From contig CANTFL010001426.1 of assembly GCA_947650285.1 (NCBI GenBank), positions 248,001-312,000 on the forward strand: a stretch of 64,000 bases of DNA, written 5' to 3'. Source of the stretch: Hyaloperonospora brassicae (Eukaryota; Oomycota; Peronosporomycetes; Peronosporales; Peronosporaceae). The position numbers and the translations under genes are program-made. Below are positions 1 to 64,000 of the stretch, one piece after another (the first letter of the stretch is position 1; every line of letters starts with the position of its first letter). A model generated the notes under the pieces. The model saw only the letters and a list, made by a program, of their open reading frames with translations. It did no database searches and had not been told where the DNA came from.

Positions 1-1500
1 GTGTTTCGACTTCACAATTTACCCCTGAAATCGTATCCGACTGTGACCCTCGGTCCACGGCGGTGTTTTGGCTATTCGTGCTCCGCACATTGGAAACAAG
101 GTTAAAGATTTTAAAACAGATGGTCAGACAGAACGTGCGAATCGTGTCCTCGAAGAAAGTATTCATGAATACGTCCACTACTTTTCAAATTGGAGTGAGT
201 TCTTTCCAATGGTTGAGTTTGCCATTAATAACTCCGTGCATGCGTCCACAACGCATACACCGTTCTACGTAAATGGCTTACGCCACCCACGTATTCCCGC
301 CCTCATACAGAGTGACTCTGAGTAAAGGGGATCAGGGACTCGCTCGAGCAAAAACCGTTTTGGCTCTTGCTCATCACGTATCACCGCTCACGCCGATACG
401 TTTGATGCCGATGTCGACAACGTCGACTTCGAAGAAATCGAGCTTAGCAGTAGCGATGAAGCTGCTGCTGCATCAGTCAATGATGAAGATTCTAGGATAT
501 TCAGCATCGTCAACGACAATGCCAGCGAGGAAGAAGACACCCTCGATGAAGAAGAGAGCAATCTCTTCGCAGTGCGCACGAAGCGCACTGAAAAACAGAA
601 CAATGAGTCAGCAGAGAACTTCCTGCTGACTCGAGAGGCGGTAGTTCGTTTCGTTCAGGACTCCATCGCAAATGCGGTGGACCGCCAAAAACGGAACGCA
701 GACAAGAATGGAAGAGCAAATGTTCTTTCATTTAAGGTTAACGACCTAGTACTACTTTCTGCGCTAAACTTACCTGGACATGTAGTCACCAATGTCGGCA
801 GTAGTAAATTACTGCCGAAATACATTGGTACTTTTGTATATTGCACCGCAAGGGCAATGCATGCACGATCAAATTGCCTCGTAGGATGCGCACGCATCCT
901 ACATCTTATGTTGGTCGTCTCCGCCCGTACCATCAGTACGTGGCCTCTTGCGAGAACGGAGATATCCGGCGCGCTCAAGAATCCCCAACAGATTCTTGTG
1001 ATCACGGACCAAACACTCAAGTTGGTCCTTCGTCAAAATAATTCGATCCTTCATCGACGTGGCCTCGCAACGAGCCGTCTGTAGCTCGTCGCGCAAACGA
1101 AGTCTCTTGCGCTCACTCTCAAGCTGAGCGAACTCAAATTCCGATCTTTCCTTCTCCCGATCGGCACGAAAACGTCGCACGTCCAACTGCAAGGCGTGCC
1201 GACGATCGTATTCGTGATCGACGTCCTCCCTCAGCTCGATCAGGTAACGCTCGTGCAGGCCCGGCGGCTGAACCCGACCTTGTCTTTCCACCGCCAACGG
1301 AACCACATGTGGATTCCCACGGTGGTCAACGCTTTCTAGTGGAGCGTATCTTGAACCACCGTGGCGATTCAGGATCAAGGACGAGCTACCTCGTCCGGTG
1401 GCGTGGGTGCCCACCTTCCTTTGACAGATAGGAACCTCGTTTCCAGCTGATGGCTGACATTGAAGTTCTCGTCCAATAGTATTACGAGAATCATCCTATA
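1..1500 (+). pseudogene. Ty3/gypsy integrase C-terminus and chromodomain (copy A, family 1)
   Basis: End of a gypsy pol polyprotein; the element's 5' part lies before the window. At about 100-325 the frame reads the integrase signature TDGQTERANRVLEE followed by FYVNGLRHPR, closely matching copy B at 33537-34586. At 640-840 comes the GPY/F-type module (NDLVLLSALNLPGH, then SSKLLPKYIG). At about 1311-1500 there is a chromodomain-like stretch (GGQRFLVERILNHR, SYLVRWRG). Several frameshifts (near 30, 110, 330 and 840) and in-frame stops inside the chromodomain make it non-coding now. An antisense ORF overlaps its last 600 bases. Integrase inserts element cDNA; the chromodomain probably steers it to chromatin. 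Family assignment is firm, exact boundaries less so. Confidence 0.85.
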
Positions 1501-2497
1501 GGTCCTCGGGCTCATCGGTAAACACGCACTTTTGGCGCTTGTATACGGATTTCAAGTTTGCAATCGCGTCCCGCATCTCAGCCGAGATGTGTGCCCTTCC
1601 CCAGGGCGAACATAGGGAATACACATCCCTATGTGCACGCTGCGAGTTGTCAACACAGCTCGCACAAGGATCACCCCAAGTGAGGCATGGAATGCCGGCC
1701 TCAATTGACAGATTATGCATCTGGTACCTTGCACCGGTTGGCGTAAGCTTTTCGAACCTGAGGCGTGTCGCCTCAAGCTTCTTAAGCCACTCTTCTCGTC
1801 CAAATTTCTTTACGTTTTGGACAAAGGCGTTCCACGCAGACAAAAGCAAGTTCTTGTCACGCTTTTGGTTGCCATTGTACCATCGATGTCTAAGAAAGAC
1901 ATCGAGATAAAAGTCTTCCTCAGCGCGAAAGTTGCTCGCGCTGGGACTCAAGCTGTGAAGCTCAGTCGCATCGAATAAGGGTATTCGATAATGTTGGCTT
2001 GTCTCGTGAGACAAGCCATTGATGAGCTGCTCGGGAAAGCGACACGGCGTGAGCTCACCTCGCTTCAAAGTGGTGCCTTTGCTAGTACCATGGCTTACAG
2101 AATGACGACGGCTCTCGCCATCGTCATCACGCTCTTGCGGGGAAGCACGGATTGATACTGGTGAGTCATAGTATTCCTCACCATAGAATTCATCATAACT
2201 GTCCAATAGACTGTGATGCATTTCACGAGTCCGCTCGTTCGACAGCGCTCTTGACGAACGATGAGGCACCGCCGGTGATCGGAATGCCTCTGGAACGTTG
2301 CGCGAGTCAGGCATGTCTGACTCGCCATAGTTGATGATCTCATTGCCAAGGTCATCATGTGCACGTGGTGCGATACCGCGTGCGTCTGCAGCACCTTCTG
2401 CTGCAGAGGGAGAACAAGCAGCAGACGCCGAAGCGTCTGCCGCAGAGGCTGGCACAGCAGCAGGCTGTGTGGTCATCAAATCACCTCGCATAGACAT
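899..2497 (-). pseudogene. Long antisense ORF of family-1 gypsy element, copy A (one stop codon)
   Basis: This 533-codon frame runs opposite to pol, from the ATG at 2497 (protein start MSMRGD) to 899, broken by a single TAG at 1496-1498. The frame is open again directly after that stop and ends GGDDQHKM. A longer in-frame start lies at 2593, but the MSMRGD start is the one shared with copy B. The N-terminal 100 residues are Ala/Ser/Pro-rich. The middle holds a Trp/Arg-rich segment (AEEDFYLDVFLRHRW) and a Cys-containing segment (CLTWGDPCASC, then DNSQRAHRDVYSL). The C-terminus is a charged, Glu/Arg-rich probable coiled coil. The ATG sits 130 bases inside the 3' LTR, so antisense transcription from that LTR is plausible. 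Function unknown; I recognise no domain. Confidence 0.7.
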
Positions 2498-2613
2498 GTT
2501 AACTATGGGAGGCAAGGTCAGGAGTGAATGGGTCTGACCTAACAAGTGCTCCCTGTCCCACTGGTGTCCAATGGGTGGCCTCCAAGTTTTCAATAGTCAC
2601 ACGGTGACTACCA

Positions 2614-2630
2614 GATAAGGGAATGGGTGA
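2614..2630 (+). other. Polypurine tract of copy A
   Basis: Purine-rich run GATAAGGGAATGGGTGA directly before the LTR start TGTAACGGGG. This is the expected place for the plus-strand primer of reverse transcription. Copy B has AAAGGGGGG at the equivalent place. Confidence 0.6.
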
Positions 2631-2940
2631 TGTAACGGGGTAGCCCGTTACATGAAATTATCATTGAAACAATTTGACAATAACGAATATTACGTCGAAT
2701 ATTATTTTAACAATATCACAGACATGGTGATATTGTTGAGATGACCGAAGGGTCTACTCATTGGTTGATATCATGATGATATAAACCCACCAATCGCTGC
2801 TAGACGCGCGCAATGGGTGGTGAGTAGACGCCATCATATACACAGTTATATTAGTATAATTAAGTCAGGACAACAGAGATTCAAGTAGTTATAGGACTAC
2901 ATTATATTAATACAGTTTTTTGCTTTTGCCAAGAGACTAG
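2631..2940 (+). repeat. Family-1 LTR (copy A 3' LTR, diverged or truncated end)
   Basis: Starts TGTAACGGGG and aligns by eye along most of its length with the LTRs at 23204-23595 and 30796-31186, including AGACGCGCGCAATG and GTTATATTAG. After about 2935 it departs from those LTRs and the expected CCCCGTTACA end is absent. The 3' end is therefore lost, recombined or from another subfamily. Confidence 0.75.
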
Positions 2941-2991
2941 TCTGACTACTTAGTCTCCTTTCCTTCCTCTGTGTTTCCTTAAAAGACCTAG

Positions 2992-3068
2992 CAGGGCACT
3001 GTCGACCACTGTCGTCAGTGGAAGTATACTCCGTACTGGTCAACCAGTACGTAGTCAACAGTGCCCTG
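2992..3068. repeat. Nested inverted repeat able to form a three-way junction
   Basis: An outer 11-bp arm, CAGGGCACTGT (2992-3002) with ACAGTGCCCTG (3058-3068), encloses two perfect inner hairpins. These are CCACTG/CAGTGG (3006-3011 and 3016-3021, loop TCGT) and GTACTGG/CCAGTAC (3033-3039 and 3044-3050, loop TCAA). It lies at the junction between the family-1 LTR of copy A and the truncated family-2 element. Its density of perfect short hairpins resembles family-1 sequence. It is not a tRNA gene: there is no anticodon arm, T-loop or A/B box. Confidence 0.6.
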
Positions 3069-3790
3069 TTTCACTTCATGCGCTTCGGGTGAGACTTCTT
3101 CCCGATCGGTTGTAGCCTCGAACGCTAATATATGCCATTCTTTATAACGTCGCGACCCCACAGACACGTACCCCTGCGATCGAGGTATCATGTCCGCTAC
3201 CACCCAAAATCCAAGCGGGGCTCCCCACCATAAAATAACCTCGCGATCACATACGTTGTTGAGCTGTAGGTGGTAGATCCTATTAGACCGGTTAGTCACA
3301 GTTAGTACCCACTCCACGTCTCGTCTTATCCAAAGTTAATCTCTTGGTGGCGCGACACCTACCCTCACTTCTGTTGATGTGTTGACTGGTATCACCACGT
3401 GTTGATCATTAGGGTTGATCGCCTGAATTGTTGATCTATAGAGTGACCTACGACCCGCTAGACAAATGCGGACTTCATCGGGTAGACATAGCGTTCCGTC
3501 CGCTAGATCCAAAGAATACACGCCGGAACCATGAGATCCATACCCAGTATAGTCTCTTGAACCACTTGATCACGGACCTATACGTCGAAATAATATACCA
3601 GTAAACCATCCAACGTGATCTTAATCTTCGTGCGCCCAGTTGTCATGTATGCGTTTTCACCTACACCGACACATTCTTGAGTCCGTCTTTCGTCGATCAT
3701 GTACCCTGCCTTACGAGCAAAGGTGGTGTCGATGATTGACACTTCAGCACCGGAATAGAACATTATAGTGGCCTTCTTATTTTTGATCTT
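3069..3790 (-). pseudogene. Retropepsin-type protease region of family-2 gypsy element (copy F)
   Basis: Reads leftward from gag. The segment 3578-3763 contains SGAEVSIIDTTFARKAG, the flap-side neighbourhood of a retropepsin active site, where copy E at 61080-61190 has ESGAEISIVDTAF. In 3336-3521 follow DLADGTLCLPDEVRICLAGR and in 3069-3317 PRSQGYVSVGSRRYKEW, both matched by copy E at 61340-61790. Stops and small frameshifts separate the three blocks. The element is cut off at about 3068, so RT and integrase are missing here. The protease would have matured Gag and Pol; it is inactive as it stands. Confidence 0.8.
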
Positions 3791-3979
3791 GCCAATCGCT
3801 TTCTCCTACTTAAATCACTTTCCAGGGGAGTAATATTTCCAATACTTACATTATTCCCCTGGTGCGAGATCAAGCTTCATTTTCACAGCTGGTCAGATTT
3901 ATACATCGATTCGTTTAACTTGTGAAATCGCGGGGACACAAGTTGAATTATTACGTATATTCGCGATCGTCTCGGCCTG

Positions 3980-5515
3980 GTAGTTAACCTCTTGATCATT
4001 TACTTGTCTCTCAACGAATGCATATATGCAGAGCCTAGAACGCCCGCCTCGTACCAGATTCCATCCTGGCGAGCGTCCTTATTTAGCATCTTCATCGCCT
4101 CGGACGGAAATATTGATGCGTGCTTGGTAGGCACATACCACTTGCGCATCAAATTGTAGAGCTTTTTCACAGGGAACTTGCCACTCCCATGCAAATTTCC
4201 ACATGTCGCACACGCGTAGAAACACTTGTCCGATGGATTCCCATTACGGCCGCACTTCTGGCAATTCAATTTCTTCCAGCATCCACGATCATTATGCTTG
4301 ATTGATTCACAGTGAGTGCACGCTTTGAATAGTTCTCTGTGATCACGTAACTTAATTTGACCAGCTTTCTCATGTATCATACGATGATCTTAATTTGAAT
4401 TCGCATGATTGGAGGCATTGGTCGCACAAACTCGACGCCGTTCCATGTCATTTTCCGATACGCTTAAATCCGACTCCAAACCGCTGCTCTCGCTTTCCAC
4501 TCTGATCGCCCGGGTCGATTTTGACGGTACCTGATCAGCGTGGTATTTTGATCTCTGATCAAATTTGCCCGATTCCGTCAACGCCTTTGTGCACCGGTTT
4601 TCTATCCGCTGATACGCACGAAACGTTTCTTCCATTGGGTCGGCATCCGACAATTGCAGTAGAGCCAACTGTTCTGCTAAATCGCGATCTACCAGTGTAA
4701 AAACAAAGTGTTCCGCATGTTCCCGCCGCGTAGCAGGTCTTCCATCTTGAATCGCGACCTTGTCTTGAATCGCTACCCCATTCAATTGGCGCATATACTC
4801 CAGAGGGGTTTCGCCCGGCCGTTCGCGCGCGTGGTAATACTGTTTAGCATTCGACGCACCATGTCCTCCATATTGCACAATGAAACCTACCAGCAGTTAT
4901 TTCCACGTGGTACGAGTAGTCCAACTTAGTGGACTATGCCAATTCTGTGCCAGTCCTGTCAAAAGATCACCGAAACCCAGGCATTTAATATATCATCTGG
5001 TATTTGGTCATCGAGGAACGCCGACTTGAACTCGCTGATCCATCTTCTGGCGCGGTCTTCGTCTCGAGCTCTATAATTAAATTCCTTCAGTTCGCCGATC
5101 ACAGAGAAACAAATACGCTGGGAAGAAGGTCCTGAGTTAATCGAAACTTCCGCAGGCGCCAGTGATGGACGTATCAAGTCCTCTTGCTCCGATTTGTACG
5201 GGTTTGTCATTCGGGATCACTAAAATCCGATCGGCCTTGACGTGGTCTGACAAATTCTATCTCGACATCCGGACAATAAAATTTCTCGAGCTCTTTGTAT
5301 CTCGATTGCTTGACTTGGATATATCGCTTGACACACTGTACTCCGTTGTCTCTGTTCTATTTTCTCCTTAGCGTTATCGATTAAAGAAAACAGGTATCCA
5401 TGGATAGCCAATGTATCATCTCCGGTGACGCGTATGGCAGCCGATCGCGACTCGGCCTTACCTCCCTTAGCGCTAACAAGTAGATGAGCGGATCCACTGA
5501 GGCCTAGCGACATTC
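3980..5515 (-). pseudogene. Gag capsid and zinc-knuckle region, family-2 gypsy (copy F)
   Basis: Three consecutive reading blocks at 4959-5210, 4390-4878 and 4000-4380. The first has the capsid-entry motif DRARRWISEFKSAFLDDQ. The second contains YHARERPGETPLEYMRQLN, DRDLAEQLALLQL and an Asp/Glu-rich tail. The third carries Cys/His clusters (ACTHCES, CQKCGRNGNPSDKC) followed by LYNLMRKWYVPTKHASIF. Copy E at 59800-60775 gives the same order with IRQWYVPTKHAGLLPKQ. Stops and indels separate the blocks. Gag would form the cytoplasmic particle and bind the RNA. Assignment rests on the zinc knuckles, the position next to a protease and parallel copies. Confidence 0.8.
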
Positions 5516-6394
5516 GCTGAATGTCGATCGAGGCGTCTGACTCGATCTCCGATTTCGCCGAAGCACACTGCGACGATTCGGTGTGGTAACATTTGTCGTG
5601 TCCGCGATCGTGTTAATCTCTCGATCTTAAATCTTGGCTTTGCCTGTGATAGGGATCAGCTTCTCGTATCCCGATCGGCATGAGTAGGTGACTTGATCTT
5701 AATCGCACTTCAACAGTTTTCTTAAATTGAACACCTTCGCCACGAATCCAGCTTCATGCAAAAGTTGCATGATCCCGTAGATTTTCTTCAGCATTTTTGA
5801 TGCACTTGCCGGCCGATACTGGGCCTTGAATCTCGTCAATCAGCTTTGGCGTCATCAATTGGAGTACTAAGTATCTTGATAGCAGATTCTTGACCATCTT
5901 CCGCTCGTACGTCTTGACCAATTCTTTACGTTGCCACCCTCACGTCTTTATTTCGTCTTCACCGAACTTGAACGGTTTCGGGATCTTGTTCATAACTTGA
6001 TCGCGTTGGTCGATTTTGGTTGTTGTTTTCTGTCTCCTCGCCGTCCTCGACTAATCTTTTCTCGAGATCGCAGGTGTGACCTTGGACAACTTTTGCTCGG
6101 TTTTAACCGATAAGGGTTTTCTCTGCAAATCATTATTTGTAGCACGATCCGCCGTGATCCTCAAATGGGACAGCGGGAGGGGGTCGAGGTTATTCTTTTA
6201 AATTAAATGATCGATTTTCACCTTCTATTTTCTTGTCACCAGAGCCCCTACCAAAACTCTGATGAACTGGGATTCTTTCATGCTCACGCGTCTGTGGCGA
6301 CTCCTTGACCTTCGACGCTACGATACGACGTTCGATTTTTGATCTTCACATCTTCACTGAGGGACTCACGGTGAATCTTGAGTCACCAAAAGGT
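5516..6394 (-). pseudogene. Decayed 5' leader / Gag N-terminal region of copy F
   Basis: Lies between the primer-binding site and the recognisable Gag block. On the minus strand only broken, charged fragments can be read, in line with the Lys/Glu-rich leader of copy E (58440-59160). No motif can be assigned. Confidence 0.4.
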
Positions 6395-6410
6395 CCAGGC
6401 ACGCGCACCA
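6395..6410 (-). other. Primer-binding site of copy F
   Basis: One base inside the LTR end, the minus strand reads TGGTGCGCGTGCCTGG, ending (on this strand) opposite a tRNA 3' end GGCACGCGCACCA. The same site follows the LTR of copy E at 58375, also after a one-base spacer. The cognate tRNA was not identified. Confidence 0.7.
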
Positions 6411-6411
6411 T

Positions 6412-7693
6412 TGTGGTAGAGTGGTGATCGCTCTTTTGAGGAGTCGATACCAACTATCCACTGGCGCCCGGAAGACCGATTAACGGAGGGAGTAATCCAT
6501 TTCTGTTCTCTTAATAGCCTTCCTCACCTTGCGTACCTGTCAGTGGGGCGGGTTGCACTCTTCCAGGTGGACTCGTGTTAATGGAAAACTATACCGGGTT
6601 TGCACTGGGGTCGAGATTTGATCTCGGTGTGAAAACCTTTACACCGCGAGCGGTCTTGATGTAATCTTGTGGAATTCTTTACGGGGTCACTTGTATACTT
6701 GTAGAGTGCTCGATGTGAGTCACCTTGATCGGTAACAGACCACTTTGTCCAAATGTAGACAATAATTCGCGGGCCTTCTGACCACTTGAGTCGCCTCGCG
6801 ATCTTGAGTCCCCAACCACAAAGGGTTTCCTGCGTACAGTCGCAGTTGGGTGTTGTTTGATAGTTCTTGATCCCTGGCCAGACAATCCGAAGATATCAAT
6901 TGATTAAAGTATGTGACTTTTCCTTGACGTCGGGTGGCCAGTGATCCACCCGGAGGAGAAGTCGACACGTGTACGTTGAAGCAAATTGAACTATATTTAA
7001 TGTTAACCAACCATACCCAACAAACCTATCTCTATCTCCATGTCTTAGAAATCGCAGGCCACGCGTCGTTCATGCTGGAATGTAGCAACGTTGAACTAGG
7101 GTGGCACACACCTGATCTACTTGTCCGATCACAGTCGCCTTTCTGGTCGCCGATCGTGTGGTGTAACCCACCCTAACCTCATCGCGATCACATACCTGAT
7201 CACTGATAACGATCTTGATGACCTCCCTGATCGCGGGTCACATGGTGTGGTACCTACACTTCCAATCGCGATCGCGTGCCGTGGCCACACCAACACATGG
7301 TGGGGCACACAATCTTCCGGTAAGGGTCGCATGTCCTGGTCCACATCAACCTGATTGCAATTACATGTCTGATCACCCATCACGGTACTGATCTACTCCG
7401 TGATCGCGATCGCCTTGCTCATCGCGGTTTCCTTCTTGATCGACTGATCGCCAGTGTAATCACCCCCCCACTAGAATAGCCCCATCTTTATAACTCGTAC
7501 CCTTCGCCCGTCGTACTTAAGCCCGACATCGCACGCCCTATCCTGTCTGATCTGATGTCCCGTTCTGTATACCCGTCCAGTGGACGTGATCTGACCAGTT
7601 GTGGGACCGACATTGCCAACCGTCTGCCCACTCGAATGTAACTGGAGCGCGAGCCCTTCTTGTATCACGAATGTCACTTGTCGCTTCACCAAA
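6412..7693 (-). repeat. Family-2 LTR, GATC-rich subfamily (5' LTR of copy F)
   Basis: About 1.28 kb, reading on the minus strand from a degenerate start (TTTGG at 7693) to CTACCACA at 6412. It is nearly identical along its whole length to 42123-43404 (inverted) and 43614-44893 (same orientation). It adjoins a primer-binding site and Gag to the left, which makes it a 5' LTR. Its upstream half is crowded with GATC sites. Confidence 0.9.
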
Positions 7694-8720
7694 ATATGCT
7701 CGCAAGCGTTGCTTACTGATGAAGAATTCGAGAAAATGGACTTCTACAGCGCCACAGAGCCATCTTTTTTTTTCGCAGACACCTTACTCGTGCGCGTGCA
7801 CTCAAGCCTTGATCGCAAATGATCAATCTGATTATCAATATCATAACGACCGTTTGATGCACGACTATGGACAAAAATTTCATTTAAAGTACGTCTGTGA
7901 AAATCCTCAATGAGTTCTAAACGATTTCTTCACGAGCGGATTTAATGTAGCCGGTACATTGGATAGCCCTTTAGACATAACAAGTCACTATTAATGTAAT
8001 CCGCTTGAGGAGCTGACTGAAAGTTAGTGGGAAGTCGCTCGCTCGCGTGAGCGATTGGAAATAGCCGTCAACTTGGTCGAGTGCACTGAACCTGTTACAT
8101 CAAACCATGGAGTTTTGAAGCACATTTTACGGTAAATAGGTGTATGGGCTGGTATATGTAGCTTTTTTTAAGCATAAACAATGCATCACTTGCCATTAGG
8201 CTTCCTTAGACAAATTGTGGGCGTAGAATGAAAACTCTTACTCTTTTTTAACATTACTTCCTCGCGCTTATCACGAAAGACATCTTCATTGGCGTCACAC
8301 TGCTGCTTTAGTAAAGGTCACTGCCGTGTCACGCAGTATTTGGTTCGAGGAACCGGTTCAATTGCATAACGTACACCTCTATCAGGGGGTTGGTTGAACG
8401 GTGGGTCTTTACACACGGCTTCTTTTAGTCACTAACCATTGAATTAATGAATCCATCGAATCTTCAAGGATGAAAAGATCCAATACGGGTACCTAGTAAC
8501 TTCTTCGTGTTCTCAAAGACAGGCTTACCCATCAGTGATGAAGAGTTCAGCTCAGCATCAGGGCGGATGAACACAACGTCGGATAATTAGCCCGCCTTTA
8601 AAACTTAACTAAACTCAACATCAGGTATTTCTTCAGGCTCAAACAGAGAACCCAAAGATGAAAAATTCTCAAAGCTAATGCTGCCATCGACATACCAGTC
8701 ACCCCATCGACAAGTGTGTA
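7694..8720 (-). pseudogene. Ty3/gypsy reverse transcriptase relic (element H)
   Basis: Conceptual reading on the minus strand gives RT landmarks in order. DRGVRYAIEPVPRTKYCVTR lies near 8350, ICLRKPNGK near 8190 and EIFVHSRASNGRYDIDNQID near 7850, the last being the region just after the YxDD box. Upstream, near 8700-8500, are GDWYVDGSISFENFSSLGS and SLMGKPVFENTKKLLGTR. Stops occur every 20-60 codons. The relic is cut at 7693 by the family-2 LTR, which therefore inserted later. This stretch looks gene-free in simple ORF scans and is recognisable only across frames. Confidence 0.7.
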
Positions 8721-9957
8721 TCGTAGCAGTATATTGTTACTATTATCACTATGCAACGACAAGGAGGACGCTTTTCGTTTAAAGTTGCTGTCTGGCGTTT
8801 CTGTCGTTGTCTTGACGAGAATTTACGCCTCGTTTAGGTCGAAAAGGGTGTCCAATTATGTTTCGCTAACCATAATGTGCTCTATACGATATATGATGCC
8901 TTGACCAGCGCCCAGTGGAGTATTCTTTTACTCAAACGTTTTACTCAGTGTATTTATACGTGCCGCTCCACACACGTCATGCGAGCTTGTCTAGATGTTA
9001 TGGCCCCAGGCCAACTATGCTTGCAGCATTTGGTGATCAACTATCATCATGAGCATTGTTGAAGGGGTTAAGTGACGCGTCACCATTCATCGATGAGTCT
9101 AGCTCGGTAATTATGACATTGCCATACTTGATGGCTATAAGGCTATAATTCTGGCCAATCAATATCCATATCACTAGACAATCCAGGTAGTCAATCGCGC
9201 CAATAGCGCTTATGTTTCGTTGAAGAGGCGGTTTCATAAATCTTTAAAGCTGGGCAGGAATCGTTCGCGGTACTCCAAAGGTCTTGGACCTCCAACTTTC
9301 TCATGGCTCGTGGCATTCCAGTCAAAGCGTTACGGAAATGAGATCATTTATGTGTCTTAGTCGAAGACATAGCAACGTTCCACTCTTTTTCAATCCAAAA
9401 ACTTCACGCACAGATTTATGGCAATTTCGGCAACGAGACACACATTCCTTTCGCCAGTCGAAAGGTGGTAGTCTCTCTATCTTTATCCCTCAGCGCTTCA
9501 GAATACGGCTGACTGCCCTTCAGGGAACGATGACGAGCATTATTGAGTTACGCCCCTAAATTGATGGCCATCGTCCAAGTTTTAGCAAACGCGTTTACTG
9601 TCGCTCCAACTACATGCAATCTCAGCTTTCAAAATCGCTCCGTATTACAGAGCACAGATCACTGAGAAGATAATCCCTGTTTACCTCCCTGATGTATCAA
9701 TGAACCTAATACATCCCTAATAGGGCACCTCGCACCTACTGACATATGATGTTTTTCCGTGCATTACCAGAATACTAACGGGTGGCAGTTATTCGAATCG
9801 TGTGAGTCTGTCGCTGTTAGCGCAATGGGCATCCGGGACTTCATTGCTTAGTGCTTACGTAAAGTGGTGACGGATGACGCGTTGCTGATCACCAAGTTAA
9901 GGCCTAGCTACATCATCACTGTCACCTTCAGCATTGCTAAGGTACATAGGTTCAGGT
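8721..9957 (-). pseudogene. Probable protease/linker part of element H
   Basis: Bridges the gag and RT relics of element H. One open minus-strand block (9037-9237) reads SAIGAIDYLDCLVIWILIGQ and NGDASLNPFNNAHDDS. The rest is heavily interrupted. Assignment comes from position only. Confidence 0.4.
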
Positions 9958-10570
9958 CTAGAGAACGCTGATGTACGCATAGAGCTGGAGCTTGCTTGCG
10001 TAGAACTTAGGTATATCCATTCCGCCCAGCTTAGCAAGATTAAAGTTATTGTCCGCATTGTGCGCTATGTCTACTACCTCCTTTGAGATAGTGGGGGTGA
10101 ATACGGAAGAATTAAACCTGGTGAGGAGAGTAAGAAGAACTTCCATGAACACCTTCACATGGACTGCCTCTGGGAAGGGGTCGTTCTGCTAAACAGCAAA
10201 TATTGCCGTCAATTTTTGGACATAGTCCGACAACCCATCATTGCCCTTGCAAGTAGATTGAAATCGAGATTACACGCTATAAGCCTGACTGGGCGGTGCA
10301 AAAGTGCGGTTCTTATTTACTTTCTGTGTGAAGAAGGCGTCATTCGATGGACGCACTGTACATAAGTGCCCACTCTTTCGCTTTCTCAGTGAGCTTGTTA
10401 ATGCCACCGCGATCCGAAGAATGTGGTCCAATCATACCCATTATGGACCATACCTACCTCACGGATCCAAACATAGGATGAGATTTTCTCTTTCGTTCCT
10501 AATGTAAGTTTTAATTCCAATTTTACAGGCTTATTCTTTGCCTTTTCGTCTGACACAGACACCAAGCGTG
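9958..10570 (-). pseudogene. Gag relic of element H
   Basis: The minus strand yields a typical gypsy Gag order across stops. WIREVGMVHNGYDW lies near 10460, TFAPPSQAYSV near 10290, KGNDGLSDYVQKLTAIFAV near 10240, and VKVFMEVLLTLLTRFN then KEVVDIAHNADNNFNLA in 9958-10158. The pattern of a short-spaced core ending in a VDIA.NA..NF segment is what I associate with oomycete gypsy Gag. Non-functional. Confidence 0.6.
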
Positions 10571-11319
10571 TGTGAATGGCCGACGCTAATAGTACTTGGA
10601 TCTTCCGTACAAGATTTAATTTATTTTATAAAGCCCTTGAGACATGCGTTCATCACGTCAGGGCCTTGCAATAAAAAAAACTCCATATGCTCTGGGCATT
10701 AAGCCGTGTTCAGCGTATAAAGCGCGAGCTTCTGTGGTTCAGAGATAAATTTGATTGTTATATTATACAAAATATTAGTCATTACATACAAATGCGTAGA
10801 TGGACTAAGAGTGCTACAAAGTGTAGCGAAGCTGATGTAGCTCCTATTTAGCGGACGACTTTCTGCTCATCGAGCAATATGGTTCTTTTATTTAGTCGAC
10901 TTTACAAGTCAACAAGCTCAAAAATTAAGTTCTTTGTTCAAGAGCCTATACCATTGAGTGAATTACCAGCACAACGTTCTCGAAGTTGACGCCTTCAAAA
11001 GGTTTGTTTATTTTTTATAATACCCGAGACGTCTTAACAAGGAATGTGTCTCTGACAGATTAATTGGGAAAGTGAGCTTGATTTTGGTTTCAATATGAAA
11101 AGACAAGCTAGCGTATACGTACCTAATCTGCACACCGATGTTCTAAATTTAATAATTATCAAAAATCTTGGATTTGGTGGCTGACACACGTCAGTCGCCC
11201 ACATCTGATTAGTTTTTCTACTGTCACTTTCCATGAGATCTCATCGCTGGTGTGAAATACACATGTTGATTTAGTCATTAACCGACGTGTAACTCGTTAC
11301 ATAACGACAACTCTAATAG
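10571..11319. other. AT-rich stretch, nothing recognisable
   Basis: Only short random ORFs on both strands. No motif, repeat or RNA gene seen. Confidence 0.5.
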
Positions 11320-11640
11320 CATCAAACCAATTGATTTGATTAATGAGCAAGGCAACATCACGATCGGTATTGTAGATTTGGCGCAACACTTCTTGTAGAG
11401 AGCACTCAGTCTAGTCTAATTAGTCCCAAAGTACTAAAAAATGGTGTGTGAACGAAATCGTGGAAAATTGAGTTTGCATTGCGGCACGCATTGAATGAAC
11501 AAGAATACGTCTGTGTTCTATACACCGACGAAGAATTTGAACCACAGTCATCGTGATCTTAGTCTAACGCATCGGAGGCAGGAACAGTGTCGCGATGAAG
11601 GCATCGCGACATTGCAAAATACATTGACGATGACGCTTCT
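11320..11640 (+). repeat. Dispersed repeat, copy 1 (inverted partner at 20640-20960)
   Basis: About 320 bp shared with the reverse complement of 20640-20960. The shared part begins ATTGATTTG/AAGGCAACATC and ends near ATACATTGACGATGA. One frame reads EFALRHALNEQEYVCVLYTD without a stop, and another reads TKNLNHSHRDLSL. Both frames are kept in both copies, so the coding frame cannot be decided. It contains the hairpin at 11589-11610. Probably a fragment of a retroelement, family unknown. Confidence 0.7.
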
Positions 11641-11849
11641 AGCTTATGCCTTAAAGAACTATGTACTTCTTTTTTCGTCGTAATCGTGTTCGTAATTTCA
11701 GCTTTGGTTCGAAAATATTATCCATTTTCTCGTTAATATTAGGTTTGCTTCGATTGGAATAGTACATTAAATGTTCCTCACAATTCTCCAACACAATCTG
11801 AAATATTTCCAGTGACTCAAATACAAACTCACTGATTGATATAAATATA

Positions 11850-11965
11850 AGGATGATACAAATCAATCGCTTCTCGACTCACGCAATGGGTGGTGATTAG
11901 ACATCAGAATGCATGTTCGTGGATGTTTTCAAATAAGTATAACTAAATAAAAAGAAGATCAAATA
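11850..11965 (+). repeat. Family-1-like LTR fragment
   Basis: ACGCAATGGGTGGTGATTAGAC followed by an AAGTATAACTAA stretch resembles the middle of the family-1 LTR (compare 2800-2870). It also holds a perfect 8-bp hairpin AAGATCAA/TTGATCTT near 11955. A similar trace occurs at about 21135-21175. Fragmentary. Confidence 0.45.
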
Positions 11966-14900
11966 AGACTTGATCTTAATCTACAGCTTCACTATAACCA
12001 TTACTAAGTAGTACCCCTAAGTAGTACAAATTTTTTTGTAGTGTACGTGAGGTGTAAGGGCACTGGCATCCTATAGATTTAGTCAGAATTTGCGTCGTAC
12101 AATTTACCCGTGCATGACTATCGAATCCTTATCATATAAAAAAGTGATTCGCGCATACCAATGTCGGCAATCGCTAAGGTAAGCCGCATGAACCATGACA
12201 GCCGTAAAAGCATTTTACATCAACTAGTTATTGCGAGTAAATTATACATAACATTGATCTATTACAGATTGATGTAGCAACCACAATTTTAATAAATATA
12301 AGTTTATGGTTAGCCCTCATTTTACAGTCCCTGATAATATATACATATATTTGCTATATAATTATACCTTTCTTATCTTGTATTTACAGTCGGTAATTCA
12401 AATGCAGAGGAACTAACAAATATTTTTGCTTTTTTACCGATTCTCACTCCCTTAAATCAGCTGACTTAAATTACAACGTGTTTTTATTAGATGTAATTGC
12501 TTGCTTATTTGATCGATAAAATAAACCCATTCACTTATATTTATAAACTTTTGTCATAAAACCCGCTATGTCACACTAACATATGCATACATCCGCTAGG
12601 CTTATAAAATCCAACCTTTGGATTGCAATTAAACCGACTTGATGGTTGAGCCGTCGTTTAAAAAATAAACGAGCAGAAAATTTTAACTATCTCAATAGGG
12701 TTGATGCGTCAATCGGACATCTAACTTAACATTTCAAATCTTACACGCTCATACATTTCCGCTTATCATTATACATCATATATTACAAGCAAATATAATG
12801 TCAATATATGAGCACACAGATCCAAAGCAGCTACGTGGCCTCCATAATATTGTGTGTTGGCTACTTTATTGACTCTAACATTATATACCGTAACGCGCTA
12901 GAAAATGCGCATCAATTGAATTTATGTTACATGTTTCTGCCTACATATCGGAACGGATGAACCGCAATAATGCGCTACAACTAAAACAATTATCAATTAT
13001 CGATCAAATTTCATTATCTGTGGATCCTTCTTTGGCAACGTGTTCTTCTAGAGACGATTACGATCGGTTCGTACCAGATTAAAAATGTTTAGCGACCTCA
13101 TTTAACATAAATTCTGCTGCTGATGGAAACTGGCTTATGTGTTAGGTCGACAAGTAACACGTGTCGATCATGTCGTATGGTTGTCACGTCGGTAATTCCC
13201 CATCTTCATGAACTCTTTTTTAAACAGCGAATACGTCAAAAAGCTTGTCAGAGGGATGCTATTGCTATTATGATCCTTTCACCTTCACTCGAATGCAACT
13301 TCCACGATGGTTATCTTCCTGGCACATAATTTAAACGATATTTCTGTGTCCCATTGCGATACTATATGCTGTCGATATCGAAAACTCTATATTGATTTAT
13401 GGTTCGTCAAAATTAATATATAGATATATAAAATAGTATTTGAGCAAACGATGCCTAAATAATCTTGAGGGCTTCACCTTCTCAGATGTGTAATGGAGTC
13501 GTCACAAGCTTTCTCAGTGTCTACGCTTCTCATCGCGCGTAATGTTTTAAATGATCTTAGTTGAATTGGACGGTTATTTACTTCAAACTTGCTCAATACA
13601 AATGATGCTTTGCTCTGTCCACTTATATAATTTTAAATTTTAGCAAACGATCACTTCATTCCACCTACAACTTTCTAACGCAAGCAATTTTTGTTGTTCT
13701 TCAAACCGCAAAAATATCAATTTTCTCGATGAAATAGTGATATGCTTACGCCATATTTATTGAAGTTTAACAAGAATCCAGGTCCCTGCTTAATTGGCTT
13801 AATATTTCAGCAAAATAAATTGTTGTTTTTTGTTTTACTTCTTCCTAACAACGTAAAATTGAATTTAAATAACGTAACGTACACGCTGTGCGAACCATAT
13901 GGCTTTCGTGAATGAATTCCTATAAACAATTGTGCGGATAAAATTAACTGGGTGTACAATTTTGTCCCTATCTAGTGAGGCCGATCGCCAAATTCCAGAT
14001 ATCATTTGACATCTACTGCTTTTTACGCATATACGCAAAGATTACCATGCCCCTTCAGCTTCTTTATATAAAACTGAATTTGGCTTTGTCACGTCCAGTG
14101 AACTTCTACAAATTCGAGATGGCTGACAAAATATGGCCCAGATCATGATTTTAGGATTTGGCGTTGCTACAATGGTTTACATCAGTTCTCCTTAGGCTAT
14201 CTCAATTTGTATATAATCTCGCTTCGAAATTAGTAATTGACATTGACGCGATATATCTGATTCCATTCACATATTTAACATTTTTGGTTCTAGATAATTT
14301 GTAAAGTTTTTTAAATGACTAGCGGCTGACGGATTTAAGTTTGTTTGTATATCGTAATAACAGCCATATTACATTAATACAACTGTCTTGAGCCGGCCGG
14401 GTTTCTCATTGTACCATTGCAGGTTGATTGAATCGCTATCATAGCCTATTACATTTTTTATGCGAAACTTTACATTGATCAGCTCGAGCAACATCCATTT
14501 AAGGTCAATCTACTCGTCAAAATATTTATTAGATTCGGTTGACGAGTATTGTTTTGCTTAGTATACATCCTTGTGATATGTATAAGTGATTGGAAAAAAT
14601 AACCATCCTCAATTCTGTTTCTTGTCAGCAAACAGAAATACTTTATGAGCGACCGTTCTCCGTAAACACTTTATGTGATGGAACTCCAGCAATTTGTTGC
14701 AAAAAATCTATAGCATTATTCTTCAATGTTTGTATGGCGACATAACGCGTCTGGTTGATTTGCAATCCTCCGGAACTGTGCAAAGCTTTTATCTTTTCCT
14801 GCCGCATTCTGATGTGCACCACGTTCAAATTCATAGGACCGATGTTTTAATAAAAACCCATTTTTATTGTTTTGCAATGATAAACAATATTTATGATCCA

Positions 14901-15200
14901 ATTACGAGCTGTGTGTTTCAGAGTTACAATAAGCCCCTTTCTTTTCGTGATTATCTCGAATAAGTCTAGACTCTATATAATTCACTATGCAGAGTTTCAA
15001 ACTGCTCTATCGAACTGTAGTGAGATTTGTAAACATTGGTAGTTTGAATATACCCAAAACCCTTTATTCAGTAGAAAAAGCTTCTTTGCGCGGTATGCGA
15101 CGCCAATTTATAGGGCTGCAAGATGGTATAGTCTTTTCGATTTCATATTGAGATGGTAATCTCCTAATATAAAATACATGTCATTAGAAACCATACCACC
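11966..15200. other. Very AT-rich stretch without recognisable genes
   Basis: More than 3 kb with only short ORFs, none with a recognisable motif. Base composition is far more AT-rich than the element-derived DNA on either side. Probably old intergenic DNA or fully decayed transposons. Confidence 0.5.
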
Positions 15201-15204
15201 AAAT

Positions 15205-15228
15205 CTCCGACCTCCGACACGCTCCGAC
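15205..15228. promoter_or_regulatory. Triple CTCCGAC motif downstream of the Crypton
   Basis: CTCCGAC occurs at 15205-15211, 15212-15218 and 15222-15228. The same 7-mer, in either orientation, recurs five times on the other side of the Crypton (17969-18228). No function is established. Confidence 0.4.
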
Positions 15229-15878
15229 CGGAACAAAGCCAGTACGAAATTGTGTAATGGTGTGAAATTTTGTGTGCATTTTTGTGCTAGCAATGATAAG
15301 TGGACAGGGGGCTTAAAATATAATTGATTGAGGCAATTTGATTTTCCTTGTGTGTGTGTTCGAAAGTTGAATATTACGTGCTGATCTGCTTCACTACATC
15401 GTGAGTTGTGCCAACGTGTCAATTTACCACGACACGTGGACTGTGAACGAGTTGTAAATGATAGGGCTTCAATGTATATGCACGTGCACCCGTGTCCATT
15501 GTACTTATACGCGCGTTATGAACTGCGCATTGATCGTTATGTTGTATTCAATGACAGGTAAGCAGCTACATGGTGGACTACATGCCGCCCGTGTGCTACC
15601 CGGATGACATGTTCCCGGTGCGTAAATGGTGTACATCGTGATACGATATTGTCATGTCCAAGAACATTTTGAGCGACCTGACCTCGACGATAAAGGGTAA
15701 GATGGATTGTTGTACTATGATGTATATACGCTGTATCATGAGAGTAAGGACGAGCTAAAGTGTCTCGCCGATCTTGTTAATATGTACTTGTTGTATTTCT
15801 CCTTCTTTAGTGCGGAATCACTTAGCATGTATACAATGGCGTGAAGACCATCATCTATGGGTACTGCGGGTTGACTAT

Positions 15879-17907
15879 CTATCCGACGATGTTTGTAGTA
15901 TGCGCAGGTGCTGGATCTACAATGCGCCCGGTGGCTTGAAGTTGTCTGTATCGTTGAATGTGTTTGCTTAGATGACCAGCTTTGTGTAGCTTGCGCATGG
16001 ACTTGAGGAAGTTTTGTGCTCCGCGGGCCTTGATGTTGTGGTCGCCAAATAACGAAAGTAACTGCATTTCAGCGACATCGCCTAATTCCAACACATCGTC
16101 TCGATACTGCGGAGACTTCTCATCAAGCACGAAGCCATCAGCAAGAAACAGTTTCATGAATGCAACGAGAATTTTGGCGGTGGATTTCGTGTGCTTGCTC
16201 GAGCTATCAAACGAATCCCAGAGGCGGGGTTCCTGGGTATACCAACAAAACCAGACGTCCTTCAGGTTTGTCGACGAGCTCGTTCGGCGACATTTGGCTG
16301 GTGGTTCTTTGTCTTTACCCTCACTTCTTTCATGTGAAGATTTTAGTTTGAGCTTTGTTATAGACCTCAGCTTCAATCATCGAGACGCATAATTCGAGCT
16401 TTTGGTTGGCCTTGACTAACTGTTCAATCAATGAAGCTTGACGAAGATATATTGGATGCTTTGTGATGTCAATCGTGCTGTCTGAAGCCTTGATGGGATT
16501 CGGTGGCACATTTGTCTTCGTGTAGCAGGTAAGATGTGAATACCAAGCTAGAAATTTGCTGACGGAGTAACCTTGCTGGATTACATATGCTTCCAAACGT
16601 GTGACTACAAGTCCGTCTCTCTTTAGATGCTTTAACGATGGATAATAAATCAGCAAGTAGGTGATAAGTGTTTCAATCACTCTTTCGCTCACGTTGTATA
16701 GTGTAGTCTTGAGCCCTTGAGATGCATTGAAGAGCGCTGTCGCAACAGTTTGTATTTTTGTCTGCGTACCGGAGTCGAAGATATCAAGTGATAGGATGGA
16801 TACGTCGGTATCGAGGTGTCGCCCACTCAAGACCCGGGCAACCTTATGGTATTCGGAAGCCGTATTAAAAACGTACGCGAAGGCTTTTTTTGTCGCTGTC
16901 ATATTCCAGGCGCCTCGGTCGAAGATCCACTGTACACACAATCCAGCCCCATTTGCATGCTGCGCCCCTCCGCGCCGAAAAGAGTGAGATGTCAAGCGCT
17001 CGAATACTCCATCTTTTACAGCGACCCGATCAAGAACACGGTGGACGTAGCTGTGTACACCAGGAGCATTATCTGTGATGTTCTCTTTCTTAACAGCGGT
17101 GGATAATATTTTTATGTGAAGACACCACAGCCTCTGGATGATCGAGCAAATCGATGAGCGGATTTGCTGGAGCTACTATGGACTGTGAGATAGCCATCTG
17201 CTCAGGAAGTTGACTCAGCACGGATATAGTTGGCGATGAGTGGGTCACGAGGGCGAGAGCTATGGCAAGCAGAGGACATGTGGTGAAGTCTTCGTCCGGG
17301 AAAAGTGAAAGACCTTGCTCTTCAGAGGTTTTAATTCGGATAAATCGGACGAAGAATTTGTCGCCCGAGCCGATAGACAGGTTTGCCTTCCGCAGCATTG
17401 TAAGGTCCGATGCACGCCCAAAGAGGTACCAAAGCAAACAAAACAGCGCCGCATCTTGGTAGTCAGCACTAGTAACCGCAGTTGAATACAAGTATTCCAT
17501 CATTTTCTTGAGAGCAGACTTTGTGCATGCTGGGGCCTTGTTTACAAACGACCCTGACTCACGCTTCATGCAATGGCGTTCGAGTGTCTGTCCTTTCTTA
17601 AGCAAATTCTTTTCAACCACTGCTCGATGCTGTGGGAACTGGTCCAGCAGCCAATTCTTGGCTTGTCGAAAGTACTGCATGACCGAGTGTCGAGCTAAGA
17701 GCTGTCCCTTTCGGCTTTCCTTGAACGCGAGATACATACCAAACTTGTCCATCACAGCTTCTAAGGCGAGAGGTGCCCTTTCGCGCTGCATGCACTGTTG
17801 AAGGTACTCCCAAGTAACCTCCTCCTGCTCGAGGAACTTTAAAATGAGCGCGCTGCGTTCTCACGGGCACGCTTTGTGTTAGCAGGTGCTAGGTCGGTCA
17901 GACCCAT
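15879..17907 (-). pseudogene. Crypton-type tyrosine recombinase (three single-base frameshifts)
   Basis: Reads from an ATG at 17907 (MGLTDLAPANTKRAREN) to a stop at 15879, about 675 codons. The catalytic domain has the first Arg box FGRASDLTML with RIKTSEEQG downstream, then the H-x-x-R box TSHSFRRGG, then WIFDRGAWN and AFAYVFNT with the nucleophile Tyr candidate. The C-terminal 160 residues (DVWFCWYTQE onward) look like the GCR1_C-type DNA-binding domain known in Cryptons. Frameshifts lie near 17838 (T/A run), near 17103 (five-A run) and between 16330 and 16376. Otherwise the frame is clean, so this is a recent inactivation or sequencing error. Such enzymes cut and rejoin DNA through a Tyr intermediate to move the element. 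Confidence 0.88.
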
Positions 17908-17968
17908 CCTCGGTGGAGATGTTAAAGCTTGGATGTTGTTTGTAAAATATGCAATTGAGTTACCTTTT

Positions 17969-18228
17969 GTCGGAGATGTCGGAGTTTGAGTGTTATTTAT
18001 CAAATATGCGAATAAATTGGTGTTTGTATATTGATAACCATAACAGCACTGTTCTCTCCGACCTGATACGTCGGAGAGGTAGCTGACAAAGCTGTACTTG
18101 TATATCTTCTCTCTGATTGGATATAATTATGCCTTCGTGCAATTTGACTCCTTAAAAAAGAGTTTTATATCACTAGGCTCACACTATTGGTCAATATACT
18201 CAATATGTTATTTTAAGTGCGGTCGGAG
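17969..18228. promoter_or_regulatory. GTCGGAG/CTCCGAC motif cluster upstream of the Crypton
   Basis: GTCGGAG is at 17969, 17978, 18070 and 18222, and CTCCGAC at 18056. The pair at 18054-18062 and 18070-18078 forms a 9-bp hairpin, CTCTCCGAC/GTCGGAGAG. The sites at 17978 and 18222 share a longer context ending TGTTATTTATC. Candidate promoter or recombinase-binding region. Confidence 0.4.
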
Positions 18229-20639
18229 GTATAATGTTATTTATCCATATCACCCCTATAAGATTTATAAGAAGCTTATTTATAAAAGTATGTGGTATAA
18301 TCACTTACTTAAAACTTATATTTGCAAATTTGATCTTGATTAATGCATCTTTCGGCTGGCTATACTAACCGATTTAACAAGGAGATTGAATGACATCCAT
18401 CAATTTAGTCGAGACGTATAATCTATTGTTTTCCAGTTATTTACACGCGCTATAGTTAGCTAACGATGAGATACATAAATTTATTTTAAACTTGTTTTCT
18501 CCACCTTGTGTACATACCATCGGGGATTTAAGGCATGATTTGGGCGATTATGGACCGCAGTCGATTATTTTCGTGTCATACAAAGTGACGGAACCGAGAT
18601 TGAAAACGTATGTTCCCTTTCCAGTGTTTTCAAAGCCTAATTTAGTCGAAAGACTAAAATTATTGAGCAGTAACTCCCTGATAATTTTTTGAAAAGTAAA
18701 TCGATTATATTACGAATAATCGTTCTGTATCGATATATGAATGTGTACTACTAAGTTTCATATGCGTCCAACGTAACGTATAAACATATTTATTTACTGC
18801 AAGCATTCCATTTATTTAAATATATATTGATTCAATTAGAAGTATGTCGAACCTTACTGTTTTAATATTATTGATTTATCTATATAGATAAACAAAAATT
18901 AAAAAATATGTTTATATATCCCAAAATATTATAAAATTTCCTATTTTGTTCCTCATTAGCGAAATATAGAGTTATAAAAGGGTAGATGAAGATAATTCAT
19001 TACAGCTGGTGAAATTTGATGGGCAAAATGTCGAAATATCATATGGTTGATCTTCCGTACGGACCTGTGACATTCGATATGGTCAAGGTCATAAAAATCA
19101 GCATCAAAGATTATAAAGCTTAGAAAATTGGTTACGTATTAAATTGACGTATGTTTAGGCTAGCTTAGGTTAACTGTTCTATGACCACGCCTAGCAATAG
19201 TCCGGGTTTAACTAACACGTGCGTTCGATAAGCAAAGATTAATCTTCCATACTGTGTAGTGCACGCTAACTTTATATTGCAATTCGCAGATACATTTTCG
19301 CATCGAAGCGGATCGCAATTATATACCTTAGGTCGATATAGGGTCAACGATCACTCACTATAATGATCATCACTAAATAAGACGCAGTATGTGTCGTCCA
19401 TCTAAAATACATGTTTCACAGTATTTGTCAGCCGTTGCTTTGCCATCGCGCTTCCGTGACGTGATGTACCACGGGTGGCGTCAGCATACTTAAGTCATCG
19501 TGAGAGTTGCGATTTATGCGTGTCTTTATATGCTTGCCTAATGCGATCTTACATACCAGTAATCGTACCGGGTCGAGGTCCTTTTCGGACTCTTATACTT
19601 GTAAATATGCAGTATCTATACCAAAAGCGGTTCGATCAAGATTGAGTCTTAAATCGCCACTTCCAAGATCTTCGTTACCTTCGTAGCAGTCTTGGGAAAC
19701 TTAAACGCGCCAGATTTTGGCCCGGTTTCGTTACGTATCATATTTAAATAATATTTAATTCATTTTCGTCCAAATTTAGTTAATGAAACAGGCGTTGAAT
19801 CTTATCGATAAAATTGGCTGGTATTCTTTATACATTACTCTGATTCGCTTTAATATTGTATGTACCTGCTTGCTCCACAGATTTTTTGTGAATACTTCAA
19901 AGACGCCTGTGGTCTCTATCGCGCTAAAAAACCCACGCAAAAGACCAAATATTTAGAATGACAATTTCCGAAAGGTACTGGAAGCAATAGAGATGTTCAA
20001 GTATTCGTTAAAATCGACGAATACATTATTCTATAGATCGTGATACTTGATACATACCAGCGCAAAAGGTTTTCACACTTTTTGTATCATCCTCTTACTA
20101 TAAAAATTTCAGAATTTATGACCCAGGATCTATGTCAATAGCATATTTGATTATTATATCTTCAACGATATACAAACAACCTGATTATTAGTCCACACTT
20201 ATGTAAATGATAAAGAAGGTTTCGACGTGGCGGTAGAATCTATCGTTTACGATTAATAACGTAGAATTTTTACATGGAATAACGCCTGTGTAGGCAATCT
20301 CTTAATCACAATACAGCACGTATGTATTAATTTTAATTTAGCTATTAGCGTTCTGCCGATAAGTTGCAGCAACGAGGAAGTAGATTGAGTTATAAATTAC
20401 TTGTCCCAGCATCGACAACTTACTTAGCGTAATTGAACTAAACACGGGTAGGATTGACTTCCGAAGGCAATGGTATCACTTTGTTTTAGCATGTACAGAA
20501 CCGCTACGGATGCGTTAGCTATTTCCATCGATAATGCTACTCTGCATTCCATTATTCCTTATACGCATGTAACTCATATCATAGAGCTAGTTCTCCTTCA
20601 TTTAATATAAATTGTATGCATTTATAAAAGACGCCCGCT
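18229..20639. other. AT-rich stretch, nothing recognisable
   Basis: Short ORFs only, and no motif, RNA gene or repeat identified by eye. Confidence 0.5.
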
Positions 20640-20960
20640 ACAAGCATCATCGTCAATGTATTATGCAATGTCGCGATGAAGGCATCACGACACTGTTCCT
20701 GCCTTTGATGCAATAGACTAAGATCACGATGGCTGTGGTTCAAATTCTTCGTCGGTGTATAGAACACAGACGTATTCTTGTTCATTCAATGCGTGCCGCA
20801 ATGCAAACTCAAATTTCCACGATTTCGTTTACACGCCGTTTTTAATACTTAACGACTGTTCAGACTAGACTGCGTGCTCTCTACAAGAAACGTTGCGCCA
20901 AATCAACAATATTGATCGGGATGTTGCCTTATTCATGGAGCAAATCAATCGATTTTAATG
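20640..20960 (-). repeat. Dispersed repeat, copy 2
   Basis: Inverted partner of 11320-11640 and similar throughout. The shared hairpin (20670-20691) carries its 4-base loop in the opposite orientation relative to the flanks. After the shared part the two copies diverge completely. Confidence 0.7.
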
Positions 20961-22380
20961 CTTATCGTGCTGTCGTAAGGTCTGCCGAGTATTGTAGCAC
21001 ATCAATTATTATCTACCGTTTATTTAACGGGATGAGCTCTATACATGTCATAAACATTAATTATTATTCATGTGAATATCATATTAGATATACATATTCA
21101 TCAACATTACCGAATCAGGACAAATAAAATATCTAGAATAAGCCACTAGACGCCCGCAATTGGATGATGAGCTGGAAAGGGACATATGATTCTAAAGTTT
21201 AATGTACCTTAAGAAAGACGTTAAAGGTTGTTTCACAAGAGGTTTACTATATTAGCTTTAGATCATTTATTCTCCTCCTTATCCATGCATCCTTTATCAA
21301 CGCTGTCCCTCGCGATTCTCCATCGCTCATGTGTACGTGACGTCCGATATCACGCACCATTGTCTATAAATACATACAAAAGCTTACCAGTAAATGGTAA
21401 AAGCGAGCCTTCTTACTCTATCACCCAGATTCATCCTCGGAGTTCGGGGTTGCGTTCTAGATAGAAATAAAGGCATGCGAGATCTCTGAATTGACCGTAT
21501 CGTATACCCGAAGCACTTTTAATCCCTCAATTTCGTCCACTGGAATTTTTACAAAAACTTGCCACGCACAATATTTATAAGTTCTCCATAGTGAGCTGCG
21601 TGGTGTGGAAGATTCGTCAGCGGGTCTGACGCGTGGCCTGATACTGGGTGCTACCAGCAGCTGAGTAAACACTTAACTTACTTTGTAGACGCTACTACAA
21701 CTAGAGGGCCATCCAGCTGGTCCATATGTGATTTGTGCTATGCTGGTCACGTTATCTTAATATCACAATTTAAAAGGATCTCATTTCGAGAAGAATTACC
21801 CCTATCGCATTAGACAATCCTCCGAATGTACAGAGAAGTACGATTTTTTCGAGGCAGAACATCGTTGAAAACGTTTCAGCTTTTCGGACGACTATCTATA
21901 GGGATTGTCGAGCAATGTGGTCATGTTTTGGGGTTTCCGGCATGCAAAATGTCTCAGCAAAGCTGTTAAATGTACCCAAATCATGCAGCGCGCAGAGTCA
22001 AAGCATCATGCAGGCGACGAAACGTCTGGTGACGATTGGAGGTTATGCGTTGTGCATAATATTGACTTAAGGAGTGTGTGTATGATGGTATGTGGACTAG
22101 GCGATCAAGTTGTCCCCACAGAATGACGCGGACCATATTCTGTCCAATTGAGATTGTGCAATCTGGTGGAACAAATAATTTTTGTTTGTGGTAATGCCTC
22201 TGCCACAACCGTTACCGCTAAGGCTTGTGTTCATCATCATAAACGCGGGGACATAAAATCGCTATTCGTTGGCCCAACTTGACCCACCAGAAAAGTCCCA
22301 TTCTAATACCGGAAAAAAGATCAGTAAACAGCGACCACGCAAATCTTCATTATTGTAAAACTTACAATTCTTCGACATTT
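20961..22380. other. Stretch without recognisable genes
   Basis: A short trace resembling the family-1 LTR lies near 21135-21175. Otherwise only short ORFs of no recognisable family. Confidence 0.4.
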
Positions 22381-23198
22381 CTAGGGCTACTGCGTCGTTC
22401 TATGAGCTGTTAGAGGCATCTGAAGTCGCCAATTCGCTTTGGTGATATTGATCGCTATGTAGGGGGAATTTGGCTAGCCCAACTTTAGAGAGGAAAGCTG
22501 TTACGCTTCGGTCGATACAGCGTCTGAGCGTTATTCGGAAGGGAAACCAAATACGGCGGATATCTCGCCAAGTTATGAATTGTGTACTTTCCGTTATCAC
22601 GTGAATATCCACTGTCGCGTCACGTTTATAGAGAAGGCAAATGCCTTCATCAAGGCGTCGGCGTGAGATCTCCTTTTTAACTGGAATGCGTCGCGGCCTC
22701 CGTCGGCGCAGCCCGGCTCATATGTGTACAACGCGCGTAAGCGCCGGATGCGCGCCAAAGTGGACAGATATCCCACTGACCGTAGACGAGGCGATGTCAC
22801 ATGAAGACATCGGCGTCACAAGTTGCGCTTCGCATTTCATGCCTGCATCATAATGAGCTAGCAATGCATTGTCACGATCGAGCAACCAGTCATAATATTT
22901 GTGCACAGTCGTCAAATACACAATCAGTGACCCAGTCTCAAACGCCTGATGTACGTTTGCTAGAATTTTTACATAAGAGCGATTATACGCGACCATATAT
23001 GCCGACGTTTCACCATAAATTGGGTTGCCATGTCACACGTAGGCAAAAATAGGCAATACTACTCTGAAAAGTCGTCCAAGACAGTATATGGCCAAGATAT
23101 TGCTTTCTCCGTACAAATTCAGCTCCTTTCACGATATATGCCTGGTAGCGACAATCCGTCAGCAACGCCATATCTTTTAGCAAAGATTGCACCATCCA
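22381..23198 (-). pseudogene. Decayed coding relic, probably the 3' end of the LINE at 25690-30795
   Basis: Minus-strand blocks at 23010-23195, 22718-22996, 22597-22800 and 22400-22612 follow each other in coding style (LTDCRYQAYIVKGAEFVRR, AYNRSYVKILANVHQAFE, YLTTVHKYYDWLLDRDN). No domain is certain. The left copy of the TCGTT target duplication ends this relic at 23203 and the right copy ends the LINE relic at 30791-30795. Before the family-1 insertion and the inversion the two were therefore adjacent and on the same strand. It may thus be the LINE C-terminus, or another relic next to it. Confidence 0.45.
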
Positions 23199-23203
23199 TC
23201 GTT
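23199..23203. other. Target-site duplication TCGTT, left copy
   Basis: TCGTT sits directly before the LTR start. The reverse complement AACGA is at 30791-30795, directly outside the inverted partner LTR. A matching 5-bp duplication links these two LTRs to one insertion event. Confidence 0.75.
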
Positions 23204-23595
23204 TGTAACGGGGCAGCCCGTTACATGGAAATTGTCATTTGAGAGATAATGACAATAAAGAATATGAAGTTGAATATTCTTTTTACAATATCACCAATGG
23301 TGGTGATATTGATGGGTCGACCAAAGAGTCTGTTCGCTGGTCGATATCTTGACGATATCAACCCACCAATCAACGCAAGACGCGCGCAATGAGTGGTGAC
23401 GAGACGTCACCATACACTCAGTTATATTAGCATAATTAAGTTAAGTCAAACAGAGAGACAGTGGTTAAAGACTTAATTATATTAATTAAACAGTTCTGCT
23501 TTTACCTTATCTACGCTTCCTCGCTTGCCTCGTGTACATCTGTCGGGGCACCGAAAATTTTGGGTTAAGTTTACGCAAGGGTGTGCCCCTTTACA
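23204..23595 (+). repeat. Family-1 5' LTR (element D/B)
   Basis: 392 bp, starting TGTAACGGGG and ending CCCCTTTACA. About 9% different by eye from its partner at 30796-31186. Within it, perfect hairpins follow one another, for example TGTAACGGG/CCCGTTACA at the start, AGAATAT/ATATTCT, AATATCACC/GGTGATATT and GGTGACG/CGTCACC. Confidence 0.93.
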
Positions 23596-23597
23596 CC

Positions 23598-23605
23598 TGG
23601 TAGCC
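23598..23605 (+). other. Primer-binding site of element D/B
   Basis: TGGTAGCC begins two bases after the LTR end and would pair with a tRNA ending GGCTACCA. The cognate tRNA was not identified. It differs from the family-2 site. Confidence 0.5.
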
Positions 23606-23639
23606 TTTTGTAGTCCTTCCAAGGACCACAACATCCAAC

Positions 23640-24701
23640 ATGAACATGTTGAATGATGAAGAGACCTTTTACGCCACGCGTGAAGGGTTTACCCATTTGA
23701 GTGACATCGAATGGAGTGCGGTAGAACGAATGAGTTCTACTGTAGGCGAGTTCGCCATAAGCGCCATATTGGAGTCTCTAGACAGAAACCAACAACATGC
23801 CGCTATCGCCAAGTTCATTTAACATGAACTTGTCGCCGAAAGGGAGAAAGTAGCCTTGCTTCACCATCAAGGCTCTCAACAGGCCGAGCAGTTGAGAGAA
23901 CTCGGTGCTCAACAGACAGAGCTGTTGAGACAGCAGCAATTCCATGCTGCTGTGGGCGGGACGGCGCATGCGCGCCGTCCCGAGGTCATGAAGGTTGACA
24001 TCTCCAAGTACAGTGGAGTCCCGGAAGACTCCCTGTTGCTGTGGTTTGTCGAACTCGACAGAGCCCCAAGGGCTCGTCGCGTCGAAGATGAGCAAATGAA
24101 ACTTACATTTGCTCAAACCCACTTGGCAGGGCGTGCCAAAACTTGGTCCCTGGGCCTCGAGAGTAGCGACCCACATGTGTTTAGGTCGCTAGATGACTTC
24201 AAGTCCCGGCTCAGACAAACGTTTGAGCCGCCACAAGCTGAGTTCAGGGCTCGTTCTGAGCTCCTGAAACTCAAGCAGGGTAAGCGTGATGTGCACGCTT
24301 ACGCTCAACATATACGACTCCTCGCGAGTAGTATAATTGCTAGCCCAGTTCATGAACACACGTTGATTACGGTGTTCATGCAAGGGCTCACAGAAGGGCC
24401 CGTCAGGAGACACCTGTTCCGCCTTGAGCTGAATACGCTTGAAGAAGCGATATCAGCCGCGGAACAGGAAGACTTTAGCATGAGACAGGCTCATGCTAGC
24501 TCAAACTCTTACCGTCCACTGAGACGACAAGAGATCGGAGGTCAGGATTTAATGGACCTCTGCTATGTTGAGAGCGAGAGACCTCGCTCTTCAAACAACA
24601 AGCGATTGCAGAGGTGCAATCGCTGTCGAAAGTTAGGGCACTACGCATACGAGTGTAGTGCTCCACGCCCAGTACCAAACAGTACTGGGCGAAATGGATG
24701 A
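23640..24701 (+). pseudogene. Gag polyprotein of family-1 element D/B (one stop codon)
   Basis: A 353-codon frame from the ATG at 23640 (MNMLNDEETFYATREG) to the TGA at 24699-24701, with one TAA at codon 61 (23820-23822). Order: N-terminal helix; Gln-rich coiled coil (about residues 70-105); capsid-like core with LWFVELDRAPRARR, GRAKTWSLGLES, LRQTFEPPQAEFRARSEL and YAQHIRLLASSI; then a CX2CX4HX4C zinc knuckle CNRCRKLGHYAYEC near residue 325. Gag assembles the cytoplasmic particle and packages element RNA. The coding sequence is packed with perfect short hairpins, and the single stop lies in the loop of one of them. Pol follows in another frame. Confidence 0.88.
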
Positions 24702-24783
24702 CCATTCGCCAGAAAGGGCAATGGGCGTGGGTCCACCGCTGTTGCGAAGCCGCAACAGCGAGACTAACCATAAAAAAATAGTC

Positions 24784-25477
24784 GGGGTCAGTAGGGGCGG
24801 AGCGCCCTACTGATCCAGCAAACTCAAGAGAATTTGCAAATCTCTTGAAGAAAGTTGCTCCAGATACACAATCATTGTGTGTCTCTGCACCTGGTGATGA
24901 CGTTTCGCTCATCACCTTGAAGCTGGAAGCGACAAATGATTTGTCGCTTCGTGCCCTAGTAGACTATGGGGCGTCGAACAACTTTGTTCGTCGCCAGTCA
25001 CTAGAGGGTCGTAGGCTCAAGTTCGTTGAGCGCGACATTCCCCTCACAAGGATGACGGTGCGCCTTGCAACAGGCGCATCGATTACCGTTAAGAAAAGTG
25101 TAGTAGGAATCCACTACACGCTAGAGGGCAAACAGTACGATGATGACTTCATCGTATTGGATCTGGATGACAAATTTGATGTCATCCTGGGATTACCTTG
25201 GCTCAGAAAGTACGAGCCAAGGGTGATCTGGCAGCATCGATCCGTGAAGATGCCTGCCGCTTGTTCATTAGATGGCCATATGATGAACGCCACAAAGCGT
25301 CCACAAGCGTGTGGATGTTCTGCGAGTGAGTGCGATGGCCTCACTTGCGGTCCGGTCGTTAGCACGAATGCACAAGATCACAGTGTAGTTGATCACTACA
25401 CTGTGGATGACATGATCTTAGGGAGGGCAAGAAACACCGGAATTTACGCCCACCGGTGGCTCAATAAAAGTCTTGTT
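24784..25477 (+). pseudogene. Retropepsin-like aspartic protease of element D/B
   Basis: Open frame in the -1 phase relative to Gag, following it after about 80 bases. The active-site region is ALVDYGASNNFVRR (near 24955), with Tyr where Ser/Thr is usual after the Asp. Later motifs are VGIHYTLEGKQYDDDFIVLD and FDVILGLPWLRKYEPR, the conserved C-terminal ILG.P...... of retropepsins in gypsy elements. The enzyme would cleave Gag and Pol in the particle. After 25480 stops appear, and the element ends at an inversion breakpoint near 25640-25690. The rest of pol lies at 36590-32325 on the other strand. Confidence 0.85.
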
Positions 25478-25639
25478 TAATCCTAGCTGTAGAGTCACAC
25501 CGGCACCTGCAGTCGGCCACTGCAGCTGAAGCTAGCAAGTTGTCTCAACCGGTTAAGACACGAACCGCCAAGGACAGCTCAGCGAACTCGGTAAAGTCAA
25601 ACAAGAAATCCCTCCTTCCAGAGAAGGACACAGTTTAAT

Positions 25640-25700
25640 GGATTTGAAAGCTGGCTGCGGTGCAATTCAAGTCAGGACCTTCCATTTTTTTCAAGCACAG
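25640..25700. other. Left breakpoint of an ~11-kb inversion
   Basis: Family-1 sequence, with its typical hairpins, ends here and LINE-derived sequence begins. The missing 3' half of the element is found reversed at 36590-30796. The exact base was not resolved. Confidence 0.55.
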
Positions 25701-27120
25701 CGACTAGCGCACGCGAACAATTCGTGACCTAGAGGGCCTGCTGGTCGGTGGTATCCCAGTCGCCGCGGCAGCTCCACTAACAGACACGAATGCCACGTCG
25801 CTGATGACCTTGAAAGAGCAGACTCTTGTTTTGGCACGGTCGCAGCAGAAGGACCCCAAAAAGAGGTCGATGTTCTTACTTCGACTGCTGCGGAGACGAA
25901 GCGCACTGCATACTACATGCGAGATTGCTACGTCGAGGCTCACGCTCATGCGTTCGAAGAGTAAATTGCTCATGAGACAATTACGGGTGGGGACCCAACC
26001 GCTCTTGACGATGAAGATAAAGGATTGCTTGTATTGGAGTACGAATACTGAACCACCAGTGCAGCGGCGAACCGCGCTACGGCGCATGCATCGAGGGCAA
26101 AGAACACACTAAAATATTGACAAGTCATTTTGCAAGATCAAACGTAAACCGAAGCCTGCGGTAGATTTTAAGGTTCCGCAAGTTTAACCCCGCCGAGCGC
26201 GATTTCTGCTGAGTTGGCGGATAAGGAGCGATAGAAGAGCCACTCGACCAATGAGCGTTTGTTGTCTTCTTTCGTTCGCCGCAAACGTAGCGTATCCAAC
26301 GCCACCTTCGGAAAGGGTTCGGCTGAATGAGTACTGCCTATCCAACGCCGGCGGACATGATTCCTACGGGACCTCAGGATTCAGATGGACAAAATGGTCA
26401 TAATTATGATGTCACTATGGCAAAAAGTACAGTTACGTTTGCAAATACCATGTCCATGGGTGATTTGGTTGGAGGGGCGGTAACTCCGCCATCCTGAGCC
26501 GCTAGTGTTCCCATCACAGGGGAGCCAGCTAAGGCGGTTGAAAACGAGCTTCAGGTCGCGTCAGGCATAATAGATGACCATGATCAAGGTAGCAATTCTA
26601 TGCCGTTACATCCTATGAAGTGCCGAGACGACCAGAAAACCTAAATTGCGTTACAAACTCCTATGAGTCACTTTCGCACACCTGATGCTCACGACCAGAC
26701 CTTACGAGAAACTAGGGTGCGCAAGATCCCGAAAAGTGTCTATGCTGCAGTAGCAGATACTGCCATGCCTGAGAGTACGACATAAATTTCCGCAAACAAA
26801 AATGTAATTTGGGCATGGATACTCAAGCACAAAGCAATGACTGCACTACCGGCTAAGATTCCGGTTGTGCTTAAGGGATAAAATGCCTGGACCGACTCGC
26901 GTGTGATGGATCTGGCGGTATTTAAGAGTAGTCTGCCGTGCCCGGTTGCTTATGTCGCCTCGATGCCGGAAGAAACTCTGCGAGATTTTAAACATACCAT
27001 TTGCATCAAACCCCAACAGGCTGTGATCCGTTTGCAAATCACCTACGCAAATGCAGGTCGTCGAGAGCTGTGCACGGGGTGGGCCGCGACGGATGATGAC
27101 CAAGTCGGCCAAACTTGACG
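25690..27120 (+). pseudogene. LINE ORF1 relic
   Basis: Broken plus-strand reading with coding-like blocks. TRTIRDLEGLLVGGIPVAAA lies near 25710, AETKRTAYYMRDCYVEAHAH near 25895, FVRRKRSVSNATFGKGSAE near 26270, MSTAYPTPADMIPTGPQDSD from 26327, and MDLAVFKSSLPCPVAYVASM near 26905. Stops separate them. The assignment as ORF1 of a non-LTR element comes from its position before an APE endonuclease and RT. No nucleic-acid-binding motif is clear. Confidence 0.5.
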
Positions 27121-27177
27121 AAAACGACTGATAATATCCAACTATAGAGATGCATAAGTAAACTACAGCCGGAGCTA

Positions 27178-27911
27178 ATGTTTACGACTGTTGTCAATCA
27201 GATAGCTGACTTGGATCATTGGAGATCCCTTTACGTATTGTGCTTGTCACTACCGAATCTCGAACCCGTTGAGGACGAGACGAACGTGGAGTTGCCGCAG
27301 ACGAAGGCAGTGCTGTATCACCTCTCCAAAGAGGTGCGCACGGCCGTTTCCAGCCTTATCTGCAAACCTGGCAACTGGATAACAGTGATTGACCTTATCG
27401 GTCGCGGTGGTCAAGTGCTTGAACCTTAGTATAGAGGGCATCTTGGCTGAGGTACGGGATGAATCGGCAAGGAACGTATATCGTTGGCCTTCCTTTCTGG
27501 ATCCCGTATGAAACTTCTTTCGATCAACAGGACTGGAATCCACCAGTTCACCTTAATACGTCCGGCTGCCACCGACTTCTTCGTGGCCTTGTATTGAAGA
27601 CATCGCGTCGAATGCGCAAAAACAGCATCGGTCCCCATTTCCAGAATGTCTTGGAGTTTCCCAAACAACCGGAACGCTGCGCCGAGTGGTTTGGTCGCTT
27701 CGACAGCGCGAAACAAGGGGATCCATTATTTTGGTTCTTTTACAATAAACTCGGGTCAATATCGATGAGTCGGAAACTATGTAAAATCTGTACATTGCTA
27801 TATGCAGATTTGTGGTCAAGCCTGGGCGCACACTGTGGACAGAGTCTGAGCACCGTTGTGCAGGCGTGGAAATTTATTAAACCCATACCCATTAGGATAT
27901 TGAATCCGTGA
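27178..27911 (+). pseudogene. LINE relic between ORF1 and the endonuclease
   Basis: Two plus-strand blocks, 27178-27429 (SLPNLEPVEDETNVELPQTK) and 27459-27911 (QGTYIVGLPFWIPYETSF, ERCAEWFGRFDSAKQGD). The second may hold a decayed Cys cluster of ORF1. Not resolved further. Confidence 0.4.
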
Positions 27912-27929
27912 CATACAGAGCAGTGTACA

Positions 27930-28260
27930 CCCCATTAAATCGCTGTTCGAATTACGATCATGGGTAACCCCATTATTGTGGTCAACTTATACGCTCCAAG
28001 CAATAAGCCTATCCGAGAGGCGCTTATCGATCGGCTACTACATCTGCTCATAGGATACGATGGACAGATTTCAATGAGAGGGGACTTCAGCTGCACGTTT
28101 GTTACGCGACTTGACCGTTCTTTATCTCGATGCCGGGAAAACATGACTCGTTGGCGCTCAAACGGCTTCTCGGTCAGGCTCAGCTTAGCGATGTTTTTAA
28201 AGGTGCCATAAAGCTAGCAGAAGAAGAAAGAGCCATACCATCATTTTAGGCGTCGTCTAA
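27930..28260 (+). pseudogene. LINE ORF2 apurinic-type endonuclease fragment
   Basis: Contains IIVVNLYAPSNKPIREALID and YDGQISMRGDFSCTFVTRLD. This matches the central APE-endonuclease order (VNLYAP..., then a GDFN-like box, here GDFS, followed by LDR). In non-LTR elements this domain nicks target DNA to prime reverse transcription. Frameshifts follow, with RRSWDLL-like remains up to about 28320. The upstream part of the domain is not recognisable. Confidence 0.7.
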
Positions 28261-29380
28261 CACTAAATTCTACACCTTGCCAGGCGGTGGATTGGCTAGT
28301 TCTCGACTGGATCGGTGGTATGTGAGTTCTTTACATGCTTATTGAATTTGAGACGTTGACATGTCAGTGTCAGGTCCATATATGATCAAAATGAAATTAG
28401 TAACCGGATCGGAGCGCCAAGTACTATTAAGCGCGTTCGTACGCCGAGGCGAGTATATCCTGTTCCCCAATTTGCGCACAAAACTTTAATAGCAAAATAA
28501 TTGTGGCCATTGCGCTCACACAGCTTCGAGTCGAATATACTACATCTTTTCCGACGTCAGACTATAGCACAGCTTGACTCTTGGCCAACTGGTAAGAAGA
28601 TTGGAAAATCAGTCTCCGCAAGGTTCTTTTGGTGACGCTCAAAAACGCTCACCAAGATTTGAAGAGAAGCTATAGGCAGCGGCTAAGTCGGCTATATGCT
28701 TGGTTAAATACAGCACTAGTAGAGGCACGTTTGACAGCTTACTCACTAGCACCTTCCTCCGAATATTGCGTTCCCCCAATCATCGCGATAATCCTGCAGA
28801 CCTTCGTCGTAGTGTAGCGTAGTGTCGACGTTTTCGGAAGAGATCGAAGAAGAAGAGATTTCTTCTGCAGCACACCTTTTCTACAAGCAAGACATCTCGC
28901 CGAATCTACGCCCGAGTGGCGACTAAACTTCAGAACATTACCATTGTACCTTCAGGAGGAAACGTCATAGTTGATTCGAACCGGTCTTAAGATTTGGTTG
29001 ATGAGGTCGTTGACGGCTGAGAGACTATTATGGCTCATTATTTTGCCTGTCCCGAGGCAACGTACGCATTTATGGACAGGGTTTCGCCGCCGGATTAAGT
29101 TGATGAATATGCTGTGACAGCTGAATTTGATCCGGAAGATGTGAGCGCGCCTTTAATGCGGCTTAAACGCGGAAAAATTAGCGGGGCTAGATGAAATTAG
29201 CATCAAGTTTTTACATAGATTACGCTGATGAACTCACGCCTGTACTCGCTGTCTTTTACACCAGATGGATCAATTGCAGTGCGTTGTTAGCGTCATTTGG
29301 TGAAGAGAACATATAATCTTTAAAGAAAACGGCGGCATACGCATCAGCGCTTGATCATTGCCCAATCGCGATGCTAATTA
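28261..29380 (+). pseudogene. Decayed LINE ORF2 middle region
   Basis: Joins the endonuclease and RT relics on the same strand. Only isolated coding-like fragments, with no firm motif. Confidence 0.35.
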
Positions 29381-30250
29381 GTGAATAAATTTGTAAATAT
29401 AAATTCTCTCGTTTCGGATGCGGACGGTGATGTAGTATCTCGTTCTTTCATCTCAAAGTGGCTTTTCCCGAGCCGATCAATTCATACGGCTCTTGACATC
29501 TTTACGACCGCTCGCAAATCTGCAGCTTCGGACAGTGATTTACATGGTTTAATTGTCCTGCTTCTTAATTTTGCCAAGGCAAACGATACTCTGCAACGGC
29601 CATCTTTGATTTCTGCTCTTTCATGGCTTAGCTTTTCGCCTTAGCTTATATCGGTCGTGGCGGTATTACAATCTGATACGACGTGCCGATTTCCTGTGAA
29701 CGGGAACCGCTCCAATAGCCGTGGTGTTCCCTGTGGAATTGGTCAAAGGTTCCTCTTGGCGCCTCTGCTCTTTTGTCTCGCTCTCAATAGTGTCTATAAA
29801 GTGATCCAAGCACGGCAGACATTTGCGGGGCGCCTTTAACGGCTGGACGACGGACTACTGATCTCATTTTATCAGAATGAGCCGACGATACGGCGGTATA
29901 ACTTTGAGATTGGTCTTCGGTTACACAATTTGAACTATTCTTGACGACTTTGACAGCGTTTCGGGCCTCCAAACTAATCCGGCAAAATCGATAGTCATTG
30001 AGCTCGACCCTCGCGAATCTTATCAGCCGCTTGACGCCTGTGGCATTAGTCTACATTATTCCAGCGCATCGTGCAGGTATCTTGGTGTTCTGGTCGTACA
30101 ACAGGATGCGCTGACCGAAAGCCGGAAGAAAGGTATCCGTTCTCTGTGGGGTTGGCTTGTAATAGCCCTTGAGAAGACTCAAACGGTGGAACAACGCGCT
30201 TAAATATCCAATGCCGTTGCGGTACCCTAAATATCCTACATATCACGGCA
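29381..30250 (+). pseudogene. LINE ORF2 reverse transcriptase relic
   Basis: The 29381-29644 block ends LNFAKANDTLQRPSLISALS, corresponding to RT motif A with its catalytic Asp replaced by Asn in FAKAND. At 29657-29839 follow NSRGVPCGIGQR and LLAPLLFCLALNSVYKVIQA (motif B region). Near 29885 the reading ADDTA is the catalytic motif C. At 29970-30150 follow the thumb-like LQTNPAKSIVIELDP and SCRYLGVLVVQQDAL. Multiple stops. The pattern is that of APE-type LINEs. Confidence 0.75.
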
Positions 30251-30795
30251 CTGTTGCCTTCATCCGTCCGTGATTACACGTTTGCATAGCTATATTCTGG
30301 ATTTGTATGGGGTGTGCGTCATGGCAAGAGGTCCGGCAATGGCCCCCCCCTCTAAGATGGCTTCACCACCGAACCAGAAAGGTGGATTAGATGTGCCATG
30401 TATTTGAAAGGAATTAATGAATATGACGGCGACGACCATCATCTAGTCGCCTGCCACTTCATCTTCGCGCGATTTACTGATTGTTGACTATTTATAAACC
30501 TCTGCTGAGTTGAGACCGTCCTATATCACGCTCTGTTGGACGGCCTACAAGCATTTTATATATCGCGCATCTCTCTTGGACAACTGGGTCCGTGATTGTT
30601 GTGATGTCAGCGGCTTGACACACTCGCCTAATATATATCCAGATATTTGCCTAAGACCATCAAATTTGCATCAAGAGCCGAAGTCAACGATAACGAGGAC
30701 GGTAGTGTCACAATTGATGTTCGCCGGACAATTGATGACAACCTGCGCGCGGGGATGCAGCTCAAGTAGCTTCATCGGGGCGATTTGACCAACGA
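30251..30795 (+). pseudogene. LINE 3' region, cut by a family-1 insertion
   Basis: Broken reading including RASLLDNWVRDCCDVSGLTH and MTTCARGCSSSSFIGAI. It ends at the AACGA (30791-30795) target duplication, immediately followed by a family-1 LTR in minus orientation. Its continuation is probably at 23198-22381 on the minus strand. Confidence 0.5.
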
Positions 30796-31186
30796 TGTAA
30801 CGGGGCACACCCTTGAGTGAACTTAACGCAAGTGTTTCGTTGCCTCGACAGACGTACACGAGGAAAACGAGGAAGCGTAGATAAGGAAAAGTAGAACTGT
30901 TATATCAATATAATTAAGTCTTTAACCACTGTCTCTCTGTTTGACTTAACTTAATTAAACTAATCTAACTCAATGTATGACGACGTCTCGTCACTACTCA
31001 TTGCGCGCGTCTTGCGGCGATTGGTGGGTTGATATCGTCAAGATATCAACCAACGAGCAGACTCTTTGGTCGACCCATCAATCTCACCACTATTGGTGAT
31101 ATTGTTAAAAGAATATTCAACTTCATATTCTTTATTGTCATTATCTCTCAAATGACAATTTCCATGTAACGGGCTGCCCCGTTGTA
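30796..31186 (-). repeat. Family-1 3' LTR (element D/B)
   Basis: 391 bp in minus orientation, partner of 23204-23595, with terminal TGTAACGGGG at 30796 on the plus strand (the LTR's CCCCGTTACA end). The far end is mutated (CCCCGTTGTA). The polypurine tract AAAGGGGGG precedes it on the minus strand at about 31187-31198. Confidence 0.92.
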
Positions 31187-31316
31187 TCACCCCCCTTTAC
31201 TGATAGTCACCCTGTGACTATCAAAAATATGGCGGCCAACCGTTGGACACCATTGGAACAGGGAACACTTGTTGGGTCCGTTCCATTCACTTTCCACCCG
31301 ACCTCACATAGTTAAC

Positions 31317-32921
31317 ATGTCTATGCGAGGTGACTCAAGACCTACACAGCCCGGTGCTGTGCCAGCCTCTGCAGCAGACGATTCGTCTTCTGATTCTCCT
31401 TCTTCGCCTGCAGCAACAGGTTCTGCAGGTGAACGCGGCACCTCACCGCGTGCGCATGATGGCCCCGACGTTGGGATTATCTATTCTGGCGAGCCAGACG
31501 TATCTGACTCGGGCAATGCTCCAGAGGCGTCTCGCTCACCGGCGACGCCTCAGTATTCGCCAAGGCCACTGCTGAATGAACGGACTCGTGATTTGCATCA
31601 CAGTCTGTTCGGCAGTTACGACGATGATCAGGGTGGTGAGGAATATTACTACTTACCACTGCTGACTCGTGCCCCTTCGCACGAGCGTGATGACGATGGC
31701 GTGAGCCATCGTCAATCCGGGAGCCGTGGTACCAACAAAGGTACCACTGTGAAGCGTGATGAGCTAAAGCCGTGGCGTTTGCCCGAACAACTCATCAATA
31801 GCTTGTCTCATGAGACAAGCCAACACAATCGAATACCCTTATTCGATGCGACTGAGCTTCACGGCTTGAGTCCTAGCGCGAAGAACTTTCGCGCTGAAGA
31901 AGACTTTTATCTCGATGTCTTCCTTAGACATCGATGGTACAATGACAACCAAAAGCGTGAAAAGGCCTCGCTTTTGGCTGCGTGGAACGCCTTCGTCCCA
32001 AACGTAAAGAATTTTGGACGAGAAGGGTGACTCAAGAAACTTGAGGCGACACGCCTCAGATTCGAAAAGCGAACGCCAACCGGTGCTAGGTACCGGTTGC
32101 ACTGTTTATCGAGTGAGGCAGGCATTCCTTGCCTCACATGGGGAGACCCTTGTGCGAGTTGTGTTGACAACTCGCAGCGTGCACATAGGGATGTGTATTC
32201 CCTAGATTCGCCCTGGGGAAGTGCACACATCTTGGCTGAGTTGCGTGACGCGATTGCAAACTTGCAATCCGTCTACAAGCGCCAAAAGCGCGTGTTTGCC
32301 GATGGGCCCGAGGGCTTATCGGATGAGTCTCGTCATATTGGTGAACGAGACCTTCAACATCCATCAACAGCTGAGACCGGGGCTCCCAGCTGTTCCAAGA
32401 GGGTGGATACCCCCGCCGCTGGACGAGGTAGCTCGTCCTTGATTCTGAATCGTCACGGTGATTCAAAATACGCTCCACCAGAAAGCGTTGACCACCGTGA
32501 GCATCCACCAAAGGATGTGGTGGAGGAGGAAAAACCTCCTCCAGATGATTCGGTTCACCATCTCGTCCCTTACGAGATGGACGCGCAATCAACGAATTGC
32601 TGGATGACTTAAAGCACGAGCGCGACTGGTGCTACGCTTTGACCGAAACCGTGCGGAAGAACCGCAAGGATCGCGGGGCTGATCGGGCGATGGATCGCGC
32701 CGATTATTCCGCAGCGCAGCTTCAGGTCGAGCGGGATGTCCGCTCCCTTTTGGCGAGCTTACGACAGCTCGCGGGGAGATCTCTTGGTTGAGTTACGAGG
32801 TATCTTATCCGCGCGACCAGACGGATCGTCTGGAGCGCAACGCAAGAACTTGATGGATGTTCTTGAACGTGGGGGCTATCTTCATCGGAAGAAAAAAGCT
32901 TGTACTGACAGTACGGCCTGA
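31317..32921 (+). pseudogene. Long antisense ORF of family-1 element, copy B
   Basis: Runs against pol from the ATG at 31317 (MSMRGDSRPTQPG), 131 bases inside the 3' LTR, like copy A. The frame is broken by a TGA at 32028-32030, where copy A has Trp, then open to 32612. A shift continues it to 32921, ending KKKACTDSTA. It shares with copy A FRAEEDFYLDVFLRHRWYN, GIPCLTWGDPCASCVDNSQR and GRGSSSLILNRHG. The C-terminal charged region (LDDLKHERDW, LQVERDVRSLLASLRQL) differs in sequence but keeps coiled-coil character and the ending LERGGYL. From about 32325 it overlaps the pol chromodomain and integrase tail on the other strand. Function unknown. Confidence 0.72.
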
Positions 32922-34586
32922 GCCTCACCACGTAAAACTTAGGATGCGTGCGCATCTTACGTGGCAATTCAATCGTGTATGCATTGCCCTCGCGATGCAA
33001 CACTCGAAATAACCCAATTTACTTCGGCAGTAGTTTACTACTTCCAACACTAGTGACTGCATGTCCAGGTAGGTTTACCGTAGACAGTAGTACTAGGTCG
33101 TTAACTTCAAATGAAAGAACATTTGCTCTTCCATTCTTTTCTGCGTTCCGTTTCTGACGGTCCACCGCGTTTGCGATGGAGTCCTGAACGAAACGGACTA
33201 CCTCCTCTTGAGTCAGGAGGAAGTTTTCTGCTGACTCTTTGTTTTGACTTTCAGTGCGCTTCATGCGCACTGCTAAGAGATTGCTCTCTTCTTCAGCGAG
33301 GTTGTCTTCTTCCTCGCTGGCATTGTCGTTGACGATGCTGAATATACCAGCATCGTCACCACCATCCGAGTCAATAATAGCGTCGTCGCTATTATTGTGG
33401 TGATCTTGCTCACCGATGTCGACCTGATCGACATCGGCATCATACGCAACGACGTTAGCGTCGGCACGTGATGAGCAATAGCCAAAAGGGTATATGCTTG
33501 AGCGAGTCCCTACCCCCTTATCCAAGAGTCACACTCTTAAAAGGCGGGAACACGTGGATGGCGTAAGCAATTCACGTAAAATGGTGTGTGCTGGGTAAAA
33601 GCATCCACCGAATTACTGATGGCAAATTCCACCATGAGAAGGAATTCGCTCCAACTCGGAAACGAATGGACATATCCTCGAAGGATCTCTTCGAGGACAC
33701 GGTTCGCACGTTCCGTCTGACCATCTGTTTCTGGATGGTTAGAAGTAGACATCTTCAATCGTGTTACAAGATAACGGAACACGGTTTGCCAAAATTTAGC
33801 CGTGAATCGAGGGTCACGGTCGGATACGAGCTCACGGGGTAACCCGTGAAGTATAAAGACCGTGTCGAGAAAGACACGAGCACAACCTTGAGCCTTGATG
33901 GAATCAGGTACAGCAGCAAGATGCACCATCTTGCAGAATCGGTTAACAAACACAAGAATACCACTATTCTTGCGGTCGTCTACGGGAAACCCGAAGACGA
34001 AGTCCATTGTAACGGACTGCCAGCACTCTGTCGGAACAGGCAGAGGCTTCAATGGCGCACGGGATGAAGGACTAGGCTTCACCCTTTGACAAACCTTGCA
34101 AGCACGTATGTAATTGCGGACAAACTGATACTGGCGTGGCCAGTAAAAGTCACGACTGACCGTGAGGTAAGTCTTTTCTCTACCACGATGGCCGCCTGTT
34201 GGGGCATCGTGACACTCATACATGATGCGTAAACGCAAATCATGATGAGCGGGTACGACGACACGAGGCTTGTCGTCGGCAACAGCTCTATAGAACAGCA
34301 ATCCGTTGCGTGTACCTAAATGATCCGGTGAGGATCGGTACAAAGCCGGTAAATCCCTCATGGATCTACTGGATGGATTCACCAGATGATCCATCAATCG
34401 AAGAAGATCCTTATCTTCCGCGTATGCCTTTCGTACGTCGTCAAGTTTACTTGACGACGGGACACTGACTGACAGTGTCGCAACAGTGGGATTATTCTCA
34501 CTGTTGATTTGTGTGTCCGGATCGAAATAGGGCCGGCGCGAAAGCGCATCATCGACGACGTTAAGTCGTCCTGGTTTATTCTCCAC
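32325..34586 (-). pseudogene. Integrase and chromodomain of element D/B
   Basis: The integrase block at 33537-34586 begins KPGRLNVVDDALSRRPYFDP, the RNase H/integrase link. It has the zinc-finger region YECHDAPTGGHRGREKTYLT, the catalytic core with VTMDFVFGFPVD, LVSDRDPRFTAKFW and the ETDGQTERANRVLEE region carrying the third acidic residue. After a frameshift near 33530 come an acidic linker, SANAVDRQKR-like helices and the GPY/F module (FEVNDLVLLSTVNLPG). A chromodomain follows at about 32330-32520 (GGQRFLVERILNHR, SYLVQRRGYPPSWNSWEPRS). All blocks except the shift are in frame, so decay is light. An antisense ORF covers the last 600 bases. Confidence 0.9.
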
Positions 34587-34589
34587 GGA

Positions 34590-34991
34590 GAAATTATACT
34601 ACGCGAAGAAAGACAGCCACCTCGTTATCCTTTGCGAGAGGTGTTGACTGTTTACGGCCGTGCGTAATGACGCACGTTCCGTATAGACGATGAACGGTCA
34701 ATCTCCCAAAAGATAGACCCGGAACTTAGCCAGTGCATACTTCATGGCAAGGATATCCTTGTCACGCACTGGGTAATTGCGCTCACCTGCCTGCAGCTGA
34801 CGCGACTGATAACAGATGACGCGCTCTGCGCCATCTGCATCGAACTGCATTAACGCACAGCCGATTGCGAAATCGCTGGCGTCACAGACCACATGAAGAG
34901 GTCTGTCCTATTCTGCAATCGCCAAGATCGGCGATTGCATCAAGCTCCGCTTGATACCTTCAAAGGAACTCTGGCAATCAGCGTTCCATGA
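34590..34991 (-). pseudogene. RNase H domain of element D/B
   Basis: VCDASDFAIGCALMQFDADG carries the first catalytic Asp of Ty3-type RNase H. It is followed by ICYQSRQLQAGERNYPVRDK and DILAMKYALAKFRVYLLGD. The frame equals that of the RT block upstream and the integrase downstream, with stops at the block ends. The enzyme removes RNA from the RNA/DNA hybrid during reverse transcription. A decayed second copy of this motif set is at 46560-46690. Confidence 0.88.
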
Positions 34992-35790
34992 TCACTTGAC
35001 ATTTTTCTTGAGTAAGCAAGAAAGATGAACAGTCATCTCGGCGTAGTTGCGCGAGTACTTGTGCAAGTACGCCGCAAGACCAAGGAACTTCCTTAGTCCC
35101 TTGACATCGACTGGCACTGGCCAGTCGGTAATCGCCTTGATCTTCTCGGGATCAGGGCGTACGCCGTGTTTACCCACGATGCACCCAAGAAGTGGAATTT
35201 CGCTAGCCGCGAATATACACTTCTTGAGGTTGGCGTACAACTTATGCTTGCGCATAAGTTGAAGGACTTGACGAACGTGAGTTCTGTGAACTTCAACGTC
35301 CGTCTTTCCGTCCATAGCCCGGCTATGGACGAACAAATCGTCGAAGTAACTCGGTGCGAAATCTCGCACCGGTCTCAACAGATTTGTGACACATCTGTTG
35401 AATGTTGCAGGGGCATTACTCAGCCCCTGTGGCATCACTAGCCACTCCCACAGCATCCCGCTGGTGGCGCTCACTGCTGTATACGGGATGTCCCGTTCAC
35501 GCATGAGGATCTGATGGAACCAATCCATCAGATCCATGGACGAAAAGATGGTACTCTTTTACATACCATCTATGATGACGTCCTTCCTCGGTATCGGCGT
35601 CTGAGCCGGTACCGTTGCAGCATTCAACTTGTTGAATGCGTGCACTATCCGCCATCCTCCTGTGGCCTTTAACACACAAAAGGTCGGAGATCTGTGAGGG
35701 GATGTCGATTCCCTCACATGGCCCGCTGCTAAGCGATCGGCAAAGAACTTGTCGATCGCTAGTACTTGTTCACGAGGCAGTGGCCACTAT
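34992..35790 (-). pseudogene. Reverse transcriptase of element D/B
   Basis: Reads in one frame from about 35786. PREQVLAIDKFFADRLAAGH, then ESTSPHRSPTFCVLKATGGW and RIVHAFNKLNAATVPAQTPI, then after one TAA the block SSMDLMDWFHQILMRERDIP with motif A. MPQGLSNAPATFNRCV is motif B and SYFDDLFVHSRAMDG the YxDD catalytic box (YFDD). GCIVGKHGVRPDPEKIKAI and GLRKFLGLAAYLHKYSRNYA complete the thumb/connection. Two nonsense codons (before 35786 and near 35570) inactivate it. Catalytic residues are otherwise intact. Confidence 0.92.
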
Positions 35791-36590
35791 TTCATGACAC
35801 AGTACTTCGAGCCCGGTTTGAGCTCGGTCTCGTGTCGAGTTCCTTTGTCCTTAGGCAACTCGCAAGGTACGGATTCAGGGAACACATCCCTGAATTTGAT
35901 CAAATCCTTATACAAAGGATTTGCCTGAAGCGACTTCCAGACTTGAGACGTGTATCGCTCAATCCGAGTCTTCTGATTGAGTACACTTTCGTCCATCGAT
36001 GAGCTGCTGAGAACCCGTTCGTCCCCAGCAAATACTGTTGCCGACCGAATATCGGCTACATACTCATCCTCTGTGGCGAGTATGCAGATCTGATTGACTT
36101 TGCCACTACGCAGATCACGCAAGAACCGTTTCGGTTCTAGCGTTGGCAACTGAGTTGTCTCCGAAGTCAACTTCGGAGGCACAATCAGATCAAGCATATA
36201 AGCGCCTACGCTTGATCCGTCATTAACCAAGACGTTCAACGTCTCGGTTACTTCCTGGGAACTTGCTTCCACAGGTTGCTGAGGGTCTGGTCCCTCAGCA
36301 AGTGACTCTTGAGGAATTCCTTCCTCAAGCACGTGGGGACTTATTCCCTCGACGTCTTCCGACTGTGGCTGTGCAACCACAGTCAGGCACCGATTCTCTA
36401 CGGTCGACTCTCCAGTCGACCTAGTATCTACATGTTGCCCTTTGAAGGAAACAGGTTTCTTACTTCTAAGATGCTGCCCTCCAGGCATGCATCCATGTCC
36501 AATTCCACTCGACTTATTCGAGTGGTGGACCTTCGGCGCAGCCTGTACTCCTGTGCAGCCGCCGGTAGCTTAAGGATGCTAGACATATGC
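35787..36590 (-). pseudogene. Protease-RT linker of element D/B
   Basis: The block 35787-36488 ends FPESVPCELPKDKGTRHETE LKPGSKYC, the usual N-terminus of gypsy RT. Before it is an acidic linker (EDVEGISPHVLEEGIPQESL). Perfect hairpins such as CCACTCGA/TCGAGTGG near 36515 continue to about 36545. Family-1 sequence stops by 36590, where an RNase H relic of another element begins on the plus strand. This is the right breakpoint of the inversion. Confidence 0.75.
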
Positions 36591-36599
36591 TATACCATG

Positions 36600-37320
36600 C
36601 TAATTTCTCGTGAGACTACCGTGCTGACGCGTTATTTAACCTTAGCCTGGTTGCTCCAAACCTCTGATCGCAACGGGAAATTAGGCTGATGGGCTGCATT
36701 GTTATCTTTATGGACACTGGAGATCCGTCGATGTGAGAAGGTTAAAGAAGAGATACTTGGTAGTCTGGCAGCGAGTATAATTCCTTGGCAAGAAGTGGTA
36801 GAGATGTTGAACTTTTTTGCACCAAGAAAACAACCACGGCCGAGGAAAAATATTTCTGAGTGGATATTTTCGATAATTTTGATAGAGAGGAGAGAAAATA
36901 CGGAGCTTGCAGCGCGATCGTATGGAGATTACAAGGTGGAATGTTGTGTACACCGCGTCTGAGCTTGTCCCTGATACAACTATTAAGAAAGCAGAGTATA
37001 GAGGACTACTTCTATGTTTCAATTTGTAGACTGATCAGAACAGGGGGCGAGAGACCATATGCGGAATTTCGAATTTATTGGTCAGACATATGCGTGGAGA
37101 GATCGATTTAAAGGCGCCAGGTATACAACTACAGAAACGTAAAAAGATGGAAAAATTACGACCTTGGCCCAAGCATGGATTTCAACATGTGAAACGCGAT
37201 CGGAACGCGAGCGCAGATCAATTGACAAGTGAAGCTCTGCAGAAAGAGAAGGGTTGGATAGTGATGGATGACCAAGGTCACCAAGATCTAGTGACTCTGA
37301 ATCGGGTAAGCTAGTTCCTA
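36600..37320 (+). pseudogene. RNase H region of chromodomain gypsy element C (family 2)
   Basis: Begins abruptly with VLTRYLTLAWLLQTSDRNGK and WTLEIRRCEKVKEE, then KKYGACSAIVWRL-like text and, at 37078-37314, HMRGEIDLKAPGIQLQKRKK followed by HVKRDRNASADQLTSEALQK. This is the second RNase H-like domain that follows RT in this family, with the final His/Asp box near HVKRDRNASAD. Frameshifts separate the blocks. Upstream gag, protease and RT are missing, cut at the inversion breakpoint. Confidence 0.75.
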
Positions 37321-38740
37321 TTACCCCGCAAGACGAATCAGAGGGTGCGAGTAGCTGCGATTGCCTGTGCTTCCGCACGACGACGCCATTCATTACATAT
37401 TGTCCAAGAAGAGATTGTTCAACAGATACGAATCGAGCGGATCAAACAAGCGCAAGATGAAGAGATTTGGATCTCTAATTTGAAGTCCTATCTGAATTTG
37501 AATGTATCCACGATTACATGAGCGGATGCGAAATCATTTGCCTTGATTGCGTCGGAATATAAGGTCGATCAGGACGATCTGTTGCTCTTTTGTTTTAGAT
37601 CAGCCACAAAGTCAGAAGATCGCGTAGAGCTGTTTCCGGTTGGTGATCTCGGAGATATTGCAGCAAGATTTTTACATCAATATCTTACCAGCTTGGAGGG
37701 CGACAACCAGGGATAGATCGAAAACTTACCAGCGGATCAGGGAAAAGTTTCACTGGAGAGATCTGTACCAAAGTGTGCAACAGTATGTGGGAGAGTGTGT
37801 GGATTGTGAAACAGGTAGAGGACGCCTCTGCGATCGAAGTAGCTCGCCGGGTATCATACAAGTAGCGTACTCTTTTCAGATACTGGCGATGGATTACATT
37901 CCTTCTCTGCCGCGATCGTTCGAAGGTAACACGGAGCTGTTGATCTGGGTCCACCTGTTTTCTGTATATGTGGTTGCAAAGGCGAGTGCGTCTCGGACCG
38001 CGCAAGCGATCGCGGAGAATTACAAAGAAAGTTTATTCAGAATATACGGCGCGAGTGAAGCAATTCGTCACGATCGAGAGCCAGTATTTAACTCTGATTT
38101 CTTTCGTTTGTTTAATCAGATGGTGGGCCAGAAACAACGAGATACTATGACTTATAGATCACAAACAAACGACACAGCGGAGCGCGTGGTAAAGAGATGT
38201 TAACTTGAGCAATCAAAATGTATGTGTTGGACGATAATCAAGAGTTTGGGATGAATATGCCGAACGATCAACATACGCGATTAAAATCGCACAATATCGG
38301 GTTCGCGGGTACTCCCCATTCTATCTTATCCACGGTAGGGACCCCCAATCAACGTTAAAAAAAGCCACGTTACCTCTAGGGTGTACCGCATCTCGAGATC
38401 GAGATCCACGACGATGGCGGTATGGCATACAACGCCAGTACCAACGGGAGATAGCGGTGGTGAATAATCGACTGAAGGGAGCAATTCAAGATCGCGCCGA
38501 TCAGCATAACCAGGATCGCGATCTGCTGAATCAATGCAGCGGATCGCAAGTCTGGCTATTTCTAGATCGCGTAATGGATGGGGTACGCTTAAAATTGGCG
38601 AATATGTGGCACGAACCGTTTCGAGTGATCGATAAGTTCGGTGATCACGCTGGGAAATTGAAAATAGTAGGTACGCCCTACCAAGTCTTCCCAGTGGTAA
38701 ATGTGTGGAAGCTGAAACTCGTACGGCTGTTCACAAATTA
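37321..38740 (+). pseudogene. Integrase of element C
   Basis: After RRRHSLHIVQEEIVQQIRIE (link region) comes the zinc-finger part (GECVDCETGRGR). The catalytic core follows: ILAMDYIPSLPRSFEG (first Asp), EAIRHDREPVFNSDFF (second Asp) and SQTNDTAERVVKR (the Glu). Then a GPY/F-type module, SGSQVWLFLDRVMDGVRLKL and PFRVIDKFGDHAGKLKI (38540-38740). Several frameshifts occur between 37690 and 38460. The enzyme would insert cDNA into the genome. All three acidic residues can still be read. Confidence 0.82.
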
Positions 38741-38741
38741 A

Positions 38742-39080
38742 TTGGTGAAACGACTGAGAATGAACGAAGCTGATCGAGTGGATTTTGACGAAGCTGTGTT
38801 ACCAGAATACAGTTGGGTAGGCGATCTGATAGAAGACGAGTTTGAAGCGGAGATAATAACGGACATGCGATCAGGACTACGGACTCGTTATGACAAGGTG
38901 CACAGACAGTTTAAAGTCCATTTGGAAGGATATGATGATCTGTCGCTGGTGGACGAAGCCTACTTGAACTGTAGAGAGATGATACAAGAATTGGATCGTG
39001 CTCGTGTACAGAAGAACCGGTTGAAAGTGATACAGTTGCACGAAGAGGATAACTCGGGTGAATATTTGTCAGGTCGTTGA
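38742..39080 (+). pseudogene. Chromodomain C-terminus of element C
   Basis: Block of 112 codons with the chromodomain order FEAEIITDMRSGLRTRYD, HRQFKVHLEGYDDLSLVD and EAYLNCREMIQEL. Chromodomains on integrases of this class bind modified histones and bias insertion toward heterochromatin. One aromatic cage position appears changed (KVHLEGY where KVHWKGY would be usual). The stop at 39078-39080 ends pol. Confidence 0.75.
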
Positions 39081-39440
39081 ATGTAGGGGAAATGTAAGGA
39101 GGCTGTATAGGAGGGTGGATATATCACGTACAGGGAGGCTGTATGAGACGGTAGAAAGGCGGTATATGTTGTGAGTATGGTGATCGAAGATTTAAAGACT
39201 CGATCGAGTGGTTTGAAGCTGGTCAATATTCTGATTGCCAGTGATTAAGATTTATGGAATTTTGATTGCGAGTGATCGGGGTCTAATGTTATCAGATCGA
39301 CGATGGATAATGAACAAAAGAAAATAAAGAAAATATAAAACGACAGATGGAGATGAAAAGAAAGGGGATTTTGATATTGGACGAAAAAGGTCACCTATGA
39401 GACCATCATGAACGAAAAAAATTGCCGGAGATGCGGTTGA
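39081..39440. other. Non-coding spacer of element C
   Basis: Purine-rich on the plus strand, with repeated GGAGGCTGTATAGGAGGG-like words near 39100-39150. No gene seen. Confidence 0.4.
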
Positions 39441-42032
39441 TCAATGATTTAGGATGTTTTGCGATCGCGAACCGATATTGGTTACGCCACGGCTCAGCCG
39501 AATCAAACAAGAGACAAGGCAGTGATCAAGTTCGGGATCTTGGTCGTTTTGCATCCTAATCCACGGTACCACAACCGGTTTTCTGACGGGGATGGGAAAT
39601 GCAAGAAGAAGGGGCCCAACTGAATGTCCAAGTCGCAATTCCCTTCGATCATTTCTTGAAGAATAAAGCGGAGAACGGTTTTCCATCGCGGTCCAGATCG
39701 TAATCGGCGCTGACGACGCGCTTGGAAAAATGTGGCCAACTCCGAATCGACCTGGCGTTGCAGACTGGAAATGATAAGAACATGGGTCGATCCCCACAAT
39801 GCCTGTCGATGGAGACCCTAAAAGATAAGATACACTTTTACCAGATCCTTGAACCACACGTTAACTTCGATAATGACCGGCTTTATCGACCGCTCAAGAA
39901 TTTTCCAAGGTTCTTGGCTGTATAGAGAAGTGATCTGTGTCGAAGAAAATAACTGGGGGCCCCAGCGATCGACACAGAAGGCGGAGGACTTCAGAATATT
40001 GTACGCTGGAAAAAAAAACCTGCGGCTTGCATAAATGCGTGAGCATTTATTCCGCTTCCAGCTCAGCGACACCGGTGTAGCTGACTCGACGCGTTGACCA
40101 GGAAGCCAATTGAGAAGATGATCGGGGTACGCGAGAGCTGAACCCACGAATATACTGATCGCGCAATAGACGGGTAGATAGCAATGCGGCATATAGGCCG
40201 GATGCCAGCAGATCATCTACATCCTCGCGATTGTAACTAGACATGCTGATACTACCCGACGACTCGCTCGAAGAGTCGCATATTTGCTCGACCTTGGACA
40301 CCCTTTATGTATAGGAAGCAACCGAAGGAATCGGGGAAGGGGATCGCGAACTAAAGCCAGATTCTTCAATAGAGATCGTCGATTAAATTGAGTAGTGTCC
40401 GGGTGGCGTAGCAGCAGACGACGCGCGTCGACGGAAAGCAGATCGTGACCCCGAAAGAGACGCGCGAGTAGCTTCCTCAGAGGAACTGGACGAATCTCCA
40501 ATTGCCGAAGATGAAGAGAACCGATTTCCTGGATCCGCCGGACCCACCGCTGATCCTGGTAACGTCTGCGCGGGGAGAACCGGAACATAATGCGCCTAAT
40601 GACGACTAGTAAAGCCTTTTGAGCTTGATCTAGAAGAACACTTTAAGGGCATCGATCGAGATGGTTCGGTCGATCGGATCGATCTATTTAACCGCTTGGA
40701 CTTAACCGATCGCCCTGGCCCGGCTGATCCCGGTGGAGAAGAAATTCGTGCTTGCGTTGCCGCCGGCGTGGATAAAGTGAAGCAAAAGGCCTCGGCAATT
40801 TGAACTAACTCAGCTTATCGTGCGAATTCATCCGCCGAGGCTGACTCAGCTGATCAAACGGTCAAAGCTGATCGCGTGGGCGGAGATGACGAAGACTTAG
40901 GCAACTTGGTACGCGGCGCTGGCTTGTCCGATTGAGGAAGTTGGCCTGAGGCTTGTACTCATCCGCCTGCACTGAATTAGCCGATTTCACGATCGGGGTT
41001 GATCGCGTCGAGACCTTGTCCGGGGTCAACGGAGAGGAGGAGGCTCCTGAAGCCCAAGAACGCTTGGACGGGAACTCAGGACTAGTGTCGTGCCGAAACG
41101 CTTACCGTCCGAAGACACTGGAGGTGAAGATAACTCAAGCGGAACCGCCAGATGCTAGCTGGGCCAAATGCGGCCAAATCTTGTCGCGATCAGTAACAGC
41201 ACAATCGCGAGCGACCATCCGGTCTCGGACCAAACGTTGGAGGCGCGCATGTTCCGAGTGATAAACCGCAATCACTTTTTGCGGTCTCTGTCGGCAATTC
41301 CGCGCAGTGTCGATCCCGTTGCGAGGGACCCGAAGCGATTTGATTCACGAAATCGTCGATTTTCTTCTGATCTCGAACGACGGTAGCCTAATGTTTCCTG
41401 GCGTCGGCGTCCCGGAGGGCCCGGATCGACTTGAGTTGTGACAACCGGGGCTTCATCTTTTGACAAAGAGAGGTGATCTCTTGCTAATATTCTATCTCCA
41501 GAGAAGCGTGGACAGTGGCTATGTGAAGAAGAATCTTCTATGGGTCAGCGGAGATGGATTTAGACAGGGAGGTCTTCAAGCGCTGGATTTCCTCTTCGAA
41601 ATTGTGGATCCTCGCCAGCCGATCTTCCTGCTTACCCAAGACCACTTCGCAGTCGTCGCCGCGTTGGCGGGCGTGCTGGAAGGCGAAGAACATATGATCA
41701 AAACTCTACTGGACATATCTTATCATCTTAGTCTCAGCGTCACGCAAGGTGTCCAGCTTCTGTTCGAATAGATCGCCGCGAAGTCTATATTTCATCGACT
41801 CATCATCTAGGGAGCCGTAACACTTCGCGATCTCCTCGTATCCTTCCAAGTGATCGTAAAGAGTATCTATCATACCGCCTATGGTCGGACGTTCGGTACA
41901 TGCAGCAATCATCACTCGGGTGCTGGGAAGAAGTGCGTAAGTCTCGGCGAAGGTCCTTGTGGGGTATGCAACGGCCGACGATTCCCCCTGATCAGGGGAC
42001 AGGGAGACGCCGGAAGGTGGTGGCGTACGCAT
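39441..42032 (-). pseudogene. Antisense coding region of element C, between pol and the 3' LTR
   Basis: The minus strand carries a long but frameshifted coding-like text from an ATG at 42032 (MRTPPPSGVSLSPDQG) to about 39441. It includes IGGMIDTLYDHLEGYEEIAK and a coiled-coil segment (41600-42000), and a Ser-rich acidic middle (SSSESSGSISMSSYNREDVD, 40200-40300). Near 39900-40100 are NKCSRIYAS, CVDRWGPQLF and YSQEPWKILERSIKPVIIEV. Blocks at 40217-40588 and 39441-39857 continue it. About 860 codons in total, in the same position and orientation as the family-1 antisense ORF but without visible sequence similarity. Function unknown. Confidence 0.5.
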
Positions 42033-42122
42033 GTCAAGTGTGTAACAGAAGGGCTGATCACGAGGAAAGACATAGCGCAGTCAGATTGACCCTGTGTGGT
42101 GACTAAAGGCGCAGGAAGTGAC

Positions 42123-43404
42123 TTTGGTGAAGCGACGAGTGACATTCGCGATACAAGAAGGGGTCGCGCTCCAGTTACATCCGAGTGGGCAGACGGTTGA
42201 CAACGTCGGTCACACAACTGATCAGATCACGTCCACTGGACGGGTATACAGAACGGGACATCAGATCAGACAGGATGGGGCGTGCGATATCGGGCTAAAG
42301 TACGACGGGCGAAGGGTACGAGTTATAAAGATGGGGTTATTCTAGTGGGGGGTGATTACACTGGCGATCAGTCGATCAAGAAGGAAACCGCGATGAGCAA
42401 GGCGATCGCGATCACGGAGGTGATCGGTACCATGATGGGTGATCAGACATGTAATTGCAATCAGGTTGATGTGGACCAGGACATGCGACCCCGACCGGAA
42501 GAGTGTGTGCCCCACCATGTGTTAGTGTGGCCACGGCACGCGATCGCGATTGGAAGTGTAGGGACCACACCATGTGACCCGCGATCAGGGAGGTCATCGA
42601 GATCGTTATCAGTGATCAGGTATGTGATCGCGATGAGGTTAGGGTGGGTTACACCACACGATCGGCGACCAGAAAGGCGACTGTGATCGGACAAGTAGAT
42701 CAGGTGTGTGCCACCCTAGTTCAACGTTGCTACATTCCAGCATGAACGACGCGTGGCCTACGATTTCTAAGACATGGAGATAGAGATAGGTTTGTTGGGT
42801 GTGGTTGGTTAACATTAAATATAGTTCAATTTGCTTCAACGTACACGTGTCGACTTCTCCTCCGGGTGGATCACTGGCCACCCGACGTCAAGGAAAAGTC
42901 ACATACTTTAACCAAGTGATATCTTCGGATTGTTTGGCCAGGGATCAAGAACTATCAAACAACACCCAACTGCGACTGGACGCAGGAAACCCTTTGTGGT
43001 TGGGGACTCAAGATCGCGAGGCGACTCAAGTGGTCAGAAGGCCCGCGAATTATTGTCTACATTTGGACAAAGCGGTCTGTTACCGATCAAGGTGACTCAC
43101 ATCGAGCACCCTACAAGTATACAAGTGACCCCGTAAAGAATTCCACAAGATTACATCAAGACCGCTCGCGGTGTGAAGGTTTTCACACCGAGATCAAATC
43201 TCGACCCCAGTGCAAACCCGGTATAGTTTTCCATTAACACGAGTCCACCTGGAAGAGTGCAACCCGCCCCACTGACAGGTACGCAAGGTGAGGAAGGCTA
43301 TTAAGAGAACAGAAATAGGATTACTCCCTCCGTTAATCGGTCGTCCGGGCGCCAGTGGATAGTTGGTATCGACTCCTCAAAAGAGCAATCACCAGTCTAC
43401 CACA
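42123..43404 (+). repeat. Family-2 LTR (3' LTR of element C)
   Basis: About 1.28 kb, ending TCTACCACA. Nearly identical to 43614-44893 in the opposite orientation and to 6412-7693. The start is degenerate (TTTGGTGAAG). A purine-rich AAAGGCGCAGGAAG just upstream could be its polypurine tract. No matching duplication flanks it on both sides, as expected for the 3' LTR of a 5'-truncated element. Confidence 0.9.
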
Positions 43405-43613
43405 ATATCGCACTAATATCCAAGCCATGACTGACTGACCGATTCATAAGAACTAAAAAATTTACGGAAGTGGCTCGGTCTTGTCGATGTTTTGAACAAT
43501 TATAGTGCAAAACATACAGAAATGACTCGGGTATACTAATTTCTGTTTAATTATATGGAATGGTGCTGAATAAGCACACAAAACAATTCTTTTCAAACTG
43601 TTATTAGAAATTA

Positions 43614-44893
43614 TGTGGTAGACTGGTGATTGCTCTTTTGAGGAGTCGATACCAGCTATCCACTAGCGCCCGGACGACCGACTAACGGAGGGAGTACTCC
43701 TATTCTGTTCTCTTAATAGCCTTCCTCACCTTGTGTACCCGTCGGTGGGGCGGGTTGCACTCTTCCAGGTGGACTCGTGTTAATGGAAAACTATACCGGG
43801 TTTGCACTGGGGTCGAGATTTGATCTCGGTGTGAAAACCTTCACACCGCGAGCGGGGTTGATGTAATCTTGTGGAATTCTTTACGGGGTCACTTGTATAC
43901 TTGTAGGGTGCTCGATGTGAGTCACCTTGGTCGGTAACAGACCGCTTTGTCCAAATGTAGACAATAATTCGCGGGCCTTCTGACCACTTGAGTCGCCTCG
44001 CGATCTTGAGTCCCCAACCACAAAGGGTTTCCTGCGTCCAGTCGCAGTTGGGTGTTGTTTGATAGTTCTTGATCCCTGGCCAAACAATCCGAAGATATCA
44101 CTTGGTTAAAGTATGTGACTTTTCCTTGACGTCGGGTGGCCAGTGATCCACCCGGAGGAGAAGTCGACACGTGTACGTTGAAGCAAATTGAACTATATTT
44201 AATGTTAACCAACCACACCCAACAAACCTATCTCTATCTCCATGTCTTAGAAATCGTAGGCCACGCGTCGTTCATGCTGGAATGTAGCAACGTTGTACTA
44301 GGGTGGTACACACCTGATCTACTTGTCCGATCACAGTCGCCTTTCTGGTCGCCGATCGTGTGGTGTAACCCACCCTAACCTCATCGCGATCACATACCTG
44401 ATCACTGATAACGATCTCGATGACCTCCCTGATCGCGGGTCACATGGTGTGGTCCCTACACTTCCAATCGCGATCGCGTGCCGTGGCCACACCAACACAT
44501 GGTGGGGCACACACTCTTCCGGTCGGGGTCGCATGTCCTGGTCCACATCAACCTGATTGCAATTACATGTCTGATCACCCATCATGGTACCGATCACCTC
44601 CGTGATCGCGATCGCCTTGCTCATCGCGGTTTCCTTCTTGATCGACTGATCGCCAGTGTAATCACCCCCCACTAGAATAACCCCATCTTTATAACTCGTA
44701 CCCTTCGCCCGTCGTACTTTAGCCCGATATCGCACGCCCCATCATGTCTGATCTGATGTCCCGTTCTATATACCCGTCCAGTGGACGTGATCTGATCAGT
44801 TGTGTGACCGACGTTGTCAACCGTCTGCCCACTCGGATGTAACTGGAGCGCGACCCTTCTTGTATCGCGAATGTCACTCGTCGCTTCACCACA
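43614..44893 (-). repeat. Family-2 solo LTR
   Basis: 1280 bp, TGTGGTGAAG...GTCTACCACA read on the minus strand. Flanked by the 4-bp duplication ATTA at 43610-43613 and 44894-44897. There is no internal region, so it is a solo LTR left by LTR-LTR recombination. It faces the 42123-43404 LTR across a 209-bp spacer. Confidence 0.9.
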
Positions 44894-45010
44894 ATTAGTT
44901 CAGTCCACGATTTTTATCTCTACCAGATTATGAACGGCACTTCAGTGTAATTTGTAATACTTCTGAATTTGCCATAGGCTGACATTTTTGCAAGATGACC
45001 CGAATGGTCA

Positions 45011-46498
45011 TGTGGACAAGCGCAGAAGAATAATGATGGATAGTGTGGATCGCGCCTACCGCATTTAGTGCAAGATCGAATTATTGGTGCAATGCGCTCA
45101 AAGATAGGTTCGTTGGCACGACGGATGGGACCACACGACTGAGTGGCAGAAAACGACTGTTGAAGTCATTCGGATTGATCCACCAAACGGTCATGAAGGA
45201 GTTTAGTCAAAGGTCGATGACTGACCGATCACGATCCGCAATCGAGTGCTTGTATCGCTAAGTGACAAGGACCGGATCGCTAAAGGGGTGAACATCAACT
45301 GAAATACTGTATCGCTAACGACTATAGGAAATAGGTAAATATGGAATCAAGCTGGAGGAGTAAATCGTCAAGATCATCAAACATGAGAGGTCTCAAAAGT
45401 AACGTTAACCTTACGGTGAATGTCCGAACAGAGACTCGAGAATTTGATCACGATCCTCCCTAAATGTGTAAGTCTTGATTGTGTGGACATATGATTGGTG
45501 TGGAGCACATATATAGTGTGGATTACATTCCGCGATCCAGTACATACCGCGATCCACTACATACCACGATCCACTACCCAAGCAATTTACTTCGAGCGTC
45601 CGATATCCGAGCGATCTACCACCTAGCGATTCACAATAGATGATCAACTATGAAGTAATCCACCACCTACCGATCCACACTAAATGATCCACTATGCATG
45701 AATTTATAATGGAATGATCAACCACCTAGAGATCCACTATCGAACATGCTACTACCTACCGGTCCACTACGAAGTGATCCACCACCAAGCGACCCACTAT
45801 GGAGTGATTCACTACCTAGCGATCCCCTACGGAGTATTTGCTGTGGAATTCATGATGCATGAGGTGAATAACATAGACAGGAGATACGAAACAGTGACCT
45901 GGCCTACAGAGAGGTATAGTCATAGCGTTTGTATTGGTTGGTTGACAATACATAGAATTGAATTTGCAGCGAAAGACACTCTTCGACTTCTCCCATACAG
46001 GATCTTTGGACTCCAGGTAAATGGAGAGTCACCCACGTCTCATCGAACTTCGCCCTTGGATTTTTTGGCCAGGCGGAACGTTAATTCTCACCCCCTCCCA
46101 ACTGCGATAGGACGCAGTGGACCTTACGGTTCAGATTCTAGATCACGAGACGGCTCAAGTGGTCAGAAGGCTCTAGTATCAAGCATCACCCCTAATAAAG
46201 GCGAGTCTGGGAGAGCGCCCAAAAAACAAGCAATCGAGTGAAGAATTTCCACTCGATCCATCCCACGTTTGACCGAGTGAACAGTTTGCACCCGAACCAC
46301 CCCTATCCCCAAAACGGTCAAGTTCTGCTTCAATTTTAGTACAACAGGAAGTCCGCGATCCACCCAACTGACGGGTACACAAGGTGAGCAAGACAACACA
46401 GAGCACGGAATCGGGGTACGCCCTCCTTAAGTCGGTCGTCCAAGCGCTAGTGGAGAGTCGGTGGGATAAAAATTTTTTGTGATCGCCACTCCACCACA
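45011..46498 (+). repeat. Family-2 solo LTR, GATCCACTA-repeat subfamily
   Basis: About 1.49 kb, starting TGTGGACAAG and ending CTCCACCACA, flanked by GTCA at 45007-45010 and 46499-46502. Aligns with 57156-58373 over its length. It shares its last ~300 bases (ACGGGTACACAAGGTGAG, GGTCGTCC, GCGCTAGTGGAGAGTCGG) with the GATC-rich LTRs, while the upstream half is unrelated or highly diverged. Confidence 0.85.
45520..45840 (+). repeat. Degenerate GATCCACTA repeats inside the LTR
   Basis: Many imperfect copies of the core GATCCACTA, often preceded by GC and followed by CCTA or CATAC, at 12-20 base spacing. Similar but fewer units are in the other LTRs at 57010-57130 and 57640-57720. Located in the presumed promoter (U3) part. 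Confidence 0.7.
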
Positions 46499-46539
46499 GT
46501 CATTGGCGTGTTGTCCCGTAGGAGTATCGATAGCTGAGA

Positions 46540-47095
46540 TTTTAAAAAATATCATCTAGTTAATGGCAGAGATTGCCTACAATGAAGTATGCTCTCGTTA
46601 AATTCAGATTTCATCTTTCCGTATATAAGCCATTTAAAACTTTTCTTACTGATCATGTGTCATCACGCACTGCAACGCAGTCGGCTCATTTACCTCAGAG
46701 AATAGCTTTTAGTATTCATTCTTTTCCGTGTAACATTTTGAAGCTAATCACAAGCCTAGCAAGAAAAACTATGATTTTGTTAATGTGACGACCCTGCCGT
46801 CATCCAGAATGGACAAAAATCGTACGGCAAATTGTAGTGATGATCACTGTGTAGCTCTGCGATATGCTCTTTTTGGCGAGAAGTACTCTAACCTAAACCT
46901 TAATTTGTCAGCACGCTTACGTGCAAGACTGCAACATTTTTCATCGATAAAGGTCTGTTGTTTTACTGCGAGGATGTTAAAAATCCTCCTAGTACTTACG
47001 TTCCACACGACGAGTAGATATCGTATCGCAACCTCATTCAGGCGCATATCCTTGCATAGGTGGTCATCTCGGTCGAGAGAAGACCTATAGATTTT
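46540..47095 (+). pseudogene. Gypsy pol relic: RNase H end and integrase zinc-finger region
   Basis: MPTMKYALVKFRFHLSVYKP and TDHVSSRTATQSAHLPQRIA match the RNase H end of gypsy pol (compare DILAMKYALAKFRVYLLGD at 34698-34892). Then SARLRARLQHFSSIK and TSRYRIATSFRRISL-like remains correspond to the link to the integrase zinc finger. Frame breaks throughout. The parent family is close to, but perhaps not identical with, family 1. Confidence 0.65.
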
Positions 47096-47470
47096 AATGT
47101 CAACCTTATTTGTAGCGGAGCTACATAGCTCCTTAAGATAGAGGAAGACCTAACGCTCAATGAGCAACTTTGGTTCTACGAACCAGAATCAAAGAGTCAA
47201 CAGCTCCGAGAGCGAAAGGGTGGTTCAAAGACCCCGACTCAAAGAGTCAAAAAGCTTGAAGAGCTTACGGTCCCTGTTCCAGTGGAAACAAACGATTCAA
47301 AGAATCAAACGCACTAATTGCACAAGGAGTAGCTTCCTTAACAAGGCCCTGCTACTTCCTTACGATCGCAAGACGCCTCAGAGAGGCACGCGTCTTTTGA
47401 TGATCAAAATGGAAACTGTATTTTATTTCTTCTTTAACCTAAAAGAACACCGTAGAACAAAATAAGTAAT
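47096..47470 (+). pseudogene. Hairpin-rich family-1-like fragment
   Basis: The frame around 47155-47320 reads LNEQLWFYEPESKSQQLRER and VKKLEELTVPVPVETNDSKN. Perfect hairpins include GGAGCTA/TAGCTCC (47114-47129), TGGTTC/GAACCA, GATTC/GAATC and AAGACGC/GCGTCTT enclosing GCCTC/GAGGC near 47370-47396. This texture is that of family 1. Which part of the element it comes from is uncertain. Confidence 0.45.
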
Positions 47471-47975
47471 CTACTCACTTATGTCCTGAATAAACCTATT
47501 AAATGATCTCGTAATCAATTGTTGACAGACATCAGTCTTCAACAATTGATACTTGTGTTCGAATGTTAATTTAATGGAATCCCATCCCTTGCGTGTACCA
47601 CACCTATTGTCGACTACCACTCGACGTGTAACCCCGTTATAATATTGGTGGCCTAAACTTTACAAATAGGTACGCCCGCATGTGCGTTCGTGTTAACGTG
47701 TGTCAGCGAAACAAACCCTTTAAAAAATTGGCTGCGCCGCTCGCCATTTCTCATTCAATCTCTGGCTGTTGGGAATCCGTTTGTATGGACTTGTGTTTAG
47801 CCTACCAAAGGGTTGAATAGGAAACACTAGCATTGTGCTCTTTGTTGACCGTTTGAGCTAGATGGCTTATTTGACGGATGTGGGGTAGAGTGAAGTCTCA
47901 AAACGGCGTGATGATCACTTAAAACACTAACTGTGCTGAACTGCCTTCTTACGATGGAAATACTCTGATGCCGCG
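47471..47975. other. Stretch without recognisable genes
   Basis: Short ORFs only, with one 11-bp repeated word (CAATTGTTGA-like inverted pair near 47515-47550). Nothing assignable. Confidence 0.4.
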
Positions 47976-47979
47976 TATG

Positions 47980-48470
47980 TACATTTACTCACCTTGTGTA
48001 CCCGTGAGCTGTCGGGTTGCCCTCTTCGGTGCTATTGGACAAATATTGAGACGCATTAGCCTTGGCGGAGGCAGACCTTAGGCCCCAAGTGGATATGCTT
48101 CACTCGGTGGGCCGGTAGGTGGCTGCTCGACCGATTTGGGCGAGAATAGTCTCACAACCAGATTCTTCAGGCATCTTATCTCTTTTGTTGTTTCTTAAAA
48201 TCACAAGGGTGTTAACCTCCTGGCCTTTCCCGCGCTCCCTAATAGCTAGGTTGGGAGGCCGCTTCCGATATCGGAAAATGAGAGGGGAGGTTGCTACTCG
48301 ACAAAACCACAGACCGAATACTTCATGGGGTCGTACGTGCTCTTTTCCTCGCCACGCAAGTGTCTTCAAAGGGAAGAGGGCAAAGTGTATCCCTTACCCG
48401 GAAAAGGCCGGCAGACTTAACAAGTGATCTCATTTGGCACGACGACGTGACACGTAGATCGCAACTTGAG
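47980..48470 (-). repeat. Diverged family-2-like LTR relic
   Basis: On the minus strand the words ACGGGTACACAAGGTGAG and GGGCAACCCGACAGC match the conserved 3' part of family-2 LTRs (compare 46370-46390 and 43260-43300). The rest is diverged. Suggests a third LTR subfamily. Confidence 0.5.
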
Positions 48471-48569
48471 TAGTATTCAATATAGTCCTATCCTTAAACT
48501 TTTCTACTGTTTTTGTCCGGTGCACTGAATATTCATGTGACTGGCCAGAAGTAGACGGACCTTGAAGAT

Positions 48570-48815
48570 CCGAATCTACTAGAGAGGAACCCAGGATCAC
48601 CGAGGAGGGACCAGGTCAATCGAGGAGAGACCCATGTCAACCTTAAGGAACCCAGGCCTACCGAAAGGGATTGATTTTACCGAGGAGAAACCGATTATAC
48701 CAATCAGGGAACGGTTTTATCGAAGAGGTACAATGTCTCCCGATGAGGTATCGGGTGTATCAAAGAGGGACCGGTTCTACGAATCAGGGATCAGGTCTAC
48801 CAATGATGGACTGCT
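48570..48815 (+). repeat. Tandem repeat, ~20-21 bp unit, about 11-12 degenerate copies
   Basis: Units resemble GAGGAGGGACCAGGTCTACC, for example at 48600, 48622, 48764 and 48785. Divergence between units is high. No ORF role is evident. Confidence 0.65.
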
Positions 48816-49280
48816 GTCATCTTCTGTCAGTATCGGTTGACCGGTACCTTCGCAACGGTCTTCCCCTAAATTGGTTCTGCAGGCCCCCCTTCCATTAAGT
48901 ATCACCACATTCGAAGCGCCTACTCTTTTGGACACCTTTTACCTGACAGTGACACCGGTCCCTTTACCTTGCTGAATGTTAGGTCTATTATTTTTCGAAA
49001 GCACTCGATCACAGCCGCCACCTACACTTTCTTATCCGTACAGCGCATTAATCCTGAACCTTATTTATCCACTTCAATCTTGTACATCCTTTAAGCTGTG
49101 TACCTCCAATGTAACCTTTTTTTAATTAGTAGCCGTGCTCCGATGTCTTCGCCCGGGTCCCCCGTCTAACGCCGCGACGCCGCCCCTCCCGGTTTTTCGG
49201 TCATTCCATCCGATAGTGGGGAGAGGTTGGTTCCCGCACGTCTCTGGCTTCTCTATCCTGATCCGGCGATGAGCCGGCCA
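48816..49280. other. Stretch without recognisable genes
   Basis: Pyrimidine-rich on the plus strand. No supported feature. Confidence 0.4.
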
Positions 49281-49800
49281 CTGACGCTTACCAAACTTTA
49301 ATTCTATTTACCAACTCAAAGCACGGACACCTTTTTGTCTTTAAATTTTTATATCTCCTAGACTGTAGGCCGGTTGCTCCCGCGTTCCCTTTAGTTTCTC
49401 GGACGCACTCACGGCGACTTCGTCGGTGAGATCGACGTTCACAACCTTCCGACCTCGTCGGTAAGCTCGCGATCAACGACCACAGCGACCCCGTCGGTAA
49501 GGTTGACACTAAATAACCGATTTGATTCCTTCGATGAGCTCGATCGCCACAACTACAGCGGCCCCGTATGTGAGCTCCGCGGATATGACCCCAGCGACCC
49601 CGTCAATGAGCTTGGCGCCGGCATTCCCTACCACGGCGGTATTGCCGCTGTGCGCGACCAATCCGGCCGTTTCAGTCTCATCTTCCTATATATCTAGGAC
49701 TGGTCCTGCCGCCAATGACCCAGATTCGCTTTATATACAATCGACATTGGTTGAGATGACCCGTCGCGTTCGAGCTTACGAGGACCAACAACACCGTTAA
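49281..49800 (+). pseudogene. Gypsy Gag N-terminal relic, interrupted by the pogo-like element
   Basis: The 49522-49800 block (ATPSMSLAPAFPTTAVLPLC, LYIQSTLVEMTRRVRAYEDQ) has the Ala/Pro/Ser-rich start followed by a helical segment that I associate with oomycete gypsy Gag. Repeated ACCCCGTCGGTAAG-type words occur at 49410-49500. Gag-like text resumes after 53160, so the transposon probably inserted into this relic. Confidence 0.45.
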
Positions 49801-50470
49801 CCGTAATTAGTGTGGATTGGCTAACAATGTGGATTGCTAATTAGTGTGATAAACACTATTACTGACGTGGCACCTGGAGAGCTATGCAAAAATAGTGTAT
49901 ATTAAAATTAGTGTGGATACACAGAACCCGTATGTCTTACCACAACCCCTGCGTATATAGTCTATATGTATCATTCCATAGTCATCCACAACAAACAGAC
50001 CACGCTGTCCACCCTTTGTCCCTTTCCCACACAAACCCTAAGGAATATCGCTGCTTTCTTCCCTGCTCGGCGTCTGACACCTTCGCGGGCTTCAGCACTA
50101 CTCGGGTAATGATATAGATAGACATCGGGGCCGCCGCCTCTCCATCGCCGATTATCGCGGCGTTTGCGCGCGGGACAGCTCGTCATACAGCCGGCGTTGC
50201 TAATAGTGATCCTGCAATTAACAACACGAGCGATGCCGAAGGCGCTGGCAGCCATGTTTGAGGCATAGACGGAAGTGATATTAAAGTCAAAGCTTGCCGT
50301 CTAGGCTTTGGCACAAACCCATTCAAGCGCTCGCTTAAGAAAGTCTCGACAATTAGGAAGCGTGTCGAGTTTGTTACGTGGATGGTCGAGACGGCAATGA
50401 AAAGGGAGAAAAAGGTGTTGTCCTCCGTACAATCATCCAGTTTCCGTCCGAGTTCCGTGGCAAATACAGC

Positions 50471-50551
50471 GTAAGTATATAATTATTAAGTATTCATTTT
50501 TAACGATCTCACAGACATCTGATATGTGTGCATTGCGTTTTATGTTCATAG
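50471..50551 (+). other. Predicted intron 1 of the pogo-like transposase
   Basis: GTAAGTATAT at the start and TTCATAG at the end, 81 bp. Removal links SVANTA to ANHTEC. Supported by splice-site form only. Confidence 0.45.
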
Positions 50552-51445
50552 GCCAATCATACGGAATGTTCTCGGTGGGGGAAGTCTAGCGCAGAAGTCA
50601 ATGACCTTGAAAAGTTCAATGCCAAGTCAATGTCATCTCTGAATGGGTCTGGTCTCAGGAAGGTAACAATCAAGGCGGTCGCTGGCCGTGGGTGCCGACG
50701 CGATCAGTGAGTTGAGACGTGATATGACATCTTTCTCGAAGATGTCAGTCGATATAAACCCACCGGATTCAATTTTTCGACAGCACTCCCTGCCATTATT
50801 GCCCGTGACATCATTCTTACTTTAACAAAATTTGCTGTGAAGTTTGAGCCCACGTATGTTAACCTCGCTGAAGACATCAAGGTCATTGACAAGATCAAAA
50901 CGCTATGGGTGCAACAGCTCATGGTATTTGGTGTAACAGTTAATGGTATGTGGTGTGACATTAAGAGATAAATAGAAGTACAGCGATGAGTAAGACTTGC
51001 ACTGACCTTTTATGTATCTATTCTACGAGGCAATTGGGAGTGTGATGCGGATGCAGACATGAAATATGTTGTGCAGCCAGAAGAAGGAGGCTCATATTGA
51101 GATGAGCGTGGCTTACCACATCGGTAATCTGCATCGTGTATTTAAGTCAGGGGACTTGCGCGAAGAACTGACCTGTAATATAAATGAGACCCACTTTGAA
51201 ATCAACTTTGGCAATGTACGCACGCTTGGATTCCGCGGCGACGACAATGTTAAGTACGCGGACGTTGTCTCGGGTGGCGAAGGAATGACAATGAAAGTCC
51301 ACATTAAAGGTGGTGCAAGTTCACGCATTAAAACCCTAATACTCATCTTTCAAAATCCGAAGCGCAGCTATCATATCCAAGAATTGCCAATTACTGTGCC
51401 CAGATTTGCGGACCAAACTGGGCCAAAAGCAGGAGTGATAAGACG

Positions 51446-51527
51446 GTAAGTCTTATTCAATCTTGCCTTTAAACATTAGGAGCACAATATAAAAGCGCAT
51501 AATTGTCAAATGAAATCTTTTGTCCAG
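51446..51527 (+). other. Predicted intron 2 of the pogo-like transposase
   Basis: GTAAGTCTTA...TTTGTCCAG, 82 bp. Removal restores one frame across the junction, giving GVIRR followed by VFLTWF and RLVYRVGPYG, the expected order before the IDN box. Confidence 0.7.
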
Positions 51528-53159
51528 GGTCTTTTTAACCTGGTTTTAACAGCGGCTGGTATATAGGGTTGGTCCGTACGGTCGAGAGACCATCATGTAC
51601 ATTGACAACTGCGGAGGGCAGAATGGGCCTGAAAACCTTACCGTAGCATTGGCGGAGACGAAGACAAAGCTGTCTTACTTTCCACCATGCTCGACACACC
51701 TCGTCCAGCCATGCGACTAGTTTGTAATAGTTAACTTAAAGTACGAGTTAACGAGGTTGTGAGAAGTGAAAAAAATGTGTACGATCAGGGCCGATATATG
51801 GTTCAATGCTGTACAACTAAACGGGGCATGGCCAGGTATGCTGAAGCATCCGGGAGAGCACTTTTTCATGTAGTTGGCTGCAAAACCAGTCCGGAAGTTG
51901 AACAAGATGCGTGACGTGACTGGGATCTCAAATTCACTCAAGGCAATGATTCGTTGTGGCGTTTCTCTCGACGTCTTGGGACGTTGGCACAAAATTCAGC
52001 TTTCCTTAAAGTTACAGCAGATAATATGTAAGTACCGGAGACACTTTGAATGTGTGCCCGTCCCGATTTCTGGTGGCGAGCCCGTACCAATTCTTGGTGC
52101 AAGCCCATCCAGATCTGTGGCGCCGATATCATCCCGAAGTTAAAATGAGCCATTCAGCGCATATAATATATTCTAAATAGGCGTAATTCGGAACAGCGCT
52201 CACCCAAATTAGTTTCCAGTCAGAACTAGTGGCGCATGATCTGGACACTGATTCGAGTGTGAAGCACACTCGCCAATATTTAAATTGTACAGTGCATTGG
52301 TAATTTCTTGGACTCTCTAATATAATATTGGTCTTTTAAGAATTATCATTTTCTATATTCAAAAATGTCGGTCTTATACGAATTCAGTGTGTCAAAATGG
52401 TGCTTCTGAATAAAAATACAACCAAAACAAATTTATTGTCGCTCTTTTGCAGGGCAAATCATACACAGCCCCATGCTCAGCCTTTACCCCTTATTACACT
52501 GTAGTTCACTTGCAGGCCTCAAACCTAACAACGTGCACCCACGAATTTGCAGAGGCACCCTCGGCTTCATGATCTCCCATTGGAGTTTTGTATTTATATT
52601 GTACTTGACCCCCACTTTGATACCCAGAGACGCAGACACAAATTTTTAATTTGCTTCAAATATTGCTCACGGACACTAATTTCACCGCACAATAATAATG
52701 TTTCACCATAATTAGTGTCATGGACACTATATCCTGTGCTTATACTCAAAGATAACAACACATGATTAAGTGTCGCGGACACTAAATCGATGTCCACTGT
52801 ACTACTGCAGGTAGATGATTGGGCTTCGAATTTTCGGTGGGCTCGTAGCACAGTTTCATGGAGTTTGCATCACATACGTTTTCTGAATGGTTATATGGAT
52901 AGTTATATAGCTGTAGGATTGAATTGAAAGGGACTTTGGTCGACACATGCATGCAAGACCTTGTCATAATTCACACATTAATATTAAGCATTTAGAAATA
53001 GTGTGAAACACACTAAGAGTCAAAGCACTAATATAGTGTGGACTCAAATAAAATTTAATACATACTAATACATGTGAGCGCTATCAAATCGAACAGTTAA
53101 AAATCATTGTGGTACACAGTAATTACGCTTAACGGTGCGGCGATCATTACAGCTCGAGC

Positions 53160-55650
53160 GGCCAATTGGATCGTTAGGGTAGCCTGTCTTAATGATCCAG
53201 CTGCATGACCGTCTCCTCCTCATTCGTCAACAACATGAGAGCCTTCAGCGGGATAGGCGGTGGTAGACCACTCGCGTTGGCAAAAAATTACTGCGAGTAC
53301 CAGTATGCTATCGTTATAGCACAAATGGCGAACCAGGACTCATCGTTCGGTCGTCCGGAGGTTCCACTCGTAAGTCCAGGTTCTCCGACCGATGCTCGCT
53401 CCTACTCGATGTCAACGCTTCTCAAATGACGTCTGCGAGCGTCATACCGTATGTAGGCGAAATCTCGTAAGTCGCCGAGATCCGCCACAGCTTGTCGACC
53501 AGCCCTTTTTCGCCCCGGTTCCAAATTTTTAACGGGTTTTCATCTCTAATAAGATTACAGCCGTCAAGTGACCTCTACAGCAGTCACGGCGAGGTAATGC
53601 GAAAGACCCTAGAGAAGTAGTGGGCTATCATTCGACGACCAGCCAAGTCCCACAAGCGTCCAGGTACCGGGTCCTCTTAAACGTCCGTTCCTCGGTCTGC
53701 CCCAATATTGCCCGTTCCCTCTTTGATCGTCTTGACGTCAACGAGATCTGCAACGTCTACCTGTCCTTTTGCCTTCACGAATATCACGGTCCTTACAAGC
53801 ACCATTTCTCTCATGAGTTCCACTACGTCTACCTATCCTACCATTACGTCTACCTATCCGCCATTTTCGTACCACCTTCGACCTCTAACACGGGTTCTGC
53901 CGATCCGCAAGACATGTCGCTAAAGAGAGCTATATTGGAATCGTCTGATTCTGAAAGCTAGAGACCTCGGGAAGAATGAATACCCTGACGTCAATGGGTA
54001 GCGCGGACGTAGACTCGCACTTTCCTTAACTCTCGCGTTCCCCGTCTTATTTTCTTGTACTCGATGCTCAAAGATTTTAGCCAGCAGAAGTCGGAAAATA
54101 TTCGGTTGACCTGATCAACTCGTGGTCCCGTGTGACGATGGTATTTAAAGACCTAGTCAAACCTATAGAGTTACCCTTGGAATGGTTATTCACCATGCGT
54201 GGAAGTCGGTCGACTTCTCACGTGGAAGTCCTCGCTGTCAATTCACCGTTAATTATGACTCAGTCGGCCGCCGTGCCTTGAGTATCCGCCAGAGTCTCTC
54301 TTCCCACCGTATCATTCCGACCATATGGCTGGTTTGACGACTTGTCCGCTTTCTCCAAGCAGGATTATAAAGCTCATAACCAGGCACTCTGGAAGGCGAC
54401 CCAACATCTGTTGATTCTCAAGGAGCAAGCAAACACCAATGCCTTCCTCGCCTCCTACTCCAAAGCCCGGCGTTTAATCACGAGGTCGAGTAGTCCAAGA
54501 GGGCGGACGATGGCTGGTCAAAATTTCGAGGGTATAAATTTGGACCAATGCGCCTCAACATCTACCTGGACCCATACTTTCGACACCTTTCGCTTTCCCG
54601 CTTCGTGGACAATTAATATTCTAGGCGTGAAAAACAATTAAATTGCTCGATCTGCTAGACCCTTTCAAAAATCAAGATCTGCGTTACCGTGTGTCAAGTA
54701 TTATCGGCTGTGTTCCAAACCTTCTCCTGCCCCCCTGTTCTCTTGCATCAAGAACAAGTTCGCTTTATCCTCTTAGCTAATCAAACTTTATCACGATGAT
54801 TTTTTTCCATTTATCCCTTCGTCTCTTTATGCTGGCGCCTCCTACTCTCTTATTTCTTCCTTGGTCCTTCGTTTTCCGAATTCAGATATTTCCGTTTAAT
54901 TGGCTTCAACCGTTTTGGGTCTGCTTTAGGAACATAGCTTTACCGATGGGTAACCGATAATTCCAATAGAGGATCCAGGTATACCGGCTAGGGGCCCGGT
55001 ATACCATTAGACAACGGAGCCTTACTCGTGAGGGACTACTGTAAACCTTATGAGGCTTCATCATCCATTTTTAATCCACGTAGCTTTTCATTGCCGCGAA
55101 ACCGTAGAGCCTTGTCTGCTTGCATTCAAATTGTCGCAGTAATCCTTCAAAATACAAGTACAATTCGTCCACCCATGATGTTTCTTCGTATCTCTTTCAG
55201 AGAACAAGAAGTTTCGCTGCTGCCGACCGTACCTCGTCTTCTTACAGGTACCACTCTCCAAATGATCCTCAAATTTATATTCGCTTTGTTCCATTTATCG
55301 CGCGTAAATGTCTTCTTGCAACAAGTCTTTGTCGAATTCAACCCGATTTGTACTCCGTAAAACTGGTCTCTAGTCGTAACCCGTGGTCTCTTACCCGTTT
55401 CAGAACGCGGAAAGGTTCTACCAAAGATTCGGCCATTTCTGGCATATCATTCATTCAATCGGTTCAGGTAGATCCAAACTTGAGTTTCGGGTTGGATCTC
55501 GTATCCGAACGCTCCTTCGTATGTGCCCTTGAATTAGAGACCGACTCGCTTTCAGATAATTCTCGTTCACCTGCTTCCACAATAGCAGGTCCTGGCTCTG
55601 TATGTGGTACCTCCACCTCCGGGGTCCAGAATATCGACGTATCATATTGA
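53160..55650 (+). pseudogene. Decayed gypsy Gag/leader region
   Basis: Coding-like plus-strand blocks at 53205-53429, 53620-53961, 54342-54641 (DYKAHNQALWKATQHLLILK) and 55120-55650 (ELETDSLSDNSRSPASTIAG). They are separated by stops. The 54342 block has the helical character of a Gag core. No zinc knuckle or protease motif was found. Assignment is weak and mainly by resemblance to the 49281-49800 relic. Confidence 0.35.
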
Positions 55651-55789
55651 CTACGGGTAGTGTGGCAACAATTGAGGAATTAACATTACAAACCGTGGAA
55701 CAAGTAAAACGAAGTCTTCTTTAATAATCGATCATAGGCGGTAATATACGCACATGTCAATCTTTTGGTGTACTCTTCCCAATCTAGCT

Positions 55790-56251
55790 AGTCTACGTCA
55801 GTGAACTACAAGTTGATCGACCGGGCCAGGGACTGCATTATCCTCTCCCCGTGCCATTGGATGAAGGTTGATAGGCCATAGTTGTTTATTGATGTGACCT
55901 AACATACGATTGAAAGAGCTAAAGAAGTCCGACGTAAACTTCGGTTCGCGATCAGGACGAACCGCTTCACTGACACCAAAACGACGGAACACACAATCCT
56001 CCAAATCTTCGGCCACCATCTGGGCTATCCACGACGCACTTAATTTGGCCATGACATACCCAGTGAATAAGTCGATACAATGTAGCAACTCTGTATTTGA
56101 TACGTGTGACTTTGAAAGAGACGGAATGTGGTTTATCGCGATAATCTAAAGGGATATGTTGCCTTACCATTTCCAGGACTCTTATCCTGCAAGGTAGATT
56201 CAACTTTCCTAATCTTGCTATTAGTACAGGACCCGTCGTACCTTGATACAC
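55790..56251 (-). pseudogene. Integrase fragment of a family-2-like gypsy element
   Basis: The minus strand reads LLHCIDLFTGYVMAKLSASW, EAVRPDREPKFTSDFFSSFN and RMLGHINKQLWPINLHPMA, equal in order to the integrase core of element C (EAIRHDREPVFNSDFF). The second Asp is present and the Glu box is decayed (MARGED). The upstream block 55967-56251 is out of frame. Confidence 0.75.
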
Positions 56252-56515
56252 TTTAAAATATTCCTACCTAGTGACAGTGTCTTTGCATCCGATAAGAAGT
56301 ACGTCCGACCCAGTGGTGACCCTCTTCCAGACTCATATTATAGTGATAAAGGAATTCGGTTAGTAGTCTTTTCAGAACCTCCAACCTACCATCACGTCCC
56401 TACCCCCTCCTTTGGCCTAAACGTAAAGATATTATACCAACAAGTATATTTCGCCTATTTCATAGTCCTCTCTAAAACTTCTGCACACACTAGCCGATTC
56501 CATAGACAATCGTAA

Positions 56516-57140
56516 AGAAGTGCGAAGAAAGAATGATGGAAAGTATAGATCGTGCAAACTGCCTTATGTGCGAAACCAATCTAATGCGTGGAGCGCACTC
56601 GGAGACGAGCCCGTTCGCGCGAGTACTAAGATCAGTACATTGAATGAAGGAAACGATTGCTGAAGTTAGGCGGGTCGAACGAGCTAAAACACAAAAAGGA
56701 GCATAGTCGCAGATCGGCGATTGACCGATCACAATCCGCAATCAAGGACTTGGATCACCAAGCTGCAAGGAAAGACGTTCTCAAGACGTGACCGACATCC
56801 AATTTACAAAATCAAAACCAAACAAAGGATAATGGGTGGACCTAGAAAAAAGATGAAGGAGTGTATCATCACGATCATCAAGCATGCGAAGTTTTGGAAG
56901 CGATAGCGATTTAACGGTGGATGCCCAATCATAAAAACAAAAGATTGACAATGATCTATTCTGGGAGTGAACCGCTTAATTGTGTGAGCACATAATTAGT
57001 GCGGACTACATACCGCGATCCACTACCCAAGTGAACCACTATCTGAGCAATTTACCACCTAGCGACCACTACCTAGCGATACACTATCTAGCGATCCGCT
57101 AAGGAGCGATCCATAACATAGAGTTCCACTATGGATCGAA
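56516..57140 (+). repeat. Family-2 LTR fragment (GATCCACTA subfamily)
   Basis: Aligns with the first ~600 bases of 57156-58373 and of 45011-46498 (GAATGATGGAAAGT, GACCGATCACAATCCGCAATC). It stops at the start of the next LTR. Probably an LTR truncated by a second insertion or by tandem LTR rearrangement. Confidence 0.75.
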
Positions 57141-57155
57141 ATTGAAGGAAAGTGC

Positions 57156-58373
57156 AGAAGAATAACAATGGAAAGTGTGGATCGCGCCTACCCCATTAAG
57201 TGCGAGATCGATTTAATTGGTGGAGTGCGGTCGTAGATAGGTCCGTTGGCTCGAATTATGGACCACACGACTGAGTGACAGGAAATGACTGTGGGAATTA
57301 TGCAGATTGATCTACCTAACGGTCAAGAAGAAGTATAGTCAAGGATCGACGATTGAACGATCGTGATCCGCGATCGAAGGTTTGGATTACCAAGGTACAC
57401 GAACCGGATCACTAAAGGGGTTAACAACAGCTGGAGTACTGGATCGCTAATGACAATGAAGTGTAGGCGAACATGGAAGCAAGCTGGAATAGTGGATCGT
57501 CAAGATAATCAAGTGTGTGAAGTTTCGGACGTGACTGCGATCCGACCTTGGATGCCCGATCGAAGATGCCACCGATTGACCACGATCTATCCTGGGTGTG
57601 TACTGCTGATCGGTGTGGATCACATAATTAGTGTGGATCACATACCGCGATCCACTACCTCGCGATCCACTAAACCGCGATCCACTGCACCGCGATCCAC
57701 TATGGGGCGGTCCAATACGGAGTATCTGCTGTGGACCACATGAGGTAAGAGATGAATGAAATAGACAGGCGGTGCACAACAGTTGACCCAGCGAACAGAT
57801 AGGCATAGTCATAGGGTTTGGATTTGGTTGGTTGGCATTAAACGGATTTAATTTGAAACGAAAGACACGCGTCGACTTTTCCCGGGCAGTATCTTTGGCC
57901 TCCCGTTGAATAGAGAGTCACCCACGTTTCAGCGAGCTTTGCCATTGAATTATTAGACAGGGCGGAACATCAGTTCTCACCCCTCCTCAACTGCGATAGG
58001 ACGCAGTGAACCCTACGGTTCATATTCGAGATCGCGAGACGGATCGAGTGGTCAGACGGCACGCGCATCAGTCATACCCTTTGGTTACAGGCGACTCTGG
58101 GTGAGCGCCCAAGTTACAAGCGATCAAGTGAAGAATTTCCACTCGATCCACCCCACGATTGACCGGGTGGAGAATCCACACCCGTTAACGGCTTTCTCTA
58201 CAATGATCAAGTTCAGCTTCAACTTTAGTACAACAAGAAGAGCGCAACCTGCTCCACCGACGGGTACACAAGGGGAACAAGACAAAACGGAGCAGCCCCC
58301 TTCGTTAGTCGGTCGTCCGGGCGCCAGTGTAGAGTCGGGGACACAAGGAATTTGTGACCACCACTCCACCACA
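57156..58373 (+). repeat. Family-2 5' LTR of element E
   Basis: About 1.22 kb ending CTCCACCACA, followed after one base by a primer-binding site. The start is taken as TGCAGAAGAATAA by comparison with the other copies and could lie up to 30 bases further left. Holds GATCCACTA repeats in its upstream half. Confidence 0.85.
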
Positions 58374-58374
58374 A

Positions 58375-58390
58375 TGGTGCGCGTGCCTGG
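58375..58390 (+). other. Primer-binding site of element E
   Basis: TGGTGCGCGTGCCTGG, identical in its first 16 bases to the site of copy F at 6395-6410. Confidence 0.7.
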
Positions 58391-58402
58391 AATTTCGGAT
58401 GC

Positions 58403-60780
58403 TTGAGATTTCACCGTAAGTCACCGGGAAACGAATTTAAGATCAAGACTGAAACTGTGATAGAAGCGCCAGCAAAAACGGGATCATCGCAGACGCGTCA
58501 GAATGGAGGATCTTTTGATCATCAAAGTTTTGAGAGGGGCTTTGACGACAAGAAAAGAAAAGAGGAAGATCGGTCGCACGGTCTGGAATAAAAAAACCAA
58601 ACCCACCAAAAAATCGGTCCGGGGGGCCACTGCAGATCGCGCTGCAAAGCACGATCTGCAGGATGAAAGTCCTAATGGAATACCTAAACGTTTTTTATTC
58701 AGATCAGACGAACCATCAGAATTGATAAAGACAGAAGCAAAGAGGTCGGACGAATGTAAAAAGCTGGCCGCGGTGAAGCAAGATCGAAACGTTTTCAAGG
58801 ACAGGGAAGACGGAGATAAGGTCAAGGCGATGAATATGGATCAAGAACTTAAGTCATTGGATCGCAAAGGTAAGTTTGAAAATTGGCGATTCGACGAAAT
58901 CAGCCGGGAGTACCATGTGAAGGAGATGTAGGAGCTATTGTCGAGGGGCCCTTTTGCTGAAGACGATCAAGACGAGGCTGACTGGATCGCTACGCGGAAC
59001 AAAATTTTTCCCAAATTAACTCCCAACGTGTTAAAGGCGCTCCGGCGTCTAATCAATCTGCTAATGGAGGCGGGGTTCACTGCTGGAACTTGTAATGCGC
59101 AAACTCTATTAGTGTGCAACCGCGAGATCGTGATCGCTGCTGGACAGTCGCCAATTTAAGACGTTGAGTCCGCTCATAGGCATACGTGACCCTAGAGACA
59201 ACCCGAACTCGCACCACGGGTAAACGGATCACGCCGCGAACCACGATGGATCAAGTTCTCACACCGATCATCAACTTAGTAAAGGGTGAACACACTGGAT
59301 CGTCCCTTTATGCTTCAGCGGAATTTGATGAGGAAATAAATGATCCGTTCGAGATCCAACGGATGTCTCTAGGACCAAACGGCGCGGATCTATTGCGGAC
59401 TAAATTTGATCGGAATGAGGCAGAGGAACAAGCGGAAAAGCCACCGGCGACGCATTTCATGAACATGGTGGAATCAGATCAGGTAAATTCCTATTTTTGA
59501 GCAGCCATGAAGCAATATGAGCTAAAACATATCCGTATGAACGCTGGGCGATCGGCTATACACCCATCCGAACCGGAGATTAATATTTCGGATGTGGACA
59601 TGGAGTCGGTTGGATTGCGTCTTAGTAGATCGCACGATCATGATCTTGTGCGCCGATACCAAGGTAATAAGAGTTTACCACATGTGGCAACGGCAGGAAC
59701 ATCATATGGTGGTGTTTTCTCTACCCAAAGGATTCGGATGACTGCCATGGCCGAACTGAAAGCGTTTTCCGGACGAGAGAAGAATAAAAAATAAGCGAGA
59801 AGCTGGATCAGTAAGGTGAAGTCAGCGTTCCTACGCGATCAGGCGCCTGACGCGGAAAAGTGTCTGGTGTTCAGCGATCTCCTCACGGGACCAGCGCGTG
59901 ACTGGTACAACCCGCCTAGTCGCTCGACGAGGTCTTCGTGGAAGGCACACCTGTAAGGCTTCGTGGCCAAATATGGAGAGAAGAATGGCATTTCTGTTGG
60001 TAGGTTCTATAACCAAGCCCTTAAACGATCAAACGAGACTCCATTGGGGTGTTTGTGTCTTCTTAATGTGGCTGGGATCCGGGAAAAGATCCCGATACGA
60101 GATAGACCGTCCGATATCCGCAAGTATAATGTATATCATTACATTGGTACCCTGGACAATCGCGATCTGGCTAGAATTTTAACGATATTGCGCCTTGAAG
60201 ATGCAGGTGATCTGGAAGACCCGCTGCAAAAATGTGAGAACATGCAAGTTCGAGAAGATCACGCCTCTATGGTTCGAACGAATTTCGACAGCTTCTTACG
60301 TCACAGGGGGCCAAAGTGCCAGCAAACCAGCGCGAGCGGCGAGAGCGATACACGTGGAAAGCTAGAACAGTGTATCAGACATAGACTCTTGCGGATCGGA
60401 CTCCGACTCGGATCGACGCAAGGTTTACATGGCTACATCTGCGGATCGCCCTCGTAACCCGGGAAACCCACTCATTCGAAGTGAGCAAGTCGACCGCAAT
60501 CGTCACTAAGATCGCGGAAACCCTCAAACTGTATGTACGCACTGTGGGTCGAAGAGAAATGATGATCGCGGGTGTTGGAAGAGACTCACGTGTCAGAAGT
60601 GTGGACGTAAGGGTCATCCTGCGGACAAGTGCTACTACGTGTGTTTCGTATGCAAAAAAGCTCATGAGGAAGAAAATTGCTCGATGGAACAGTTTTATAA
60701 CATGATCCGACAGTGGTATGTTCCCACTAAACATGCAGGGTTATTGCCGAAACAAGCCGAGAAGATGCTAAATTAGGATG
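58403..60780 (+). pseudogene. Gag of element E (family 2)
   Basis: A long leader of Lys/Glu-rich text (58403-59160) leads into the Gag body. Blocks at 59186-59500 (DEEINDPFEIQRMSLGPNGA), 59507-59794 and 59800-60457 follow. The capsid core is KVKSAFLRDQAPDAEK, LTGPARDWYN, EKNGISVGRFYNQALKRSNE and GTLDNRDLARILTILRLEDA. A reading shift at 60520-60680 reveals two Cys/His knuckles (CTHCGSKRNDDRGC, CQKCGRKGHPADKC) and then QWYVPTKHAGLLPKQ. At least five frameshifts or stops occur. It matches copy F block by block. Confidence 0.8.
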
Positions 60781-60784
60781 CTCG

Positions 60785-61800
60785 TCAGGTTGGAATCTGA
60801 TACAAGCCGAGCGTTCTAAGCTCTGCATATGCATTTGTGCAGAGGAAGTATGTCGACGGAGGCGAGGACAAACAGGATGATCGGCAAAATTCATGTGATT
60901 TTCCAAACTGCCTGCTTTCCATTTCGAGTGTTAGACGACATGATGAGTACGTCCAATCTCCCACCAAGATGGAAAATGTCCAAGAGCCGGGCGAGTCAAG
61001 GGGATATTGGAAATACCATAAACCAAGAAAATGGTTCAAACAAGCTAACGTGGTTGGGAAGCTTAACAACGAAAAAGGTACAATGCTACTTGAATCGGGA
61101 GCGGAGATCTCGATCGTGGATACTGCCTTTTATCGTAAGGTAGGATGTGTTATCGACGGGAATAAAAAAGGAGTGTGGGGGGATAGGTGAAAACACATAC
61201 ATGACCGAAGGACATACCAAGATCAAAATTATCCTAACTGGATCGCTGGTGTACTATTTTGATGTGTGGGTGGGTGATAAAGTCGGTCAAGAAGTGATCC
61301 TGGGTATGGATTTTAGGGTACCTGCATGTATACGTCTGGATTTAGCTGATAGGACGCTGGTATTGCCAGATGAAGTGAGGATTCATCTCGCAGGACGCCG
61401 AAGTCTGTACGGATCGTCCATGCAGTCGATCGTGATCCCGGAACAGCATGTAGTTCTACCGGTCGGTAGATCGATAAATATGTAGATCGGATATAATCAG
61501 TTCAACGCCAAGCTTTGGGTTAATGCGCGATCCTACATGGGTACCCACCGTGACCACCGGGATAGGTCGGATCAAGTTCTTGCAGCCGACAAATCTCAGT
61601 GATAAGGTAGTTACTCTCGATCGCGGACCGACCTTAGGCTGGATTATGGCTGCCGTTATGGTGCCTCGACACCCAGGCTACGTTTCGGTTGGATTGCGAC
61701 GGTACAAAGAGTGGCAGACTCTAGCATTTGAAGCTACGAATGAAAGTGAGGAAGAAGTGCCACCCGAATACGCTGGTCCGCTTGTGGATCACCCACCTTA
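60785..61800 (+). pseudogene. Protease region of element E
   Basis: At 61080 the frame reads LESGAEISIVDTAFYRKVGC; the catalytic Asp of the DSGA/DTGA motif appears as Glu here. After a frameshift come NTYMTEGHTKIKIILTGSLV, VILGMDFRVPACIRLDLADR (the ILG.DF box of retropepsins) and DEVRIHLAGRRSLYGSSMQ. The block 61523-61801 (PRHPGYVSVGLRRYKEWQTL) leads toward RT. Equivalent blocks exist in copy F at 3069-3763. Confidence 0.82.
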
Positions 61801-62250
61801 ACCTACGCCGAAGACGATTTTAAATTGACCGAAAGAGAATAACGTATTAACGGACAGTCCGGTCCGAGACGCGGAAGTTTTTCCACATGTGGAGCCACTA
61901 CCACGTGTCGTCAACACGATCGAGGAAACGGACGGATGTGATCGGTAACCCGAGGGGCCAATGGAAGGAGGTGAGACGAAAAGGATATGGCTACCGATCG
62001 ATCGCATGACGGATCGCATGACGCGATCGACGATCGAAAAGTGGATCACCGACCTATAAGTGTCATGCTCGTAATTCATACGATTCACGAACGCACGACG
62101 GCCGACGGGGCAGGCGATCGGTCGAAGAAAGAGGCCGAACCTTTACCAGATGTAAGCTTGACGAAGATTCATGTACGGAGGATGACCGAATTGCGGGAGA
62201 ATTGTACGTCGCTACCTATCGTCATGAAAGCAAGGAGCGGTACACCTAGG
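61801..62250 (+). pseudogene. Protease-RT linker of element E
   Basis: Polar, Asp/Arg-rich text rich in GATC (for example 61980-62050) without recognisable motifs. Confidence 0.5.
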
Positions 62251-63345
62251 ATGTGGATCAGCACATGGCGGTACTGCCCGACATTGTTACGCCCACTGCT
62301 GAAGTTGCTATCGACGATATTCAGGTAGGCGATCCTGACATACCGCTAACTGATGACCAAGAAAGATTACGGCAACTGATCTTGAGAAACAAGTACCTTC
62401 TTATTGGTAAAGGAAAACACTCCCTCCAGCTGCACGAGGAGCTATATGCATTGTTGATGTGGGAAAAGGGAGCCCGATCAAGCAGAGAGTACGGCCAGTA
62501 GCGCCCAAGTTTCGCGAAAAATTAGCGGATTTGATTAAAGGACTGCTATCGGCCAAGAATTTTCGACCTTCCAAATCACCTTGGGCCTCGCCGAATGTCG
62601 TTACCATTAAGAAGAATGGCGAGGACATTCGATTGTGCATCGACTATCGACGGGTAAATCAGTTGACAAGGCCGATGGTGTACCCAATGCTATTGATCAA
62701 TGAACTAATACAATCCCATGGACAAAGCGATGTGGTACTGCCCGCTGGATATGGCAAGTGGGTGTTGGGTGGTGGAGATGACAGAACGAGCAAGAATTAT
62801 TTCAGCATTCATCACGCCGTCAGGCTTATTTGAGTGGCTAAGGATGCCGTTTGGGTTGAAAAACGCCCCACAGATGTACCAACGCCTGATCGGCAATGCA
62901 TTGTATGGATATATGAAGATCGGTGCTGATCCGGACGTCTTCTCTACGGAATCGTCCAAACGGATCAACGTGTTCACAGAAGGAGAGCCGGACATCAGTC
63001 AGACACCTTCTATGCTAGGTCGAAGATCGTACATCGATGACATATTGATTCCAGCTACATTGTGGGCCGATTTGTATGAAAGAGTGAATAAAATGCTACG
63101 TATATGCGACAAGTGGAATTTGTCGATCAGCTTGACCAAACGTTTTTGAGGTCGGCGCAAGATGGATTATATCGGTCATCAAGTATCAATCGCTGGACTC
63201 AAAGCCCACCCACAGGACCTCGGGTCGCTGGTCAACATTACGTTTCCTCGAACGCTGCGGTCGCTGCGGTCGCTGCAGTCGTTTTTAGAGAATTTGAATT
63301 ACTACAGCCGATTCATTGAAGACTTTGCAATAGACGCATAAGTGC
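62251..63345 (+). pseudogene. Reverse transcriptase of element E
   Basis: DIPLTDDQERLRQLILRNKY (62330) opens the RT. After a shift come IKQRVRPVAPKFREKLADLI, SKSPWASPNVVTIKKNGEDI and RLCIDYRRVNQLTRPMVYPM. A second shift gives MASGCWVVEMTERARIISAF, FEWLRMPFGLKNAPQMYQRL (motif B) and RRSYIDDILIPATLWADLYE with the YIDD catalytic box. The thumb continues as MDYIGHQVSIAGLKAHPQDL and FLENLNYYSRFIEDFA to 63340. Three frameshifts; catalytic motifs preserved. Confidence 0.9.
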
Positions 63346-63425
63346 TCTACGAATTACGCGAAGCATATTTCCACGAAATTCGCCGCATTGAAGAGATGGA
63401 GTCACAAATGTTGAGTAAAAAGAGA

Positions 63426-63720
63426 GTTGACGATCGCAACGATCAAGGTGACAGCGTTCCACTTCGTGTTGGTCTTATAGGGGGCGATACAAAAGTGGAC
63501 GATCGCAAAGATCAAAGTGAAAGCTATCCAGATTATATCGGTCTTACAGAGGTCGATTCGAAAGTGAACGGTCGTAAAGACCGTGACAGAGATCCAGGTC
63601 GTGGCGATGTTACCCGAAGCGATCCGAAAGTAGACGATCGCAACGATCAAGGTGACAGCGATCCAGATCGTGTCTGTCGTTCAAGGGGCGATCCATCGTC
63701 TTCTTGTCTTAAAGAGGACG
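63426..63720 (+). repeat. Tandem 23-residue repeat between RT and RNase H of element E
   Basis: Four in-frame units starting at 63426, 63495, 63564 and 63630, with lengths 69, 69, 66 and about 69 bases. Each starts V-D-D-R-x-D-Q or a close variant (VNGRKDR in the third) and ends D-x-K. Low-complexity, charged and probably unstructured. Confidence 0.85.
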
Positions 63721-63812
63721 ACCGGAACTCAACGGACAGAAGTCGATGGGAGAAGGCGATTTTTTCGTTTAACATTTTGAAGTATAAGATCGCTAAGACT
63801 CCAATTCTTTAA

Positions 63813-64000
63813 CATTTTGATCCGGATTGCCCTCCAGTGATCGTGGTCTATGCTAGCAAATGGGCAGTATCGGCATCTTTGCTACAAGAACACGATGGAG
63901 TATACTGGCCTGTAACTTACACTAGCAGAACGCTAAAACCTACCGAGATTAACTATGGAACGGGGGAGAAAGACGTTTTAGCTCTGTTGCGCATCCTGGA
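63813..64000 (+). pseudogene. RNase H start of element E (runs off the window)
   Basis: Preceded by SRWEKAIFSFNILKYKIAKT (63740-63810) and a TAA. Then comes FDPDCPPVIVVYASKWAVSA, where Asp of the usual VYxDAS-type site is not seen, followed by LLQEHDGVYWPVTYTSRTLK and INYGTGEKDVLALLRILD. This is the Ty3-type RNase H N-terminal half. The remainder, integrase and 3' LTR would lie beyond 64000. Confidence 0.85.

Follow-up and report, generated by a model that had tools for sequence, protein, structure and literature searches.

Single-stranded RNA phages carry dispersed packaging hairpins, many short stem-loops placed along a coding genome. In genome-scale ordered RNA structure (GORS) numerous stem-loops extend along the genomes of positive-strand RNA viruses; the pairings are poorly conserved among relatives, and the paired sites are less variable (PMC7642675). 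The mean folding excess given there is 7–9% for HCV and 15% for SARS-CoV-2, the latter with a local peak of over 50% in ORF3a, and the highest mean that this account quotes for a vertebrate virus is 23.4% (PMC7642675). Compact folding has also been argued to shield viroids and targets in HIV-1 from RISC (PMC3185485).

The window analyzed here is the whole 64-kb stretch of DNA. At positions 23204–25630 a sequence-only reading had noted a chain of short perfect hairpins, counting at least 24 with arms of 8 bp or more, nearly all with loops of 12 bases or less, where chance would give about 0.4. We find 27 non-overlapping perfect inverted repeats in this stretch (arm ≥8, loop ≤15), none with a loop longer than 12. 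Dinucleotide shuffles (n = 40) gave a mean of 0.5 and a maximum of 2, and the chance figure was of the right size. The six hairpins listed as examples are all present at their positions; that at 23958–23981 sits inside a maximal repeat at 23957–23982 with 11-bp arms. At arm ≥6 there are 51 repeats compared with 6.5 in dinucleotide shuffles, and at arm ≥10 there are 8 compared with 0.03. The longest arm in the stretch is 12 bp, as in the hairpin at 24926–24950 (plus strand, loop of 1), and another on the same strand at 25379–25405 has 11-bp arms and a loop of 5.

The stretch contains the 5′ part of a copy of an element that we call F1, comprising the 5′ LTR, leader, gag and protease (23204–25480, plus strand), and the last of its 27 hairpins ends at 25405. 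The non-coding 5′ LTR (23204–23596, plus strand), which starts TGTAAC, has five hairpins with arms ≥8, at 23204–23225, 23231–23256, 23257–23282, 23286–23311 and 23394–23412 on the plus strand, compared with 0.09 (maximum 1) under dinucleotide shuffling. The gag ORF (23856–24701, plus strand; Retrotrans_gag and Ty3_capsid, with a CCHC zinc knuckle below the cut-off) has 12, compared with 0.53 (maximum 3) in 200 codon-preserving shuffles, and the aspartic protease ORF (24845–25480, plus strand; RVP_2) has 6, compared with 0.44 (maximum 3) in the same number of shuffles. The codon shuffles and the non-coding LTR both bear out the earlier argument that codon choice is not the cause, and the shuffling that had been proposed as a check puts the hairpin density far above both the dinucleotide and the codon controls.

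Two further pieces of F1 lie within the window. One, on the minus strand at 30790–36530, has the pol part with RT and integrase, the non-coding tail and the 3′ LTR, with 50 hairpins of arm ≥8. Its RT ORF piece (34992–35537, minus strand; RVT_1) contains 6 hairpins compared with 0.28 in codon shuffles, and its integrase ORF (33537–34586, minus strand; H2C2 zinc binding over the cut-off and the rve core just below) contains 6 compared with 0.42. The other, on the plus strand at 451–2912 (end approximate), has the 3′ part, the tail and the start of the 3′ LTR. It is older and diverged, about 80% identical, and has 15 hairpins of arm ≥8 counted over 451–3030. Five F1 ORFs in the window have 6–12 hairpins each, where the means of 200 codon-preserving shuffles of each are 0.28–0.53. 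Overall the window has 118 repeats with arms ≥8, and 92 of these fall in the three F1 stretches (451–3030, 23204–25640 and 30790–36530), a density of 8.55 per kb compared with 0.49 per kb elsewhere. The other 53 kb has 26 repeats where shuffles expect about 13, which is near background. This is in line with the original reading that a second family of elements in the window lacks the hairpins, but elsewhere in the genome two sister families do carry chains, of a different form.

Judged from its sequence, the carrier of the hairpin chain is a Ty3-type LTR retrotransposon. The domains PF03732, PF08284, PF00078 and PF17921 score over the cut-off with PF00665 just below it, and the order gag, protease, RT, integrase is that of Ty3 elements. 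The best named relatives of the F1 integrase are in Peronospora and Phytophthora, and the host is thus an oomycete, probably a downy mildew. We examined a genome of 100.6 Mb in 898 contigs. It has at least 40 matches to gag, all 40 scored among the matches listed being at 96% or more, and at least 150 matches to RT, all 150 scored among those listed being at 94% or more. We assembled a set of 18 F1 copies, each about 8 kb long. In 17 of these both ends have an LTR of about 393 nt, and L014 is without a 5′ LTR match. The LTR ends are TG...CA (TGTAAC at the start and GTTACA at the end). With copy ends derived from blast, an exact 5-bp duplication, a candidate target-site duplication, flanks five of the 18 (L009, L012, L018, L026 and L027); in the other copies the flanking 5-mers differ or are shifted. 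In the more intact copies a gag ORF of 396 codons overlaps with a long pol ORF, a third ORF (ORF3) overlaps as well, and there is a non-coding tail of 1.1 kb; in copy L012 RT is at 3241–3783 and integrase at 4192–5238. Two loci fall outside the set, L023, where the element is mostly absent, and L017, which is cut by a contig end and is used only in the analyses of double changes and loop inversions. The smaller pieces L039 and L042 are also F1 and agree with its chain. No DNA relatives of F1 outside this genome were found in the viral and genome contig collections searched.

Each of the 18 copies has 85–114 hairpins of arm ≥8, distributed along its full length. Hairpins are sparse in the flanking DNA unless another LTR is close by. 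In copy L012 the longest arm is 14 bp, there are gaps of up to 190 nt free of arms ≥7, and 29% of 25-nt windows are free of such hairpins compared with 96% in shuffles. Codon shuffling of copy L010 gave 0.7 for gag, 1.5 for pol and 0.5 for ORF3, where 15, 54 and 9 hairpins are observed, and its 1.1-kb tail has 19. The corresponding numbers in copy L025 are 15 (gag), 55 (pol), 11 (ORF3) and 18 (tail). The number of hairpins falls weakly with LTR divergence, with rho 0.49 and p 0.045 for the 17 copies without L014, and rho 0.44 and p 0.066 when it is included.

We analyzed ten other RT loci from the same genome. Two are relatives with RT 63% and 67% identical to that of F1, another two are distant, at about 30%, and the remaining six have no match to the F1 RT. 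The sister family L034 has 40 hairpins of arm ≥8 where 1.5 are expected. The sister family L036 has much shorter stems; an arm of 5 with a loop of 3 occurs in 41 places compared with 3.9. At loops of 0, 1 and 2 the arm-5 counts are 4, 9 and 8 compared with 4.4, 4.7 and 3.6, so that the excess jumps at a loop of 3, as is required of a single strand that physically folds. Arms of 6 are also in excess at loops 0–2 (6, 19 and 9 compared with about 1), which we read as 5-bp stems with loop ends that match by chance. The closing pair is 5′G/A in 38 of 54 cases in L034 and 5′C/T in 81 of 108 in L036, and both favored loop sizes and closing pairs are specific to the family. The loci L040 and L041, a subfamily near L034, have a weaker chain with 5 and 4 hairpins of arm ≥8 compared with 0.2 and 0.3. 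The eight other RT loci have no chain, with 0–4 hairpins of arm ≥8 in 6 kb. Three of the eight were checked by shuffling; two are at background, and L033 is slightly over it at arm ≥7 (10 compared with 5.3, maximum 9). The proteins of the three chain-bearing families are 45–50% identical, and the positions of their hairpins overlap no better than under rotation (p 0.32, 0.31 and 0.88). The trait is thus common to the families while the individual hairpins are not, and the chains are independent. Hairpin size differs between families within a single host, down to the 5-bp stems of L036, and this is not predicted by a shared host defense.

What property of the hairpins is maintained? Extension of the stems is far above random up to a limit, 10 bp in F1, 8 bp in L034 and 5 bp in L036, and is then about random. 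We considered a fixed stem length as the target, and have dropped this for F1 and L036 in favor of a target of stability because the shorter arms are richer in GC (F1, rho −0.43, p = 1.5e-5; L036, rho −0.30, p = 0.004). Mean arm GC in F1 is 0.60 at 8 bp and 0.49 at 10 bp. Using RNA parameters the F1 hairpins have a mean energy of −12.55 kcal/mol with sd 2.35, where a null with arms drawn from the spacers of the element has sd 3.61, a ratio of 0.65. The ratio with DNA parameters is 0.76, so that the narrowing in F1 is stronger with RNA parameters, the 95% bootstrap interval of the difference excluding zero. The energies of L036 are also narrowed (ratio 0.73 with RNA and 0.79 with DNA parameters, a difference that is not significant). 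L034 has no correlation between arm length and GC, and its energies are barely narrower than the null (0.93 with RNA and 1.01 with DNA parameters), which counts against a stability target.

We also folded 200-nt windows along the elements. The mean z for F1 is −6.95 on the plus strand and −6.25 on the minus strand, compared with −2.37 and −2.71 for L034, −2.05 and −2.45 for L036, and near zero (−0.07 and −0.34) for two control loci. In copy L012, 97% of 39 windows are below a z of −2. The excess of folding energy on the plus strand is about 49% in F1, 16% in L034 and 15% in L036. The minus strand folds nearly as strongly as the plus strand, an observation that goes against a sense-RNA reading. 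Loop composition, first mismatches, GNRA loops and flanking bases give no consistent asymmetry between the strands, and no sequence motif is evident in the F1 stems and loops. Among the pairing registers, the one that most restricts synonymous choice is seldom used in F1 pol (7 of 56, p = 0.0006); this effect is absent from F1 gag (4/15), ORF3 (4/13), L034 (14/42) and L036 (25/75).

The 18 copies allow variation in stems to be compared with that elsewhere. One copy served to define the stems and the others to count variants, a variant being shared if present in two or more other copies and private if present in one. Averaged over 18 references (L014 included), the fraction of columns with shared variants in the non-coding tail is 0.045 for stems, 0.236 for loops and 0.179 for spacers, about 4-fold lower in stems. 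Private variants in the tail are distributed far more evenly (stems 0.166, loops 0.210, spacers 0.165). For stems, loops and spacers respectively, the shared values are 0.075, 0.221 and 0.179 in the LTRs, 0.008, 0.048 and 0.055 in gag, and 0.031, 0.087 and 0.069 in pol plus ORF3. Over the whole element, with L012 as reference and L014 left out, the stem odds ratio is 0.36 for shared variants (p = 4e-20) and 0.82 for private variants (p = 0.016). By region the private ratio is significant only in pol (0.70, p = 0.001). Given that inherited variants are few in stems and private ones little different there, the pairing was guarded while F1 was active and has decayed in a near-neutral manner after insertion.

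Compensatory changes are in modest excess. Double changes that restore Watson–Crick pairing occur in 13 of 1285 pairs (17 copies) compared with 7.2 in shuffles, and none of 200 shuffles reaches 13. Both this result and the p-values for stem variation overstate the certainty, since these shuffles ignore relatedness, the p-values treat columns as independent, and the copies share ancestry. L014 was left out of this set because its start is assumed although the 5′ LTR match is missing, leading to doubtful double changes in the 5′ LTR. Positions 6160–6260 were also left out, since they align badly for two diverged copies, winC and L017. With three further copies added at positions 5400–7590 there are 11 in 313 pairs compared with 4.6, again reached by 0 of 200 shuffles. 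Only the coding sequence stands out as a region (5 compared with 2.2, reached by 1 of 200 shuffles); the tail with 3′ LTR (6 compared with 3.7, reached by 14) and the 5′ LTR (2 compared with 1.2, reached by 72) do not. In the cleaned set all 13 double changes are of transition type, and with older copies 2 of 11 are transversions. A previous impression that many were transversions (20 of 64), which would have favored a mutational origin, was gone once L014 and 6160–6260 had been dropped. Intermediates in the 13 pairs were noticed afterwards to be G-U in 8 and A-C in 2, two of the eight being the same LTR position. Transitions throughout, together with G-U intermediates, would suit RNA. We also looked for inversions of hairpin loops, and the test gave three candidates among 211 loop variants. 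Two are exact inversions (L016 at about 2263 and L024 at about 6898); the third, with an inverted match of 0.75, was rejected as it looks like a one-base shift.

In an RNA helix G-U pairs hold far better than A-C. Yet the shared stem variants in 1012 conserved F1 pairs (L014 included) comprise 17 G-U and 18 A-C, and in the interior of F1 stems there are 37 G-U and 38 A-C in overlapping windows where 0.4 and 0.7 are expected. Mismatches of the two kinds at stem ends are about equal too, and in the interior of L034 stems the numbers are 5 and 12. Overall, therefore, G-U is not favored over A-C, which is odd for a structure in the sense RNA, where G-U should be tolerated. Either both strands fold, or whatever reads the hairpins demands a regular helix, or there is a strict threshold. 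If both strands fold they would be sense RNA together with either antisense RNA or cDNA. We place moderate confidence in an explanation confined to RNA.

How might such a chain arise? Chance, base composition or coding constraint finds no support in our data, and is so improbable that it can be set aside; F1 exceeds both dinucleotide and codon shuffles, its non-coding LTR and tail carry the hairpins too, and none of the eight other RT loci in this genome has a chain. The sequence-only reading had offered a mutational process that perfects inverted repeats. Fold-back template switching by the RT of the element would write and repair them, with no function needed. Strict Watson–Crick pairing, near symmetry of the strands and family-specific geometry speak for this, and the two exact loop inversions show that strand switching does involve hairpins. 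However, the stems should then change as often as the spacers, and in pairs, whereas the stems of the tail are about 4-fold less variable and only 6 of the 1012 conserved pairs have a double change common to two copies. Loop inversions are rare, the trade-off between arm length and GC is not predicted by copying, and simultaneous copying should not favor transitions beyond the mutation spectrum, yet none of the 13 double changes is a transversion. Quasi-palindrome correction would have both arms changing in concert at the neutral rate, which is not what we observe. Concerted copying is disfavored because the stems are conserved and not merely paired. A purely mutational origin of the F1 hairpins is thus disfavored, and we regard template switching as an unlikely main cause.

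A mutagen of single-stranded cDNA or RNA could act in a different way, by sparing paired bases so that stems freeze and accumulate. Stems do vary less than loops during the active life of the element. Against this, singletons outside stems lack the one-sided spectrum of a deaminase (C>T 113, G>A 132, A>G 91, T>C 83), and extra pairs should accumulate, yet extension past 10, 8 or 5 bp is about that of chance; we consider this source very improbable. It is also possible, if rather doubtful, that the hairpins are dispersed assembly signals, the Gag (or RT) of each family binding hairpins of its own size for selective packaging and self-recognition. Stem length stops sharply at a size specific to the family (about 10, 8 and 5 bp), the favored loop sizes and closing pairs vary between L034 and L036, and a demand for a regular helix could explain the missing tolerance of G-U. 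On the other hand the stems and loops of F1 lack an evident motif, and the way in which arm length trades against GC in F1 and L036 suggests that stability is the target, not shape.

The explanation that we prefer, and judge to be reasonably probable, is that the F1 genome is under selection for a chain of stable local hairpins over its whole length, acting mainly as RNA and serving to hide or compact it. Selection would favor local hairpins with perfect pairing and a near-constant stability (about −12.5 kcal/mol for F1 under RNA parameters), largely irrespective of where they lie and what their sequence is. The acting form would be mainly the RNA of F1. Folding would bury this RNA in units too short for Dicer-type enzymes, antisense small-RNA complexes would then be unable to bind, and the folded RNA would be compact for Gag particles. 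We regard selection for stability, acting on many local hairpins, as well supported. The benefit is an inference, and among possible benefits we rank hiding and compaction first. That the geometry differs from family to family argues for a part played by the Gag or RT of the element itself. A role as genome-scale ordered structure, among those originally suggested, gains support from the conservation of the stems, the modest compensatory excess and the uniform energies in F1 and L036.

Small-RNA production and evasion had also been suggested. Precursors of long-hairpin siRNAs and miRNAs have an unbroken stem of at least about 20 bp, and the arms here reach 12–14 bp, so evasion would fit better than production. 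Across this clade of retrotransposons we tentatively entertain a wider version, in which self-folding beads of family-specific energy, perfect on both strands and making up the whole genome, would form a sequence-independent armor against RNA silencing, evolved anew in each family around the same proteins, with the sense RNA and the antisense small RNAs alike folding on themselves. Transposon loci are the main origin of 25-nt small RNAs in Phytophthora, and according to the same account no source there yields small RNA more potently, base for base, than inverted repeats (PMC3804510). Folding of F1 might therefore also provoke silencing.

Folding over a whole genome is a feature of RNA viruses, with no settled purpose, and here it is found in a retrotransposon. 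Much of the synonymous and non-coding sequence of an element can evidently be shaped by folding. With three sister families in one genome that have different hairpin sizes, the purpose of genome-wide folding can be tested by comparison within a host. A search of the open PMC literature found no report of a hairpin-chain retrotransposon. In its LTRs and its order of gag, protease, RT and integrase F1 is like other oomycete Ty3-type (Metaviridae) elements. With the packaging hairpins of RNA phages it shares the many short stem-loops, but it differs in that no common binding motif is evident. It is like viroids in that their structure, too, has been proposed to keep RISC from its target (PMC3185485), evasion by F1 being a proposal; viroids are small and non-coding, while F1 is an 8-kb coding element of separate short hairpins. 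The closest likeness is to GORS as characterized in PMC7642675. There is an excess of folding energy along the genome (mean z −6.95 in L012), structure is kept between the three families while the pairings are not, and paired sites are less variable in F1. The excess of about 49% is roughly twice the highest vertebrate-virus mean in that account, 23.4%, an approximate comparison as the windows and shuffling methods differ. F1 departs from GORS in that its stems are perfect and poor in G-U, include the non-coding LTR and tail, and belong to an LTR retrotransposon and not to a positive-strand RNA virus. It therefore works like GORS without being filed as a member, and we call the F1 chain GORS-like but extreme, in a new class of element.

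Copies of the family-1 retrotransposon have gag and pol overlapping in different frames at element positions ~1486–1590, and likewise pol and the third ORF, found in the more intact copies, at ~5250–5500. These different-frame overlaps suggest frameshifting at both junctions. Among the 18 copies, L012 and L027 are the two whose pol frame continues for ~1600 codons. One relative of the integrase, P0059, is recorded under Aeromonas veronii on a contig of 1.2 kb, and this entry is probably oomycete contamination.

At two hairpins, one copy carries the exact reverse complement of the loop found in another, flanked by unaltered arms. In L012 element coordinates, these are at ~2263 in copy L016 (ATAAG/CTTAT) and at ~6898 in copy L024 (AGTTC/GAACT). 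Both loop flips are hairpin-mediated inversions. The window also contains a very long inverted repeat at 42161–44856 (arms of 1154 nt, 99% complementary, spacing 388 nt), with a related copy at 6412–7693; it lies outside the family-1 hairpin family.

In sister family locus L036 (1–6001), the closing pair of the short hairpins has a pyrimidine on its 5′ side and a purine on its 3′ side in 81 of 108 cases. The stems of the second sister family, at L034 (1–6001), have base preferences that depend on position. The outermost base of the 5′ arm is G or C in 49/54, and that arm is first C-rich, then purine-rich. Family-1 stems differ in this respect, the positional preference being a feature of L034.
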